A stretch of DNA of 64,000 nt from Aeromonas eucrenophila (GTDB lineage Bacteria > Pseudomonadota > Gammaproteobacteria > Enterobacterales > Aeromonadaceae): positions 62,001 through 126,000 of the forward strand of contig NZ_CDDF01000008.1 in NCBI RefSeq assembly GCF_000819865.1, given 5' to 3'. Below the pieces are notes generated by a model, which searched no databases, was not told the origin of the DNA, and was given only the letters and a program-made list of their open reading frames with translations. This document shows positions 1-64,000 of the stretch, one piece after another; within the stretch, counting starts at the first letter, position 1; each line of letters starts with the position of its first letter. The position numbers and the translations under genes were made by a program.

Positions 1-1451
1 TGGGAGGGCTCGAGCGGGGTGTAGAAGTCGGTCTTGAGGTGCTTGGCCGTGCCCAAGGAAGCCTCGGTCAGCCACTCGGCCCCCCAGTCATTGACGTTGG
101 TCAGGTTGTAGGACATGCCGACGTTATAGTTGGAGGTGCTCTCGAAATCATCGGAGAAACCGAGCTGGAAGTTGAGATAACCCGGCCCCCAGTTCTTCTC
201 GCTGGCATTGACCACCAGCACGTTCTCACCGCTCCGCTCCTCCACCTCATAGGTGATGCGATCAAACGACTCCAGCGCATAGAGCCGGCGGATGCCCGCC
301 TCCAGGCTCTCATAGGTCTGCACCTTGTCCGGGCGCACCTTGAGCATGGCGCGCACAGTGTCGTCGGAGAGACGCGACTTGTTGACGATCTCCACCTTGT
401 CGATGTAGTAGGCCGGCTGACCGCTGCGCTCGGCGCGGCGGCTCAACTTCTGGTTGCGGTAATCGGCATAGCGTTCCGGCGAGAGCGACAGGGCATCGAG
501 CTGGCTAGAGGCGCGGTTGGCCACCACCTCCCCGACCCGGATCCCCTCCGGCATGCGGGCAAAATCGGCGATGCCCATGTCGCCGAACTCGGGACTGAGC
601 AGCACATCCTTGGGCCCCAGCAGGGCCTTCTGCTTGTCGGTGCCGACCTGGGTCATGTAGGTGGTGAGCTGATCGATCATCGCCAGCCCCGACTTCAGCG
701 ACTCACGGGTGCGCAGCTTGGCACCTATGTCCACCGCGATGACGATGTCGGCCCCCATGGCCTTGGCCACGTCCACCGGCATGTTGTTGACAGTGCCGCC
801 GTCGGCCAGGATATGCCCCTCCCACTCCACCGGCTTGAGGGCGCCGGGGATGGACATGGAGGCCTGCATCGCCTTGGCGAGGCTGCCGTGATCCAGCACG
901 AAGGGGGTCACCGTCTCCATGTCCGTGGCCATGGCGCGGTAGGGAATGGGCAGGTTGTCGAAACTCTTCTGCACCGGCAGGTTGGAGGTCGCGTGACGCA
1001 GCAGGCTGGCCATGGACTGGCCCTGGAAGAAGCCGTCCGGCAACTGGACAGAATCACCATTGACGCCGATGTCGGTACGCAGCTGGTATTTCTCGCTCTG
1101 CTGCTTCTTGCGCAGGGAGAGTTCATCGCGGCCGACCTTGTCCTGATAGCCCTTGTTCCAGTCGATGGAGAGGGTCATGCGCTCCACCTCCTCGGCGCTG
1201 AGCCCCATGGCGTACATGCCCGCCACGTAGGAGCCCATGCTGGTGCCCACCACTATGTCGACCGGTATGCGCTTCTCTTCCAGCACCTTGAGCACCCCGA
1301 TGTGGGCCGCCCCCTTGGCGCCGCCACCGCTCAGCACCAACGCGATCCTGGGTCGATCAGACTGGGCCGCCGCCATGAAAGGCAGAGTCGCCAGCAAGAG
1401 CAGAAGCAGGTGGGTCCATCCCCGATGAAAGATGCGCATATGATTGTCCAT
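1..1451 (-). CDS. patatin-like phospholipase with POTRA/BamA-like C-terminus (partial)
   Basis: Predicted outer-membrane or secreted lipolytic enzyme of the RssA/PlpD type. The translated minus strand starts MDNHMRIFHRG and has a hydrophobic signal-like stretch (about residues 14-30). A patatin domain follows, with the glycine-rich oxyanion motif SGGGAKG (about 41-47), the nucleophile elbow GTSMG (Ser about 71) and the partner motif ADGG. After it come a POTRA-like segment (YYIDKVEIVNKSRLSDD) and the beginning of a BamA-like barrel, cut by the left edge. Start at 1451 is the first ATG; an in-frame ATG at 1439 is an alternative, and neither has a strong ribosome binding site. A long open frame on the opposite strand here is a codon-bias shadow. 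Substrate is not predictable. Confidence 0.85.
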   Translation of the reverse strand, partial: MDNHMRIFHRGWTHLLLLLLATLPFMAAAQSDRPRIALVLSGGGAKGAAHIGVLKVLEEKRIPVDIVVGTSMGSYVAGMYAMGLSAEEVERMTLSIDWNKGYQDKVGRDELSLRKKQQSEKYQLRTDIGVNGDSVQLPDGFFQGQSMASLLRHATSNLPVQKSFDNLPIPYRAMATDMETVTPFVLDHGSLAKAMQASMSIPGALKPVEWEGHILADGGTVNNMPVDVAKAMGADIVIAVDIGAKLRTRESLKSGLAMIDQLTTYMTQVGTDKQKALLGPKDVLLSPEFGDMGIADFARMPEGIRVGEVVANRASSQLDALSLSPERYADYRNQKLSRRAERSGQPAYYIDKVEIVNKSRLSDDTVRAMLKVRPDKVQTYESLEAGIRRLYALESFDRITYEVEERSGENVLVVNASEKNWGPGYLNFQLGFSDDFESTSNYNVGMSYNLTNVNDWGAEWLTEASLGTAKHLKTDFYTPLEPS

Positions 1452-1635
1452 TGATCCAGTGCGAGCCGAGTGAGCCGTGATGCCTACTATAAGATGAGGA
1501 ACTGTAACCGCAACTGCCTGTGCTGGCGAGATTTCATCAAGATCCCGTCGGCCGGCCGGGAGCATGGGCGGCGTCAATCCAGTCCCGGCCTGATGTGAGC
1601 GCAAACGTTAATCGGCAATAAACGCCGGCATCGCC

Positions 1636-1662
1636 TCAAGGGCGCGGGTCGGCGGCCGCTAA
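1636..1662 (+). promoter_or_regulatory. putative sigma-28 (FliA) promoter of the chemotaxis receptor
   Basis: TCAAGGGC (1636-1643), an 11-base spacer and GCCGCTAA (1655-1662) fit the flagellar sigma-28 consensus TAAAGTTT-N11-GCCGATAA, with 7/8 matches in the -10 element and 4/8 in the -35. It lies 40 bases before the receptor ATG, which suits a chemotaxis gene. The rest of the 1452-1701 spacer shows nothing I recognise. Confidence 0.5.
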
Positions 1663-1701
1663 TATGGGCTCAACCTTCGGCCCACACTCCCGAGTCACCC
1701 T

Positions 1702-3612
1702 ATGTTTGCAAGCCTGACACTCAAACAGAAAATTCTGGCCACCGTCATCCTGGCCGTGGCGCTCTCCTGCCTGCTGGTGGGCTACTTCAGCCAGCGCTCG
1801 GCCCAGCAGCTGATCGAGGCCCGCATGTTCGAGCAGGAGTTGCCGAACCTGACCCAGCGCATCGGCAAGGAGATCGAGAAGGATCTCACCTCGGTCGCCA
1901 ATGCCGCCAAACAGCTCGCCAACGATCGCTTCGTGCTGGACTGGGTGGCCCGTGGCATGCCCAAGGAGCAGGAGTCCATCCTCGTCGATCAGCTCAAGGA
2001 CATGACCACCCAGTACGGCCTGGTCACCGCCTCCTTCGCCGATCGGCAGAGCGCCGCCTACTACAACCAGGACGGCTTCCTGCGCAACCTGACCCCGGAG
2101 CAGGATGGCTGGTTCTACGGCTACACCAAGAGCCCGCAGGATCTGATGCTCAGCATCTTTCGCGAGAGCAACGGCGAGGTGAAACTGTTCGTCAACTTCC
2201 AGCAGCTCGACGGCCGCGGCCTGGCGGGGCTCGCCAAGTCCCTCGACAGCATGGTCAGCATGCTGGCCAACTTCCGCATCGGTGACAGCGGCTTCGTGTT
2301 CATGACAGATGGCAGCGGCAAGGTGAAGCTGCACCCGGACGCCGCCCGCATCGACCGCGATACCCTGTCCCAGCTGGCCGGGGCCAGTGCCGCTGGCCTG
2401 TTGACCAAGCAGGCATTCGCCGCCACCCACGCCGAGATCGATGGCCAGCCGGTCGTGCTCGCCACCAGCTATATTCCGCTGCTCGACTGGTACTTGGTGG
2501 CCCAGGTACCGGAGGCCGAGATCTACGCCGAGCTGGATCGGGCCCGCTTGCACATCCTGCTGGTGAGCCTGGCGATCGCCGTCGGCATGGGGCTGCTCGG
2601 CGTGCTGCTGGCAGGCTCGGTCAGCCGCCCACTCAACGAACTGGCCCGCCTGTTCCGCGAACTCGGCAGTGGTGACGGGGATCTGACCCAGCGCCTCAAG
2701 GTGGAGGGACGAGACGAACTCGCCCAGGTCGCGACCGGCTTCAACAACTTCGTGGCCAAGATCCACGGCTCCATCGAGCAGGTGGCCAGCAACTCCCGCC
2801 AGCTCGCCGCCACCGCCAACGAGGTGGCCAGCAAGGCCCAGCTGACCCAGCACAACTGCACCGCCCAGCGCGATCGCACCGTGCAGGTGGCCACCGCCAT
2901 CCACGAGATGGGCGCCACCGTCGGCGAGATCGCCGGCAACGCCTCCCTGGCCGCCGACGTGGCCAAGCAGGCCAACGAGCAGGCCGATGCAGGCGCCCTG
3001 ATGGTGGCCCAGGCACGCCACGGTATCGTCGGCCTCTCCGACGAGATCGAACAGGTATCCGGCGTCATCGAGTCGCTGGCCAACCAGACCGACTCCATCG
3101 GCAGCATCCTCGACACCATCCGCAGCATCTCGGAGCAGACCAACCTGCTGGCGCTCAACGCCGCCATCGAGGCCGCCCGTGCCGGTGAGCAGGGCCGTGG
3201 CTTCGCCGTGGTGGCCGACGAGGTGCGCAACCTCGCCAGCCGCTCCGCCGCCTCCACCGCCGAGATCCAGGGCATGATCAACCGCCTGCAGGAGCAGAGC
3301 GCCCGCGCCGTCAGCGCCATGACCCAGGGCCGCAGCCAGAGTCTGGCGGTGGTGGCCCAGGCCGACGAGGCCGATGCGGCCCTCGGCCAGATCACCGGCC
3401 ATATCACCCAGATCAGCGACATGAACATCCAGGTCGCCACCGCCACCGAGGAGCAATCCAGCGTGGTGGGCGAGATCAACCGCAACGTGGAAGACATCAA
3501 CCAGCTCACCATGGAGACCGCCGACATCGCCCATCAGCTGACCGAGTCCAGCCGCAGCCTGCAGCAGCTCTCCGGCGAGCTCGACAAGCTGGTCGGCAAC
3601 TTCCGGTTGTAA
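1702..3612 (+). CDS. methyl-accepting chemotaxis protein
   Basis: Inner-membrane chemoreceptor of 636 residues that passes ligand binding to CheA/CheW. Layout: first membrane helix about residues 11-28; a periplasmic Cache-like sensor to about 280; second membrane helix about 282-304; a HAMP linker to about 356; then a long helical signalling domain. The highly conserved hairpin tip ([19 protein letters not shown], about 478-496) is intact. The last residues ([10 protein letters not shown]) show no NWETF-type CheR tether. The gene is monocistronic, with a putative sigma-28 promoter upstream and a terminator hairpin just after the stop. The ligand is unknown; Cache receptors commonly bind small metabolites such as amino acids or organic acids. 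Confidence 0.93.
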
Positions 3613-3626
3613 GCCGCTCGAATGCA

Positions 3627-3653
3627 ACAAGGGGACGCCATGCGTCCCCTTGT
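3627..3653. terminator. bidirectional terminator-like hairpin
   Basis: Perfect 12-bp stem ACAAGGGGACGC / GCGTCCCCTTGT with loop CAT, between the convergent chemoreceptor and diguanylate cyclase genes. The following T-tract is weak on both strands. Confidence 0.7.
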
Positions 3654-3688
3654 CATTTCCGGGCCAAAAGCGAGTACCCGCTTGGCGG

Positions 3689-4681
3689 CTAGCCCCCCTT
3701 CTTGCGGTGATACATCTGCTTATCCGCCTGTTGCAGCAACAGCTCCAGCTCGGGGGGCAGCGCAGGATCGTAGTGGGCTACCCCGGTGGAGCAGGTCAAT
3801 CGATAGGGTTTGCCCGCCTCCCGGTTGAAGCTCGCCAGCGCCTCATCGAAGCGGACCAGCACCCGTGACACCAGCTCGGGCCCGATGCCGGGCAGCAGCA
3901 CCACGAACTCGTCGCCCCCCAGGCGGGCGAAGATATCGGCGTTGCGAAACACCCTGGATAGCAGTCCCGCCATCTGGCGCAGGGCGTCGTCCCCCGCCTC
4001 GTGTCCCAGGGTATCGTTGATCTCCTTGAAGCGGTTGAGATCGAAGAACAACAGGCTCGCCTCCCGCCCCTGCCGATGGGAGAGCTGCAGGCACTTCTGC
4101 CCCAGCATGATGAAGCCGCGACGGTTGGTGATGCCGGTCAGCTCATCCAGAATGGCCAGCTGAATGGCCGCCAGCTCGTGCTCCACCATGCCCGCCAGAT
4201 CCGTCAACAGGGATCGCTCACGTGCGTCCAGCTGGCGCGGCCGACGGTCGATGAGGCAGAGGGTCCCCACCTTGTAGCCACCGGCAATATGCAGAGGGCT
4301 GCCGGCATAGAAACGGATGTGGGGAGCCCCCAGCACCAGCGGATTGTCGGCGAAGCGCGGATCCCGGGCCGCATCCTCCACCACGAAGATCTCCTCGCCG
4401 AGGATGGCATGACCGCAGAAGGAGATGTCACGGGGGGTCTCCTGCGCATCCAGGCCACAGCGGGACTTGAACCACTGCCGCTCCTCATCCACCAGAGAGA
4501 TCAGCGAGATGGGGACCTCGAACATGTTGCGCGCCATCCGGGTGATACGGTCGAACCGTTCCTCGGCAGAGCTGTCCAGAATGGCGAGACGCCGCAAGGC
4601 ATCGAGGCGCTGTCGTTCGTAATCGGGTATGGCGGGTGCTTGCATGGGTAGATCGTCGTTTGATGTGGCAGGTCTCAGCAT
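3689..4681 (-). CDS. GAF-GGDEF diguanylate cyclase
   Basis: Predicted cytoplasmic enzyme joining two GTP into c-di-GMP, under control of an N-terminal GAF sensor. The GAF part covers about residues 25-155 (conserved SFCGHAIL and GAPHIRFYAGSPL stretches); no membrane helix is visible. The catalytic domain carries the canonical GGDEF motif (about 255-259). RNAD lies five residues before it, matching the inhibitory RxxD I-site, so product feedback is likely. ATG at 4681 is chosen because GAGG lies nine bases upstream. The frame also has ATGs at 4714 (inside the lpdA terminator region) and 4645 (no good binding site). The signal sensed is unknown. Confidence 0.9.
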   Translation of the reverse strand: MLRPATSNDDLPMQAPAIPDYERQRLDALRRLAILDSSAEERFDRITRMARNMFEVPISLISLVDEERQWFKSRCGLDAQETPRDISFCGHAILGEEIFVVEDAARDPRFADNPLVLGAPHIRFYAGSPLHIAGGYKVGTLCLIDRRPRQLDARERSLLTDLAGMVEHELAAIQLAILDELTGITNRRGFIMLGQKCLQLSHRQGREASLLFFDLNRFKEINDTLGHEAGDDALRQMAGLLSRVFRNADIFARLGGDEFVVLLPGIGPELVSRVLVRFDEALASFNREAGKPYRLTCSTGVAHYDPALPPELELLLQQADKQMYHRKKGG

Positions 4682-4722
4682 AGCAAGAGGCCTCGAACAA
4701 ATCTCTTTTCTCATGGAAAAAC

Positions 4723-4752
4723 AAAAAAGCCGCTCGAGAGAGCGGCTTTTTC
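4723..4752 (-). terminator. rho-independent terminator of lpdA
   Basis: Stem AAAAAGCCGCTC / GAGCGGCTTTTT with a GAGA loop, 22 bases past the lpdA stop. On the minus strand the stem ends in a T-run, and the A-run on the other side makes it potentially bidirectional. Confidence 0.9.
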
Positions 4753-4773
4753 ATCATGGCAGGAAGAGGAGGC

Positions 4774-6201
4774 TTATTTCTTCTTCTTGGCCTTGGCGTT
4801 CGGCAGATCGGTGATGGATCCTTCGTACACTTCGGCAGCCAGACCCACGGACTCGTGCAGAGTCGGGTGAGCGTGGATGGTCAGCGCCAGATCTTCAGCG
4901 TCGGCACCCATCTCGATGGCCAGACCGATCTCACCCAGCAGCTCACCACCGTTGGTACCGACGATGGCACCACCGATGACGCGATGGCTGTCCTTGTCGA
5001 AGATCAGCTTGGTCATGCCGTCGGAGCAATCGGACGCGATGGCACGGCCGGAAGCAGCCCAGGGGAAGGTGGCGACTTCGAAGTTCAGGCCCTGTTGCTT
5101 GGCTTCCTTCTCGGTCAGACCAACCCAGGCCATCTCTGGCTCGGTGTAGGCGATGGACGGGATCACTTTCGGGTCGAAGTAGTGCTTCTTGCCGGCGATG
5201 ACTTCGGCCGCCACGTGGCCTTCGTGCACACCCTTGTGGGCCAGCATCGGCTGACCGACGATGTCACCGATGGCGTGGATGTGAGCGACGTTGGTACGCA
5301 GCTGCTTGTCCACTTCGATGAAACCGCGCTCGTTGACGGCAACACCGGCTTTCTCGGCGTCCATCAGCTTGCCGTTCGGCACACGACCGACCGCGACCAG
5401 CACGTTGTCGTAGCGAACCGGCTCGGCCGGAGCGTGCTTGCCTTCGTAGGAGACGTACAGACCGTCGGCGCGCGCCTCAACTGCGGTGACCTTGGTCTCC
5501 AGCATGATGTTGAATTTCTTGGCGACTCGCTTGGTGTAGATCTTGACGATGTCTTTGTCCGCAGCCGGTACCAGCTGATCGGCAAATTCCACCACGTCGA
5601 TCTCGGAACCCAGGGAGGAGTACACGGTACCCATCTCCAGGCCGATGATGCCGCCACCGATGACCAGCAGCTTGCCCGGTACGGTAGTCAGTTCCAGCGC
5701 ATCGGTCGAATCCCATACGCGCGGATCATCATGGGGGATGAAGGGCAGCTTCACCGGGCGGGAACCCGCAGCGATGATGGCGTTATCGAAGGTCACGGTA
5801 GTCTTGCCTTCATCCCCGGTCACTTCCAGCGTGTTTGGGCCGGTGAACTTGCCGAAGCCGTTCACAACCTGGACTTTACGCATCTTGGCCATGCCGGCCA
5901 GACCGCCGGTCAGCTGGTTGATGACCTTCTCTTTCCACAGACGCACCTTGGTGATGTCGGTCTGGGGAGCACCGAAGACGATGCCGTGATCGGCCAGCGC
6001 CTTGGCTTCTTCGATGACTTTGGCGACGTGCAGCAGTGCTTTGGACGGGATGCAGCCCACGTTCAGGCAGACGCCACCCAGGGTGGAGTAACGCTCGACG
6101 ATAACGGTATCCAGACCCAGATCGGCGGCACGGAAGGCAGCGGAATAACCGGCAGGGCCAGCACCCAGTACCACGACCTGAGTTTTGATTTCTTTACTCA
6201 T
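4774..6201 (-). CDS. lpdA: dihydrolipoyl dehydrogenase (E3)
   Basis: FAD flavoprotein that reoxidises dihydrolipoyl groups of the pyruvate dehydrogenase complex, and normally also 2-oxoglutarate dehydrogenase and the glycine cleavage system, passing electrons to NAD+. The 475 residues show the N-terminal FAD motif GAGPAG (about 14-19), redox cysteines in GGVCLNVGC (Cys45 and Cys50), a second nucleotide fold GGGIIGLEMG, and the catalytic His-Glu region HAHPTLHES near the C-terminus. Two adjacent ATGs occur; 6201 has the better spacing to AAAGAGGTC. It follows aceF after a hairpin-containing 147-base gap, so it may be expressed both by readthrough and from its own promoter, as in E. coli. Confidence 0.97.
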   Translation of the reverse strand: MSKEIKTQVVVLGAGPAGYSAAFRAADLGLDTVIVERYSTLGGVCLNVGCIPSKALLHVAKVIEEAKALADHGIVFGAPQTDITKVRLWKEKVINQLTGGLAGMAKMRKVQVVNGFGKFTGPNTLEVTGDEGKTTVTFDNAIIAAGSRPVKLPFIPHDDPRVWDSTDALELTTVPGKLLVIGGGIIGLEMGTVYSSLGSEIDVVEFADQLVPAADKDIVKIYTKRVAKKFNIMLETKVTAVEARADGLYVSYEGKHAPAEPVRYDNVLVAVGRVPNGKLMDAEKAGVAVNERGFIEVDKQLRTNVAHIHAIGDIVGQPMLAHKGVHEGHVAAEVIAGKKHYFDPKVIPSIAYTEPEMAWVGLTEKEAKQQGLNFEVATFPWAASGRAIASDCSDGMTKLIFDKDSHRVIGGAIVGTNGGELLGEIGLAIEMGADAEDLALTIHAHPTLHESVGLAAEVYEGSITDLPNAKAKKKK

Positions 6202-6320
6202 CATGACCTCTTTGTCGTTCTATATCCCCGGACAGCACAGTCTTATGCCAAAGAAGGCGGCTGCAGCCGTGAAAAAAACGGGGCAAGTTTATAATTTTGT
6301 TAATGAAATGAGAAGTGAAA

Positions 6321-6343
6321 AGGGCGAGCTCTGTGCTCGCCCT
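6321..6343 (-). terminator. hairpin between aceF and lpdA
   Basis: Stem AGGGCGAGC / GCTCGCCCT with a 5-base loop, 12 bases after the aceF stop, followed on the minus strand by TTTCACTTC. Probably a partial terminator that lowers readthrough into lpdA. The rest of the spacer (6205-6320) is AT-rich near 6270-6310 and could hold an lpdA promoter, but I cannot place one with confidence. Confidence 0.7.
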
Positions 6344-6354
6344 CTCATTTACAT

Positions 6355-8250
6355 TTACAGAACCAGTCGACGAATGTCGGACAGCACACCACTCAGGGTG
6401 GTGATGAAGCGAGCACCGTCGGCGCCGTCGATGACGCGGTGGTCATAGCTCAGGGCCAGCGGCAGCATCAGGCGAGCCTCAAACTCCTTGCCGTTCCACT
6501 TCGGTTTGAAGTCGGACTTGGAGACACCGAGGATGGCCACTTCCGGCGCGTTGACGATCGGGGTAAAGCTGGTACCGCCGATGCCACCCAGGCTGGAGAT
6601 GGTGAAGCAACCGCCCTGCATGTCGGCAGCGGTCAGCTTGCCGGCACGGGCCTTCTTGGAGATCTCGGCCAGGTCGCGGGACAGCTCATGGATACCCTTC
6701 TTGTTGACGTCGCGAACGACCGGGACCACCAGGCCCCCCGGGGTATCTACCGCCACACCGATGTGGATGTACTTCTTCATGATCAGCTTGGTGCCGTCTT
6801 CGGACAGGGCGCTGCAGAAACGTGGGTGCGCTTCCAGGGCCTTGGCGGCGGCTTTCAGGATGAACACCAGCGGGGTGATCTTCACGTCCAGCTTCTGCTT
6901 CTCGGCCAGCTGGTTCTGCTCTTTGCGGAACGCTTCCAGCTCGGTGGTATCGGCTTCGTCGAACTGGGTGACGTGCGGGATCATGGCCCAGTTGCGATGC
7001 AGGGCAGGACCGGAGATCTTCTGGATCCGGGTCAGTTCCAGCTCTTCGACCGGACCGAACTTGCTGAAGTCCACCTTCGGCCACGGCAGTACGCTCATGC
7101 CGTTGCCAGTACCGGTACCGGCAGCAGGTGCGGACTCGGCACGCTTGACCGCATCCTTCACATAGGCCTGCACGTCTTCTTTGACGATGCGACCCTTGCG
7201 ACCCGAGGCTTTCACCTTGGCCAGGTTGACGCCGAACTCACGAGCCAGACGGCGCACGGCCGGGGAGGCGTGGACATAGGCATCGTTCGCAACGAAGTCG
7301 GAAGAAGCGGCAGCAGGAGCGGCGGCCTGAGCAACCGGCGCAGCGGCAGCAACAGGTGCGGCAACGGGAGCAGCAGCCTGAGCAACCGGGGCGGCTGCAG
7401 GCGCGGCGCCAGCCACTTCGAATACCATGATCAGAGAACCGGTAGAGACCTTGTCGCCCGCCTTCACCTTGATCTCTTTGACCACACCGGCGAACGGCGC
7501 AGGCACTTCCATGGAGGCCTTGTCACCTTCGACCGCGATCAGGGACTGGTCGGCTTCGACCTTGTCACCCACGGCGACCATGATCTCGGTCACTTCCACT
7601 TCGTCACCGCCGATGTCCGGCACGTTGACTTCTTTGGCGGCGGCAACGGCAGGCGCAGCAGCCACAGGGGCGGCAGCCTGAACCGGCGCAGCCACGGCAA
7701 CCGGAGCGGCACCAGCCACTTCGAATACCATCACCAGGGAACCGGTAGATACCTTGGCGCCGGCGGCAACCTTGATCTCGACCACGCGGCCCGCGAACGG
7801 CGCCGGCACTTCCATGGAGGCCTTGTCACCTTCCACGGCGATGATGGACTGGTCGGCTTCAACCATGTCGCCAACGGCAACCATCAGCTCGGTCACTTCG
7901 ACTTCATCGTCACCGATGTCCGGCACGTGCACGTCTTTGCGGGCGGCAGCAGCGGGGGCAGCCGGCGCGGCGGCGGCAACCGGGGCAGCAGCCTGGACGG
8001 GAGCCGGAGCGGCGGCACCTTCGGCTTCGAAGATCATGATCTGGGAACCGGTGGCAACCTTGTCGCCCACCTTGATCAGGATCTCTTTGACGATACCGGC
8101 GGCAGGGGCCGGTACTTCCATGGAGGCTTTGTCACCTTCCACGGCGATCAGGGACTGGTCCAGTTCGACCTTGTCACCCACGGCGACCATGATCTCGGTC
8201 ACTTCAACTTCATCGGCACCGATATCCGGCACCATAATCTGTTTGGACAT
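6355..8250 (-). CDS. aceF: pyruvate dehydrogenase E2, dihydrolipoyl acetyltransferase
   Basis: Core of the pyruvate dehydrogenase complex; moves the acetyl group from lipoyl arms to coenzyme A. The 631 residues contain three N-terminal lipoyl domains, each with the modified lysine in [12 protein letters not shown] (about Lys41, Lys143 and Lys244), separated by Ala/Pro-rich flexible linkers. A peripheral subunit-binding domain follows (about 325-365; [14 protein letters not shown]), then the catalytic domain with [10 protein letters not shown] (His about 604). Three lipoyl domains is the E. coli-like arrangement. The ATG at 8250 is preceded by AAGAGGA nine bases upstream. It lies downstream of aceE across an unusual repeat-bearing spacer. 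Confidence 0.97.
7412..8247 (-). repeat. three tandem lipoyl-domain coding repeats within aceF
   Basis: The three lipoyl domains appear as direct DNA repeats about 303-306 bases apart; for example the strand-complement block starting ACTTCCATGGAGG recurs near 7505, 7808 and 8114. Protein-level homogeneity of the domains suggests ongoing gene conversion. Confidence 0.85.
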
Positions 8251-8264
8251 TGTGCTTTATCCTC

Positions 8265-8366
8265 TTACGCGTACGTTTATCGCGTTAACCCTGGCAGCCC
8301 CATATCCGGCACTTTCTGCCTGGATACAGAACTTTATCCTCTTACGCATCTGTCGCGTTAACCTTG
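8265..8366 (-). repeat. repeated aceE 3'-end motif in the aceE-aceF spacer
   Basis: On the minus strand the aceE end reads AAGGTTAACCCGCTG...GCATAAGAG. Two similar blocks follow in the spacer: AAGGTTAACGCGACAGATG CGTAAGAGGATAAAG (about 8366-8333) and AGGGTTAACGCG...ACGCGTAAGAGGATAAAG (about 8298-8265). The last copy supplies the aceF ribosome binding site AAGAGGA. They look like degenerate duplications of the aceE terminus. The rest of 8251-8483 holds the hairpin at 8444-8474. Confidence 0.6.
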
Positions 8367-8443
8367 GCAAGGGTCCGTTTGGCATATAAACCACTACAAA
8401 AACGGATAATGTCCCTTGCTTCTACTGTCACTGAACCGGGCAA

Positions 8444-8474
8444 GACGCTGTCCGGCGCAATGCCGGACAGCGTC
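8444..8474 (-). other. perfect inverted repeat just downstream of aceE
   Basis: GACGCTGTCCGGC / GCCGGACAGCGTC (13-bp stem, 5-base loop) lies 10 bases past the aceE stop. No T-run follows on the minus strand, so it is more likely an mRNA-stabilising or attenuating hairpin than a full terminator, given that aceF must be expressed downstream. Confidence 0.75.
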
Positions 8475-8483
8475 TCCGTTCTC

Positions 8484-11144
8484 TTATGCGTACAGCGGGT
8501 TAACCTTGTCGGCATCGATGCCGTATTTGGCGATGGCGTCGGCCACAACCTGCTTGTCGATCTCACCGCGCTTGGCCAGTTCGGTCAGGGCAGCAACGAC
8601 GACGTAGAACTCGTTCACTTCGAAGTGACGACGCAGGTTGGCACGGCTGTCGGAACGGCCATAACCGTCGGTACCCAGTACACGGTAGTTCTCGGTCGGC
8701 ACGAAGGCACGCACCTGCTCGGCGAAGGACTTCATATAGTCGGTCGCGGCGATGGTGGCTTCGGAACCCAGCACCGAGGTGATGTAGGGTACGCGGGCGG
8801 CAGCGGTCGGGTGCAGCATGTTCCAGCGATCGGCGTCCTGACCATCACGAGCCAGCTCGTTGAAGGAGGTGACGCTGAACACGTCGGAACCGACGCCGTA
8901 CTCGCTTGCCAGGATCTGGGCGGCGGTACGCACGTGGCCCAGGATGGAGCCACAACCCAGCAGCTGTACCTTGGCCTTGTTACCGGCCACGGATTCCAGC
9001 TTGTAGATACCCTTGCGGATGCCTTCCTCGGCGCCTTCCGGCATGGCCGGCATGGCGTAGTTCTCGTTCAGGGTGGTGATGTAGTAGAAGACGTTCTCAG
9101 GCTTCTCACCGTACATGCGACGCAGACCGTCCTGCACGATCACCGCTACTTCATAGGCGTAGGACGGATCGTAGGAGATGCAGTTCGGGATGGTACCGGC
9201 CAGGATGTGGCTGTGACCATCTTCGTGCTGCAGACCTTCACCGTTAAGAGTGGTACGACCGGAGGTCGCGCCCAGCAGGAAGCCACGGGCTTGCTGGTCA
9301 CCGGCTGCCCACGCCATGTCGCCGATCCGCTGGAAGCCGAACATGGAGTAGTAGATGTAGAACGGGATCATCGGGCAATCGTTGGTGCTGTAAGAGGTCG
9401 CAGCAGCCAGCCAGGAGGACATGGCGCCCAGCTCGTTGATACCGTCTTGCAGAACCTGACCCTGCTTGTCTTCCTTGTAGTAGGAGACGATGTCGCGGTC
9501 TTGCGGGGTGTATTGCTGACCGTGCGGGCTGTAGATGCCGATCTGACGGAACAGACCTTCCATCCCGAAGGTACGAGCTTCATCAGCCAGGATCGGAACG
9601 ATGCGCTTGCCGATGGACTTGTCTTTCAGCAGCACGTTCAGGGAACGCACGAACGCCATGGTGGTGGAGATCTCACGTGCCTGCTCACCCAGCAGCGGGC
9701 CGAAGGCATCCAGCGCCGGGATTTCCAGCTTGGTGGTGCTCTCACGCAGACGGGTCGGTACATAACCCTTCAGCGCGGCACGACGGGCGTGCAGGTACTT
9801 GTGCTCTTCGGTACCCTCTTCGATCTTCAGATACGGCAACTCTTCCAGCTGCTCGTCGGTGACCGGCAGGCTGAAACGATCGCGCAGGTGACGCACTGAG
9901 CCCAGATCCATCTTCTTGACCTGGTGAGCGATGTTCTTGCCTTCGGCCGCTTCGCCCATGCCATAACCCTTGATGGTCTTGGCCAGGATGACAGTCGGCT
10001 TGCCCTTGGTCGCAGCAGCCTTGGAGAAGGCGGCGAACAATTTACGGGGGTCGTGACCACCGCGGTTCAGGGCGAAGATCTCCTCGTCGGTCATGTCTTT
10101 GACCAGCGCGGCGGTTTCCGGATAACGGTTGAAGAAGTGCTCACGCACATAACCGCCGTCACGGGACTTCATGGTCTGATAGTCGCCATCCACGGTTTCG
10201 TTCATCAGCTGGATCAGCTTGCCGGAAGTGTCTTTCTTCAGCAGCTCATCCCACTTGCGACCCCAGATGACCTTGGTGACATCCCAGCCGGCGCCGGAGA
10301 ACAGGCCTTCCAGCTCGTTGATGACCTTGCCGTTACCGACAACAGGACCGTCCAGACGCTGCAGGTTGCAGTTGACCACGAAGACCAGGTTGTCGAGCTT
10401 TTCACGCACGGCAACGGTCAGGGCACCCTTGGCTTCCGGCTCGTCCATCTCGCCGTCACCCAGGAAGGCGTAAACGGTCTGCTCGGAGCAATCCTTGATA
10501 CCACGGTCGGTCAGGTACTTCAGGAAGCGAGCCTGATAGATGGCGGCGATGGGGCCCAGACCCATGGAAACGGTCGGGAACTGCCAGAAGTCCGGCATCA
10601 GTTTCGGGTGCGGATAGGAAGGGATACCCTTGCCGTCCACTTCCTGACGGAAGTTGTCCAGCTGCTCTTCGGTCAGACGACCTTCGGCGAACGCACGGGC
10701 GTAGATGCCCGGGGAGATGTGACCCTGGAAGTAAACCAGATCGCCACCGTCTTTCTCGCTGCGAGCGCGGAAGAAGTGGTTGTAGCAGACTTCATAGATG
10801 GTCGCGGAAGAGGCGAAGGAAGACATGTGACCACCGAGGTCCAGATCTTTCTTGGAGGCACGCAGCACTATCATCATGGCATTCCAGCGGATGATGGCGC
10901 GGATGCGGCGTTCCATTTCCAGGTCGCCCGGGTAAGCCGGTTCGTCGCTGGCAGGAATGGTGTTGATGTAGTCGCGATTTGCCTTTTCAGCCACATCGAC
11001 ACCGCTGATGCGGGCCTTCTCAGCAAGCTGTTCAAGGATGAACTGAGCGCGTTGCGGACCCTCTTCACGCAGCAGGGATTCCAGAGAGGCAAGCCACTCC
11101 AGCGTTTCTATCGGGTCCACATCGTTCTTCAGGATATCAGACAT
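8484..11144 (-). CDS. aceE: pyruvate dehydrogenase E1 component (homodimeric type)
   Basis: Thiamine diphosphate enzyme of 886 residues that decarboxylates pyruvate and acetylates the lipoyl groups of AceF. The length and the start (MSDILKNDVDPIETLEWLASL) match the E. coli-type homodimeric E1. The thiamine-binding motif is visible as GDGEMDEPEAKG (around residue 230) with NCNLQ some 30 residues later. The ATG at 11144 has AGGAACC upstream at suitable spacing. It lies 69 bases downstream of pdhR in the same orientation, so PdhR very likely controls it from the promoter upstream of pdhR. The end is followed by a strong hairpin and a repeat-containing spacer. Confidence 0.97.
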   Translation of the reverse strand: MSDILKNDVDPIETLEWLASLESLLREEGPQRAQFILEQLAEKARISGVDVAEKANRDYINTIPASDEPAYPGDLEMERRIRAIIRWNAMMIVLRASKKDLDLGGHMSSFASSATIYEVCYNHFFRARSEKDGGDLVYFQGHISPGIYARAFAEGRLTEEQLDNFRQEVDGKGIPSYPHPKLMPDFWQFPTVSMGLGPIAAIYQARFLKYLTDRGIKDCSEQTVYAFLGDGEMDEPEAKGALTVAVREKLDNLVFVVNCNLQRLDGPVVGNGKVINELEGLFSGAGWDVTKVIWGRKWDELLKKDTSGKLIQLMNETVDGDYQTMKSRDGGYVREHFFNRYPETAALVKDMTDEEIFALNRGGHDPRKLFAAFSKAAATKGKPTVILAKTIKGYGMGEAAEGKNIAHQVKKMDLGSVRHLRDRFSLPVTDEQLEELPYLKIEEGTEEHKYLHARRAALKGYVPTRLRESTTKLEIPALDAFGPLLGEQAREISTTMAFVRSLNVLLKDKSIGKRIVPILADEARTFGMEGLFRQIGIYSPHGQQYTPQDRDIVSYYKEDKQGQVLQDGINELGAMSSWLAAATSYSTNDCPMIPFYIYYSMFGFQRIGDMAWAAGDQQARGFLLGATSGRTTLNGEGLQHEDGHSHILAGTIPNCISYDPSYAYEVAVIVQDGLRRMYGEKPENVFYYITTLNENYAMPAMPEGAEEGIRKGIYKLESVAGNKAKVQLLGCGSILGHVRTAAQILASEYGVGSDVFSVTSFNELARDGQDADRWNMLHPTAAARVPYITSVLGSEATIAATDYMKSFAEQVRAFVPTENYRVLGTDGYGRSDSRANLRRHFEVNEFYVVVAALTELAKRGEIDKQVVADAIAKYGIDADKVNPLYA

Positions 11145-11213
11145 GGCTGGTTCCTATTGTTATTGCACGGCGGTTAAGATGCGCAAGAATTCGACAATAA
11201 AGCCTTGTTAGGA

Positions 11214-11978
11214 TTAGTTTTCCTGCTGACGGATCCGACGCATGGATCGCTGGATCCGGCTGTCTTCCCTCTGCATATCCAACAAGGTGTCCTCGATAAA
11301 GGCCAGGTGCTCATGACAAGCTGCCCTGGCCCGCTCCGGAGCCCCCGACAGGATAGCCTCGATCAGGCTCGCACGATGGCGACGGATCTTGGCTACCACT
11401 CCCGGACGGCGATTCAAAATCTCATTATTTCGTAAAATGTTCTGTTCGAGCATGGGGCCCATGGCCCGCAGCAGGTGCAGCAGCACCACGTTGTGGGAGG
11501 CCTCTGCGACCGCCAGATAGAACTGGGTGACGGCGGCGGATTCAGTCACCAGCGACCCCAACTGCCCTGCCTCTTCGATGGCGGATTGCGCCAGGCGAAT
11601 GCGTTCGAAATCGGCTTCGGTCCCCCGCAGCGCGGCATAGTAGGCACAGATGCCTTCCAGTGCGTGACGAAACTCCAGCAGGTCGTACTGGGCTTCCGGG
11701 TGGGTGCTGAGCAGCTCGAACAGCGGATCGGCAATCCCCTTGCTCAGGGCATTCTGCACATAGGTGCCGCCGCCCTGACGACGATACAAGAGTCCTCTGG
11801 CTTCCAAACGCTGGATGGCTTCGCGCAACGAGGGACGCGACACCTGAAACTGGATGGCGAGTTCACGCTCAGGAGGCAATTTCTGCCCCGGCTGCAAACT
11901 GCCTTCCAGAATCATGCTTTCCAGCTCGGCGACGATGGCGTCGGCCAGCTTGGGCTGAGTAATCTTGATATAGGGCAT
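11214..11978 (-). CDS. pdhR: pyruvate dehydrogenase complex repressor PdhR
   Basis: GntR/FadR-family transcription factor of 254 residues. In E. coli the orthologue represses pdhR-aceEF-lpd and is released by pyruvate. A winged helix-turn-helix is visible at about residues 10-75 ([20 protein letters not shown]), followed by an all-helical FCD effector domain. First gene of pdhR-aceE-aceF. A perfect PdhR-type operator lies 17 bases before its ATG and a near-perfect second site about 155 bases before it, implying autoregulation. Confidence 0.95.
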
Positions 11979-11993
11979 GGGGCTACTTTGTTA

Positions 11994-12010
11994 AATTGGT
12001 ATTACCAATT
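11994..12010 (-). promoter_or_regulatory. PdhR operator 1
   Basis: AATTGGTATTACCAATT is a perfect palindrome matching the known PdhR consensus ATTGGTnnnACCAAT, immediately upstream of pdhR. A possible -10 element (TAGAAT) overlaps it on the minus strand, as expected for a repressor site. Confidence 0.85.
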
Positions 12011-12062
12011 CTATGATTGGGGCGAAAATTAGCAGAGGGGCTGGGAAAAGTCCACCCGAAAT

Positions 12063-12076
12063 ATGATCTGAATCAA
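12063..12076. promoter_or_regulatory. FNR-like box upstream of pdhR
   Basis: ATGATctgaATCAA matches 9 of the 10 defined bases of the FNR consensus TTGATnnnnATCAA. It lies between the two PdhR sites. FNR control of pdhR is known in E. coli; here it is inferred from sequence alone. Confidence 0.5.
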
Positions 12077-12133
12077 GATTGAACGACACCACTTTAGGGG
12101 TAAAAGAAGGGAATTATGACCTGGCTCATAGAA

Positions 12134-12148
12134 AATGGTCTGACCAAT
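12134..12148 (-). promoter_or_regulatory. PdhR operator 2 (probable)
   Basis: AATGGTctgACCAAT differs from the PdhR consensus at one defined base. It lies 139 bases from operator 1 within the pdhR-ampD spacer (11979-12253). Confidence 0.6.
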
Positions 12149-12193
12149 ATTTATGAGACTTGTCACAGATAACATTTGGCCAACAGCATGGGG

Positions 12194-12220
12194 AATGGCT
12201 TGCCTGAAAGGCAAACCATT
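12194..12220 (-). terminator. hairpin downstream of ampD
   Basis: Inverted repeat AATGG-c-TTGCCT / AGGCAA-a-CCATT with a GAA loop, starting 33 bases past the ampD stop. There is no clear T-run on the minus strand, so its role as terminator is uncertain. Confidence 0.45.
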
Positions 12221-12253
12221 GATTTTAAAAACACAAACTAAAGTTTAGGTTTT

Positions 12254-12826
12254 TTACTCGACGCCGAGGAGTTGACGATATCGCTGCCATTCGAAACTGT
12301 CGCCCGGATCCGTCTTGCGACCCGGCGCTATGTCGCAATGTCCGACGATGCGATCGGATGTGATGGCGGGATACTGGTGGGAGATGGCCCGAGTGAGGCT
12401 CGCCAGCACCTGGTACTGCTGAACACTGTAAGGCTGCTCGTCTGTGCCTTCCAGCTCGATACCGATGGAGAAGTCGTTGCAGGCCTCCCTCCCCTCCCAA
12501 CTCGATACCCCGGCATGCCAGGCGCGAGCGCCGAACGGCACGTATTGCACCAGCTCGCCATCGCGGCGGATCAGGCAGTGGGCAGAGACTCGCAGCTGAT
12601 GGATCTCGCTGAAATAGGGATGAGCGGCGGGATCCAGCTTGCCGAGGAAGAGATCGTCTATCCAGGGGCCGCCAAACTGCCCCGGCGGCAGGCTGATGCC
12701 GTGCACCACCAGCAGGGAGATATCGTCCGGACGGCTGCGTTCATTGTGATGGGGCGATGGCACCCGGCGGGCCTGCTCGCACCAGCCGTCAACATCGATG
12801 GCAAAAATAGCTGTCGGTTGGGTCAT
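12254..12826 (-). CDS. ampD: 1,6-anhydro-N-acetylmuramyl-L-alanine amidase
   Basis: Cytoplasmic zinc amidase of 190 residues (amidase_2 fold). It cleaves the stem peptide from anhydromuropeptides during cell-wall recycling. Loss of this enzyme raises inducers of AmpR-controlled beta-lactamase, which is relevant because aeromonads carry such enzymes. Likely zinc ligands are visible in VVHGIS (about residue 40) and GHCDIAPGRKTDPG (near the C-terminus). It is divergent from the aspartic protease-like gene and nadC, the usual ampD-nadC neighbourhood. The E. coli partner ampE is not downstream here; pdhR is the next minus-strand gene. GAGTAGACG precedes the ATG. Confidence 0.93.
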   Translation of the reverse strand: MTQPTAIFAIDVDGWCEQARRVPSPHHNERSRPDDISLLVVHGISLPPGQFGGPWIDDLFLGKLDPAAHPYFSEIHQLRVSAHCLIRRDGELVQYVPFGARAWHAGVSSWEGREACNDFSIGIELEGTDEQPYSVQQYQVLASLTRAISHQYPAITSDRIVGHCDIAPGRKTDPGDSFEWQRYRQLLGVE

Positions 12827-12961
12827 CGTCTACTCGACTCACAATGGAAGTATGGCCCGTAACGGGGTGGCAGGCCCCGCAATAAACCGGGAACAAGCGT
12901 CTGAATACACGGATAAAATTGTGTTAGGCTGAGCCATCACTTGCAAGGCACTGGACCCCAT

Positions 12962-13432
12962 ATGCACCCGATGGCCCGCCGTCTCTGGCTGCTCGCCTGG
13001 CTCTCCCTGCTGGGGCTGCTGACGCTCTACTTCTACTCCAGCGCCAAACCCACGGTGACCGCCAGTGGCGATCTACTGCTCAAGGCCGATGCCAGCGGCC
13101 ACTATCGTCTGGAGGGTGCCATCAACGGCCAGCCGGTGCAACTGCTGCTCGATACCGGCGCCACCCGGGTGACGGTACCTGGCCAGGTGGCAGAACGTCT
13201 CGGTCTCGTCGTCACCGGTCGTAGCCGGGTCAATACCGCGGCGGGTGAGATCCAGGTGCAGACCGGCCAGATCGAAAGCTTGGCGATGGGCCCACTGACC
13301 CTGTACGATTTGTCCGTCTTTATCAATCCGGTGGCCGACGGGGAGGAGATCCTGGTGGGCATGAATGCCCTAGGCCGACTGGAATTGCGCCAGAAAGACA
13401 GGCAGTTGCTTCTCAGACCCTTGCAGGAATAA
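12962..13432 (+). CDS. membrane-anchored retropepsin-like aspartic protease
   Basis: Small protein of 156 residues with an N-terminal membrane anchor (about residues 5-26, RRLWLLAWLSLLGLLTLYFY) and a clan AA aspartic protease-like domain. The catalytic motif appears as LLLDTGATRVTVP (Asp about 64), and the flap/closing region as EILVGMNALGRLEL. Members of this bacterial family are single-domain and probably act as dimers; a substrate is rarely known. ATG 12962 is preferred over the upstream TTG at 12941. The stop is only three bases before the nadC ATG, so the two are probably co-transcribed and translationally coupled. Enzymatic activity is inferred from the motif only. Confidence 0.8.
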   Translation: MHPMARRLWLLAWLSLLGLLTLYFYSSAKPTVTASGDLLLKADASGHYRLEGAINGQPVQLLLDTGATRVTVPGQVAERLGLVVTGRSRVNTAAGEIQVQTGQIESLAMGPLTLYDLSVFINPVADGEEILVGMNALGRLELRQKDRQLLLRPLQE

Positions 13433-14293
<861 letters not shown>

Positions 14294-14353
14294 ACTCATC
14301 GGAACAAGAGGCTCCCGTGAGCCCTGCCAGATATAACAGGACTCGAAACTTGC

Positions 14354-14376
14354 AAAAGGCGCCATCGGCGCCTTTT
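14354..14376 (+). terminator. rho-independent terminator of nadC
   Basis: AAAAGGCGCC / GGCGCCTTTT with loop ATC, followed by CTTT. It lies 60 bases after the nadC stop, in the 319-base spacer before tapA. The rest of that spacer is AT-richer than its surroundings and holds only the candidate tapA promoter. Confidence 0.92.
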
Positions 14377-14521
14377 CTTTATGCAGGATCCAACGACATA
14401 AGGAGTGTGGAGATGGGCCCTCCTCGACTATAGCCAGAGTCAATAGACACTATTTAAGCATTGATTTTCCAGCGATTTTCACCAAATGACAGAAAAACCA
14501 TCAACAAGGAGCTTGCCTCTG

Positions 14522-14549
14522 TTGCCAACTCTAAGCGCTCAGATAAGAT
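14522..14549 (+). promoter_or_regulatory. candidate sigma-70 promoter of tapA
   Basis: TTGCCA (14522-14527), 16-base spacer, TAAGAT (14544-14549), giving a leader of about 57 bases. I searched for a -24/-12 (sigma-54) pilin promoter and saw no GG-N10-GC match here. Confidence 0.4.
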
Positions 14550-14612
14550 ACTGACGTGTGGATAGACTTCCACCGGCAATTCTCAGGAACCATGGAAAAA
14601 AGGATATTTGAC

Positions 14613-15047
14613 ATGAAAAAACAGTCAGGGTTTACGCTAATTGAATTGATGATTGTGGTCGCGATCGTTGCCATCTTGGCCGCAATTGCGTTGCCGGCCT
14701 ACCAGAATTACACCCAGAAGGCTCGTTTTACTGAAGTTGTAACAGCCGCAGCCCCTTATAAAAGCGCAATAGAAATATGTGTTCAAACCACTGGAGCGAC
14801 CGCAATGGGGAGCTGTGATGCAGGTACAAATGGAGTTCCCGCGGCAATCACTGCTGCAAATGGTAACGTCGCATCAGTAGCCGTAAACGACACAACCAAC
14901 GCCATTACAGCAACAGGTGTATCAACTGCTTTTGGTGGTACTGCATACACTTATATCCTTGTACCCAATATTGCGTCTGGAAAAGTTAACTGGACTGCCA
15001 ACCCATCGGGTTCTGTCGGTACTTGTGTGGCTGCTGGTGTTTGCTAA
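14613..15047 (+). CDS. tapA: type IV pilin TapA (PilA family)
   Basis: Major subunit of a type IV pilus (144-residue prepilin). Start ATG 14613 is chosen because it gives the short basic leader MKKQSG, cut before Phe by the prepilin peptidase, followed by the canonical hydrophobic spine [23 protein letters not shown] lies eight bases upstream. The globular part has cysteines in EICVQ, GSCDAG and the C-terminal GTCVAAGVC, the last pair resembling a pilin disulphide loop. The gene is clearly AT-richer and Thr/Ala-rich compared with tapB-D, as is common for exchanged or diversifying pilins. First gene of tapABCD; tapB starts three bases after the stop. Confidence 0.94.
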
Positions 15048-15050
15048 CGC

Positions 15051-16757
15051 ATGACCTCTAGCCCCAATAGCGGCCTGGCTACCAGCCTGGCCGCCTCTTC
15101 CCTCCTCAGTGAGCCGGACTCACTGCGCTACCTGAGCCAGGCCAAGGCGCAGCATAAACCTTTTGTTACCTTCCTGATCGAAAACGATATTCTCGATAGC
15201 AAGGCACTGGCCGATTTCTGTGAGCTGGAATATGGGGTACCTCTGCTGGATCTTGCAGCCTTCGACCTGGCCGAGATCCCGCAGAAGTTCCTCAATCAGA
15301 AGCTGATTGAGAAACATCATGTACTGCCCATCTATACCCAGGGCCACACCCTCTATATCGCCATGTCGGACCCAACCAACGTGTCGGCATTGGAGGACTT
15401 TGGCTTCAGCTTCGGTCTGCACACCGAAGCCTTGCTGGTTGAAGAGAGCAAGCTGACCACCGCCATCGGCAAGCTGATGGAGACGGAGCAAGATGCCCTC
15501 GGCATGGATGATATCGATGAATCCGAGATCTCGGAGCTAGAAGTCTCCGATGAGGGGTCGCGGCTCGATGAGAGCGTCAATACCGCAGACGACGATGCTC
15601 CCATCGTCAAATACATCAACAAGATCATGATGGATGCCATCAAGCGCGGCGCCTCTGATCTGCATTTCGAACCCTACGAGACCAAGTACCGGATCCGCTT
15701 TAGAGTCGACGGCATACTGCACGAGGTCGCCACACCACCGGTCAATCTGGCCAACCGCTTCGCGGCCCGTCTCAAGGTGATGGCGCGGCTCGATATCGCC
15801 GAGCGACGCCTGCCCCAGGATGGTCGGATCAAGCTGAAGATATCGCGCAGCAAGTCCATGGACATGCGGGTCAACACCTTGCCCACCATGTGGGGCGAGA
15901 AGATCGTCATTCGGCTGCTGGACTCATCGGCGGCGCGGCTCAACCTCGATCAACTCGGTTTTGACGAACGGCAGAAGGCGCAATACCTGCGCGCCCTCTC
16001 CAAGCCTCAGGGTATGATCCTGGTCACAGGCCCTACGGGCTCGGGCAAGACGGTTTCCCTCTATACCGGCCTCAACATTCTCAACACCAACGAGGTCAAC
16101 ATCTCTACCGCCGAGGATCCGGTGGAGATCAACTTGCCCGGCATCAACCAGGTGCAGGTCAATCCCAAGGCGGGGCTCACCTTCGCCAGCGCCCTGCGCT
16201 CCTTCCTGCGCCAAGATCCGGACATCGTCATGGTGGGTGAGATCCGTGATCTGGAAACCGCAGAAATAGCCATCAAGGCCTCCCAGACCGGCCACCTGGT
16301 GTTGTCTACCCTGCATACCAACTCGGCAGCCGAGACCCTGACTCGGATGATGAACATGGGGGTTCCCGCCTTCAACATCGCCTCCTCGGTGACCCTCATC
16401 ATGGCTCAGCGCCTCGCCCGCAAGCTGTGCGATCACTGCAAGACACCCGAGGTGGTGCCCGATGCCGAGCTGCTGGAAATGGGGTTTTCTCAGCAACAAC
16501 TGGTCGCCGGGCTTAGGCTGTTCAAGCCAGTTGGCTGCAAGGAGTGTTCCGGAGGGTATAGAGGGCGAGTCGGTATCTATGAAATCCTGCTAATGTCTGA
16601 CAACATCGCAAAATTGATCATGCAGGGGGCCAACTCACTGCAAATAGCGGCCATTGCCCAGAAGGAAGGCATGCGCAATCTGCGCACTTCAGGCCTCGAG
16701 AAGGCGAGGTTGGGGGTCACCAGCCTGGCCGAAATTAACCGGATCACCACCAACTGA
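15051..16757 (+). CDS. tapB: type IV pilus extension ATPase TapB (PilB family)
   Basis: Cytoplasmic hexameric ATPase that powers pilin polymerisation. The 568 residues show an N-terminal T2SSE-N domain, Walker A GPTGSGKT (about 327-334), the Asp box and Walker B region [19 protein letters not shown], the His box [11 protein letters not shown], and a tetracysteine zinc site (CDHC about 460, CKEC about 496). All motifs are intact. It is tightly coupled to tapA and followed after 128 bases by tapC. Confidence 0.96.
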
Positions 16758-16885
16758 GCACAAAGTTCTCAAGCGATTCACCCGGGTAAGGCCGATGCCA
16801 CCCCCTGATACGTTTTTCAAGCCAAGATGAACCGGACAGGAAGCAATATCATCCGGCCCCCGTCGCCCAATTGCAGGATGCAGTG

Positions 16886-18127
16886 ATGGCCACATTAGCG
16901 CAAAAACAGAACGCTCCGAAAAAAGTCTTCTCCTTCCGCTGGCATGGCGTCAATCGCAAGGGACAGAAGGTCTCCGGCGAGTTGCAGGCCGACAGCATCA
17001 ACACCGTCAAGATTGAGCTGCGCAAGCAGGGTGTCAATGTCACCAAGGTCGGCAAACAGAGCCAGGGCATGTTTTCCAAAGGCGGCGCCAAGATCAAGCC
17101 GATGGACATCGCCGTCATTACCCGCCAGATCACCACCATGCTCTCCGCCGGCGTGCCGCTGGTACAGAGCCTGCAAATTATTGCGCGCGGTCACGAGAAG
17201 GCGGCCGTACGGGAACTGATCGGCCAGATCGCCGCCGATGTGGAAACCGGTACCCCCATGTCTGACGCGCTGCGCCGCCACCCTCGCCACTTCGATGCGC
17301 TCTATTGCGATCTGGTGGAAGCGGGTGAACAATCCGGTGCGCTGGAAACCATCTACGATCGGATCGCCATCTACCGCGAGAAGAGCGAGGCGCTCAAGTC
17401 CAAGATCAAGAAGGCGCTGTTCTATCCGACCATGGTCATACTGGTGGCCATCGTCGTGACCTCCATACTGCTGCTGTTCGTCATCCCGCAGTTCGAGGAT
17501 ATCTTCAAGAGCTTCGGCGCCGAGCTGCCCATCTTCACCCAGTTCGTCATCGGCATCTCCCGTTTCATGCAAGACTGGTGGTATGCGATCTTCGGCGGCA
17601 TAGCCCTCGCCATCTTTCTCTACGTGCGCGCCTGGCGAAGCTCCCAGAAGGTGCGCGACAACACGGACAAATTTGTCCTCACCATACCAATAGTGGGCTC
17701 CATTCTGCACAAGGCAGCCATGGCCCGCTTCGCCCGCACCCTCTCCACGACTTTCTCAGCCGGGATCCCGCTGGTGGATGCGCTGGTCTCGTCTGCCGGT
17801 GCCTCCGGCAACTACGTCTATCGCACCGCCATCATGGCCATCCGTAACGAGGTCGTCGCCGGCATGCAGATCAACGTCGCCATGCGCACCGTGGATCTCT
17901 TCCCCGACATGGTGATCCAGATGGTGATGATAGGCGAGGAGTCCGGCGCCATCGATGACATGCTCTCCAAGGTAGCCACCATCTTCGAGCAGGAAGTCGA
18001 TGACATGGTCGATGGCCTCACCAGCCTGCTCGAGCCCCTCATCATGGTGGTGCTCGGGGTGCTGGTCGGTGGCATGGTGGTCGCCATGTACCTCCCCATC
18101 TTCAAGCTGGGCTCTGTGATACACTGA
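16886..18127 (+). CDS. tapC: type IV pilus inner-membrane platform protein TapC (PilC family)
   Basis: Polytopic inner-membrane protein that couples TapB to pilin assembly. The 413 residues contain two repeated T2SSF domains (about 75-200 and 280-400), each ending in hydrophobic helices (for example MVILVAIVVTSILLLFVIP and the C-terminal IMVVLGVLVGGMVVAMYLP). ATG 16886 is preferred over the upstream TTG at 16871 because AGGA lies eight bases upstream. The 128-base gap from tapB shows no clear promoter or hairpin. Confidence 0.96.
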   Translation: MATLAQKQNAPKKVFSFRWHGVNRKGQKVSGELQADSINTVKIELRKQGVNVTKVGKQSQGMFSKGGAKIKPMDIAVITRQITTMLSAGVPLVQSLQIIARGHEKAAVRELIGQIAADVETGTPMSDALRRHPRHFDALYCDLVEAGEQSGALETIYDRIAIYREKSEALKSKIKKALFYPTMVILVAIVVTSILLLFVIPQFEDIFKSFGAELPIFTQFVIGISRFMQDWWYAIFGGIALAIFLYVRAWRSSQKVRDNTDKFVLTIPIVGSILHKAAMARFARTLSTTFSAGIPLVDALVSSAGASGNYVYRTAIMAIRNEVVAGMQINVAMRTVDLFPDMVIQMVMIGEESGAIDDMLSKVATIFEQEVDDMVDGLTSLLEPLIMVVLGVLVGGMVVAMYLPIFKLGSVIH

Positions 18128-18213
18128 GCCCCCGGTCCAGGACAGCCCAACCGGCATGCGTCGGCTTGGGTCTGGTCCTTGCCCCCTCCCTTTCCCAACA
18201 CAAGCGGTTGAAT

Positions 18214-19086
18214 ATGGTGCTTCTGATCGAGCTGGCCCAGGCCCTGCCCTGGCTCTACCTTGCCCTGATATTTATCTTCTCCCTGATGATCGGCAGCTTT
18301 CTCAACGTGGTCATCCATCGCCTGCCCATCATGCTGGAGCGGGAATGGCACGCCGAATATCGCAGCTACTTCGACACAGATACCGACGTGGCCCCCACAA
18401 CCTCCTATAACCTGATGGTGCCACGCTCCGCCTGCCCTCACTGCGAGCATCCCATCACGGCCATCGAAAACATCCCCCTGCTGAGCTGGCTATGGCTCAA
18501 GGGGCGCTGCCGTGCATGCAAGGCCCCCATCTCGGCCCGTTATCCCTTAGTCGAATTGCTAACCGCCCTGCTGTCGGTGGCCGTCGCAGCCACCCTCACC
18601 CCTGGCTGGGGCATGCTGGCCGCTCTGGTGCTGACCTGGACGCTGGTCACGCTCACCTTCATCGACCTGGACAAGATGTTGCTGCCGGATCAACTTACCC
18701 TGCCACTGCTGTGGGGAGGCTTGCTGTTCAACCTGCTGGGGGGCTTTGTCTCGCTCGGCGATGCGGTGATCGGCGCCATGGCCGGTTATCTGGTGCTCTG
18801 GAGCCTCTACTGGGCCTTCAAGCTGCTCACCGGCAAGGAGGGGATGGGCTATGGGGACTTCAAGCTGCTGGCGGCCCTCGGCGCCTGGCTCGGCTGGCAG
18901 GCCCTGCCCATAGTGCTGCTGCTCTCCTCTCTGGTCGGCGCCATCATCGGTATCGGGCTCATTGTGCTGCGTAAACACCACCAGGCCAACCCCATCCCCT
19001 TCGGCCCCTATCTCGCCATCGCGGGCTGGATCGCGCTGCTGTGGGGAGATAGCATCACCCGCTGGTATCTGAACACAGTCCTCTAA
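18214..19086 (+). CDS. tapD: prepilin peptidase / N-methyltransferase TapD (PilD family)
   Basis: Inner-membrane aspartic protease that cleaves leaders of type IV prepilins and type II secretion pseudopilins and methylates the new N-terminus. In A. hydrophila TapD is known to serve both systems. The 290 residues from ATG 18214 match the known length. Visible are the cytoplasmic zinc motif CPHC...CRAC, and the two catalytic aspartates in FIDLDKMLLPD and GYGDFKLLAALG, set among multiple hydrophobic helices. A TTG-started frame extends to 18166 but is less likely. Confidence 0.95.
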   Translation: MVLLIELAQALPWLYLALIFIFSLMIGSFLNVVIHRLPIMLEREWHAEYRSYFDTDTDVAPTTSYNLMVPRSACPHCEHPITAIENIPLLSWLWLKGRCRACKAPISARYPLVELLTALLSVAVAATLTPGWGMLAALVLTWTLVTLTFIDLDKMLLPDQLTLPLLWGGLLFNLLGGFVSLGDAVIGAMAGYLVLWSLYWAFKLLTGKEGMGYGDFKLLAALGAWLGWQALPIVLLLSSLVGAIIGIGLIVLRKHHQANPIPFGPYLAIAGWIALLWGDSITRWYLNTVL

Positions 19087-19104
19087 CAACGGGATCTCTG
19101 ACAA

Positions 19105-19719
19105 ATGTATGTTGTAGCTATTACCGGCGGGATCGGCAGCGGCAAGACGACCATCGCCAACCAGTTTGCGGCCCTCGGCATCGAGGTGGTCGATGCCGAT
19201 GTGATCGCCCGTGAGGTGGTGGAACCCGGCTCCCCTGCGTTGGCCGCCATCGTCAGCCATTTCGGCAGCGACATTCTCAATGCCCAGGGCGAGCTGGACA
19301 GGCGCGCCCTGCGCGATCGCATCTTCAACCACCAGGAAGAAAAATTGTGGTTGAATGCACTGCTTCACCCCCTAATCCGCCAAGAGATGCTGCGCCAGTG
19401 CGCTGCAGCCAGTTCCCCCTACTGCCTGCTGGTCGTCCCCTTGCTGGTCGAGAACAGACTCACCGGCCTGGCCGATCGGGTGCTGGTCATCGACGTGGAT
19501 GAAGAGACCCAGATCGAGCGCACCTGTCGTCGGGATGGGGTGAGTCGGGCGCAGGCAGAGGCCATTCTGGCATCCCAGGCTAGCCGTGCCGAACGACTCG
19601 CGGCGGCGGATGATGTGCTGGATAACCAGAGTGGCACAAGCGAGACCATTCAGGCGCGAATTTTGGCGCTGCACGAGACATATCTGGTATTTGCCTCTCA
19701 ACAAGCCCGCCAACTGTGA
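19105..19719 (+). CDS. coaE: dephospho-CoA kinase
   Basis: Phosphorylates dephospho-CoA with ATP in the last step of coenzyme A synthesis; cytoplasmic. The 204 residues begin with a P-loop GGIGSGKT (about 8-15), followed by the [12 protein letters not shown] substrate region and a lid segment with [14 protein letters not shown]. It lies 18 bases after tapD and 37 bases before zapD; the tapD-coaE-zapD-yacG order is conserved in gammaproteobacteria. Confidence 0.95.
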
Positions 19720-19756
19720 GTACACTAGGCCGGTTTATGGCTGGCCAGGATTAGGC

Positions 19757-20479
19757 ATGATTTACGATTTTCCCCTCAACGAAAAAAGCCGGACCTATCT
19801 TCGTCTGGAGTCCCTGTTTTCCCAGATCCGCGACAATCTGGAGAGTGACCAGCCTTGGGCACACATCGCCTTCTTCAAGGGGCTGTTCGATCTGCAGGAG
19901 TTGCTGGAGCGTGGTGACCTGCGCGCCGATCTGATCAAGGATCTGGAGCGACTCAGTCAGCGTCTGAGCCACTGGGCCAGCCTGCCGGATGTCGACCTTG
20001 AGCAGATCCAGCGGATGCAGCAGGAGAGCACCCAGCTTTCCCGCAGCCTGCTCAACTCCCCTCGCCCCGGTGCTCGCCTGAAAGAGGATCGCCTACTCGG
20101 CTCCATCCGCCAGCGCTTCTCCATCCCCGGCGGCCTCTGCGCCTTCGACGTGCCCCAGCTGCACCACTGGCTGGTCACCCCGGCACTGGCTCGCCATCAG
20201 CAGATGCAGCAGTGGCTCAGCGACATCAACCTGCTGATGAACGCCATCACCTTGCTGCTGCGCCTGTGGCGTGAATCAGGCAACTTCAGCGATCAGGTCG
20301 CCACCAATGGCTTCTTCCAGGACACCGCCGAGGGGGCCGAGCTTATCCGCATCCGCCTGCCTGGCGCGCCCTCCTGCTACCCGACCCTGAGCGGCCACAA
20401 GAACCGCTTCGCCCTGCGCTTCCTGCCAACCACAGAGCAGCAGATCGGCGACGTGCCCTTCCAGCTCGCCTGCTGCTAA
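19757..20479 (+). CDS. zapD: cell division protein ZapD
   Basis: Cytoplasmic protein that bundles FtsZ filaments and stabilises the division ring (formerly YacF). The 240 residues from ATG 19757 ([20 protein letters not shown]) match the family start; the longer open frame from 19586 overlaps coaE out of frame and is not used. The basic cleft regions and [11 protein letters not shown] segment typical of the beta-domain are present. Twelve bases separate it from yacG. Confidence 0.94.
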
Positions 20480-20490
20480 GGAGTGATCAG

Positions 20491-20685
20491 ATGGTGACCA
20501 AGGTGAAGTGCCCGACCTGTCAGACCGAAGTGGAATGGACTCCCGAGAGCCTGTTCCGCCCCTTCTGCAGCAAGCGCTGTCAGCTGATCGACCTCGGTGA
20601 GTGGGCCGACGAAGAGAAGCGCATCCCCGGCGAGATCAATCCGGAGCTGTTGCCCTACCCCGAGGAAGGGGAACAGTGGCAATAA
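20491..20685 (+). CDS. yacG: DNA gyrase inhibitor YacG
   Basis: Small zinc protein of 64 residues that in E. coli binds GyrB and inhibits gyrase. The zinc ligands are CPTC near the N-terminus and FCSKRC about 20 residues later. Strong AAGGAG lies eight bases before the ATG. Last gene of the tapA-to-yacG array, closed by a terminator. Confidence 0.93.
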
Positions 20686-20695
20686 GCCAGACAGC

Positions 20696-20721
20696 AAAAA
20701 GGGCCAACGAGGCCCTTTTTT
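20696..20721. terminator. bidirectional rho-independent terminator between yacG and mutT
   Basis: AAAAAGGGCC / GGCCCTTTTTT with loop AACGA. T-runs occur on both strands, so it can end both yacG and the convergent secA-mutT transcript. Confidence 0.93.
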
Positions 20722-20795
20722 AATGCACATATCCCACGGATGGCTAGGTTAGCGGCATCTGTACTGCCAAAGATCACAACACCATTGGCATCCGA

Positions 20796-21203
20796 TCACT
20801 GCGCCAGCTGTTCCTGCAACCGGGCGACGATCGGGCCGTTGGCATCCGGGAACTGGTATTCGTGCAGGGATGCCAGCGGCACCCAGCGACACTCCTGCCC
20901 CTCCTTGCCGAAGGGTTCGCCATTGAAGCGGGTCACCTTCCAGATATCCAGCAGCACCTGCTTGTCGGGATAATCGTGGTGCAGCTCCATGAAGGGGGAA
21001 CAATCCAGCACCCGGATCCCGATCTCTTCCCACAGCTCTCTGTCCAGCGCGGTGAGCAAGTCTTCCCCTGACTCCACCTTGCCCCCCGGGAACTCCCAGC
21101 GATCGCCCTGGTGGCGATCCGAAGAGCGTTTGGCGAGGAAGATCTCCCCCTTCTCATTCTCGATGACACCGACCGCCACCCAGATACGTTTCTTCGCTTC
21201 CAC
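20796..21203 (-). CDS. mutT: 8-oxo-dGTP diphosphatase MutT
   Basis: Nudix hydrolase of 135 residues that removes 8-oxo-dGTP from the nucleotide pool and prevents A:T to C:G mutations. The Nudix box GGKVESGEDLLTALDREL followed by WEEIGI is complete. The start is placed at GTG 21203 (VEAKKRIWVAVGVI) because GAGGTAAGTGAA lies just upstream and the length matches the family; the upstream ATG at 21269 would sit in the preceding hairpin region. It follows secA, as in E. coli. Confidence 0.92.
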   Translation of the reverse strand: MEAKKRIWVAVGVIENEKGEIFLAKRSSDRHQGDRWEFPGGKVESGEDLLTALDRELWEEIGIRVLDCSPFMELHHDYPDKQVLLDIWKVTRFNGEPFGKEGQECRWVPLASLHEYQFPDANGPIVARLQEQLAQ

Positions 21204-21256
21204 TTCACTTACCTCATCGCTCGTACGGCACTTGGGCCACAGGCATCCAAACAGTA

Positions 21257-21283
21257 ATGAGGCGGGCACTGGGCCCGCCTCAT
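21257..21283 (-). terminator. hairpin between secA and mutT
   Basis: ATGAGGCGGGC / GCCCGCCTCAT, 11-bp perfect stem with a 5-base loop, 17 bases past the secA stop. It has only a weak T-tract, so probably attenuates rather than fully stops transcription into mutT. Confidence 0.6.
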
Positions 21284-21299
21284 GATGACATTGGGATGA

Positions 21300-24020
21300 T
21301 CAGGTCAACTGACCGTGGCAGTGTTTGTATTTCTTGCCGGAGCCGCAGGGGCAGGGATCGTTGCGGCCGATCTTCTGCTCATCCCGCACGAAGGTCACCG
21401 GAGCCGCTTCTTCCTGGCTCTCTTCATCCGCCAGCTGGTTCTCGGCGGCGGCATGGGTGTAAGTGCGAGGAGCCGCTTCCGCCTGCTGGCGCTGCTGCTC
21501 TTCCATCGCCTCTACGTCGCGCTCCTGTACCTGAACCCGGCTCAGGATGCTGACCACGTCACGCTTGAGGGTTTCCAGCATCTGGGTGAACAGATCGAAG
21601 GACTCGCGCTTGTACTCCTGCTTGGGGTTCTTCTGGGCGTAGCCGCGCAGATGAATGCCCTGACGCAGGTGATCCATGGCCGCCAGATGCTCCTTCCACA
21701 GGCCATCCAGGGTCTGCAGCATCACCGCCTTCTCGAAGTTGCGCAGCACCGAGGTGCCGACCAGCTCTTCCTTGTGGGCGTAGAGCTTGGTCGCCTCTTC
21801 CAGGATGCGCTCGCGCAGCTTCTCTTCGTACAGCTTGTCATCTTCCGCCAGCCACTGCTGCAGCGGCAGATCCAGAGCGAAATCGGCTTTCAGGCGCGCT
21901 TCCAGACCCGGCACATCCCACATCTCTTCCAGAGACTGGGGTGGAATGTACTCGTCGATGATGGCGCCGTAGACATCGTCACGGATGACGTGGATGGTGT
22001 CGGAGATATCGTTGGTGTCCAGCAGTTCATTACGCTGCTCATAGACAACTTTACGCTGATCATTCGCTACGTCATCGAACTCGAGCAGGTTTTTACGGAT
22101 GTCGAAGTTGCGACCCTCCACCTTGCGTTGAGCGTTCTCGATGGCCTTGGTCACCCAGGGATGCTCGATGGCCTCGCCCTCTTCCATGCCCAGCTTCTTC
22201 ATCATGCCGGTCACGCGATCGGAGGCGAAGATCCGCATCAGGGTATCTTCCATGGAGAGATAGAAACGAGACGAACCCGGGTCACCCTGACGACCGGAAC
22301 GGCCGCGCAGCTGGTTATCGATGCGGCGGGATTCATGGCGCTCGGTACCTATGATGTGCAGGCCGCCAGCGGCAAGCACCTCATCGTGACGGATCTGCCA
22401 GGCGGCCTTGATGGCGCGGATCTGCTCGTCGGTCGGGTTCTCCAGCTCGGCGATCTCCGCCTGCCAGTTGCCACCGAGCACGATGTCGGTACCCCGACCA
22501 GCCATGTTGGTCGCTATGGTGACGGCACCGGTCTGACCCGCCTGGGCGACGATCTCCGCCTCCATGGCGTGGAACTTGGCGTTCAGCACCTTGTGCGGGA
22601 TGTTTTCCTTGGTCAGGATGCCGGACAGCAGCTCGGAGTTCTCGATGGAGACGGTACCCACCAGCACCGGCTGACCACGGGAGACGCAACCACGAATGTC
22701 TTCGATGATGGCAGCATACTTTTCCTGGGCGGTCAGATAGACCAGATCGCCCATGTCCTTGCGCACCATCGGCTTGTTGGTCGGGATGACCACGGTGTCC
22801 AGGCCATAGATCTGCTGGAATTCGAAGGCCTCGGTGTCGGCGGTACCGGTCATGCCCGCCAGCTTGTCGTACAGACGGAAGTAGTTCTGGAAGGTGATGG
22901 AGGCCAGGGTCTGGTTTTCGTTCTGGATCTTGACCCCTTCCTTCGCCTCGACCGCCTGGTGCAGACCATCGGACCAGCGACGACCCGGCATGGTACGACC
23001 GGTGTGCTCGTCGACGATGACGATCTCGTCTTTCTGGACGATGTAGTCGACGTTGCGCTCAAACAGGGTGTGGGCGCGCAGGCCGGCGTTGACGTGGTGC
23101 AGCAGGCTGATGTTGGTAGCGGAGAACAGGGAGTCCTCCTCGGCCAGCAGGCCCTCTTTCTTGAGCAGCTCTTCCACGAAGATCTGGCCGTTTTCGGTCA
23201 GCAGCGCCTGACGGTTCTTCTCGTCCACCGTGTAGTGGCCTTCACCGGTGTACTCCTCGGTGTCTTCCTTGTCCTGCTTGATCAGCAGCGGGATCAGCTT
23301 GTTGACCTGGATATACATGGCGGAGCTGTCTTCGGCCGGGCCGGAGATGATCAGCGGGGTACGGGCTTCATCGATGAGCACGGAATCCACTTCATCCACC
23401 AGCGCGTAGTTGAGCGGACGCTGCACGCGCTGCTCCGGCGAGAACGCCATGTTGTCGCGCAGGTAGTCGAAACCGAATTCGTTGTTGGTACCGTAGGTGA
23501 TGTCGGCGGCGTAGGCGTCACGTTTCTGGGACGCATCCATGCCGGGCACGTTGCAGTCGACCGTCATGCCGAGGAAGGTGAACAGTGGACGGTTCGCCTC
23601 CGCATCGCGCTTGGCCAGATAGTCGTTCACCGTCACCACGTGCACGCCGCGGCCGGAGAGGGCATTCAGGTAAGCGGGCAGGGTCGCGGTGAGGGTCTTA
23701 CCTTCACCGGTCTTCATTTCGGCGATGCGGTTGGAGTTCAGCACCATGCCACCGATCAGCTGGACGTCGAAGTGACGCATGCCAAACACCCGGCGGGAGG
23801 CCTCGCGCACGGTGGCGAAGGCTTCCGGCAACAGCTGCTCCAGCGTCTCACCCTGCTCCAGACGCTGACGATACTCAGCGGTCTTTGCCTGCAGTTCCTG
23901 ATCGGACAGTACCTCGAACTGAGGCTCCATCGCATTGATCTGTTTTACAATTTTGCGCAAAGCCTTGAGCGTTCTGTCGTTCCGGCTGCCGATAATCTTG
24001 GTGAGCAGTGTGCTAATCAT
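21300..24020 (-). CDS. secA: preprotein translocase ATPase SecA
   Basis: Essential motor that drives unfolded preproteins through SecYEG. The 906 residues include Walker A MKTGEGKT (about 102-109), the [19 protein letters not shown] helicase region, the arginine-finger type motif [14 protein letters not shown], and the C-terminal zinc finger [14 protein letters not shown] that binds SecB. ATG 24020 (MISTLLTKI) is the conserved start; the frame extends to a TTG at 24029. It lies 59 bases after the M23 peptidase gene, where E. coli has secM. Confidence 0.97.
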
Positions 24021-24079
24021 GGGTACCAACTGTTTTGGTTATATTTGAGCGTTCCGTCACTGGAACCTGAAGAAAAAAC

Positions 24080-24985
24080 CTAACCCCGTCTGGCGTTCAG
24101 AAAGCGTGCGGGGTTGACCTGACGACCATCTTTCAATACTTCGTAATGCAAATGAACCCCGGTCGCGCGACCGGTCCGCCCCATCAGGGCGATCTTCTGG
24201 CCTTCGTCGACCAGGGTGCCCACATCCACCAACAACTTGGAGTTATGGGCGTAGCGGGTCACCAGACCATTGCCATGGTCTATCTCCACCATGTTGCCAA
24301 ATTCCGGGTGGCGACCTGACCAGCTGACGATCCCCTTGCCGGTGGCCAGGATGGGCGTGCCGGGTTTGCCACGGAAATCCACCCCCTTGTGCATCTTGGC
24401 ACGGCCGTTGAACGGATCGACCCGTCCGCCGAAACCGGAGGAGATCCAGACTCGCTCCTGCTTGACCGGCGAGCCGGAAATAAAGCCGGCATCGGTGATA
24501 TGGTGATTCATGATGAAAGATTCAAGTACCGACAACTGCTCTTCGCGACTGCTGAGCTGTCGGCTGAGGTGTTTCATGGAATCTTGCAGCTCGTTGAGGC
24601 TGACTTCGAGATCGGTATCGTAGGAAGGACCGCCCATGGGAGGCAGTTCCTTGAAGTTGAATTCTTCGGGATCGAGGTCTGCCTTTTCGGTCAGTCGCTC
24701 GCCGAGCGCATTGAGACGACCCAGTTGTCCCTGCATGGTGCCCACCTGGGCGGCCAGCATGGCGAGCTGTTCGCGGGCTTCATCGGCCCCTTGCGTGGAT
24801 TTTTGCTGTTCGGCCATGGCCAGCGCGGCTTCCAGCGCCTCCATCTTCTGGTGCCAGCTCTGCCAGAGCCAACCACCACCAAGGGCCAATACAGTGAAGA
24901 GGATACCGCCGACCCAGGCCAGACGTTGTTTGGGTAAGTGCAACTTGCGGCGCTGCTTACCGTTGAGGATCAGGGTAATGCTCAT
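24080..24985 (-). CDS. M23-family metallopeptidase, membrane-anchored
   Basis: Predicted periplasm-facing peptidoglycan endopeptidase or division regulator of 301 residues. It has one N-terminal membrane segment (about 24-45), a coiled-coil region (about 50-150), and a C-terminal LytM/M23 domain with metal-ligand motifs HKGVDF and HLHYEV, so the active site looks intact. It lies between lpxC and secA and therefore occupies the secM position of E. coli. Whether it influences secA translation is unknown; no SecM-type arrest sequence is visible at its C-terminus (PARFLNARRG). A small GTTCC/GGAAC inverted repeat is present in the gap before secA. Confidence 0.88.
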   Translation of the reverse strand: MSITLILNGKQRRKLHLPKQRLAWVGGILFTVLALGGGWLWQSWHQKMEALEAALAMAEQQKSTQGADEAREQLAMLAAQVGTMQGQLGRLNALGERLTEKADLDPEEFNFKELPPMGGPSYDTDLEVSLNELQDSMKHLSRQLSSREEQLSVLESFIMNHHITDAGFISGSPVKQERVWISSGFGGRVDPFNGRAKMHKGVDFRGKPGTPILATGKGIVSWSGRHPEFGNMVEIDHGNGLVTRYAHNSKLLVDVGTLVDEGQKIALMGRTGRATGVHLHYEVLKDGRQVNPARFLNARRG

Positions 24986-25078
24986 AGAAATATGTCTTCT
25001 CGGTCAGGTGAGGCCAGGAGCCAGCACGGGCAATAAAACCGGGAGATAATCGGTATTAAAGGATGGAATAAACAAATG

Positions 25079-25115
25079 ACGGGACGTCGGTGCGGAGAGA
25101 TGACCGACGTCCCGT
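25079..25115 (-). terminator. terminator-like hairpin after lpxC
   Basis: ACGGGACGTCGGT / ACCGACGTCCCGT (13-bp perfect stem, 11-base loop) starting 11 bases past the lpxC stop, followed on the minus strand by CATTTGTTTATT. Confidence 0.75.
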
Positions 25116-25125
25116 TGCACAGCTA

Positions 25126-26049
25126 TCAGGCCAGAACCAGACCGTTATCGTAGTAAGCGATAGGCGCTTTCTCGCCCTCACCCTCGAAGGTCACCAGTTC
25201 CCAGGCCTCCTGCTTGGCCAGCAAGGCACGCAGCAGTTTGTTGTTCAGGGCATGGCCCGTCTTGTAGGCGCGGAATTCGCCGATGATGCTGCGGTTGCAC
25301 ATATACAGATCACCGATCGCATCCAGCATCTTGTGCTTGACGAACTCGTCTTCGTAACGCAGACCATCTTCGTTCAGCACCCGGTAGTCATCCAGTACCA
25401 CGGCGTTTTCCAGGCTTCCGCCCAATGCCAGGTTCTGGGAACGCAGGTACTCGATGTCACGCATGAAGCCGAAAGTACGGGCACGACTGATCTCTTTCAC
25501 GAAGGAGCTGCCGGAGAAGTCCAGCACGCAACGTTGGTTGCGGCCTTCAAACACCGGATGCTGGAAATCGATTTCGAGATCCATCTTGAAGCCGTTGCGA
25601 TAGGGGTGGAATTCCGCCCACTTGTCGCCGTCTTCAACCCGGACGCTCTGCTTGATCCGCACAAACTGCTTGGGTGCGCTCTGTTCACGAATACCCACTT
25701 CTTGCAGCAGGTAGATGAACGGATGCGCACTGCCATCCATCACCGGGATCTCGGGCGCATCAACCTCTACATAGAGGTTGTCGATCCCCATCCCAGCCAG
25801 GGCGGCAGACAGATGTTCGATGGTCGACACGCGGACGCCGGCTTCGTTTACCAGAGCGGTACAAAGCACGGTATCACGCACCTGATCGGCGTTGGCTGGC
25901 AGCGCTACAACAGGATTCAGATCGGTACGCAAGTAAACGATCCCTGTGTTAACAGGTGCCGGACGGAACGTCATTGTGACTTTCCGGCCCGAATGTAGGC
26001 CCACACCGGTGGCCTGAACACTCGTTTTCAAGGTTCTTTGTCTAATCAT
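25126..26049 (-). CDS. lpxC: UDP-3-O-acyl-N-acetylglucosamine deacetylase
   Basis: Zinc enzyme for the committed step of lipid A synthesis, removing acetate from UDP-3-O-acyl-GlcNAc. The 307 residues are typical. Zinc ligands are visible as His79 in [10 protein letters not shown] and the later HKMLDAIGD, with the catalytic His in YKTGHALNN. It sits after ftsZ at the distal end of the dcw array, as in E. coli, with a probable separate promoter in the 101-base spacer. Confidence 0.96.
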
Positions 26050-26102
26050 GGGTGTATCCGCTCAACAGCTCAAATTCCTGACCAGATGGTCGTTGCCGGG
26101 CC

Positions 26103-26132
26103 ATCTTAGCACAATCCTTAAGCAACAAACAA
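26103..26132 (-). promoter_or_regulatory. candidate lpxC promoter
   Basis: On the minus strand TTGTTT, an 18-base spacer and an extended -10 element TGCTAAGAT lie in the ftsZ-lpxC spacer, about 53 bases before the lpxC ATG. Confidence 0.4.
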
Positions 26133-26150
26133 ACCAGAGCCATCAGAGGC

Positions 26151-27302
26151 TTAGTCAGCTTGCTTGCGCAGGAACGCAGGAATATCGAGATAATCCGGTT
26201 CGCGACGAGCTTGCGGCTCGGCGTTCACCACCTTGGCCGGGGCCTCTTCCATCACGCGAGACTGCAGGGCTTCGCTGATCAGGGGCTGACGGGCCGGACG
26301 CTCTTGCACCATGTTGTTCTTGACGAGGGTGATGTCGGGCTTGCGCTCGGCACCGATACCGGTCGCGACCACGGTCACACGCAGTTCGTCGTGCATCTCC
26401 GGATCGATTACGGTACCCACCACTACTGTGGCGTTCTCGGAGGCGAAGGCCTTGACCGCGTTACCCACGGTTTCGAACTCTTCGATGGTCATATCCATGC
26501 CGGCGGTGATGTTGACCAGGATGCCACGGGCACCGGCCAAGTCCACGTCTTCCAGCAGCGGGCTGGAGATGGCCTTCTCGGCGGCTTCTTCGGCACGGTC
26601 ATCACCGGAGGCGGAGCCGGTACCCATCATGGCGGTACCCATCTCGCGCATAACGGTGCGCACGTCCGCGAAGTCGACGTTGATCAAACCCGGACGGGTG
26701 ATCAGCTCGGCAATGCCCTGTACCGCGCCCAGCAGGACGTCGTTGGCTGCCTTGAAGGCGTCCAACAGGGAGATGCCACGACCCAGCACCTTCAGCAACT
26801 TGTCGTTGGGGATGGTGATCAGGGAGTCGACGTTCTTGGACAGCTCTTCGATACCGTGAGCGGCGAAGCCCATCCGCTTCTTCCCTTCGAAGGAGAACGG
26901 CTTGGTCACGACGGCAACGGTCAGGATACCCATCTCGCGGGCCACTTCGGCCACGATAGGCGCGGCGCCAGTACCGGTACCACCACCCATGCCGGCGGCG
27001 ATGAACACCATGTCTGACCCGGTCAGCAGCTCGCGCAGCGCTTCCCTGTCTTCCAGGGCGGCCTCACGACCCACGTCCGGGCTTGCCCCGGCACCCAGTC
27101 CCTTGGTGATACCACTGCCGATCTGCAAGGTAGTGTTGGCACTGGAGTTACGCAGCGCCTGGGCGTCGGTGTTGATGGTAATGAACTCAACACCCTCGAT
27201 GTTTTGACGAACCATGTGCTCGACTGCGTTGCCGCCGCCGCCACCCACACCTATCACCTTGATGACGGCTTCGTCAGTGTGGCTATCCATAAATTCAAAC
27301 AT
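26151..27302 (-). CDS. ftsZ: cell division GTPase FtsZ
   Basis: Tubulin homologue that forms the cytokinetic ring. The 383 residues include the GTP-binding signature GGGTGTG (about 106-112), the T7-loop region near NVDFADVRTVM, a variable linker, and the conserved C-terminal peptide DYLDIPAFLRKQ that binds FtsA, ZipA and ZapD. It lies 40 bases after ftsA. Confidence 0.97.
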   Translation of the reverse strand: MFEFMDSHTDEAVIKVIGVGGGGGNAVEHMVRQNIEGVEFITINTDAQALRNSSANTTLQIGSGITKGLGAGASPDVGREAALEDREALRELLTGSDMVFIAAGMGGGTGTGAAPIVAEVAREMGILTVAVVTKPFSFEGKKRMGFAAHGIEELSKNVDSLITIPNDKLLKVLGRGISLLDAFKAANDVLLGAVQGIAELITRPGLINVDFADVRTVMREMGTAMMGTGSASGDDRAEEAAEKAISSPLLEDVDLAGARGILVNITAGMDMTIEEFETVGNAVKAFASENATVVVGTVIDPEMHDELRVTVVATGIGAERKPDITLVKNNMVQERPARQPLISEALQSRVMEEAPAKVVNAEPQARREPDYLDIPAFLRKQAD

Positions 27303-27342
27303 GTTGTCTCTCCGCTTTATTTGCCTGACTCAGCAAAATCTT

Positions 27343-28602
27343 TTAGAACTCGCCACGCAGCCAGTTGCTGACCCGTTTGACCAGGCCACCCACGCTTGCC
27401 TTGGCGGCATATTCCTTGCTACTGCCGGTGGATTGATGGGTACGGCCGTATTGCAGCAGCCCGACCGCAGTCGAGTACACCGGCGCCTGCACGTAATCAC
27501 TCAATCCACGTATGTTCATGGGTTCGCCCACCCGGACCTGGCTCTGGAAGATCTGCTCTGCGCACTCCACAATGCCTTCGATCTGGGCCGCGCCACCGGT
27601 CAATACCACACCGGCCGCCAGCTGATGCTTGACCCCCTGCGCCTTCAACTCGCTCTGCACCCGCACCAGCTCATCATTCACCATGGAGAGCAACTCGGTG
27701 TAACGGGGTTCAATCACTTCAGCCAGTGTCTGCCGCTGCAGGCTGCGCGCCGGACGGCCGCCGACACTGGGGACTTCAATATTGTCTTCCTTGCTGACCA
27801 GCCGGCCGAGGGCGCAACCGTAGCGCACCTTGATCGCTTCTGCGTCCAGCGGAGGTGTGCCGAAGGCGTAGGCGATGTCGCTGGTGACAGTGCTGCCAGC
27901 GTACGGGATCACCTTGGTATGGCGCAGGGCACCGCCGGTAAACAGCGACATGTCCATGGTGCCACCGCCGATGTCCACCACGCAGACACCCAGCTCCTTC
28001 TCGTCTTCGGTCAGCACCGCATAGCTGGAAGCCAGCGCGGAGAAGATCAGCTGATCCACTCGCAGACCCACTTTCTCAACGCATTTCTCGATGTTGCGAG
28101 CCATGTCGTTGTGGCAGGTGATCAGGTGGACCTTGGCCGCCATCCGCACGCCGGACAGGCCGACCGGATTCTTGATCCCTTCCTGATAGTCGATGGCAAA
28201 CTCCTGGGGCAGCACGTGCAGCACCCGCAGCTCATCGGACAGACGCACCGACTTGGCGGTATGGATGACGTTATCCACGTCCTCCTGGGTCACCTCCTCA
28301 TCGGAGATGGGCACCATGCCAGTCTCGTTGCGACAATCGATGTGCTTGCCTGACAAGCCCAGATAGACGGAGCTTATCTGGCAGTCGGCCATCATTTCTG
28401 CCTCTTCCACCGCGCGGCGCAAGGATTTGACGACGGAATCGAGGTCATTGACCCCACCCTTCTCCATCCCGCGCGAGGCGTGGCTGCCCATGCCGATGAC
28501 ATTGAGCTCGCCATCCGGCAGCACTTCTCCAACCAGTACCGCCACCTTGGTCGTGCCGATATCCAGTCCGACAATCAAATTTCTATCTGCGGTGTTGGTC
28601 AT
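27343..28602 (-). CDS. ftsA: cell division protein FtsA
   Basis: Actin-like ATPase that tethers FtsZ to the inner membrane and recruits later divisome proteins. The 419 residues begin with the phosphate-binding loop VGLDIGTTKVAVLVGE, contain the later VVDIGGGTMDMS nucleotide loop, and end with a probable amphipathic membrane-targeting helix (VKRVSNWLRGEF). The start overlaps the ftsQ end by 20 bases, and its binding site GAAGAG lies inside ftsQ, indicating translational coupling. Confidence 0.97.
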   Translation of the reverse strand: MTNTADRNLIVGLDIGTTKVAVLVGEVLPDGELNVIGMGSHASRGMEKGGVNDLDSVVKSLRRAVEEAEMMADCQISSVYLGLSGKHIDCRNETGMVPISDEEVTQEDVDNVIHTAKSVRLSDELRVLHVLPQEFAIDYQEGIKNPVGLSGVRMAAKVHLITCHNDMARNIEKCVEKVGLRVDQLIFSALASSYAVLTEDEKELGVCVVDIGGGTMDMSLFTGGALRHTKVIPYAGSTVTSDIAYAFGTPPLDAEAIKVRYGCALGRLVSKEDNIEVPSVGGRPARSLQRQTLAEVIEPRYTELLSMVNDELVRVQSELKAQGVKHQLAAGVVLTGGAAQIEGIVECAEQIFQSQVRVGEPMNIRGLSDYVQAPVYSTAVGLLQYGRTHQSTGSSKEYAAKASVGGLVKRVSNWLRGEF

Positions 28603-29335
28603 TCACTTTCTCTTCGTTCTTCTTCCAGCCAACTGCCATTCCGGTGTCGTATCGAAGGTCCACGTAAGCAACCCGCTCACGGGGTTCGATGACCGGGAAG
28701 GCATCGATAAACCGCTGCAGGCGAAGCGCAATGTCCGAGCGCCCCACAAACAGCTGAATGTTGCCATCCAGGGTCAGTTCCCAGGCATGGCGGGGGGTCA
28801 GATTCACCCCCAGCAACTTGTATCCCTTGGCAGCCAGCTGCGCCTCGTACTGGTGGCTCGCCTCCAGTACCTTGGCAGCCTGATCATCGGGCCCGGACAA
28901 CTGCATCAGGGGTTTCTTCACCCTGTCCGGGGCACTGAATACCTCACCCTTGGTGTTGACGAAGCGGTTGCCATTCCAGCGTGCCGCCACCGCCTGTTCG
29001 GTGAGGTAGACCTTGATCTTGTTCGGCCACTTCTTGCGGACCGAGACCTGGGCTACCCAGGGCAGGGCGTTCAACCGCCCCTGCAATTCGTTCACATCCA
29101 GCTCGAAGAAGTTGCGCAGCTCGGCACCATCCAGCACGGCCTCACGCAGCTCATCGGCTTTCAAATATTCGTGTTGCCCCTGCAGCAACAACTCGCTCAT
29201 GGGCAACCGACTGGCATCCGTCAGCCAATCTTTAACATCCAGCGCAGTCTGGTAGAGCCCCCACATGACCAGGATGAAAAATCCCACCCCGATGATGAAG
29301 CCCCCCTTGGTGCGCCCTTGTGCCCTTGCCTCCAC
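28583..29335 (-). CDS. ftsQ: cell division protein FtsQ
   Basis: Bitopic divisome protein that links FtsL/FtsB to earlier division proteins. The 250 residues have a short cytoplasmic tail, one membrane helix (about 12-30), and the periplasmic POTRA and beta domains (VSVRKKWPNKIKVYLTEQ is recognisable). It is directly downstream of murC with a 96-base spacer; ddlB, which separates these two genes in E. coli, is absent. Confidence 0.94.
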   Translation of the reverse strand: MEARAQGRTKGGFIIGVGFFILVMWGLYQTALDVKDWLTDASRLPMSELLLQGQHEYLKADELREAVLDGAELRNFFELDVNELQGRLNALPWVAQVSVRKKWPNKIKVYLTEQAVAARWNGNRFVNTKGEVFSAPDRVKKPLMQLSGPDDQAAKVLEASHQYEAQLAAKGYKLLGVNLTPRHAWELTLDGNIQLFVGRSDIALRLQRFIDAFPVIEPRERVAYVDLRYDTGMAVGWKKNEEKVNDQHRR

Positions 29336-29431
29336 CCGATCTTTCCCCGTTTAACGCGCCATGCCGGCCCTTGCAGACCGGTTCGCCATTATATAGGCCC
29401 CGGCTTGGCGGTCAAAATACTCATTGGGCCC

Positions 29432-30886
29432 TCAGGCACCGGATTTCATGCTATCCACGCTCAATTTCATCTCACCGAGGCGGCGGGCCAGTGCCCCGAC
29501 GTTCCCTGCCCCCTGGGTCAGCACCAGATCCCCTTCGCCGATGAGCTCCGCCAGCACGGCCGGCACATCGTCCGGCGTTGCGACAAAGATGGGTTCCAGG
29601 TTGCCGCGGGAGCGGATGGAGCGGCACAAAGCACGGCCATCTGCGCCGGGAATGGGCTCTTCACCGGCGGCATAGACCTCCAGCATAACCAGCACGTCCA
29701 CCTTGGAGAGTACGTCGGCGAAGTCTTCGTAGAGATCCCGGGTGCGGCTGTAACGGTGCGGCTGGAACACCATGACCAGGCGCTTCTCCGGCCAACCGGC
29801 GCGAGCGGCGTTGATGGTGACCTTGACCTCGCTCGGGTGGTGACCGTAGTCATCCACCAGCATGGCCTTGCCACGACCGGTCTCGAACTCGCCATATTGC
29901 TGGAAGCGGCGACCCACCCCCTCAAACTTGGCGAGCGCCTGGATGATGGCCTCGTCGCCGATGCCATCTTCGGTCGCCACCGCGATGGCGGCGGCGGCGT
30001 TGAGGGCGTTATGCACCCCGGGCAGGTTCAGGGTGACCAGCAGCTCACCGGCGTCTTTGCGGCGCACCCGGAAACGGCTGCGGTTGCTGGTCTGCACGAA
30101 GTCCAGCACCTGCACATCGGCGTCATCGGACAGGCCGTAGGTCAGGGTCGGGCGCGCGATCTCGGGCAGCAGGCCACGGATCACGGGATCGTCCACACAG
30201 ACCACCGCCAGCCCGTAGAAGGGCAGGTTGTGCAGGAAGTCGATAAAGGTGGCTTTGAGCTTGGAGAAGTCGCCGCCATAGGTGTCCATGTGATCTGCTT
30301 CGATGTTGGTCACTATGGATACCATGGGCTGCAGATGCAGGAAGGAGGCATCGCTCTCGTCCGCCTCGGCAATCAGGTAGCGACTGCTGCCCAGACGGGC
30401 ATTGGTGCCGGCGCTGTTGAGCAGGCCGCCGATGACGAAGGTCGGATCTCTGCCGGCCTCGGCATAGATGCTCGCCACCAGGCTGGTAGTGGTGGTCTTG
30501 CCATGGGTGCCGGCGATGGCGACCCCGTGGCGGAAGCGCATCAGCTCCGCCAGCATCTCGGCGCGGCGAACCACGGGAATGCGCAGCTCACGGGCGGCCA
30601 GCAACTCGGGGTTGTCCTGCTTGATGGCGGTGGAGACCACCACCACGCTCGCCTCGTTCACGTGCTCGGCGCTGTGACCCACGAAGATGTGGGCACCGAG
30701 CGATGCCAACCGTTCGGTCACCGCATTGCGCGACAGATCGGAGCCGGAAATCTGATAGCCCTCGTTGGCAAGCACCTCGGCGATCCCGCCCATACCGGCA
30801 CCACCTATGCCGATAAAGTGAATGCGGCGCACCCGGCGCATTTCAGGGATCACGGTACGCAGTTTTGCCAGTTCAACCTTGGTCAT
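29432..30886 (-). CDS. murC: UDP-N-acetylmuramate--L-alanine ligase
   Basis: ATP-dependent ligase adding L-alanine to UDP-MurNAc, the first amino acid of the stem peptide. The 484 residues carry the N-terminal nucleotide fold [13 protein letters not shown], the P-loop GTHGKTTT, and the [10 protein letters not shown] motif of the C-terminal domain. ATG 30886 ([10 protein letters not shown]) has GAGAG five bases upstream and matches the family start; the open frame extends to 30967 without good support. A 90-base gap separates it from murG. Confidence 0.96.
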
Positions 30887-30976
30887 AGTTCTCTCTTTAG
30901 TCCGCCGCAAGCCGCTCGGCGGCATCAATACGTTCAGGGATAAAACTGCACGGCGTTGCCTGTGCAATCTTGATCG

Positions 30977-32059
30977 TCATTTGCTCTCTGTCCGCCCAGT
31001 TGCGAGGCGTTTGCACTCATCGGCAACCCGCTCGGCGGCGTCGGTAATGGCGACGCGACGGGCGGCCTGGGCCATATTCAACAGGGTTTCTCTGCGCCCG
31101 GCGAGCCAGGAGAGACGCGCGGCCAGGGAGACCGTGGTCAGCTCGGATTGGGGCAGGAATTCGGCCGCACCGCCGTCGACCAGGGTCAGGGCGTTGCGGG
31201 TCTGGTGATCGTCCACCGCGTGGGGCAGCGGCACGAAAATGGCGGCAAGCCCGGCGGCGGCGACTTCGGAGACCGTCAGGGCTCCCGCGCGGCACACCAC
31301 CAGATCGGCCCAGGCGTAGGCATCGGCCATGTCCTTGATAAATTCGCTGACCTCGGCATCGACGCCGTGCTTGGCGTAAGCCTCAGCCACTGTCTCGCGG
31401 TTGCCCTTGCCAGTCTGATGGCGCACCGCGATGGGAACACCGGCGGCGGCAACGGCGGAGGGAACCAGCTCGTTGAGCACCTTGGCGCCCAGGCTGCCAC
31501 CGACGATCAGCAGGCGCAGCGGCTCGTTGCTGCTGCGCAACTGCGGATCCGGCAGAGCCACCACTTCGGGACGCACCGGATTGCCCACCACGGCGGTGCG
31601 GGCACTCGGCGCGAAGGCGCCGGGGAAGGCCATCAACACTCGTTTGGCGAGGCGCGCCAGCAGCTTGTTGGTCATGCCGGCCGCGGCATTCTGCTCGTGC
31701 AGCAGCAAGGGGATGCCGGACAGCCAGGCGGCCACACCACCGGGACCGGAGGCGAAGCCCCCCATGCCGAGCACCACGTCGGGTTTGATGGTCTTGAGGA
31801 CCTGACGGGCCTGCAGCACGGATTTCACGATGCGGTAGGGAGCTGCCAGCAGTCGCTTGATGCCGTTGCCACGCACCCCCTGGATGTCGATGAAGGAGAT
31901 GGGGTAACCGTGGGCAGGCACCAGCTCGGCCTCCATCCGGTCGGCGGTGCCGAGCCAGTGAACGGTCCAACCCTGGGCCTTGAGGCGATCGGCCACGGCC
32001 AAGCCGGGGAACACATGGCCCCCGGTACCGCCCGCCATCACCAGTAACGTCTTGCTCAC
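30977..32059 (-). CDS. murG: UDP-N-acetylglucosamine--undecaprenyl-pyrophosphoryl-MurNAc-pentapeptide transferase
   Basis: Peripheral membrane glycosyltransferase that converts lipid I to lipid II. The 360 residues begin with the glycine-rich loop [17 protein letters not shown] and contain the second loop [12 protein letters not shown] and the donor-binding [12 protein letters not shown] segment. ATG overlaps the ftsW stop by four bases, so it is translationally coupled. Confidence 0.96.
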
Positions 32060-33240
32060 GACACCTCCCTCACGCGCGCCTGGGCACTGGCCTGGCGCAA
32101 CTCGAAATCGATACGAATCAACATGCTCACCGCCACCATCATGATGATGAGACTGGAACCGCCGTAGCTGACCAGTGGCAGGGTCAGCCCCTTGGTCGGC
32201 ATCATGCCGCTGGCCGCACCGACGTTGACGAAGGTCTGGAAGCTGAACCAGATGCCGATGCCGATGGCCAGATAACCTTCATACAGCCGCTCTGCCACCA
32301 GCGCCTGGTGACCCAGCTTGAGCGCCTTCACCGCCAGCGCGAAGATCAGGAAGAGTGCGCCAAGCACCCCCACATAGCCCAGCTCTTCACCCAGGATCGC
32401 GAACACGAAGTCGGTGTGGGCCTCCGGCAGGTATTCCATCTTCTGGATGGAGTTGCCGAGCCCCTCGCCAAACCAGCTGCCGCGGCCGAATGCCATCAGT
32501 GACTGGGTCAGCTGATAACCGCTGCCGAACGGATCGGCCCAGGGATCGAGGAAGGAGGTTACCCGCCGCATCCGGTACGGCTCGGCGATGATCAGGGTCA
32601 CCACGGCGCTCACCCCGACCAGGATGAGGCCGATGAACTGCACCAACCGCGCCCCCGCCAGGAACAACATGCCAAGGGAGGTCACGAACATCACCACCAC
32701 AGACCCCAGATCCGGCTGGGCCAGCAGCAAGATGGCCACCACGAACAGCACCGCCATGGGCTTCATGAAACCGATGAAACGCTCGCGCACCTCGTTCTGA
32801 CGGCGCACCAGGTAGCCCGCCAGATAGACAAACAGGGCCAGCTTGCCAAACTCCGCCGGCTGCAGGTTGAAGGGGCCGAGCGGCAGCCAGCGTACCGAGC
32901 CGTTGACGCTGCGCCCTACCAGCAGCACCAGTACCAGCATCAGGATGGCGAGCAGCAGCATGGGGCTGTTGTATTGCTGCCAGCGTGCCATGGGCACCTG
33001 CAGCACGAACCAGGAGATGCCGAGCGCCATCACCAGGAACAGGCCGTGACGCTTCACGAACATGAAGGGATCGTTGCCCAGGGCGATGCCTTCGGGAATG
33101 GAGGCGGACGCCACTATCACCAGACCCACCGACATCAGCGCCAGCGCCAGCACCACCAGCTGCCGATCGTAGAGACCGGCGGGACGCGCCGGTAACAACC
33201 AGCGTTGCAAGAAGCCTGCGACGGCGCGAAGGGCGTTCAT
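32056..33240 (-). CDS. ftsW: SEDS peptidoglycan glycosyltransferase FtsW
   Basis: Polytopic inner-membrane protein that polymerises lipid II at the septum together with FtsI. The 394 residues show about ten hydrophobic helices and the SEDS-conserved regions QPDLGS, EELGYVG and the C-terminal [13 protein letters not shown]. The start overlaps the murD stop by four bases and the end overlaps murG by four bases. Confidence 0.96.
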
Positions 33241-34520
33241 AGAGCCAGCACCAGTTCGGTGAAACGGTCGCCGCGCGCTTCGAAGGATTTGAACTGATCC
33301 AGGCTGGCGCAGGCGGGGGCCAGCAGCACCCAGTCGCCCGGGCGGGCATCGGCCGCGGCCTTGGCAATGGCGGCATCGAGGGAGGCAACCCGTTCGGTCT
33401 GCTCACCCAGGGCGAGCAGCACGTCGGCATCCTGGCCGAAGCAATACATGTGGTCGATCTGACTGCCCAGGAGCGCCTGCACCGGGCCAAAATCCTGCCC
33501 CTTGCCCTGACCACCCGCCAGTAATAGCAGTCGGCCCTTGACGGATTCACGCACTCCAGCCACGGCGGCCAGAGTGGCCCCCACGTTGGTGGCCTTGGAG
33601 TCGTTGATCCAGCGCACCCCGTTCACCTCCCGCACGAAGCGGGCGCGGTGGGGCAGGCCTTCGAACCGGCGCAGCACCCGCAGCTGTGGCTCGCGGGGAA
33701 TGCCGACCGCGTCGCACAGGGCCATGGCCGCCAGGGCGTTGGCCTGATTGTGGGCGCCGACGATCTTCATCTCGTCCACCGCCAACAGCGGCTCGCCATG
33801 CAGGGTCAGCCATTGGCGACCGGCCAGCTCACAGCGGCCGTAGCCGTTGCAGTCGAGGCCGAAACTCTGCCACACCTGGCCCACGTCGGGCAGGGTCTGG
33901 GCATCGTCACGGTTGATCAGAATGTGTTGGGAGTGCTGATGGATCTCCTGCTTGGCGGCGCGGTAGTCGGCCATGCCAGCGTAGCGATCCATATGATCTT
34001 CGGAGAGGTTCAATACCACGGAGGCGGCGGCGCGCAGGCTGTGGGTGGTCTCCAGCTGGAAGCTGGAGAGCTCCAGCACGCAGAGCTCCATCGGCTGTTT
34101 GAGCAAGTCCAGCGCCGGGGTGCCGATGTTGCCACCGACTCCGACCTTGAGACCCGCCTCGGCGATCATCTCGCCGACCAGGGTGGTGACTGTGCTCTTG
34201 CCGTTGGAACCTGTGATGGCGATGACGGGCACCTGGGTCTCGCGCACGAACAGCTCGATGTCACCGACGATGCGCACCCCGAACTCGGCGGCGGCTTTCA
34301 GCTCGGGGGTCGCCAGGGCGATGCCCGGGCTCGCCACTATCATGTGGGCCTGCTTGAGCCGCTCCGCGTCCAGCCCCTGAATGAGCTCCACCTCGGCGGG
34401 CAGCTGATCCTTGCCGGGCGGGTTGGCGCGGGTGTCCATCACCAACGGCGTCACGCCGCGGCCGAGGAAGTAGTCGACGCAGGAGAGTCCGGTTTTACCG
34501 AGTCCGATGATGATGACCAT
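33237..34520 (-). CDS. murD: UDP-N-acetylmuramoylalanine--D-glutamate ligase
   Basis: Adds D-glutamate to UDP-MurNAc-L-Ala. The 427 residues include the N-terminal fold GLGKTGLS, the P-loop GSNGKSTVT, the Mg/carbamyl-lysine region [11 protein letters not shown], and the C-terminal NDSKATN motif. It starts three bases after mraY. Confidence 0.96.
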
Positions 34521-34523
34521 GGC

Positions 34524-35606
34524 TTATCTCACCTTCAAGGTGGCGAGGCCGAGCAACACCAGCATCAGGGTGATGATCCAGAAGCGCACTATGACGCGCG
34601 GCTCCGGCCAACCCTTCTTCTCATAGTGGTGATGGATCGGGGCCATGCGGAAGATGCGCACACCGCGCAGCTTGTAGGAACCCACCTGCAGGATCACCGA
34701 GACGGTCTCCATCACGAAGACGCCGCCCATGATCACCAGCAGGAACTCCTGGCGCACCAGCACGGCGATGGTGCCGAGCGCTCCGCCGAGGGCCAGGGAA
34801 CCGACGTCACCCATGAAGACCTGGGCCGGATAGGTGTTGAACCAGAGGAAGCCAAGACCCGCACCGACGATGGCGGTACAGACGATCACCAGCTCGGAGG
34901 TGTAGGGCACATAGGGGATGTGCAGGTAGTTCGCGAAGTTGACGTTGCCGGTGGCCCAGGCGATTAGGGCGAAGCCCCCCGCCACCATCACGGTCGGCAT
35001 GATGGCCAGACCATCCAGGCCGTCGGTCAGGTTGACCGCGTTGGAGGTGCCGACGATGACGAAGTAGGTCAGCACGATGAACATCAGCCCGAGCTGCGGC
35101 ATCACATCTTTGAGGAAGGGCACCACCAGCTGGGTCTGGCCGTCGTGAGTGGCCGTGCTATAGAGAAATATCGCTACCGCCAGCGCCACCGCCGATTGCC
35201 AGAAATACTTCCAGCGGGCGATCAGGCCGTCGGTGTTCTTGCGCACCACCTTGAGGTAGTCGTCGGCGAAGCCGATGGCACCGTAGGCACCGAGCACGAA
35301 CAGTACCAGCCAGACGTAGGGGTTATCGAGACGGCACCAGAGCAACACCGAGATGAAGATGGCGGCGATGATCATCAGGCCCCCCATGGTCGGGGTGCCC
35401 TTCTTGCTCAGGTGGGATTCGGGACCGTCGTTGCGGATCACCTGACCGAATTTCATGATCTGCAGGCGACGGATGAGACGTGGCCCCATCCAGAGCGCCA
35501 CCGTCAGACCGGTGATGATCGACAGGATGGCGCGAAACGTCAGGTAGGAGAAGACGTTGAAGAAGGTGAAGTGCGGGGTGAGCAGTTCTGCCAGCCAGAC
35601 TAGCAT
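34524..35606 (-). CDS. mraY: phospho-N-acetylmuramoyl-pentapeptide transferase
   Basis: Integral membrane enzyme that transfers phospho-MurNAc-pentapeptide to undecaprenyl phosphate, making lipid I. The 360 residues (E. coli length) carry the active-site blocks [29 protein letters not shown] and the HHHYEK loop. The start overlaps the murF end by seven bases. Confidence 0.97.
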
Positions 35607-36955
35607 GTGGCTGACTCCTGACGGTCAACGACCATCTTGACGATATCTTCCATGCGGGAGCCACGGGCCCCCTTGACCAGAATCGAAATTTCTTGATGTG
35701 TATTTATCATTTGCGCAAGCACTTCAAACAACGATGCCTTGTTATCGAAATGTCGGCCAGCCGCGGCATCTGCGGTGTGACGACTCTGTTCCCCTACGGT
35801 CAGCACGGCATCGAGGCCCTGCTCGCTGGCGTGGCGTCCGACCCGGGCGTGCTGCTCGGCGGACTCCTCACCCAACTCCTTCATGTCACCGAATACCAGC
35901 ACCTTGTAGCCACCCATGGCGGTCAGGGCGTCGATGCCCGCCAGCACGGATTCCACACTGGCGTTGTAGGTGTCATCCACCAGGGTGAGACCACCCCAGC
36001 GCTGCACGCAGAAACGGCCCTTGACCGGCGCCATCTGCTCCAGCCCCGCCTTCACCGAGGCGAGCGAGGCGCCGAGCGCGAGGCAACCGGCGGTGGCGGC
36101 CAGGGCATTGGCCACGTTGTGACGGCCCGGGATCGCCAGTGTCAGGCTCACCTCGCCCTTGGGCGTCACCAGCACGCACTGGGCGCAACCATCGGCGTTG
36201 AAACTGATGTCGCGGGCGTGGAACGGCTGACGTTGATCCTCGATGGAGAAGGCGCAATGAATGCCCTTCGCCTGCCACTTGGGCCAGAACTCGTTGTCGG
36301 CGTTGACGATGGCCGCGCCTTGTTCACGCAAGCCTTCGAAGATCTCGCTCTTGGCATGGAACACCCCTTCCAGGGAGCCGAAGCCCTCCAGATGGGCCGC
36401 CGCCACGTTGTTGATGATGGCGGCATCGGGCTGAGCCAGGGAGGTGGTCCAGGCGATCTCGCCGGGGTGATTGGCACCCAGCTCCATCACGGCAAACTGA
36501 TGCTGTGGCTCTAGGCGCAGCAGGGTGAGCGGCACGCCGACTTCGTTGTTGAAGTTGCCGGCGGTAGCCAGCACCTCCCCTTCGTGGCGCAGGATGGCGG
36601 TCGCCATCTCCTTGACCGTGGTCTTGCCACAGCTGCCGGTGATGGCCAGCACTTTCGGGTTGATGCGCTCACGCACCAGCTTGCCGAGGCGACCCAACCC
36701 CTTGAGGCTGTCAGTCACGATCAACTGGGGTACGGCCAGGGGCAGTTCGCGTTCCACCAGCAGGGCAGAGGCCCCCGCGGCAACGGCCTGTTCGCAGAAA
36801 TCGTGGGCGTCGAAACGCTCGCCGCGCAGGGCGACAAACAGGGCGCCGGCACCCAGGGTACGGGTATCGGTACTGACCGCCGTGATCTCGACATCGCCGC
36901 CAATCAGACGGGCATCGAGCACCTGCGCCAATTCGGCAAGCCTGAGGGTCATCAT
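35600..36955 (-). CDS. murF: UDP-N-acetylmuramoyl-tripeptide--D-alanyl-D-alanine ligase
   Basis: Adds the D-Ala-D-Ala dipeptide to the precursor. The 451 residues carry the P-loop [22 protein letters not shown] and the C-terminal [12 protein letters not shown]. Two adjacent ATGs (36955 and 36952) overlap the murE stop in an ATGATGA arrangement; either may start the protein. The D-Ala-D-Ala ligase gene that provides its substrate is not in this window. Confidence 0.95.
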
Positions 36956-38433
36956 CTGAATGACTCCAATAATGTGTGCAAGGCGGCCGCGACGGTTTCC
37001 CGATCGCTGTAGTGCCGCTTGTCGGTTCCAATGATCTGATAATCCTCGTGGCCCTTACCGGCCACCAGGATGATGTCCTGCTTGCTCGCCTGACCGAGTG
37101 CCAGCGCGATCGCCCTGGTTCTGTCGTGTTCGATCTGCACGGCGGCGGGATCGCGAAGACCCGCCACCATGTCCGCCATGATCTGGGCCGGCTCCTCGGT
37201 ACGGGGATTGTCGTCGGTCAGGATCACGCGATCCGCATACTGTTCTGCCATGGCGGCCATCATGGGACGCTTGCCGCGATCCCGGTCGCCACCACAGCCC
37301 ACCAGGCACCAGAGCTGGCCTTCGCAGTGCACCCGCAGGGCCTGCAAGGCTTTTTCCAGCGCATCCGGGGTGTGGGCATAATCGACCACGGCAAGGGGCG
37401 CATCGCCACCGCCGAAACACTCCATGCGACCGGTCACCCCTTGCAGTCTCGGTGCACTCGCCAGCAACTCGTCGAACTCATAGCCGAGCACCAGCATGGC
37501 GCCCATCGCCGCCAGCACATTGCTGACGTTGAAGCGGCCGAGCAAGGGGGCGGATAATACACCATTCCCCCAGCTGGAGTTAATGCGTGTGTGAAAACCT
37601 TGTTGGTGGAAGTGGGGATCCTGCGCCGTCAACTGTCGCCCTGGATGGTTTTCAATCGGACCATTGACTCCGAAGGCCACGGCGGCGGGATAGCGCGCCA
37701 GCCAGGCCCGCCCCAGCTCATCGTCGGCATTGATGACCGCATTGGGCTCATCCCCCAGCTTCAGCAGCTCTTCCTTGGCGGCGCCATAGGCCTCCATGGT
37801 GCCGTGATAATCCAGATGATCCCGGCTCAGGTTGGTGAACACGGTCGCCGCGAACGGCAGGGCCGAGACTCTGTGCTGCACCAGACCGTGGCTGGAGACT
37901 TCCATCGCTACCATATCGGCCCCGCTCTGTTGCAGGGCTGCCAGATTTGCCTGTACCTCCACCGCGCTACCCGTGGTGTTCTGTGCTTCCACCAGCTCAC
38001 CGAACAGGCCGTTGCCTATGGTGCCCATTACCCCGGCCTTGCCACCCAGCAGGGTGCGCCAGTTGGCCACCAGCAGCGCCGTGGTGCTCTTGCCGTTGGT
38101 GCCGGTGATGCCCACCAGTTGCAGCTTGTGCGCGGGCTGATCGTAAAAATAACCGGCCAGTTCGGAGAGTCTGGCGGGCAGCCCGGGGATCCCGAAGCAG
38201 GGCACGGCCAGTGACGGCGGGGTGAATTCACCGTCCTCCTCAAACAGCACGGCGGCGGCACCCTGTGCCACCGCCTGTTCGATGAAGCGTCTGCCATCCA
38301 CCTGATGCCCGCGGACGGCGACGAAGAGACAACCTGGCCCCACCCGCCGACTGTCCAGCTGGATATCGGTGAGGGGGAGCGCCGGGGCATGAATGCCGAA
38401 GGGGCGCAGCAGTTGATCAAGTACGCGGTGCAA
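36952..38433 (-). CDS. murE: UDP-N-acetylmuramoyl-tripeptide synthetase (meso-diaminopimelate type)
   Basis: Adds meso-diaminopimelate to UDP-MurNAc-L-Ala-D-Glu. The P-loop GTNGKSTTA and the DNPR motif (LTDDNPRTEEP), diagnostic of meso-DAP specificity, are present. No ATG is available near the N-terminus. I place the start at TTG 38433 (LHRVLDQLLRPFG, 493 residues) because CGGAGG lies six to seven bases upstream and the length then fits E. coli MurE. A further upstream TTG at 38454 is possible. Either way the start lies inside the ftsI 3' end. Confidence 0.93.
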   Translation of the reverse strand: MHRVLDQLLRPFGIHAPALPLTDIQLDSRRVGPGCLFVAVRGHQVDGRRFIEQAVAQGAAAVLFEEDGEFTPPSLAVPCFGIPGLPARLSELAGYFYDQPAHKLQLVGITGTNGKSTTALLVANWRTLLGGKAGVMGTIGNGLFGELVEAQNTTGSAVEVQANLAALQQSGADMVAMEVSSHGLVQHRVSALPFAATVFTNLSRDHLDYHGTMEAYGAAKEELLKLGDEPNAVINADDELGRAWLARYPAAVAFGVNGPIENHPGRQLTAQDPHFHQQGFHTRINSSWGNGVLSAPLLGRFNVSNVLAAMGAMLVLGYEFDELLASAPRLQGVTGRMECFGGGDAPLAVVDYAHTPDALEKALQALRVHCEGQLWCLVGCGGDRDRGKRPMMAAMAEQYADRVILTDDNPRTEEPAQIMADMVAGLRDPAAVQIEHDRTRAIALALGQASKQDIILVAGKGHEDYQIIGTDKRHYSDRETVAAALHTLLESFR

Positions 38434-40180
38434 GGGGAGCCTCCGTACGGGCAAGTTTGGCGGGTACCTCTGCGGGCACCGCGTCGGGACGAATATTGAA
38501 GAGTTGCAGCACGCCGCCCATGGCCTCGGCGAACGGCGGTGTCGCGACGGCGCCGCCGTAGTAGGCGCTGCCCTTGGGTTCGTTGATCACCACCACCATG
38601 ACGAAGCGGGGGTTGCTGGCGGGAGCAAAGCCGGCAAACCAGGCCATGTAGTCCTTGCCGTAACCGCCGGCGACGGCGACCTTGGCGGTGCCGCTCTTGC
38701 CGCCGACCCGGTAACCCGGGATCTGCGCCTTGGGGATGGCATTGCTGACCACATATTCCAGCGCCTGCAACATGGCGGTGGCATTGTTGTGGTCGATGAC
38801 CTGCTCACCCTTGGGCGGGGTGGTCACCTTGATGATGGAGAGCGGCACCCGCTTGCCCTTGTTGGCCAGGGTGGCGTAGGCGGAGGCCAACTGCAGCGGG
38901 GTAACTCGCAGGCCGTAGCCAAACGACAGGGTCGCCCGCTCGATGTCGGACCAACGGCGACGCTGGGGCAGCATGCCGCTGCTCTCCCCCATCAGGCCAC
39001 TGCCGGTGTCCATGCCGAAGCCGACCATGCTGAGGGTGTTGATCATCTCCTGGGCCGGCATCCGCAGCGCGATGCGCGACATGCCGATGTTGGAGGAGTA
39101 GCGCAGGATGTCGTACAGATTGGTCGCCTTGTGAATACTCACATCGCGGATCTGCTTGGCCCCGATAAACAGCGGCCCACCCTGGATGGTGTCCTTCCAG
39201 CTGGTGACGCCCGCCTGCAGGGCACTCAACAAGATCAAGGGTTTGACGGTCGATCCCGGCTCATAGGTGTCGGTCACCACCCGGTTGCGCACCCGGAAAC
39301 TCTGGTACTGGCCGCGGTTGTTCGGGTTGTAGGAGGGGGTATTGACCATGGCGAGTACCTCGCCGGTCTTCACGTCCAGCATCACCATGGAGCCTGAGGT
39401 GGCCTTGTTCTCGTCGGTGGCCCGCTTGAGGGCGCGGTAGGCCAGTGCCTGCACCCGCTGATCGATGCTCAGTTGCAGATCGTTGGCGTTCTTGCCCTCC
39501 TTGACCAGACCGAGCCGTTCGATGACCCGACCCTGCCTGTCCTTGCGGACCCGCATCTCGCCCGGAGTCGCGGTCAGCCACTCGTTGTAGCTGCGCTCAA
39601 TCCCCTCGATGCCGCTGCCGTCGATGTTGGTCACCCCCACCAGGTGGGAGCTGATCTCGCCGGTGGGGTAGAAACGGCGGGCCTCTGGCCGCAGATAGAT
39701 GCCGCCGAGCTTGAGGCCCTTGATGTATTCCGCCACCGCAGGGGTCACCTGGCGCTGGAGATAGACGAAGCGCTTGCTCGGATTCGAGATGCGGTGCTTG
39801 AGGGTGTTGATGTCGAGCTTGAGCACGGCGGAGAGCGCCAGCCAGGCGCGCTCGTTATGGATGGCGCCGGACTCGTGCACCGTCTTGGGGTCGGCCCAGA
39901 CCGCTTCCACCGGCACAGACACCGCCAGCTGTTCGCCGTTGCGATCGGTGATCATGCCGCGCACGGCCTGGGTGGAGGTGGTGCGCAAGGAACGCATGTC
40001 CCCTTCCTGACGCAGCCGGTCGGGATCGATCACCTGGATCCAGGCCAGACGCAGGATCAGACCCGCAAAGGCGATACCGATGAAAAATATCAGCGTGCGA
40101 AAGCGCCACGGGTAGAGTGACGGGGCTTTGGCCTTGGCTTTGTCCTTTGCCGGCGCCTTGGTGGTGGCCTTGCGTGTCAT
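38417..40180 (-). CDS. ftsI: septal transpeptidase FtsI (penicillin-binding protein 3)
   Basis: Class B penicillin-binding protein that crosslinks septal peptidoglycan in complex with FtsW. The 587 residues have a Lys/Ala-rich cytoplasmic tail, one membrane helix (about 27-48), a pedestal domain, and the transpeptidase with SxxK (STVK, Ser about 309), SSN (RYSSNIG) and KSGT (about 494). ATG 40180 overlaps the ftsL stop (ATGA); the longer frame to 40303 runs inside ftsL and is not used. Confidence 0.96.
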   Translation of the reverse strand: MTRKATTKAPAKDKAKAKAPSLYPWRFRTLIFFIGIAFAGLILRLAWIQVIDPDRLRQEGDMRSLRTTSTQAVRGMITDRNGEQLAVSVPVEAVWADPKTVHESGAIHNERAWLALSAVLKLDINTLKHRISNPSKRFVYLQRQVTPAVAEYIKGLKLGGIYLRPEARRFYPTGEISSHLVGVTNIDGSGIEGIERSYNEWLTATPGEMRVRKDRQGRVIERLGLVKEGKNANDLQLSIDQRVQALAYRALKRATDENKATSGSMVMLDVKTGEVLAMVNTPSYNPNNRGQYQSFRVRNRVVTDTYEPGSTVKPLILLSALQAGVTSWKDTIQGGPLFIGAKQIRDVSIHKATNLYDILRYSSNIGMSRIALRMPAQEMINTLSMVGFGMDTGSGLMGESSGMLPQRRRWSDIERATLSFGYGLRVTPLQLASAYATLANKGKRVPLSIIKVTTPPKGEQVIDHNNATAMLQALEYVVSNAIPKAQIPGYRVGGKSGTAKVAVAGGYGKDYMAWFAGFAPASNPRFVMVVVINEPKGSAYYGGAVATPPFAEAMGGVLQLFNIRPDAVPAEVPAKLARTEAPLAPRT

Positions 40181-40491
40181 GGTTGGGTTATTACCTTCTC
40201 GGTGGTCACCAGCGGGCGAGCCATCTGCAGTTTGTCCATGGCCAGACTCGCTACCCGGGAATGTTCGGCCAGGGTGCCCTGCTCCAGCAGCAGGTGTCGC
40301 CACTCGATGTTGAGCCGATCCTCTTCCGCCATCAGGTCATTCTGCTTGGCGGTCAAACCCCGGGTCATGTTGGTCACCAGGATCACCGCAAAGGCGGTGA
40401 TCAGCACGGCGACGGCCAACACAATCTGCAACTTGTGGCGCCAGAGATCCCCGATGATCTCCTTGGATAGATGAACGCGCACCTCGCTCAT
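40177..40491 (-). CDS. ftsL: cell division protein FtsL
   Basis: Small bitopic divisome protein (104 residues) that forms the FtsQLB subcomplex. It has one membrane helix (about 17-39) followed by a periplasmic coiled coil with heptad spacing (MAEEDRLNIEWRHLLLEQGTL). It sits between rsmH (three-base gap) and ftsI (four-base overlap), the standard position. Confidence 0.93.
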   Translation of the reverse strand: MSEVRVHLSKEIIGDLWRHKLQIVLAVAVLITAFAVILVTNMTRGLTAKQNDLMAEEDRLNIEWRHLLLEQGTLAEHSRVASLAMDKLQMARPLVTTEKVITQP

Positions 40492-40494
40492 GAC

Positions 40495-41433
40495 TTAATC
40501 CGCCAGACGCTGGGCGACCCGCAGCACCGAGCTGCGGGATCGACTGTTTTCGGTGACTTCATGCTCGGAAGGCTTGAGGGCCTTGCCGATCGATTTCAAT
40601 TTGCGGCCGCCGGCCAGCTGCGCCTCGGTCAACGGGATGCCACGCGGCACCTCGGGTCCCTTCTCGTGCTTGCGGATGAAGTGCTTGACCAGGCGGTCTT
40701 CCAGGGAGTGGAAGCTGATGACGGAGAGCCGCCCTTCAGGAGCCAGCGCCTGCAGGGCACCGTCCAACGCGGTCTCGATCTCGTCCAGCTCGCTGTTGAT
40801 GTAGATGCGGATGGCCTGGAAGCTGCGAGTCGCGGCGTGCTTGCCCTTCTCCTTGCTCGGGTTGACCCGGGCTATCATCTCCGCCAGCTGGCGAGTGCGA
40901 ACATAGGGCTCGGTAACGCGATCGTGGACAATGGCGCGGGCAATTTTCTTGGCGAAACGCTCCTCACCGAAGGTTTTCAAGACCCAGGCGATGTCGTCCA
41001 CATCGGCCTTGGCCAGCCACTGCGCGGCGCTCTGGCCGCTGGTCGGATCCATCCGCATGTCGAGCGGACCGTCCTTCATGAAGCTGAAACCGCGCTCCGC
41101 ATCGTCGAGCTGGGGGGAAGATACCCCCAGATCCAGCAGGAAGCCGTCGACCTTGCCGAGCAGACCGCGCTCATCCAGATAGGAGGTGATGCCGGAGAAG
41201 GGACCGTGCACGATCTCGAAACGGGGATCCTGGATCTTGGCAGCCTCGGCTATTGCCTGGGGATCCCGATCGATGGCGATCAAGCGGCCCTGTGGACCGA
41301 GCTTTTCAAGAATGAGACGAGAGTGACCACCCCGGCCAAAGGTACCGTCGACATAGATGCCGTCCGGCTTGATGGCCAGCCCTTCGACGGCTTCGTGCAA
41401 CAGCACTGTGATGTGTTCAGCGGCTTGGGTCAT
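40495..41433 (-). CDS. rsmH: 16S rRNA m4C1402 methyltransferase RsmH
   Basis: SAM-dependent methyltransferase (also MraW) acting on C1402 of 16S rRNA in the P-site. The 312 residues carry the start [13 protein letters not shown], the SAM-binding [14 protein letters not shown], the [12 protein letters not shown] motif and the C-terminal [13 protein letters not shown]. It begins directly after the mraZ stop. Confidence 0.96.
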
Positions 41434-41892
41434 TTATAGAGAAAAATCCTGTAGTCGTGGTGAGCTTGCCCAGTCATCCTCAGGCAAACCCTGAATGTCA
41501 TCATTGATCTGTTGTTGCCAGCGGGCTTCATCCCACAGCTCAAACTTGTTGAGCTGGCCCACCAGCATGATTTTCTTGTCCAGTCCGGCGTGGTTGCGCA
41601 GCGGCTGGCTGAGCAGCAGACGGCCATTGCCGTCCAGTTCGCACTCCACGGCGTTACCGAGCAGCAGGCGCTGCAGGCGGCGTTCTGCCGGATTGGTGCT
41701 GGAAAGCGTCTTGAGCTTGCGCTCTATCTCTTCCCATTCGTTCAGGGGATAAAGCAGCAGACAAGGGTGAGCGATGTCGATGGTGCAGACCAGCTGGCCG
41801 TCGCATTCGTCGCGCAGCCAGTCTCGATATTTGGTCGGAATCGCCAATCGCCCTTTGCTGTCCAGGCTGATGGCGTGAGCGCCACGCAACAA
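41434..41892 (-). CDS. mraZ: transcriptional regulator MraZ
   Basis: AbrB-like DNA-binding protein of 152 residues. In E. coli it binds TGGGN repeats and represses the dcw operon. The two MraZ/AbrB half-domains are visible ([17 protein letters not shown] and the later [18 protein letters not shown]). The start is TTG 41892, giving [15 protein letters not shown], which aligns directly with E. coli MFRGATLVNLDSKGR; no ATG fits, and GGGGA lies about ten bases upstream. First gene of the dcw array, with a promoter and its own putative operator just upstream. Confidence 0.92.
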
Positions 41893-41930
41893 ATTGCAGT
41901 CCCCGAAGGTGAATTAAGGAGGGCAGACTG

Positions 41931-41970
41931 CCCCATAAAACCACTTTGATCCACTTTTCCCCACCTTGAA
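41931..41970 (-). promoter_or_regulatory. putative MraZ operator (10-base periodic TGG repeats)
   Basis: On the minus strand GTGG recurs at exact 10-base intervals (+ strand CCAC at 41941, 41951 and 41961), plus TGGGG nearby (CCCCA at 41931). The series reads TGGGG-N5-TGGAT-N5-TGGTT, resembling the known TGGGN-N5 MraZ boxes. It covers the expected transcription start and early leader of mraZ. Confidence 0.65.
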
Positions 41971-41998
41971 GTTTAAGGACGAGCAGAGGGCTTTTCAA
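41970..41998 (-). promoter_or_regulatory. putative sigma-70 promoter of the dcw cluster
   Basis: TTGAAA (41998-41993), a 17-base spacer and TAAACT (41975-41970) on the minus strand, immediately before the MraZ repeat series. Good spacing, 5/6 match at -35 and 4/6 at -10. Confidence 0.6.
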
Positions 41999-42124
41999 GC
42001 AAGGATCTCGGGCATGGGGAACATATTGACGCAGCGCGGGGAGACGGCCGATTAAATGAGTTGATTTTCCACGAGTTATTGATGGTGGAATTAAATTCAT
42101 CCCATCAGTAACGGCTGAGAAATA

Positions 42125-42427
42125 TTAAAGATCAGGGGTAATGATGAAACGAAACAGCACGACCGCACACAGAATAATGCTCACTCCCACTACGGGATAG
42201 ATGATATAGCCATCTCCCGCCCGCCGGGCACGCAGGACAACTAGCTGACAGAGCAGCAGGTTATAGAGGATGAGCAGGAAAGTCAGTAGAAGATTGGCGA
42301 CAAAGGTCAGCTCCTCTGCATAAATGACATAAAGCCACATCAAGCCAAAATTGGCGAGGATCAGATAGAGCAAAAATTTCTGAATCGCCCTACCCGCCTT
42401 TGGGGTCTTTTTTACTCGTGTTATCAT
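42125..42427 (-). CDS. hypothetical small membrane protein
   Basis: Not recognised. ATG 42427 gives 100 residues (MITRVKKTPKAGRAIQ...) with AGGA about 11 bases upstream. A basic N-terminus is followed by three predicted membrane helices: about 18-37 (LLYLILANFGLMWLYVIY), 43-65 (VANLLLTFLLILYNLLLC) and 76-97 (YPVVGVSIILCAVVLFRFII). A TTG-started frame extends to 42475. It is AT-richer than its neighbours and fills the space between mraZ and the lytic transglycosylase gene, with which it is divergent. No function is assigned. Confidence 0.6.
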   Translation of the reverse strand: MITRVKKTPKAGRAIQKFLLYLILANFGLMWLYVIYAEELTFVANLLLTFLLILYNLLLCQLVVLRARRAGDGYIIYPVVGVSIILCAVVLFRFIITPDL

Positions 42428-42493
42428 GCTTATCACGTCCTGGATACCACATGAACAGTCGACAGAAATTGTCAAAAACTGTTGAGATTCATC

Positions 42494-43534
42494 ATGTTTT
42501 TATCATCTTCCCGCCAGGTCATCGCCTCCTTGATTAAATTATCACCTCGTTTGTTCGCCGGCCTGACACTGCTGCTGAGCGCCTATGGTCATTCTTATGA
42601 TAATTATCATTGGCAGGCAGGCTTTCCTACCCCCATCAGCGGGAAAGGTGCCGAGCTGGTCAGCCAGCAAACCCAGTTTCTGTTGCAGCAACAGAACCAC
42701 CTGCAAAGACGGATCACCCAGTCGCAGCCCATGATCCGCTGGGTAGAGCAGCAGGTTCGTGACCACAAATTGCCCTCCATGCTGGCGTTCCTTCCCCTGA
42801 TAGAGAGCAGTTATCGGCTGGATGTGGTTTCCTCGGCGGGGGCCGCCGGTCCCTGGCAATTGATGCCAGACACTGCAGCGCGCTTCTCCGTGCCCATGAC
42901 AGCCAGTTTCGACGGTCGTTACTCATTGCCACTGGCAACGGAAGCGGCCCTCACCTATCTCGGCTGGTTGTATCAGTTCTTTGGGCAGGATTGGCTGTTG
43001 GCGTTGGCAGCCTATAACGCCGGGGAAGGACGGGTGTTGAAGGCGGTACTCAATGGGGGAACCCGCAATCTATGGGAATTGTCGCTGCCGACCGAAACCC
43101 GCCTCTATGTGGCACGTTTCATCGCCCTCTCCCAGCTATTGGACAGGGCGGCGCATTATCATTTCGTGCTGCCATCGTGGCAGGAAGGAGACAGTATTCA
43201 GGTGTGGCGACAGCCCGGAGAGTGCTCATTGCTGAGCTGGGCGATGGCCAAGGGAGTATCCATGAATGAAGCCAGCCGCTGGAACCCGGCCTGGCAGTTA
43301 CCCGATGTCCAGGGCGTCACCAACTGCCCCATCGTCTATGGTCACAGCAAGGCCCCCGGCAGCAAGCAAAGTGAGCGGCCCCTGCTGGTGCGAGCGGTGT
43401 CACTCGAGAGCCTGCACGATCCTCTCTTGCTGCAACCGGCAAGAGGCCTGGACATGGGCCCAGGTGGTTTTAATCTTGCGCCGTTGCCGGATCCGCTGGG
43501 ATTGAATCAGACCCGCCCTCTGCTGGTACCATGA
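42494..43534 (+). CDS. MltD-like lytic transglycosylase
   Basis: Predicted exported murein lytic transglycosylase (346 residues), cleaving the MurNAc-GlcNAc bond to form 1,6-anhydro ends. It has an N-terminal signal-like hydrophobic stretch (about 18-32) and an SLT (family 1) domain with catalytic Glu about 104 in LIESSYRLD, followed by SAGAAGPWQLMPDTA and ALAAYNAGEGRV, all hallmarks of the family. It lacks obvious LysM repeats, unlike E. coli MltD. ATG 42494 is preferred over TTG 42482. It is the only plus-strand gene at this end of the lateral flagellar locus, and its 3' end overlaps the convergent PilZ gene by 65 bases. A flagellum-specific role is inference only. Confidence 0.85.
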   Translation: MFLSSSRQVIASLIKLSPRLFAGLTLLLSAYGHSYDNYHWQAGFPTPISGKGAELVSQQTQFLLQQQNHLQRRITQSQPMIRWVEQQVRDHKLPSMLAFLPLIESSYRLDVVSSAGAAGPWQLMPDTAARFSVPMTASFDGRYSLPLATEAALTYLGWLYQFFGQDWLLALAAYNAGEGRVLKAVLNGGTRNLWELSLPTETRLYVARFIALSQLLDRAAHYHFVLPSWQEGDSIQVWRQPGECSLLSWAMAKGVSMNEASRWNPAWQLPDVQGVTNCPIVYGHSKAPGSKQSERPLLVRAVSLESLHDPLLLQPARGLDMGPGGFNLAPLPDPLGLNQTRPLLVP

Positions 43535-43928
43535 AACTGTGACGCCAATGGCTGAGCACGGGGGCGAGGTCTACAGACTCTGGATGAGCCCAACGCGCGC
43601 CATAGAAACTCAGGTACTGGCCAATCGCTCGTCTGTGAGTGATCTGGCACTCCAGCACTATCCTGGGCGATAACGACAGACTGACCACATCTGGCAGCAT
43701 GAAACGGGACGGTGTCAGAAACCCCACGCCACCCGGGCCTATGTCCTTGATCACCGCCCGCCCGATACGCTTGTCGAACAGCAGACCTGACACCATTAGC
43801 CTGGCCGCAATGCCGCAGCTCTGTGACTCCAGGGGAGTGGTACCATCGTGCAAATACCAGCGGGGGACCTTGCGCCTGGGATCGTTGAACTCACTCCATT
43901 CCGGCTGTTCGGTATCAGGGGTTCCCAT
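43470..43928 (-). CDS. PilZ-domain protein, last gene of the lateral motor operon
   Basis: Probable c-di-GMP receptor of about 152 residues. The PilZ signature is seen as RRKVPR (RxxxR, about residues 18-23) and, later, KDIGPGGVGF. The usual D/NxSxxG has glycine where serine is expected, so c-di-GMP binding may be weaker or altered. ATG 43928 overlaps the lafU stop by 14 bases (alternative ATG 43940), placing it in the lafS-lafT-lafU transcription unit. This suggests a YcgR-like brake or modulator of the lateral flagellar motor. The 3' end overlaps the convergent lytic transglycosylase gene by 65 bases. Confidence 0.75.
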   Translation of the reverse strand: MGTPDTEQPEWSEFNDPRRKVPRWYLHDGTTPLESQSCGIAARLMVSGLLFDKRIGRAVIKDIGPGGVGFLTPSRFMLPDVVSLSLSPRIVLECQITHRRAIGQYLSFYGARWAHPESVDLAPVLSHWRHSFMVPAEGGSDSIPADPATAQD

Positions 43929-44862
43929 GAGTGACGGCATCCTTGGCTTGCTGAGTGGCGGCTTGGGTTTGGGTGCTAAATAGCTGTTCCAGATTTTTCT
44001 CTGCCTGGGTCGTCATCACCAGCAGCTCGATGCGGCGGTTCTGGCTGCCTCTGGGATCGGCGGTATTTTCCAGCATGGTATCCGACATAGCGACTACCTG
44101 GCCGATTCGCTCAGGCGGCATGCCGCCGGCGAGCAAGACCCGTCTCGCCATCATGGCCCGATCGGATGAGAGCTCCCAGTTGCTGTAGTTGTCCCCCGCA
44201 AACGGGGTGCTGTCGGTGTGACCCGAGATCATGACCCTGTTCTCCACCCGCTGGAAGACGGGGGCCAACGCCATCAGCAGATGGCGGAAGAAGGGGCTGA
44301 TGCGGGCACTGCCACGGCTGTACATCTCACGCTCGTCATCATCGCGGATCAGGATCCGCAACCCCTGCGGCACCAGTTGCAGCTCCAGGTTGTTCTTGGC
44401 CTGCATCTGATCCGCCATGGAGCCGATGAAGCCAGCCAGTTGTTTCATCTGCGCCTCCCCTTCGATCTTGCCGACCAGCAAGCTCTCATAACCGCCGTCG
44501 GCACCGTCATTGAAGATGCTACGGTTACGCTCCATGTGTTTGGGCATTCGCTGCCCCTCTTTCACAAACTGCGGGCTCAACTCTTCCAGTACGGAGGGAT
44601 TGCCACCTAGATCAACCGGATAGGGGCTGTTGCGGATGTCGAACGGGTTAGCCTCGCTGTCCATGATGCTGTAGTCGCGCAACCGGCTGGCGACCACCTC
44701 ACGCTCCTCCTGGCTCGATACCGCCAGGATCCAGAGCACCATGAAGAAGGCCATCATCGCCAGGGTGAAATCGGCGAAAGCCACTTTCCATGCGCCACCG
44801 CTCTTGGGTCCGCTGCTGCGCCTCTGCTGGCGCTTGATGATGATCTGCTCGTGGTTACGCAT
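43915..44862 (-). CDS. lafU: lateral flagellar motor stator protein LafU (MotB-like)
   Basis: Peptidoglycan-anchored stator subunit of the lateral flagellar motor. From ATG 44862, 315 residues: a basic cytoplasmic start, a single membrane helix about 27-48 with the ion-carrying Asp (about residue 31, in AFADFTLAMMAFF), and a C-terminal OmpA-like domain with ISGHTDSTPF. The ATG overlaps the lafT stop (TGATG), giving translational coupling. The open frame to 44886 begins inside lafT and is not used. Lateral stators of related bacteria use protons. Confidence 0.94.
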   Translation of the reverse strand: MRNHEQIIIKRQQRRSSGPKSGGAWKVAFADFTLAMMAFFMVLWILAVSSQEEREVVASRLRDYSIMDSEANPFDIRNSPYPVDLGGNPSVLEELSPQFVKEGQRMPKHMERNRSIFNDGADGGYESLLVGKIEGEAQMKQLAGFIGSMADQMQAKNNLELQLVPQGLRILIRDDDEREMYSRGSARISPFFRHLLMALAPVFQRVENRVMISGHTDSTPFAGDNYSNWELSSDRAMMARRVLLAGGMPPERIGQVVAMSDTMLENTADPRGSQNRRIELLVMTTQAEKNLEQLFSTQTQAATQQAKDAVTHGNP

Positions 44863-45719
44863 CACATGGCCCTGTTCGTCACCCAATCTTCCAATTCGAG
44901 GAAGCTGGGTTTCACATCAGGCTCCAGCATCTTGCGGCCCGAGTCGACGGAGAGCAGCGGCGTCTTGCCACGTAACTGGGCGATCAGGATCGACTTGATG
45001 CACATCAACATGCCGATGCGACGCTTGACCATCTCTTCCATGGCGTTGCTGATGGGCTCCAGCAGGCAGTAGCATAGGAAGATACCGATGAAAGTGCCCA
45101 CCAGGGCCGCGGCCACATGGACCCCGATGTTGCTCAAGGGGCCATCGAGCTGCTGCATGGTAATGATGATCCCCATCACGGCGGCCAGGATGCCAAAGCC
45201 GGGACACGCCTCCCCCGTCTTGTGCAAGGCGTGCGCGGGCTTGAGCATGTCCTCTTCGATGGCCATGATCTCCTGCTCCAGAATGGTATCCAGCTCGTGG
45301 GGAGTGATCTTGCCCATACCCAGCAGGCGCAAGTTATCGATGATGAAACCGAGCAACTGCGGATCCTCGGACACCTGGGGATACATCAGGAAGACCGAGC
45401 TCTGCTGCGGATTCTCGATGTGCTCGTCCAGCGCCTTCATCCCCTTGCTACGCGTCTCTTCCAACAGTTGATGCATCAGGGTCAGCAGCTCGCGATAGAT
45501 CTCCTTCTCCCCCTTGTTGGACTTGAAGCAAAGCTTCACCTGGCGCCACATTTCATGCATCACCTCCTTGGAGTTGCCAAGGAACATAGAGCCGGCAGCG
45601 GCACCAATGATGATGATGAGCTCAGCCGGCTGCCACAGGGCGATAGGGCGCCCCCCGGCCATCATGAAGCCCCCCAGCACACAAATGAAAATGACACCAA
45701 GACCAATCTGTTTTTGCAT
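44862..45719 (-). CDS. lafT: lateral flagellar motor stator protein LafT (MotA-like)
   Basis: Inner-membrane stator subunit that forms the ion channel with LafU and exerts torque on the rotor. The 285 residues show paired N-terminal helices, a large cytoplasmic loop (about 65-160), and the later pair with PGFGILAAVMGIIITM and AALVGTFIGIFLCYC. ATG 45719 is preferred over 45740 because GGGAG lies six bases upstream. It lies 50 bases after lafS. Confidence 0.95.
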   Translation of the reverse strand: MQKQIGLGVIFICVLGGFMMAGGRPIALWQPAELIIIIGAAAGSMFLGNSKEVMHEMWRQVKLCFKSNKGEKEIYRELLTLMHQLLEETRSKGMKALDEHIENPQQSSVFLMYPQVSEDPQLLGFIIDNLRLLGMGKITPHELDTILEQEIMAIEEDMLKPAHALHKTGEACPGFGILAAVMGIIITMQQLDGPLSNIGVHVAAALVGTFIGIFLCYCLLEPISNAMEEMVKRRIGMLMCIKSILIAQLRGKTPLLSVDSGRKMLEPDVKPSFLELEDWVTNRAM

Positions 45720-45769
45720 GGATGCTCCCGCAGAAATCATGAAGCCTCACCGCGGGGGAGAGGCGTTAG

Positions 45770-46480
45770 TTATATGGAATCGACCAATCGCTGCTTGAGC
45801 TGAAGGACACACTGTTTGTGCAGCTGGCACACCCGCGACTCGGTCAGGCCGAGCACCAGGGCGATCTCCTTCATGTTCAGTTCTTGCTGGTAGTAAAGGG
45901 AGAGCAAAAGTTGCTCCCGCTTGTCCAGGGAGCCGAGTACCTTGCTGAGGGTCATGGCCAGGTCCACATCGTCGGATTCTGCGGTCGGAGCCTTGCCACC
46001 GCTCTCCAGCCACTCTTCCAGGCTTTGCAACGCCTCGGCCTGGCTGGCGTAGGCTAGCTGACGCACCTCCTCGACCGAGCACTCCAACGCCTGCGCCAGC
46101 TCCTGTTCGGTCGGATTGCGTCCGAGACGATTGAACAACTCGCGTTGCACCTGATTATGGCCATGCACCTGCTGACGCAACTGACGGGGACGCCAATCCA
46201 GACGGCGCAATTCATCCAGCATGGCGCCGCGGATCCGCTTGAAGGCATAGCTCTCGAACTGGGGATCAGGCTCACTACCGTAGCGTCGCCAGGCCTCCAG
46301 CAGGCCCATCATGCCGACCTGCTCCATGTCCTCCTGATCGAAACTGGCCGAGACCTGACTGCGCAGGTGACTGGCGGCCCGCTTCACCAACGGCAAGTAG
46401 CGGGTCAGGATCGCCTGTTCGCCGGTTCGGGGGGGTGAGACGGTTAGATCGTCATGGGTATCCCAACCTGAATCCAGCAT
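45770..46480 (-). CDS. lafS: lateral flagellar sigma-28 factor LafS (FliA-like)
   Basis: RNA polymerase sigma factor of 236 residues that directs late lateral flagellar genes such as lafA. Region 2 (FDQEDMEQVGMMGLLEAWRRY), region 3, and a region 4 helix-turn-helix (MKEIALVLGLTESRVCQLHKQC) are all visible. It follows lafF after five bases and precedes lafT. Confidence 0.94.
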   Translation of the reverse strand: MLDSGWDTHDDLTVSPPRTGEQAILTRYLPLVKRAASHLRSQVSASFDQEDMEQVGMMGLLEAWRRYGSEPDPQFESYAFKRIRGAMLDELRRLDWRPRQLRQQVHGHNQVQRELFNRLGRNPTEQELAQALECSVEEVRQLAYASQAEALQSLEEWLESGGKAPTAESDDVDLAMTLSKVLGSLDKREQLLLSLYYQQELNMKEIALVLGLTESRVCQLHKQCVLQLKQRLVDSI

Positions 46481-46485
46481 GCCCG

Positions 46486-46944
46486 TTATTGCACCAGCAC
46501 CTTGGTGATCAACACTTCATCCAGATAGGGCTGATAGCCATATCCCTGCAGTGTGGTCGCCAACTTGCCGAGAAGAGAGGTTTGCAGGGCGGAGATGTTC
46601 TGTAGCTCCTTCTTCACCGCATCGTGGGAGCGATGGCTGAAATATTGCACCATGGCATTGCGGATCAGGGGGGTCAGCTCATTGAGGGTCTCAAGTTGCT
46701 TGGGGTTATGGGTGACCAGCGCCAGCTCCAGCACCAGATAATGGGGTTCGACGTCCCCCTCCAAGCTGATGACAAAACGCTCCATGGGTTTGAACAGCGG
46801 TGTCTTGCTGAGCTCTGGCTTGGCCTCGGCCAAGCCCAGCCAAACGGCAACGGTATCGCGCTTGAGATAAGCACCATAGGCCAGCACCGCCAGCAGGCAC
46901 AGGGCCATTACCACTATCATCAACCACTTCATGACACGCCGCAT
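46486..46944 (-). CDS. lafF: lateral flagellar FliL-like protein LafF
   Basis: Bitopic inner-membrane protein of 152 residues with an N-terminal helix (about 6-25) and a periplasmic FliL domain (MERFVISLEGDVEPHYLVLE through LDEVLITKVLVQ). FliL proteins surround and stabilise stators under load. Start ATG 46944; an ATG four codons in (46932) is an alternative. It lies between lafE and lafS. Confidence 0.88.
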   Translation of the reverse strand: MRRVMKWLMIVVMALCLLAVLAYGAYLKRDTVAVWLGLAEAKPELSKTPLFKPMERFVISLEGDVEPHYLVLELALVTHNPKQLETLNELTPLIRNAMVQYFSHRSHDAVKKELQNISALQTSLLGKLATTLQGYGYQPYLDEVLITKVLVQ

Positions 46945-46984
46945 AATATAGAATCACTCTCGCTATTGCCGGAATATGGATAAA

Positions 46985-48064
46985 TCACACCAGGGTATTA
47001 AGCCAATCCTGAACCGCACCATCGGATGTGGCAGCCTCTTCACTCCACTGCCGCCTTCCCGCCAGGATTTTGTCCTGTTGTTGCCAACGATCCCCTCGCT
47101 CCTGTTCGCCACCCTGACCGACATTCACCTCGACGCCACCGGCATGGTGAGGTGCCAGGCTCATGCGCAGCCGTTCCATCGACTGGATCAGGGCCTCACG
47201 CACCGCCGGGTTGGTCACGTTGAGCTGCACGTTCAGTCGATCTCCCTCGACCCTGACCGTCAATTCGAGACGGCCCAACTCCGGAGGATCGAGGCGAATA
47301 TGGGCCTGCTTGATACTCTGGTTGACCTGCAGCTCGACCTTGTCTTTGAGTACATCAACCAGTTGCTGGCCCCACTGGGCCGGACTGTCGGCCAGGCGAG
47401 CAGGGGCCCACTGATACTCGGCAGTGCGGGTCGGTGGCACCGGCGCCAACTGTCCTGCCATGGCTTTGAAATCGGAAGTGAGTGGATCCCGCTCGGACGA
47501 AACCTCCACTCCGAGCAGAGGTTGCAAGCTGGCTGCCAGCTTGTCGGACAGTGGCAACTTGTCACTCTGGCCGGCCGACTGGCTCAGCACTCTGGCGATG
47601 TCGGCCGTAAGCAGAACGGGCCTCTCTTTGCTCCCCTGAGCCGGCGCCACCATGGGGGGCCGCTCGGCCTCCAGCCGCTCGAAGCGGGACAGGGCACGTA
47701 ACGCCACCGACACGGACGGAGATCCGTCCTTGACTCCTTCAGTAACAACCGAAGGAGCCGATGGATCCGGCTGCTGGCGAGCGGCCAGCAACCGCGACGC
47801 CTCTTCATGACGAACGAAAATAGGTGGCATATGGGAAAAAGCGTGCAGTTGCTCCACCACATCAGGCATAGACTGATCTTTCGTATTGCCATCAGTCTCT
47901 TTGACAGTAGTTTCATCTAAAGAAAGGGAAGGTAATGCTTCCTGCTGGAACTCCAGCGGCTGATACGACTCCCCCTGCTCGTCCGGTTGACGAGAGAGGC
48001 GAGTGAAACCAGTCGGTTCCTGTGCGGGCACAGCATCGGCACCGATAAACTGGATCAGGCCCAT
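46985..48064 (-). CDS. lafE: lateral flagellar hook-length control protein LafE (FliK-like)
   Basis: Secreted ruler protein that sets hook length and triggers the switch to filament export. The 359 residues have a long low-complexity N-terminal part and a conserved C-terminal Flg_hook domain (about 245-320) with HIRLDPPELGRLELTVRVEG and ALIQSMERLRMSLAPH. The start overlaps lafX by ten bases. Confidence 0.9.
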   Translation of the reverse strand: MGLIQFIGADAVPAQEPTGFTRLSRQPDEQGESYQPLEFQQEALPSLSLDETTVKETDGNTKDQSMPDVVEQLHAFSHMPPIFVRHEEASRLLAARQQPDPSAPSVVTEGVKDGSPSVSVALRALSRFERLEAERPPMVAPAQGSKERPVLLTADIARVLSQSAGQSDKLPLSDKLAASLQPLLGVEVSSERDPLTSDFKAMAGQLAPVPPTRTAEYQWAPARLADSPAQWGQQLVDVLKDKVELQVNQSIKQAHIRLDPPELGRLELTVRVEGDRLNVQLNVTNPAVREALIQSMERLRMSLAPHHAGGVEVNVGQGGEQERGDRWQQQDKILAGRRQWSEEAATSDGAVQDWLNTLV

Positions 48065-48393
48065 TCTTGTGCCTCATCATAGGCTTGTAGCCCTTCCTGC
48101 TTATCTGACAGGGACTGCCACTCCTGTTTGCGCAGACTGGTTTCTTGCTGGCAGAGCGCGAAGGCATCCTGATGCCAGGCCCGCACCTGATCACGGGCCG
48201 GGGCCAGCGATTGCCACAACGCGGGTTGCAGACGCACATGCCCGATGAACTGGGCCAGACGCTGATCCGTCAGGCGCACTGCATCCCACTGCCCGGCACG
48301 AGCCTGCTGTAGTATCAGACGCCCCAACCCCAAGAGCTGGCGCTGGCGAGTCTCGCGTTCCGTGCCTGGTTGCACAGACCCTGTCATGGGCAT
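48055..48393 (-). CDS. lafX: lateral flagellar protein LafX (FliT-like position)
   Basis: Small helical protein of 112 residues in the position of lafX of Aeromonas lateral flagellar clusters, between the FliS and FliK homologues. It is probably a FliT-like export chaperone, judged from place, size and helical composition rather than from a clear motif. GAGG lies about nine bases before the ATG at 48393. The end overlaps lafE by ten bases. Confidence 0.72.
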   Translation of the reverse strand: MPMTGSVQPGTERETRQRQLLGLGRLILQQARAGQWDAVRLTDQRLAQFIGHVRLQPALWQSLAPARDQVRAWHQDAFALCQQETSLRKQEWQSLSDKQEGLQAYDEAQEWA

Positions 48394-48466
48394 GATGATG
48401 GCCTCAAAATAAGATGACCCTGCTAGTAAGCAAGGAGCAGGCCATATATATAATTATTAGGTTTCA

Positions 48467-48489
48467 ATGCGTTATGTTCATAACGGCAT
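48467..48489. other. inverted repeat in the lafC-lafX spacer
   Basis: CGTTATG-TT-CATAACG is a perfect 7-bp inverted repeat extended imperfectly to ATGC/GGCAT. It lies 25 bases past the lafC stop, beside an AT-rich stretch (48443-48462) that could hold a promoter for lafX-E-F-S-T-U. It may be a protein-binding site or a weak terminator. The spacer 48394-48513 has no gene. Confidence 0.5.
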
Positions 48490-48513
48490 GAATGAGGAAA
48501 GCAGGCTTCCGCC

Positions 48514-48906
48514 TTAGCGAGGATGGCGCGCCATCGCTTCCCAGCCTTCTTTCAGCTCCAGCAGGATGCGGCGTACCTCGGCAAAGCCAGCCACATCGTT
48601 GGCCACGCTGATCTCGAACAGGCGTTGCCCGCAATAGTCGTACAGACGGTGCAGATTGGTGGCCAACTCTCCCCCCTTGTCCATGTCGAGGGCACTGTCG
48701 AGCCCCCCCAGGATCTGCAGGCACTTGTTGATGGATAGCCCTTTGCGTTCGTACTGTTTGGCCAGGATGTGGCCCTCTGCCCGCGCGACCTCGTCGAGCA
48801 GACCATCCATCAGCATCAGCACCAGTTGGTGCGGATCGGCACTCGCCGCCTTGGCCTGGGTGGCGGCGAACTGGTAGGCATCGTAGCCATCTTGGGGTTC
48901 AAACAT
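48514..48906 (-). CDS. lafC: lateral flagellin export chaperone LafC (FliS-like)
   Basis: Cytoplasmic chaperone that binds the flagellin C-terminus and prevents premature polymerisation. The 130 residues show the FliS pattern: YQFAATQAKAASADPHQLVLMLMDGLL near the start and LHRLYDYCGQRLFEISVAND later. It follows lafB after 39 bases. Confidence 0.93.
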   Translation of the reverse strand: MFEPQDGYDAYQFAATQAKAASADPHQLVLMLMDGLLDEVARAEGHILAKQYERKGLSINKCLQILGGLDSALDMDKGGELATNLHRLYDYCGQRLFEISVANDVAGFAEVRRILLELKEGWEAMARHPR

Positions 48907-48945
48907 GAGAGACTCACTTATTCAGGAGGATACGCGCTCACCGAC

Positions 48946-50229
48946 TCACAATGCGCCCATGGTCTGCAGCATCTGGTTCATGGTGGTGAACTGATTGAGG
49001 TAGCGCTTATACGCGGATTCCATACGGCGATCCAGTGCCTCCATCCGCTCATTCACCCGCTTCTCGCTGGCCTCCAGGCCGGTCTTGCGTCCCTTTAAAG
49101 CACCATCACGTTTGGTGTAAGGATCGAGCGAATCGCTCATCCGCTTGAGCAGACCATCATCCCCCATCAGCGCCTTGCCGAGCAGCTCGGGATCTTTTTC
49201 CAGCGCCTTGTTGAAGTCGGTCTCGTTGAAGGAGAGTTTGCCCGCCTTGTCGGTCTTGATGCCGAGACTGCTGAGGCTGAGCCCATCCGGCAGGTCACGC
49301 ACACTACGAGAAAGAGCGCTCTTGAGGCTGCGCACCCCACTATCGGAGGAGAGGGCCCCCGGCGCCTTGGGATCGCTGGAGGTCATCTTGGCCAGCTCAT
49401 CGATCAGCTCGTTATAGCTGTCGACAAACTTCTTGAGGGAGCCGGTCACGGCTTCCTTGTCTTGATCTATGGTCACCAGCAGGGGGGCGTCGTCTACCTT
49501 CTGCGCCTTGGTCAGCTGGAAGGTCAGGCCGTCCACCACGTTTTCGATCTTGTTGCTGGCGGAGGTGATGGTCAGCGGGTTGTCGCCCCCCATGCGCAGC
49601 TTGGCATCCTGTGCCTGGGTGATATCCGTCTTGCCGGCAACGGCCGTGCCCAGCGCATTGGCTGCGTCTCCGCTGTAGCCCAGGGTGATAGCATTCTCCA
49701 CCCCGCTATCCTTGCTGGTCAGTACCATGCTGACCTTGCCGTCGGTACGTACCAGGGTCGCCTTCACGCCCGGATTGTCCTTGGCATTGTTGATATGGGA
49801 GACCAGATCCTTGGCGGTAGCGCCCGCAGGCAGGCTAGCCAAGTCGATGTCGATGGTTTTGCCTTTGACCGTCAATGAGAAGACCCCATCGGCCGGCAGC
49901 GGCGTGGTGTCGCTATCGAGCTGCAGACCCACCTGATGGGACTGGGCGAGTTGCTCCACGAAGAAGTTGTACTGACCCGAGCTGGCCTTGCCATTGCTCG
50001 TCACCGTCATCACCCCGTCCTGGGACATGGTCGCCTTCTGGGCCTGCAGGTTAGTCGCCTTGTTCAAATCCTTGAGCATGGCCTGGAAGCTCGACAGCTT
50101 GGTGGTGAGCGTACTGATGGCACTCTGCTGCCCCTTGACGCTGTCAAGCTGCTTCTTGAGCAACTTGTCCATGTTCTGGCGCTCGATAGCGACCAGTTGC
50201 ATCGCCGTGCTGGCTGGATCTACTTGCAT
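48946..50229 (-). CDS. lafB: lateral flagellar filament cap protein LafB (FliD-like)
   Basis: Cap protein at the filament tip that folds incoming flagellin. The 427 residues have the conserved N-terminal FliD region (DPASTAMQLVAIERQNM), a variable middle, and the C-terminal coiled region ending LNQFTTMNQMLQTMGAL. Three consecutive start codons (GTG 50235, ATG 50232, ATG 50229) follow AAGGA; 50229 has the best spacing. Confidence 0.94.
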   Translation of the reverse strand: MQVDPASTAMQLVAIERQNMDKLLKKQLDSVKGQQSAISTLTTKLSSFQAMLKDLNKATNLQAQKATMSQDGVMTVTSNGKASSGQYNFFVEQLAQSHQVGLQLDSDTTPLPADGVFSLTVKGKTIDIDLASLPAGATAKDLVSHINNAKDNPGVKATLVRTDGKVSMVLTSKDSGVENAITLGYSGDAANALGTAVAGKTDITQAQDAKLRMGGDNPLTITSASNKIENVVDGLTFQLTKAQKVDDAPLLVTIDQDKEAVTGSLKKFVDSYNELIDELAKMTSSDPKAPGALSSDSGVRSLKSALSRSVRDLPDGLSLSSLGIKTDKAGKLSFNETDFNKALEKDPELLGKALMGDDGLLKRMSDSLDPYTKRDGALKGRKTGLEASEKRVNERMEALDRRMESAYKRYLNQFTTMNQMLQTMGAL

Positions 50230-50265
50230 CATCACATCCTTATCAACTTAATCAGTGGCATGCCT

Positions 50266-50296
50266 GTTGGAAAAAACCGGCTCGGCTCTTTCCAAC
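50266..50296 (-). other. nested hairpin in the lafA-lafB spacer
   Basis: GTTGGAAA / TTTCCAAC (8 bp) encloses a smaller CCG/CGG stem. It lies between the lafA terminator-like hairpin and lafB and could end the flagellin transcript or shield lafB. The spacer 50230-50344 holds no gene. Confidence 0.5.
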
Positions 50297-50311
50297 GCAC
50301 AAGCAATAACA

Positions 50312-50335
50312 AGGCCACCCCTCGCGAAGTGGCCT
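50312..50335 (-). terminator. terminator-like hairpin after the downstream lafA
   Basis: AGGCCAC / GTGGCCT stem with a ten-base loop, 10 bases past the stop of the 50345-51208 flagellin gene, followed on the minus strand by TTGTTATTGCTT. Confidence 0.65.
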
Positions 50336-50344
50336 GGCAACTCA

Positions 50345-51208
50345 TTAACGCAGCAGGGAAGTCACCATGCCGGTCATCTGGTTGGAGTTGGACAGCACAG
50401 ACATGCCAGCCTGCATCAGCATCTGGTTCTTGGTCATGCTGGTGCTCTCCTGAGCAAAGTCGGCATCCATGATGCGACCATTAGCCAGATCGGTGTTCTC
50501 TTTCATGTTGGAGAGGTTGTTTACGGTGTGCTCCAAGCGGTTGATGTTGGCACCGAAGGCGGAACGCGCGTCACCGATCCCCTTGGAGAAGGTATCCAAC
50601 TCGGCCATGGCGGCGGTGGCCTTGGTCTGGTCGTCGATACCGGCAGCAACGGCAGTGCCCTTGGTACCTTTATCATCGGCAACTACACCCTTGAGGGCAG
50701 TCGCCAGGGCTCCATCGTCCTTGAGCTCCAGCTTCTCGGCACCGGTACCACCGATCTGGAAGGTCACGGCTTTCTGGAAGCCGGAATCCTTGGCCAGCAG
50801 GGTCTGACCAGCGAAGGTGGTGTTGTTGGTGATGTTGTCCAACTCGGCACGCAGTTCGGTGAACTCGGCATTCATCGCCTTGCGATCGTCAACGGTGCTG
50901 GTGCCGTTCGCAGACTGAGTGGCCAGATCCTTCATACGCTGAACGATGTTGCTCATCTCGTCCATGGCGCCTTCGCCGGTCTGCATCATGGAGATGGCAT
51001 CCTGGGCGTTACGCATGCCCACTTTCTGGCCGCTGGACTGAGCTTGCAGACGGGTTGCCATCTGCAGGCCGGCGGCGTCATCGGCGGCAGAGTTGATGCG
51101 CAGACCGGTACCCAGACGCTGCATGGCAGTGCCCAGCATCTTGTTGGTGGAGTTCAACTGGCTCTGAGTAGTCAGCGAGGCGAAATTAGTGTGAATGGAC
51201 AAACCCAT
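50345..51208 (-). CDS. lafA: lateral flagellin (second copy)
   Basis: Structural subunit of the lateral filament, 287 residues. Conserved N-terminal ([19 protein letters not shown]) and C-terminal ([18 protein letters not shown]) D0/D1 helices flank a short variable core (about 128-212). It is nearly identical to the other lafA at both ends but differs in the core, which reads [18 protein letters not shown] here. GAGGAG precedes the ATG at good spacing, and a small hairpin with T6 lies directly upstream of that site. The gene is separated from the upstream copy by a terminator-like hairpin and a pyrimidine-rich leader. In A. caviae two lateral flagellins are known. Confidence 0.95.
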
Positions 51209-51226
51209 GATTTACTCCTCAAAAAA

Positions 51227-51239
51227 GCTGCAATGCAGC
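51227..51239 (-). promoter_or_regulatory. leader hairpin before the downstream lafA
   Basis: GCTGC-AAT-GCAGC inverted repeat, followed on the minus strand by TTTTTT and then the binding site GAGGAG. It resembles a mini-terminator or translation-control element in the 5' leader. Confidence 0.5.
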
Positions 51240-51356
51240 GGGTATCTCTATAAGAGTGAGAAGCGACAGGTGCTGGCCAAGACTTGAATGGAGAACGGAA
51301 AAAGATGAAGAGAAGGCGGCAAAGCGGAAGTTGGGAGAGAAGAAGGGGGAAGAAGA

Positions 51357-51383
51357 TGGCACTCACCCAGAGGATGAGTGCCA
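51357..51383 (-). terminator. terminator-like hairpin between the two lafA genes
   Basis: TGGCACTCA / TGAGTGCCA (plus inner CC/GG) 7 bases past the stop of the upstream lafA, followed on the minus strand by a long pyrimidine run (51356-51276). It probably separates the two flagellin transcripts. Confidence 0.65.
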
Positions 51384-51389
51384 CTGAGA

Positions 51390-52253
51390 TTAACGCAGCA
51401 GGGAAGTGACCATGCCGGTCATCTGGTTGGAGTTGGACAGCACGGACATGCCAGCCTGCATCAGCATCTGGTTCTTGGTCATGTTGGTGCTCTCCTGAGC
51501 AAAGTCGGCATCCATGATGCGACCGTTCGCCAGATCGGTGTTCTCTTTCATGTTGGAGAGGTTGTTGACGGTGTGCTCCAAACGGTTGATGTTGGCACCG
51601 AAGGCGGAACGAGACTCACCAATCTTCTGGGAGAAGGTGTCCAGCTCGGCCATGGAAGCGGTTGCCTTGGCCTGATCGCCGATACCTACCTTGACGGCAG
51701 CACCATCGGTACCCTTGCCGGTACCCACAACTTCTGCCAGCGCCTTTGCTAGGGTGCCGGTTTTCTTCAGTTCCAGCTTCTCAGCAGAAGTACCACCGAT
51801 CTGGAAGGTCACATCCTCCTGGAACCCCTTGCCAGTCTTGAGCAGCTCTTGTCCGCCGAAGGTGGTGTTGTTGCTGATGTTGTCCAGCTCGGCGCGCAGC
51901 TCGGTGAATTCGGCGTCCATGGCCTTGCGATCATCAGCTGTGCTGGTGCCGTTGGCAGACTGAGTGGCCAGATCCTTCATACGCTGAACGATGTTGCTCA
52001 TCTCGTCCATGGCACCTTCACCGGTCTGCATCATGGAGATGGCATCCTGGGAGTTGCGCATGCCCACTTTCTGGCCACTGGACTGGGATTGCAGACGGGT
52101 TGCCATCTGCAGGCCGGCGGCGTCATCGGCGGCGGAGTTGATGCGCAGACCGGTACCCAGACGCTGCATGGCGGTACCCAGCATCTTGTTGGTGGTATTG
52201 AGTTGGCTCTGGGTGGTCAGAGAAGCGAAATTGGTATGAATGGACAAGCCCAT
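51390..52253 (-). CDS. lafA: lateral flagellin (first copy)
   Basis: Lateral filament subunit, 287 residues, the promoter-proximal copy. N-terminal residues 1-127 and C-terminal residues 213-287 are almost identical to the second copy. The core (about 128-212, with [20 protein letters not shown]) is lysine-rich and more diverged. No cysteine is present. GAGGAA precedes the ATG. It is divergent from the flagellin methylase gene across a 207-base spacer in which I could not find a convincing sigma-28 match. Confidence 0.95.
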
Positions 52254-52273
52254 GATGTATTCCTCGATATGAC

Positions 52274-52286
52274 GCTGCGCTGCAGC
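52274..52286 (-). promoter_or_regulatory. leader hairpin before the upstream lafA
   Basis: GCTGC-GCT-GCAGC inverted repeat, 21 bases before the ATG. Stem sequence and position match the hairpin before the other lafA, although the surrounding leaders differ. The rest of the spacer 52254-52460 shows no gene. Confidence 0.5.
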
Positions 52287-52460
52287 CTGTTAGGTGGACA
52301 TCAGATATAGGCGACCCCTTTTTCGCAGAAATGTAGGCCTGCCACCGCATATTTTTCTCGCTTCAATTTCCCTGTCACTATTCGGATGCACGTCGCAGAG
52401 TCAGGGCGCTAGGCATGGTTATTGCTTTGAATCCGCCATCTTCCATTACCGGACAGCGAC

Positions 52461-53624
52461 ATGGCCGCCTCTCTCTACACCCCTCACTTCGTTAAACATT
52501 TCCAGTGCATAGGCGATCGCTGCGAGGACAACTGCTGTCATAGCTGGACCATCAGCATCGACAAGATAACCTTCCGCAACTACGAGCGACATCCGGACCT
52601 TGCCGTCAGATCCTTGAGCAAATTGCACATTCGCAAGGTGAAGCAGAGCAACGAGCATTGGGGGGAGATCCAGCTTGATGAGCAGGGAGCCTGCCCCTTC
52701 CTCGATGAAAACCGTCTGTGCCAGATTCACAGCAAGGCCGGAGCAGAGGCGCTGAGCCACACCTGCAAGACCTACCCCAGAGCCCATTCACGCATCGGCA
52801 ACCAGGTCAGGAAGTCCCTGATGCTCTCCTGCCCCGAGGTCTGCCGGCAGCTGTTGCTAGACCCCATGGCGATGCAGACCGAGGTGGCCGAGTTGGAGCA
52901 ACGCCTGCCGTTCGCGCCACCCCCCCCTGCCGCCATGGCGACCCTGCACAGCCTGAGCATCCATGTGCTGGCAGCCACGGATGTCCCCGTCGAGATACGA
53001 CTGTGGCTCATCGGCATGCTGGTCCACCGGGATCCCGCCCAGCTGTCACACGAAGCCTTCCTGGATCAGGTGGCCGTGCTGGCCGAACGGGGAGAGCTGC
53101 TTGCCATGTTCGAGCAACTGCCGGTCTTGCCGCGGTTGCAGTGGTGGGGGCTGCGTACCATCACCCATCAGCTGCTGGCCTATTCAAAGGGACGGCGGGG
53201 GCGGCAGACCATGCAAGGCTGCCTCGACAAGATCAATCTGCTGCTGGAGGGAGTATATGATGAAGCCAAGCTCACCCAGCTGCAGCAGATCTGGTACAGC
53301 AAGGTCTCGTCTTTCCTCGCGGCTCGTCCCCAGATCATGAACAACTACCTGCTCTACTACGTCTATCATCACAACTTCCCGCAGTTGCAGGGCTCGCCAC
53401 ACCAGGCCTATCAGTTCCTGGTAGTGGACTACTTCCTGCTGCGCAGCTACCTCTGTTTGCTGGCCATGGACAAGGAGCTGGAAGAGCAGGATGTCATCAA
53501 CCTGTTCTACAGCTACCACACCATACGCCAGCACAACGCAAGCTTCCTCAAGACCATAGAACAGGGATTGAGCGAGTCTGGCTTCGCATCGGATCTCAGC
53601 CTTTACGCCTTGCTCAAGCCCTAA
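52461..53624 (+). CDS. fliB: flagellin lysine-N-methylase FliB
   Basis: Predicted enzyme of 387 residues that methylates lysines on flagellin, as FliB does in Salmonella. The N-terminal cysteine-rich signature is intact: Cys16, Cys21, Cys25 and Cys26 in CIGDRCEDNCCHSWT, then Cys78, Cys87 and Cys102 (GACPF, RLCQIH, HTCKTYPR) and Cys124/Cys128 (LSCPEVCRQ). These are likely metal or iron-sulphur ligands. The C-terminal half is helical with no obvious membrane segment. It is divergent from the two lafA genes, so LafA is the probable substrate. The ribosome binding site is weak (ACCGGACAGCGAC). A strong terminator follows. Confidence 0.88.
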   Translation: MAASLYTPHFVKHFQCIGDRCEDNCCHSWTISIDKITFRNYERHPDLAVRSLSKLHIRKVKQSNEHWGEIQLDEQGACPFLDENRLCQIHSKAGAEALSHTCKTYPRAHSRIGNQVRKSLMLSCPEVCRQLLLDPMAMQTEVAELEQRLPFAPPPPAAMATLHSLSIHVLAATDVPVEIRLWLIGMLVHRDPAQLSHEAFLDQVAVLAERGELLAMFEQLPVLPRLQWWGLRTITHQLLAYSKGRRGRQTMQGCLDKINLLLEGVYDEAKLTQLQQIWYSKVSSFLAARPQIMNNYLLYYVYHHNFPQLQGSPHQAYQFLVVDYFLLRSYLCLLAMDKELEEQDVINLFYSYHTIRQHNASFLKTIEQGLSESGFASDLSLYALLKP

Positions 53625-53626
53625 AG

Positions 53627-53656
53627 AAAACCGCCAGCAAATTGCTGGCGGTTTTT
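53627..53656. terminator. bidirectional terminator after fliB
   Basis: AAAACCGCCAGC / GCTGGCGGTTTTT with an AAATT loop directly past the fliB stop. The A-run on one side and T-run on the other let it also end the convergent flgL-side transcript. Confidence 0.93.
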
Positions 53657-53678
53657 CTATATAGTCACTCTTTCGGCC

Positions 53679-54680
53679 TTAGGTCAGCAGGGCCACCACG
53701 TTCTGGCGCGATACGTTGGCCTGGGCCAGCAGGCCGGACATGGTGCCCATGAAGCCACCCTCCTTGAGCTGCAGACTGAGTTTGCCTTGCAGTTGTTCCA
53801 GCTCTTCCTGCTGCACGTTCTGGCTACGGACCTTGACCCTGTCCAGCTGCTTGACCATCTTCTGGCGGAACTGCTTCAGCTCCCGCACCGACTGCTCAAT
53901 TTCGCCGAGCAACCGCTTCAGCCGTTGTTGCTCCTGCTTGAGCTCCCCCTTGTCGAGCCCCTCTCCAAGCTGGGTGAGCTGGCCGGCCTTGGGTTTGAAC
54001 TGCACCGGAACCGGGTTGCCCGCCGGGATGCGGATCCCCTCTCCGCTCAGCAGCACGGGTTCATCCAGCTTGCGCCTGTGCTGATCCGGCACGCTCAGCT
54101 CCAGCTTGCCCAATTCGTTCAGTCGGGCCTGGATATGCTCCTTGCGCAGGGCCCGATCAATACGGGAAGCCGCTTCCACTTCATTGGTGCCGGCAGGCAG
54201 TTGCACCTCGACGGCGCTGCTGGTCTGGGGAAATGAAAAGATCAATCGCTCGGCACTCGATCTCGGGCTCAACAGATCGAGTCGTTCCGCACTGTAACTC
54301 ACTCGACTGTCATTGGCCGACGCCAGCAAGCGGGGTTTGAGTTCAGTGGTCAAGGGAGCCTTCGGCTGGGTCAGCTTCTCTTCCAGCAGCTTGAGACGGG
54401 AAACAAGCTCGCTGCTCGCAGCCCGGTTCTGGCCAAGCTGTTGCTCCAGGCGCTTAAGTTCCCCCCAGACCTGACTCAGGGCCTGTTCACCACTCTGGGC
54501 CTGGGCGATACGCTGCTGCGCCGTGCCGATCAGGGCCCAACGATCCAGTCGGATGACATTGGGCTGGCGCTCGCTGCGGCTGACCTGAGGAGAAGAAGCC
54601 TGGGCAGTTGGACGTCCGTGCAGCTTGGGTTGAGCGGGCGTTTCGGCCACCCCGCCCGGACGGGTTTGTTGAATCTGCAT
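53679..54680 (-). CDS. unrecognised coiled-coil protein with flagellin-like C-terminal tail
   Basis: I do not recognise this 333-residue protein as a named family. It lies 18 bases downstream of lateral flgL in the same orientation, so it is probably expressed with the hook-filament junction genes. Visible parts: a Gln/Pro-rich N-terminus (about 1-40), a first coiled coil (about 55-107), a compact middle domain (about 138-225, starting AERLIFSFPQTSSAVEVQ), a second strongly charged coiled coil (about 235-300), and a C-terminal end LLAQANVSRQNVVALLT. That end resembles the D0 C-terminal helix of bacterial flagellins (LAQANQxPQNVLSLL type). No flagellin N-terminal helix is present. It may be a secreted filament-associated protein or assembly factor; this is inference. 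Confidence 0.75.
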   Translation of the reverse strand: MQIQQTRPGGVAETPAQPKLHGRPTAQASSPQVSRSERQPNVIRLDRWALIGTAQQRIAQAQSGEQALSQVWGELKRLEQQLGQNRAASSELVSRLKLLEEKLTQPKAPLTTELKPRLLASANDSRVSYSAERLDLLSPRSSAERLIFSFPQTSSAVEVQLPAGTNEVEAASRIDRALRKEHIQARLNELGKLELSVPDQHRRKLDEPVLLSGEGIRIPAGNPVPVQFKPKAGQLTQLGEGLDKGELKQEQQRLKRLLGEIEQSVRELKQFRQKMVKQLDRVKVRSQNVQQEELEQLQGKLSLQLKEGGFMGTMSGLLAQANVSRQNVVALLT

Positions 54681-54698
54681 CCTGGCTCCTTGAGAGAC

Positions 54699-55598
54699 TT
54701 AGGGCATGTAGTTGAACAGACTGAGCCCGTTCACCTTGGCGAACGCCTGCTGCTGTACCTGCAGGGCCATCAGCACATGAGCCTGCTGGGTCACCGCCCC
54801 CGCGTAATCGAGGGACTCTATCTGATTGCTCACTTCCTTGCTATAGACACTCTTCTCCTCATGACCCTCATCGACCTGATCCAGCAGGTTGATGCGCGCA
54901 CCGATGGAGCTGACCATCTGGCTGATGTCATCTTGCAAGGTTTGGCTGCGATCCAGCATGGCCCTGGCCTGATCCGCGGCATCCGCGGCACCGCTGTCGA
55001 AGGCGGCCACCATCTCGTCGAGCTGCTTGAAGAAATCCCCGTTCTGGATAAACAACTTGTCCGCGGTGTGATTGAGCTCCACCGTCACCCCTCTGGCGAT
55101 GCCGACCTCACGCACCAGCGCATCCCCTTGGTAGACATAATCACCACCTGGGCCCTTTACGATAGTGGTTTTATCCACCTGGCTGCCACTAAACAGACTG
55201 GAACCACTCTCGTTACGGGCATTGGCCAGATCCAGCAAGCCGTCCTTGATGATCGCCACTTCGCTGGAGACGGCCCGGCGATCGTCCTCCGACAAGGAAC
55301 CGTTGGCTGCTGTCTGGGCCAGATCCCGCAGCCGACCCAGCATGTTGGTCATGGTATCGAGCTGGATTTCCCCCTGGGAAAGCTGGCTCTTGGCATTGGC
55401 GATGTTCTTCTGGTACTGCGCCATCGCCGCCTGCTCTTTCTTCAAGCCGAGCAGTTGCACGCTGCCGACGGGATCGTCGGAGGGCTGTAGGATCCGCTTG
55501 TTGGCCGAGATCTGGCGATCGAGCCGGGCATACTCACCGAAACCATGTTGCAGATTGTCGAGCATGCTGAGCTGAATTTGGTTGGTACTGATACGCAT
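54699..55598 (-). CDS. flgL: lateral flagellar hook-filament junction protein FlgL (LfgL)
   Basis: Second junction protein (HAP3) between hook and filament; 299 residues. The N-terminal helix MRISTNQIQLSMLDNLQHG and the C-terminal ALQVQQQAFAKVNGLSLFNYM are family-typical. The region around its start is part of a 67-bp tandem duplication shared with the flgK end. Its ATG is preceded by GGGGGTC, an unusual but possible binding site. Confidence 0.93.
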   Translation of the reverse strand: MRISTNQIQLSMLDNLQHGFGEYARLDRQISANKRILQPSDDPVGSVQLLGLKKEQAAMAQYQKNIANAKSQLSQGEIQLDTMTNMLGRLRDLAQTAANGSLSEDDRRAVSSEVAIIKDGLLDLANARNESGSSLFSGSQVDKTTIVKGPGGDYVYQGDALVREVGIARGVTVELNHTADKLFIQNGDFFKQLDEMVAAFDSGAADAADQARAMLDRSQTLQDDISQMVSSIGARINLLDQVDEGHEEKSVYSKEVSNQIESLDYAGAVTQQAHVLMALQVQQQAFAKVNGLSLFNYMP

Positions 55599-55702
55599 GC
55601 GACCCCCGTCAGAACATGTTCAGAATGGAATTGAAGAGCTGGATTTGATTGGTGCTGATATTCATACCGGCCTCATCAGAACATGTTCAGGATGGAGTTG
55701 AA
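55569..55702 (-). repeat. 67-bp diverged tandem duplication across the flgK/flgL junction
   Basis: Two adjacent 67-base units on the minus strand (55702-55636 and 55635-55569). Each consists of the last 27 bases of flgK (TTCAAxTCCATxCTGAACAT...TGA), a 10-base spacer, and the first 30 bases of flgL (ATGxxxATCAG...CTC). The units differ mainly at third codon positions and in the spacer (TGAGGCCGGT versus CGGGGGTCGC). Confidence 0.9.
55609..55665 (-). CDS. chimeric 18-codon micro-ORF between flgK and flgL
   Basis: The first duplication unit begins a frame at ATG 55665 that reads through the flgL-like start into the flgK-like end and stops at 55609, giving MNISTNQIQLFNSILNMF. GAGG lies four bases before the ATG, so translation is possible. 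It is most simply a by-product of the duplication, yet almost all differences from its parents are synonymous. Function, if any, is unknown. Confidence 0.35.
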   Translation of the reverse strand: MNISTNQIQLFNSILNMF

Positions 55703-56995
55703 GAGTTGATCCGAGGTGCTGATCACCTTGGCGTTGGCTTGATAAGCCTTGGTATACGCCATGATCTTGACCCCTTCCTCATCGGTGTTGACCCCGCTGA
55801 CACTGCTGAGCTTGGTGGCAAGCTGCTTCTCCATGTTGGCGTCCGCCTCCATGGTCGCCTTGCCTTGACCACTCTGTACCGCCATGCGGCCGAGCAGCGC
55901 ACTGTAGGCGTCATACTGGCTGTCCTTGATGGTCAGCAGCTCCTGCAAGTTGCGGTTATCACCATTGCCGCCCCCCGCCTTGGCAAAGGCCAGGTGATTA
56001 CCGGTAAAGCCAGCCGCCACCTTGAGGGTGCCGGACGGATTGAGGGGGTCGTAACTGAACATGGGTTTGCCCGGATCACCGTTCAGATCGACCCCGCCCG
56101 CCTGCTTGGCATTGAAGTCATCCGCCAGCTTCTTCGCTATCTGGTTGAGTTCATCGCGCAGGGGGCGCAACACAGTGGTGCGATACTCCAGCACCCCGGC
56201 CAGGGTCCCCCCTTGCAGCTTGGGGACCTCGAAAGACTGCGGTCCAAAGCTGAGGCTCAGGGTGTCGCCGACGAGGGAGAGGGTACTGCTGCTGCCCGAC
56301 AGCACCAGAGGCTGACCCTGGGGCAGGCTCAACGAGAAGGAGCCATTCTCCTGCCGGTTGACGCGCACCTCCATGAAGGTGGAGAGCTCGCGCACGACCT
56401 GTTCGCGGCTGTCTTCCAGGGCCGACGTATTGACCCCCTTGGACGCCTGCTCGCTGATCTGGGTATTCAGCTCGGCCACCTGCTTCAGGTAGCTGTTGAC
56501 CTGGGTGACCGTACTGTTCAACTGATCATCGATCTGCTTCTCCTGGGTCAACAGGCTCTCGTTCAACTGACCGAAACGGTTGGCAAGGGCGCCGGCGGAA
56601 CTGACGATCTGACTGCGCTGTGCCGGTGTCTCCGGACTGTCGAGCGCGGCGTTGAGAGAGGCAAAGAAGCTGTCCAGCCCCTTGGCGATGTTCATCGACT
56701 CACTGCCAAGCAGCTGCTCAGTGGTATTGATGTACTGATGAAACGCATAGGATGAACCGGTTGCGGAGCGGCTGCGCCAGTGCTGGGAAACCAGATAATC
56801 ATCGGTGATCCGGCGTACCCCGGTCACTTCCACGCCCATGCCGTTATCCAGCCGACCAAAGCCGGACAGACTGCCCATCATGGCCTCCTGGCGGCTGTAG
56901 CCGATGGTATTGACGTTGGCAATATTCTGGGCGGTGACGTTGAGCGCGATCTGGGCCGCATTCAGTCCACTAAAACCGATATTGAGCAGCGACAT
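55676..56995 (-). CDS. flgK: lateral flagellar hook-associated protein FlgK (LfgK)
   Basis: First junction protein (HAP1) on the hook; 439 residues. It has the rod/hook N-terminal motif NIGFSGLNAAQIALNVTAQN followed by NVNTIGYSRQ, and the C-terminal KAYQANAKVISTSDQLFNSI. The ATG overlaps the flgJ stop by one base (TGATG). The 3' end is repeated in the downstream spacer. Confidence 0.95.
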   Translation of the reverse strand: MSLLNIGFSGLNAAQIALNVTAQNIANVNTIGYSRQEAMMGSLSGFGRLDNGMGVEVTGVRRITDDYLVSQHWRSRSATGSSYAFHQYINTTEQLLGSESMNIAKGLDSFFASLNAALDSPETPAQRSQIVSSAGALANRFGQLNESLLTQEKQIDDQLNSTVTQVNSYLKQVAELNTQISEQASKGVNTSALEDSREQVVRELSTFMEVRVNRQENGSFSLSLPQGQPLVLSGSSSTLSLVGDTLSLSFGPQSFEVPKLQGGTLAGVLEYRTTVLRPLRDELNQIAKKLADDFNAKQAGGVDLNGDPGKPMFSYDPLNPSGTLKVAAGFTGNHLAFAKAGGGNGDNRNLQELLTIKDSQYDAYSALLGRMAVQSGQGKATMEADANMEKQLATKLSSVSGVNTDEEGVKIMAYTKAYQANAKVISTSDQLFNSILNMF

Positions 56996-57393
56996 CAGTC
57001 AATTTTCCTCATTTTGGCCGAATTCAGAGGCTGACTGAAAGCAGCCAGGGTCTGCTGTTCCGAAGCGACCATTGACTCGCCATTCTTTAATGTGGGCACC
57101 AGCTGATTGACCATCTGCTCCTTGAGCCCCATGCCGCCACGCTTCACCAGGCTCATCGCCAGCTGGCTGTCGTACATGTCGCGATACAGCTCTTCACCCT
57201 TGATGAGCTTGTCATCCTCATCCTGCATGGCATCTGAGGCCGAACGCATGTGCTTGAGAACGGTCTGCAGGAAGGTCACCTCGAACTGACCCGCTGCCGC
57301 CTCCAGGGCTGCACGCTGATCCGGGTTGCTCTTTATCTGCTGCAGTTCGTTGAGATCCTGATAGAAGCCAGGCTCAGACGTTATCTTGGTCAT
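56995..57393 (-). CDS. flgJ: lateral flagellar rod-capping protein FlgJ, single-domain form (LfgJ)
   Basis: Rod cap of 132 residues with the Rod-binding domain (AAGQFEVTFLQTVLKHMRSAS and the MYDSQLAMSLVKRGGMGL helix). The C-terminal peptidoglycan hydrolase (glucosaminidase) domain of enteric FlgJ is absent, so wall penetration needs another enzyme. ATG 57393 has GAGGA eight bases upstream; the open frame to 57474 lies inside flgI and is not used. Confidence 0.9.
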   Translation of the reverse strand: MTKITSEPGFYQDLNELQQIKSNPDQRAALEAAAGQFEVTFLQTVLKHMRSASDAMQDEDDKLIKGEELYRDMYDSQLAMSLVKRGGMGLKEQMVNQLVPTLKNGESMVASEQQTLAAFSQPLNSAKMRKID

Positions 57394-57403
57394 ATCAATA
57401 TCC

Positions 57404-58510
57404 TCAGATGACCACCAGCTCTCCCTCGAGGGCTCCCGCCTCGTCGAGGGCTTGCAGTATGGCCATGACATCATCCGGGGTCGCCCCCAGGGAATTCACT
57501 GCCTTGACGATCACCTCCAGCGAGGTTCCCTCCGGCCAGACAAACATGTTGTTGCGTTCACGGTCCACCTGGACCTGCGAATTGGGGGTGGTGGTGGTTC
57601 GGCCGTTGGAGAAGGCGTTGGGCTGACTGACCGTCTGGCTCTCGCCTATGGTCACCGTCAGGCTGCCGTGACTGACGGCGGCCTTGCGCACCTTGACCCC
57701 TTGCCCCATGACGACGGTGCCGGTCCGGCTGTTGAAGACCACCCTGGGCCGCTCGCTGCCCATGTCCACCTGAATGTCCTGCAGCAAGGCCATGAAGGAG
57801 ATCCGCTGGCTCTCATCGCGGGGCGCCGCAATCTGGATGCGCCCGGCACTGACCGCCTTGGCAACCGGCCCCAACTGGCGATTGATCTCCCGCTCCACAT
57901 TGCGCGCCGTCTTGAAGTTCGGCTGGTGCAGATTCAGGATCACCTCGGGTTTGTCCGCGAAGCTGCTGGCCGCCTCCCGTTCGATGATGGCGCCGTTGGG
58001 AATGATGCCCGCCGTCGGCACATTGATGGTGACGGAAGAGCCGGACTGCCCCTCTGCCTTGACCCCGGCCACCACCAGGTTGCCCTGGGCGACGGCGTAG
58101 ACTTCGCCGTCGATACCGCGCATGGGGGTCAGCAGCAGGGAGCCCCCCCGCAGGCTCTTGGCATCGCCGATGGAGGTCACAGTCACATCCACCAGCTGCC
58201 CCTTGCCGGCCAGCGCCGGCAGGGTCGCCTGCACCGATACAGCGGCGACGTTCTTGAGTTTGGGATCGATGTCATCGGGCAGTTGCACGCCAAACTGCTT
58301 GAGCATGTTGGTCATGGACTGGCCGGTGAATTTGACCTGGCTGCGATCCCCGGTGCCGGAGAGACCGACCACCAGGCCATAGCCCACCAGCTGGTTGGTT
58401 CTCATCCCCTGCACGTCTGCAATGTCCAGCAAGGCCCGTTTGGCGGGAGCGGCGGCCCCGGCCACGCCCGGCAGGACGAAGCAGATCAGGGCGATACACC
58501 ATTTTTTCAT
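57404..58510 (-). CDS. flgI: lateral flagellar P-ring protein FlgI (LfgI)
   Basis: Periplasmic P-ring subunit, 368 residues, exported by a Sec signal ([19 protein letters not shown], cleaved near [12 protein letters not shown]). Conserved [20 protein letters not shown] and the C-terminal [20 protein letters not shown] are present. ATG 58510 is chosen because GAGGA lies five bases upstream; a GTG at 58522 overlaps flgH. Confidence 0.95.
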
Positions 58511-58518
58511 CTGGATCC

Positions 58519-59190
58519 TCACAGGGGAGCGAAAGCGGAACTGAAGAAGCGAGCCATCCAGCCCATCTGATTGCTGTCGGCGAGGGCGCCGCGTCCCGCA
58601 TAGGTGATGCGGGCATCGGCGATGCGCTGCGAAGAGATACGGTTGCTCTGGTCGATGTCATCGACCCGCACCATGCCTCCCAGGCGGATGTATTCATCCC
58701 CCTGATTGAGGCGGATCCACTTCTCCCCCCGGATCCCCAGTACCCCGTTTGGCATCACCTCGGCCACAGTGACGGTGATGGCACCGGCCAGGGTGTTCTG
58801 CTGGCTGGAGGTGGCACCACCATCGAAGTCGCGGTCGGCACTGACCGAGGCACCCCAGTCGGGCCGTGACACGCCACCAATGGAGGGCGCCGGCACATTG
58901 ATGCTGTTGTTCTTGTTCATGCTGGTGTTGGCTTTCTTGCTGGACTGGGTCCGCTCTTCCAGCATCACCGTCAGGATATCGCCGATGCGATAGGCGCGGC
59001 GATCCTGGAACAGCGTCATCATGTAGTCGCCACGGTAGAGGCTACCATCTTCCCCTCCCTCCATCCTCGTCATCTGGGAGCGGGAGGGAGCCCATTTCTC
59101 GTCACCGGGCTCGGGGGCCTGCAGCTCATAGGTGGAACATCCCCCCAGCAGCAGGATTAACCCGAAGCAACGCCACATAGACCCTCTCAT
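58519..59190 (-). CDS. flgH: lateral flagellar L-ring lipoprotein FlgH (LfgH)
   Basis: Outer-membrane L-ring subunit, 223 residues. A lipobox LLLGGC (Cys about 18) follows a short signal peptide. Conserved features include [21 protein letters not shown] and [22 protein letters not shown] 59190 overlaps the flgG stop (TGATG); GTG 59193 and ATG 59178 are alternatives. Confidence 0.94.
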
Positions 59191-59975
59191 CACAGGGCCT
59201 GGGTCACGAACTTGAGCATCTGATCGGCAGAAGAAACCACCTTGGCATTCATCTCATAGGCACGCTGGGTGGTGATCATGTCCACCATCTCTTCCACCAC
59301 GTTGACGTTGGAGCTCTCCAGGGTGAACTGCTTGATGGCCCCCATGGCCTCTTCCCCTGGGACCCCTTCGATCGCCTCACCGGAGGCTCCCGTCGCGCGA
59401 TAGAGGTTGCCCCCCAAGGCTTCCAGTCCGGCCGGGTTCGAGAAGTTGGTCAGGGTAATACGCCCCAGCTCCACGTTCTCCTGCTGCCCCGGCAAGGTAG
59501 CGCTCACGGTACCATCGGTGCCGATGGCCACCTTGGTGGCGTTATCCGGGATCTGGATCTGCGGCAGCATGGGCAGGCCATCGGAATTGACCAGCAGGCC
59601 TTCCGCATTGCGGTGCCACTGGCCATTACGGGTATAGGCCGTCTCGCCATCCGGGCGCTCGACCCCGAAGAAGCCAGCCCCGACCACGGCCATGTCCAGC
59701 TCCTGGTTGGTGTTCTGGAACTGACCTGGGGTAAACACCTTCTGGGTGCCAACCACCCGCACACCATTACCCATCTGGATGCCTATGGGAGACAGATTCT
59801 GCTGATCCTGCTGGGCACCTGGCTGGCGCTGGACCTGATAGAACAGATCCTCGAAGGCGACCCGATCACGCTTGAAACCGACCGTGTTGACGTTGGCCAG
59901 GTTGTTGGAAATGCTGGCCATCTTGGCATCTTGTGCCGACAGACCCGTTTTACTCACCCACAATGCTGCGTGCAT
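59190..59975 (-). CDS. flgG: lateral flagellar distal rod protein FlgG (LfgG)
   Basis: Distal rod subunit, 261 residues. It shows ALWVSKTGLSAQDAKMASIS, the rod signature NNLANVNTVGFKRDRVAF, and the C-terminal MVDMITTQRAYEMNAKVVS. A 90-base spacer separates it from flgF; I saw no clear element in that spacer. Confidence 0.96.
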   Translation of the reverse strand: MHAALWVSKTGLSAQDAKMASISNNLANVNTVGFKRDRVAFEDLFYQVQRQPGAQQDQQNLSPIGIQMGNGVRVVGTQKVFTPGQFQNTNQELDMAVVGAGFFGVERPDGETAYTRNGQWHRNAEGLLVNSDGLPMLPQIQIPDNATKVAIGTDGTVSATLPGQQENVELGRITLTNFSNPAGLEALGGNLYRATGASGEAIEGVPGEEAMGAIKQFTLESSNVNVVEEMVDMITTQRAYEMNAKVVSSADQMLKFVTQAL

Positions 59976-60065
59976 CTTCGTCTCTCCACCGATTCATTCG
60001 GGAGCGCTGATACGCCCCATCAACTCTTGTTCACGGTCCTGCCTGGGCCACCGCATTCAACGCTG

Positions 60066-60800
60066 TCAGCCCTGACCTGAGATCAACCGGGCTCCTTGCC
60101 GGGCCTGATCATCGGCGGTTTTCATCAACTTGACCTGCAACTCGAAGTTCCGGGTCAGAGACATGCTGCTGATAAGCTCATCCACCGCGTTCACGTTCGC
60201 CCCCTCGAGGAAACCTGAGGCCAGCACCACTTGCTCGCTGATCTCGGCATCTCCACCCTGGCGTTGCCGGAACAGACCATCCTGCCCCTTCACCAGATCG
60301 GCAGGATCCGGATTGACCAGCTTGAGACGACCCACGTCCAACCGAGCACCACCACCCGGCGGGGTGATGCTGAGGGAACCATCCTTGCCAAAACTCAGGT
60401 CACGATAGGCAGGCAGCACCATCTCGCCACCATCACCCAGCACCGGACGACCATTGAGAGTCAGCAGTCCCTCGCCATCCACCTCCAGGTTGCCGGCGCG
60501 GGTATAGGCTTCCTTGCCATCGTCCGTCTGTACCGTGATGAACCCTTCACCGCGCACCGCCACATCCAACTTGCGGCCTGTCTGCATCAGAGCCCCCGGC
60601 TTGAAGTTGGTACCCGCCAGTTCCTCGCGCGCCATGACCCGGCTCTGATAACCATCACCGGTCAAGGCATAGGCGGAGGCCCGCTCAAAATCGGCCCGGA
60701 AACCGGCGGTATTGACGTTGGCCAGGTTGTTTGCCCGAATTTGCTGGGCCATCAGGGTGTGTTGCGCCCCCGACATGGCGGTATAGATAAGCTTTTCCAC
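60066..60800 (-). CDS. flgF: lateral flagellar proximal rod protein FlgF (LfgF)
   Basis: Proximal rod subunit, 244 residues, with the N-terminal IYTAMSGAQHTLMAQQIRAN and NLANVNTAGFRADFERA motifs and the C-terminal SMSLTRNFELQVKLMKTAD. It lies 10 bases after flgE. Confidence 0.95.
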   Translation of the reverse strand: MEKLIYTAMSGAQHTLMAQQIRANNLANVNTAGFRADFERASAYALTGDGYQSRVMAREELAGTNFKPGALMQTGRKLDVAVRGEGFITVQTDDGKEAYTRAGNLEVDGEGLLTLNGRPVLGDGGEMVLPAYRDLSFGKDGSLSITPPGGGARLDVGRLKLVNPDPADLVKGQDGLFRQRQGGDAEISEQVVLASGFLEGANVNAVDELISSMSLTRNFELQVKLMKTADDQARQGARLISGQG

Positions 60801-60810
60801 GCATCACGCC

Positions 60811-62004
60811 TTAGAAGGAGTTGAAGAGAACCTGGGTCATCTTGTCAGCCGAGCTGATGGTCTTGGCATTGGCCTGATAGTTGCGCTGGGAGGTCATCAG
60901 ACTGACCAGCTCGCCCGTCAGATCGACGTTGGAGCCTTCATAGGCACCCGCCGTCAGGGTGCCCAGCGTCCCGGTTCCGGGAGCACCCAACACCGGTTGG
61001 CCCGAGCTGAACGACTGCTGCCAGGTGGTGTTGTTGGTCTGCAACAAACCGTTGGGATTGGTGAAGTTCGCCATCACTACCTGACCCTGCCGCAGGCTCT
61101 GGCCATTGGTGAAGGTGGCATAGACACCGCCATCGGCATCGACCCGGACTCCCGTCAGATCACCTGCGGTATAACCGTTGGACTGGTTGCGGGTCGCGTT
61201 GAAATCGGAGGCATACTGGCTGACGCGGGCCAGATCGGCCTTCAACACAATAGGCTCAGCCCCCGCCGGCGCCAAGTTCAACACCGGGGCAGTCGTCGGC
61301 GTCTTCAGGGTCCCGTTGGTGTTGAACTCCATGGTCACCGGGGCACCCGTCTTGGTGCCGTTGAAGGCGTAATTAACCTGCCAGCGGTTATCACCCGTCT
61401 TCACGAAATACTGGGTGACGGTGTGCTCCACGCCGAGGGAGTCATAGACCTTGCTGGACTGGGAATAGCTGTAACTCTCCGACTTGGTCGGATCGAAGGG
61501 GTGCGCTGTCTGATCGATCACGCTGGCATCCGCCTTCAGATTGGCCACGAACTCCAGGCTATCAGAGGCCTTGGCCGGCAAGTTGCCTGCCTTCACCTGG
61601 ATGTCACCCACCACGCCCGACTGCAGCTCGCCCGCCTCGTTGGTAGTGTAACCTTGCAGACGAGTGCCATTGGCGGTGGTCAGGTAGTTGCTGGCATCGC
61701 GCTGGAACATGCCGGCCCGGGTGTAGGACGTCTGACCGTTGCTGTCCTTGAGAACGAAGAAGCCATTGCCGGAGATCGCCAGATCCAACCCGCGCCCGGT
61801 CCGCATCACGTCACCATTGCGATCGAAATTCTGGGAGACATTGTTCATCTCGACACCGCCAGCCTGACCACCGCCGTAGATGGCGGCAAACTCGGCACGG
61901 CTGGACTTGAAGCCCGCGGTGCTCGCATTGGCAACGTTGTTACTGATGACACTCAACTCTTGATTGACGGCGCGCAGGCCGCTCAGTCCGATACTAAAAG
62001 ACAC
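60811..62004 (-). CDS. flgE: lateral flagellar hook protein FlgE (LfgE)
   Basis: Main hook subunit, 397 residues. Visible are SIGLSGLRAVNQELSVISNN, NVANASTAGFKSSRAEFA, the FlgE D2-like middle (about 150-300), and the C-terminal LVSLMTSQRNYQANAKTI. It follows flgD after 18 bases. Confidence 0.96.
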   Translation of the reverse strand: MSFSIGLSGLRAVNQELSVISNNVANASTAGFKSSRAEFAAIYGGGQAGGVEMNNVSQNFDRNGDVMRTGRGLDLAISGNGFFVLKDSNGQTSYTRAGMFQRDASNYLTTANGTRLQGYTTNEAGELQSGVVGDIQVKAGNLPAKASDSLEFVANLKADASVIDQTAHPFDPTKSESYSYSQSSKVYDSLGVEHTVTQYFVKTGDNRWQVNYAFNGTKTGAPVTMEFNTNGTLKTPTTAPVLNLAPAGAEPIVLKADLARVSQYASDFNATRNQSNGYTAGDLTGVRVDADGGVYATFTNGQSLRQGQVVMANFTNPNGLLQTNNTTWQQSFSSGQPVLGAPGTGTLGTLTAGAYEGSNVDLTGELVSLMTSQRNYQANAKTISSADKMTQVLFNSF

Positions 62005-62022
62005 AGTTTCGCTCCTATCTGA

Positions 62023-62718
62023 TTACGCCGACTTACCAAACTGGACAGCACTGAACAGAGGAACATCCCCTACCCCTGCTACCTGCAACATGATTTCACC
62101 CGTGCCCGGCAGGCTGACGCGCTCCACCTTGCTGGCCACGTAATTCTTGGTGGTGGTAGCCACCCCGGCGAGGGAAGCCTTCACCTCGAAGCTGTATTCG
62201 CCGGCCGGCAGGGTCGGCAGCTCATAGTCCAGTGACCCTGCCTTGCTCTCTCCCCAATTCTTGGTCGCGACCAGGGTGCCGTGTTTGTCATAGACCTTGA
62301 GTTCAACCTGATCGGCAGCGCCCCCCAGCTCCACTTGCCCACGGATATGCTGCTCATCCTTCTGGCTCAGGGTCTGGCTTGGCACCATCACTTCCTTGTC
62401 GATCAAATCCGTGCTCTGCAGCACCTGCTGGGTATCCATCATGTTGATGGACTTCTGTTGCAGCACCTTGAGGCCTTCGACCCCCTCCACCATGCTGAAC
62501 TGGGCCAGCTGGGTGACGTACTGGGCACCGTCCAGCGGGTTGGTCGGATCCTGGTTCTGGATCTGGGCCACCATCATCTGCAGGAATTCATTGCGCAGCT
62601 GGGTGCCGGTCTGGGCACTCTGGCCGGTGGAGGCGCCATTGGTGGCGATGTCCGGGGTCGTGGCTCGCTGGCTGGCACTACGGGCCGTATCCAGACTACT
62701 TACTTGGGGCAGGCTCAT
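62023..62718 (-). CDS. flgD: lateral flagellar hook-cap assembly protein FlgD (LfgD)
   Basis: Scaffold needed for hook polymerisation, 231 residues. The conserved N-terminal FLQMMVAQIQNQDPTNPLDG and TQLAQFSMVEG motifs are followed by a FlgD Ig-like/Tudor region (LGGAADQVELKVYDKHGTL). The ATG is next to the flgC stop region. Confidence 0.95.
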   Translation of the reverse strand: MSLPQVSSLDTARSASQRATTPDIATNGASTGQSAQTGTQLRNEFLQMMVAQIQNQDPTNPLDGAQYVTQLAQFSMVEGVEGLKVLQQKSINMMDTQQVLQSTDLIDKEVMVPSQTLSQKDEQHIRGQVELGGAADQVELKVYDKHGTLVATKNWGESKAGSLDYELPTLPAGEYSFEVKASLAGVATTTKNYVASKVERVSLPGTGEIMLQVAGVGDVPLFSAVQFGKSA

Positions 62719-63144
62719 TTAAGCCCCCTGCCCAAGACGCAGCAGCCCCTGCTGCATGCTGTTGATGCGATTGATCACCTCGACCGAGGTCTCGAAACCG
62801 CGGGAGGCGCTCATCATGTCCGCCATCTCTTCGACCGCATTGACGTTGGAGTAGTAGACAAAGCCATCACCGTCGGCCAAGGGGTTGGTCGGCTCAAGCC
62901 GTTTCTCGACCTGACGATCCGACTGTACTATTCCGGCAATCTGCACCTGTGCGGCTCCGAGTCCGTCGGCATCCTGCACCCGCTGATAGAGGGTGGAGAA
63001 GACGGGTTTGATGGCCCGGAAGGCAGCATCTTCACTGCCGGCGGCACTGTCGACGTTGGCCAGATTGGATGCCACGGTATCGAGGCGGACTGTCTGCGCC
63101 CGCATGGCGCTGCCTGCGATGTCATAGATTCGATTGAACGACAT
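62719..63144 (-). CDS. flgC: lateral flagellar proximal rod protein FlgC (LfgC)
   Basis: Proximal rod subunit, 141 residues, with SAMRAQTVRLDTVASNLANV near the start and MADMMSASRGFETSVEVIN near the end, both typical rod-family helices. It lies two bases after flgB. Confidence 0.95.
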   Translation of the reverse strand: MSFNRIYDIAGSAMRAQTVRLDTVASNLANVDSAAGSEDAAFRAIKPVFSTLYQRVQDADGLGAAQVQIAGIVQSDRQVEKRLEPTNPLADGDGFVYYSNVNAVEEMADMMSASRGFETSVEVINRINSMQQGLLRLGQGA

Positions 63145-63146
63145 GA

Positions 63147-63536
63147 TTAACGGCCCTCGATCGCCTTGGCGATCCCGGTGATTTTCATATTCAAGAAGGT
63201 GAGGCTGGTCTGAAAGTCGGTCGCATTGTTGGCAAACTTGCTCTGCTCCACACTGAGCTCGGCCGTGTTGCCATCCATGGACACTTGGTATGGGATGCGA
63301 TAGAGAGGATGTTGCATGTCGGTGTTCATGGCGCCCTGACTGATGGTCGCCCCCTGATCTCCTGCCGCAACTTGCTGGGCGACACGACCGAGGATCGCCT
63401 TATAATCCACATCCCGGGCCAGATAACCGGGAGTATCCACATTGGCCAGATTTCCTGCCAAAATACGCGCCCGATCCGCCCGCACATCGAGGGCATAGGG
63501 GTGCACGCCAAGAGCGCTGTCAAATGAGATACTCAT
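63147..63536 (-). CDS. flgB: lateral flagellar proximal rod protein FlgB (LfgB)
   Basis: Most proximal rod subunit, 129 residues, with NLANVDTPGYLARDVDYK and the C-terminal QTSLTFLNMKITGIAKAIEG. AAGGA lies six bases before the ATG. First gene of the long flgB-flgL unit, divergent from flgA. Confidence 0.95.
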   Translation of the reverse strand: MSISFDSALGVHPYALDVRADRARILAGNLANVDTPGYLARDVDYKAILGRVAQQVAAGDQGATISQGAMNTDMQHPLYRIPYQVSMDGNTAELSVEQSKFANNATDFQTSLTFLNMKITGIAKAIEGR

Positions 63537-63588
63537 GCTTCGTCCTTTTTATGAACCAGTCAGACCAGTGCATCCTTTATCAAGACTC

Positions 63589-64000
63589 ATGCCAATCATG
63601 AAACCCCCTCATTTCCGCTGGCAGCGGCATCGCCAGTGGCTGATAGCCCTGACAAAAGGGGAAGCGCTGTTTCCCGTATGGAAGTGGGTCAGCCTGCTGA
63701 GCCTGCTGGTTTTTACCCTTCCGCTACGGGCCGAGCCTGCCATTTCGGTACCGCAGCTGGAGGCCCTGCTCAAGGACGATGCCAGACAGGCCATCACCAC
63801 CTATCTGACACAACAGGGCTGGCCGGATCGAGAGGCCGACTATCAGGTCTGGCTCTCCCCCGCCGCCACCCACCTGCCCCAGTGTCAGCAGGCAATACGC
63901 TTGCAAGCAGGTGGTCAGTACCGCCAGCCATGGGGACGACGCCCCTATCTGGTGGAGTGCACTGAGCCCTCCTGGCAGCTGAGGGCCAGGGTCGAAGTCA
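63589..64000 (+). CDS. flgA: lateral flagellar P-ring chaperone FlgA (LfgA), partial
   Basis: Start of a protein in the FlgA position, divergent from flgB; it runs off the right edge after about 137 codons. Translation gives MPIMKPPHFRW with a late signal-like hydrophobic stretch (about 32-47, WVSLLSLLVFTLPLRA) and then mature-looking sequence (AISVPQLEALLKDDARQAI). FlgA is a periplasmic chaperone for P-ring assembly. An in-frame ATG at 63598 is an alternative start. Identity rests on position and the N-terminal pattern, since the conserved C-terminal domain is outside the window. Confidence 0.75.
   Translation, partial: MPIMKPPHFRWQRHRQWLIALTKGEALFPVWKWVSLLSLLVFTLPLRAEPAISVPQLEALLKDDARQAITTYLTQQGWPDREADYQVWLSPAATHLPQCQQAIRLQAGGQYRQPWGRRPYLVECTEPSWQLRARVEV
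63620..63635 (-). promoter_or_regulatory. weak candidate sigma-54 promoter for flgB
   Basis: On the minus strand TGGCGATGCCGCTGCC keeps the GG-N10-GC spacing of -24/-12 promoters. It lies inside the flgA coding start, about 73 bases of leader before flgB. Lateral genes under LafK use sigma-54 in related bacteria. The match is partial (CTGC instead of TTGC). Confidence 0.3.

Follow-up and report, generated by a model that had tools for sequence, protein, structure and literature searches.

In axial flagellar proteins, an N-terminal D0 region is paired with a C-terminal one. A passage of PMC6155364 describes such pairs for FlgG, FlgE and flagellin, and FlgL is proposed there to seat flagellin by mimicry, via flagellin-like contacts. 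Between the hook and the filament of Salmonella, FlgK and FlgL form two layers of 11 subunits each, with D0 lining the channel (passage in PMC12221982). The published gene order of the E. coli Flag-2 system is lfgL-lafW-lafZ-lafA, and LafW bears the label "putative hook-associated protein" (passages in PMC6993521 and PMC7526173). In the literature on lafW, Flag-2, lateral flagella and VPA0275, with most subscription papers outside coverage, no functional test of lafW was found. The genes vpa0264–vpa0275 were deleted jointly according to a passage of PMC4870561, and a passage of PMC6963403 counts the lateral cluster to VPA0274 only; judging from its numbering, VPA0275 would be LafW.

The lafW locus and its E. 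coli Flag-2 counterpart

The window, the whole stretch of 64,000 nucleotides from Aeromonas eucrenophila analysed here, contains an ORF that on sequence comparison is the Aeromonas counterpart of E. coli Flag-2 LafW. An earlier note on this DNA had called the protein unnamed, which the existing name in the Flag-2 literature corrects, and had placed the gene beside lateral flgL, which it does adjoin: 18 bp separate the flgL stop from the ATG start of lafW. The strand, which that note left out, is minus. The protein ends in LLAQANVSRQNVVALLT, and a search with window LafW finds a single lafW copy in the A. eucrenophila genome. The gene and its neighbours are as follows, with the basis of each assignment in brackets.

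53679..54680, minus strand: lafW, whole ORF, 333 aa (homologues)
54699..55598, minus strand: flgL of the lateral system, 299 aa, directly upstream of lafW (TIGR02550)
55676..56995, minus strand: flgK of the lateral system, 439 aa (position and translation)
53628..53654, minus strand: 12-bp hairpin 3' of lafW (fold)
52461..53624, plus strand: fliB, flagellin lysine N-methylase, between lafW and lafA (NF038110)
51390..52253, minus strand: lafA, lateral flagellin copy (NF038071)
50345..51208, minus strand: lafA, lateral flagellin copy (NF038071)
48514..48906, minus strand: lafC, FliS-type chaperone (PF02561)

Past lafW, the order is thus hairpin, convergent fliB, two lafA copies, then lafB-lafC onwards. 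The hairpin may be a bidirectional terminator common to lafW and convergent fliB; the terminator scan listed none at this place. LafC is a possible partner of LafW. The lateral flagellin genes, adjacent as a pair in the window, stand four in a row in another genome (G009, locus L065). The slot between lafW and lafA holds two types of flagellin modification in one place: fliB in some Aeromonas, including the window, and in others a Maf-type gene with PF01973, which we take to be the marker of Maf proteins (L032:7053-8339 and L039:7049-8332). In L032 and L039, lafW and maf are two intact, separate genes. In A. salmonicida subsp. salmonicida (L036:5998-8337), lafW and the following maf form a single open frame of 779 aa, of which the maf part (352-779) is 91% identical to L032 maf, and an open frame equally long is present in L011.

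The E. coli gene at the lafW place encodes WP_001195951.1 (325 aa; L044), which RefSeq annotates as 'hypothetical protein' and which by its position in the published gene order is E. coli LafW. Profile A1, made of 16 homologues without E. coli, matches it in hhalign with a probability of 93.6% and an E-value of 2e-7, valid for one comparison, over 253 columns (profile columns 60-333). A profile is needed for this match; BLASTP of window LafW against E. coli LafW gives merely a 22-residue N-terminal piece (E 0.058). E. coli LafW alone matches LafW of genome G349 (E 6.9e-7), the one genome taken as real among three matched out of 339 in the class-wide search with this protein; the class-wide A1 search matched seven of 369 genomes, five of them weakly and in a chance-like manner. 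The search with window LafW found matches in 29 of 75 Aeromonadaceae genomes, and the 13 named loci with lafW are all from Aeromonas. In addition, a Vibrio campbellii record has lafW directly behind its lateral flgL, and six of 100 genomes of one further family, which we guess to be Burkholderiaceae-like, hold lafW.

Domain build and kinship with flagellin

The evidence supports the view that LafW belongs to the flagellin family of axial proteins: it has D1N, an IN-motif domain, D1C and a D0C-like tail, and a disordered segment stands in for the D0N helix. Its segments, all read from the minus strand, are listed below.

54558..54680, minus strand: residues 1-41, disordered N-terminus where flagellin has the D0N helix (pLDDT about 30, composition, alignments)
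54369..54557, minus strand: residues 42-104, D1N-like helices (profile matches to flagellin D1N, predicted structure)
54006..54269, minus strand: residues 138-225, flagellin/FliD IN-motif domain with a GEGxRxPAG loop (PF07196 in orthologue L020, Foldseek)
53763..53981, minus strand: residues 234-306, D1C-like helices (predicted structure, profile matches)
53682..53762, minus strand: residues 307-333, D0C-like tail (profile A3, tail test; low model confidence)

The absence of the flagellin N-terminal helix, claimed in the earlier note, is borne out by the predicted structure and by composition. In the model, pLDDT is below 50 over residues 1-46, the first helix starts at residue 42, and the N-terminal 40 residues are not predicted helical. 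Proline plus glycine in the first 40 residues has a median of 6 (range 2-12) in 59 distinct LafW, against 2 (0-8) in 83 flagellins and 3 (0-7) in 60 FlgL, with start codons assigned mechanically and with ranges that overlap among the three. In the full-length flagellins aligned, A3 matches no residue before flagellin residue 19. The first 13 residues of LafW (MQIQQTRPGGVAE), which may be an export signal, are mostly conserved among the 13 Aeromonas members of alignment A2 and less so in L018 and L020.

The earlier note had also described two coiled coils round a compact middle, a description that is incomplete. The compact middle is found in the predicted structure (beta-beta-alpha-beta-beta, residues 144-196), and neither it nor the coiled coils are foreign to flagellin: the coiled coils correspond to the D1 helices and the middle to the flagellin/FliD IN-motif domain, collinear with flagellin D1N, IN motif and D1C by profile and Foldseek. 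PF07196 (Flagellin_IN) reaches 34 bits against a cut-off of 22.7 in the Aeromonas orthologue L020 (residues 198-239) and is weaker in L131 (E 0.026); these are the two of 24 family members matched at E<=10, and window LafW itself is unmatched. Only M1, Q62, G191 and L332 are invariant in the 24-member alignment, with L331 nearly so; Q62 (24/24) lies in the D1N-like helices. Of two patterns composed after the alignments had been viewed, the C-terminal [RKS]xx[VA]xx[LA][LM] is kept in 56 of 59 distinct LafW and an AQAN-like pattern in 45, the 14 exceptions including two TQAN. Lack of the tail similarity in orthologues, which by the earlier note would tell against its reading, applies in part: AQAN is missing from Burkholderiaceae-like and rearranged loci.

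With window LafW alone, searches of Pfam, NCBIfam and PDB (phmmer) reached no cut-off and gave sub-cut-off matches, mostly coiled coils, or nothing; Flagellin_N and Flagellin_C of Pfam, TIGR02550 (FlgL) and the FliD models of Pfam and NCBIfam were all unmatched. Nor did Pfam or NCBIfam link the protein with confidence to any known family outside the flagellar ones, the outcome that would have told against the flagellar reading of the earlier note. The hhalign comparisons of the LafW profile with flagellin, FlgL, FlgK and FliD profiles gave P 0.083, 0.2, 0.02 and 0.039, which are not significant; the flagellin and FliD alignments landed on tails and the IN-motif region. Because these single-sequence and hhalign tests are not significant, the kinship rests on profile, collinearity and folds jointly.

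The best PDB match of A3, a 24-member LafW profile, is flagellin 9atl, with E 0.0022 for the whole sequence and 0.57 and 2.3 for the two pieces singly. Profile 14-104 falls on flagellin 26-125, and 172-339 on 216-392, the last residue of 9atl. Flagellins account for 31 of the 43 PDB matches at E<=10, and keratin ranks second. Six flagellins of other genomes (L159-L164), picked since they had matched A3, give E 3e-7 to 4.1e-5 in that set, and for those of L159, L160, L161 and L163 the profile E is 1.2e-6 to 3.4e-5. Three collinear pieces (D1N, IN motif, C-terminus) are aligned in four of the six; the N-terminal piece is absent for L159 and the C-terminal piece for L164. A3 accordingly aligns on D1N in five (L160-L164), and its D1C and D0C part (about 240-339) reaches the last residues of the flagellin C-terminus in five (L159-L163). 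The D1N piece alone has i-E 4.8e-4 in L089, but 5.2 in L162.

Among 1679 distinct ORFs, flagellins make up 30 of the 36 non-LafW matches of A3 at E<=0.1, with one FlgL and five others; when loci pre-selected by an earlier A1 or A3 match are removed (the six flagellins of L159-L164 and four others, L046-L049), 24 of 26 are flagellins, with one FlgL and one other, and these are not independent trials because flagellins are mutually related. Five column-shuffled control profiles matched no flagellin at E<=0.1 and one FlgJ at 0.0062, and the reversed profile matched one FlgL at 0.08.

The flagellin D0C-like tail that the earlier note had pointed out is real, on the evidence of A3 and of a tail test. 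In the latter, the C-terminal 60 residues of 1368 distinct ORFs, among which flagellar loci are over-represented, were searched with a profile built from 37 distinct flagellin tails. LafW, FlgL or FlgK fill 39 of the top 40 non-flagellin rows, in which the LafW tails score E 0.03-1.4 each, singly not significant; A3 gives the stronger tail evidence. In Foldseek with the LafW model, flagellins occupy the whole of rows 1-23 (best E 1.7e-3), and below them rank chains from 9go6, the hook-filament junction of Salmonella, which to judge by their length are probably FlgL. For the middle domain alone, the FliD chains 6sih and 5h5w are within the eight best rows. The whole A3 profile scores at least 8 bits in 21 of 28 polar-type flagellins and in five of 33 lateral ones, classes that are partly circular since they were split by tail motif (17 of 83 fall in neither, and five pre-selected polar ones were left out). 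By this partly circular division, polar-type flagellins appear to fit the LafW profile better than resident LafA does.

Distribution and gene order

LafW accompanies lateral-type flgL in the genomes checked. In Aeromonadaceae, a search with the window lateral FlgL set apart 30 of 75 genomes by full-length matches at E<=1e-37; lafW is present in all 30, and in none of the other 45 at E<=0.001. Twenty-nine of the 30 are the genomes with a direct window-LafW match. The thirtieth (G037) has a LafW too diverged for that search, encoded right behind flgL (L131:7810-8814; profile E 1.8e-10 in a local search). One of the 45 (G073) has a more distant FlgL (1.1e-19), with no LafW within the 14 kb examined there. 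At order level, 394 genomes were searched with LafW and FlgL profiles. Lateral-type FlgL is found in 51 of these at E<=1e-65, a line drawn after the list was viewed (next match 4.5e-61), and 16 of these genomes, being Aeromonadaceae, also belong to the family-level count above. LafW reaches E<=1e-10 in 50 of the 51 and lies about 3.9 kb from flgL in the remaining one (G751), which makes 51/51; all 18 members of the FlgL profile used (A5) come from LafW-bearing loci, so that a lateral flgL without LafW might score lower. None of the other 343 genomes reaches LafW E<=1e-10, with at most about five best candidates scored per genome. Nine genomes had LafW-profile matches between 2.5e-4 and 1e-3, and the five inspected held flagellins.

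In 27 of 27 loci, lafW lies directly after flgL on the same strand and flgK-related ORFs precede flgL. In a further set, lafW directly follows flgL in 11 of 14 LafW loci, and it is adjacent to flgL in 38 of the 42 loci inspected overall. In L166, L177 and L179, lafW is about 4 kb from flgL, beside ORFs read as fliG and other assembly genes, and in L176 it is in a cluster with fliF, fliG, fliH and fliI-like ORFs (read from translations), with FlgL about 8 kb off. That lafW is kept after moving away from flgL argues against mere hitch-hiking.

L166, L177 and L179 are rearranged lateral systems, one of them a second system in genome G632, and each has an ORF of 690-710 aa, in the opposite direction, between lafW and lafA. 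In L176, a ParM/actin-like ORF (8165-9172, read from its translation) stands between the fliI-like gene and lafW.

Candidate roles of LafW

We favour, at somewhat under even chances, a role in which LafW is exported with the hook-associated proteins and, where hook and filament join, provides an additional layer or an adaptor that links FlgL to LafA. A possible exported filament or junction factor was already, and rightly, among the suggestions of the earlier note. LafW would be co-produced with FlgK and FlgL from one operon, exported early via the lateral export apparatus, and seated at the junction beneath the first turn of LafA, either on the FlgL ring or next to it. In this arrangement the channel would be lined by the D0C helix of LafW, the packing of D1 would be quasi-homotypic, and the IN domain would point to the outside. 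A flagellin-like third protein, encoded beside flgK-flgL and found here only with the lateral class, fits such a layer or adaptor; the missing D0N makes long LafW polymers unlikely and so suits a part made in few copies. More tentatively, lateral flagella may always need a third junction layer or adaptor in addition to FlgK and FlgL. LafW, descended from flagellin with loss of the N-terminal D0 helix, would fill this place and mark the whole lateral/Flag-2 class, and the assembly order would then become hook-FlgK-FlgL-LafW-filament.

Some of the same evidence bears on other roles. LafW might be a minor or tip component, either a partner of the cap protein LafB (FliD) or sparse in the LafA filament, where it would set shape or length. 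The FliD-like as well as flagellin-like middle domain, the non-significant hhalign alignment with FliD on the IN-motif region and the better fit of A3 to polar-type flagellins point this way, yet the place of lafW directly behind flgL in most loci and the lack of D0N for stable packing make it unlikely. A flagellin-like fold minus one polymerisation helix would also suit a product secreted through the lateral flagellum and acting outside the filament, like FlaC of Campylobacter, described as a non-structural flagellin in a passage of PMC5466977. The close pairing of LafW with the lateral system points to a machine part rather than cargo, and we regard secretion as improbable. FliS chaperones bind flagellin C-termini. 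The LafW profile matches these to the end in five of six flagellins, so that LafW, staying in the cytoplasm, could compete for the FliS-type chaperone LafC via its flagellin-like tail or serve as its decoy, as the earlier note had suggested, and so time LafA export. Such a decoy has no obvious need of D1N and the IN domain, which are nevertheless kept across the family alignment, and the loss of AQAN in some orthologues also makes this role quite improbable.

In Plesiomonas shigelloides, the gene that lies between flgL and lafA (349 aa) goes by the name 'maf-5' in a passage of PMC4481668, and a Maf-type motility accessory modification factor has to be considered on account of this label. Genome G548 (L173), probably Plesiomonas, has this cluster too; of the 13 protein lengths that can be compared, 10 agree exactly with the table in PMC4481668, including 349 aa for LafW (L173:6056-7105), and FlgI, LafA and LafE differ by 2, 1 and 6. 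The forward primer of that study matches L173 at 5792 with one mismatch, and the reverse primer was not found in L173 with up to two mismatches. Given the cluster lengths and the forward primer match, Plesiomonas 'Maf-5' is almost certainly LafW and not a motility accessory factor, which would be a naming error in print. That LafW nonetheless acts as a Maf factor is hardly credible: the same passage reports that classical Maf domains are absent and that identity to Aeromonas Maf-5 is 15%, both Aeromonas loci tested (L032, L039) have a PF01973 gene of their own behind lafW (1.4e-33, 4.2e-35), and window LafW has no PF01973 match in Pfam.

A conserved axial protein without D0N that accompanies lateral-type flgL in all genomes examined, and was not found in the others, would be either a junction part so far unrecognised or a flagellin put to a different use. 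Compared with known systems, window LafW shares with E. coli Flag-2 LafW the place after flgL, a similar length and a profile match over most of the length, whereas identity is 17% and the GEGxRxPAG loop and AQAN are not kept. FlgL (HAP3) has no significant sequence similarity to LafW in hhalign (P 0.2), and window FlgL ends in LSLFNYMP. The D2 domain of FliD (HAP2) resembles the LafW middle in its IN-motif fold (6sih, 5h5w), but FliD has another overall build and tail and is encoded separately as lafB. The IN-motif domain is absent from some flagellins. LafW differs from flagellin (FliC/LafA) in lacking the D0N helix and any Flagellin_N or Flagellin_C match, yet it has D1N, IN motif, D1C and D0C in the same order as four of the six flagellins compared.
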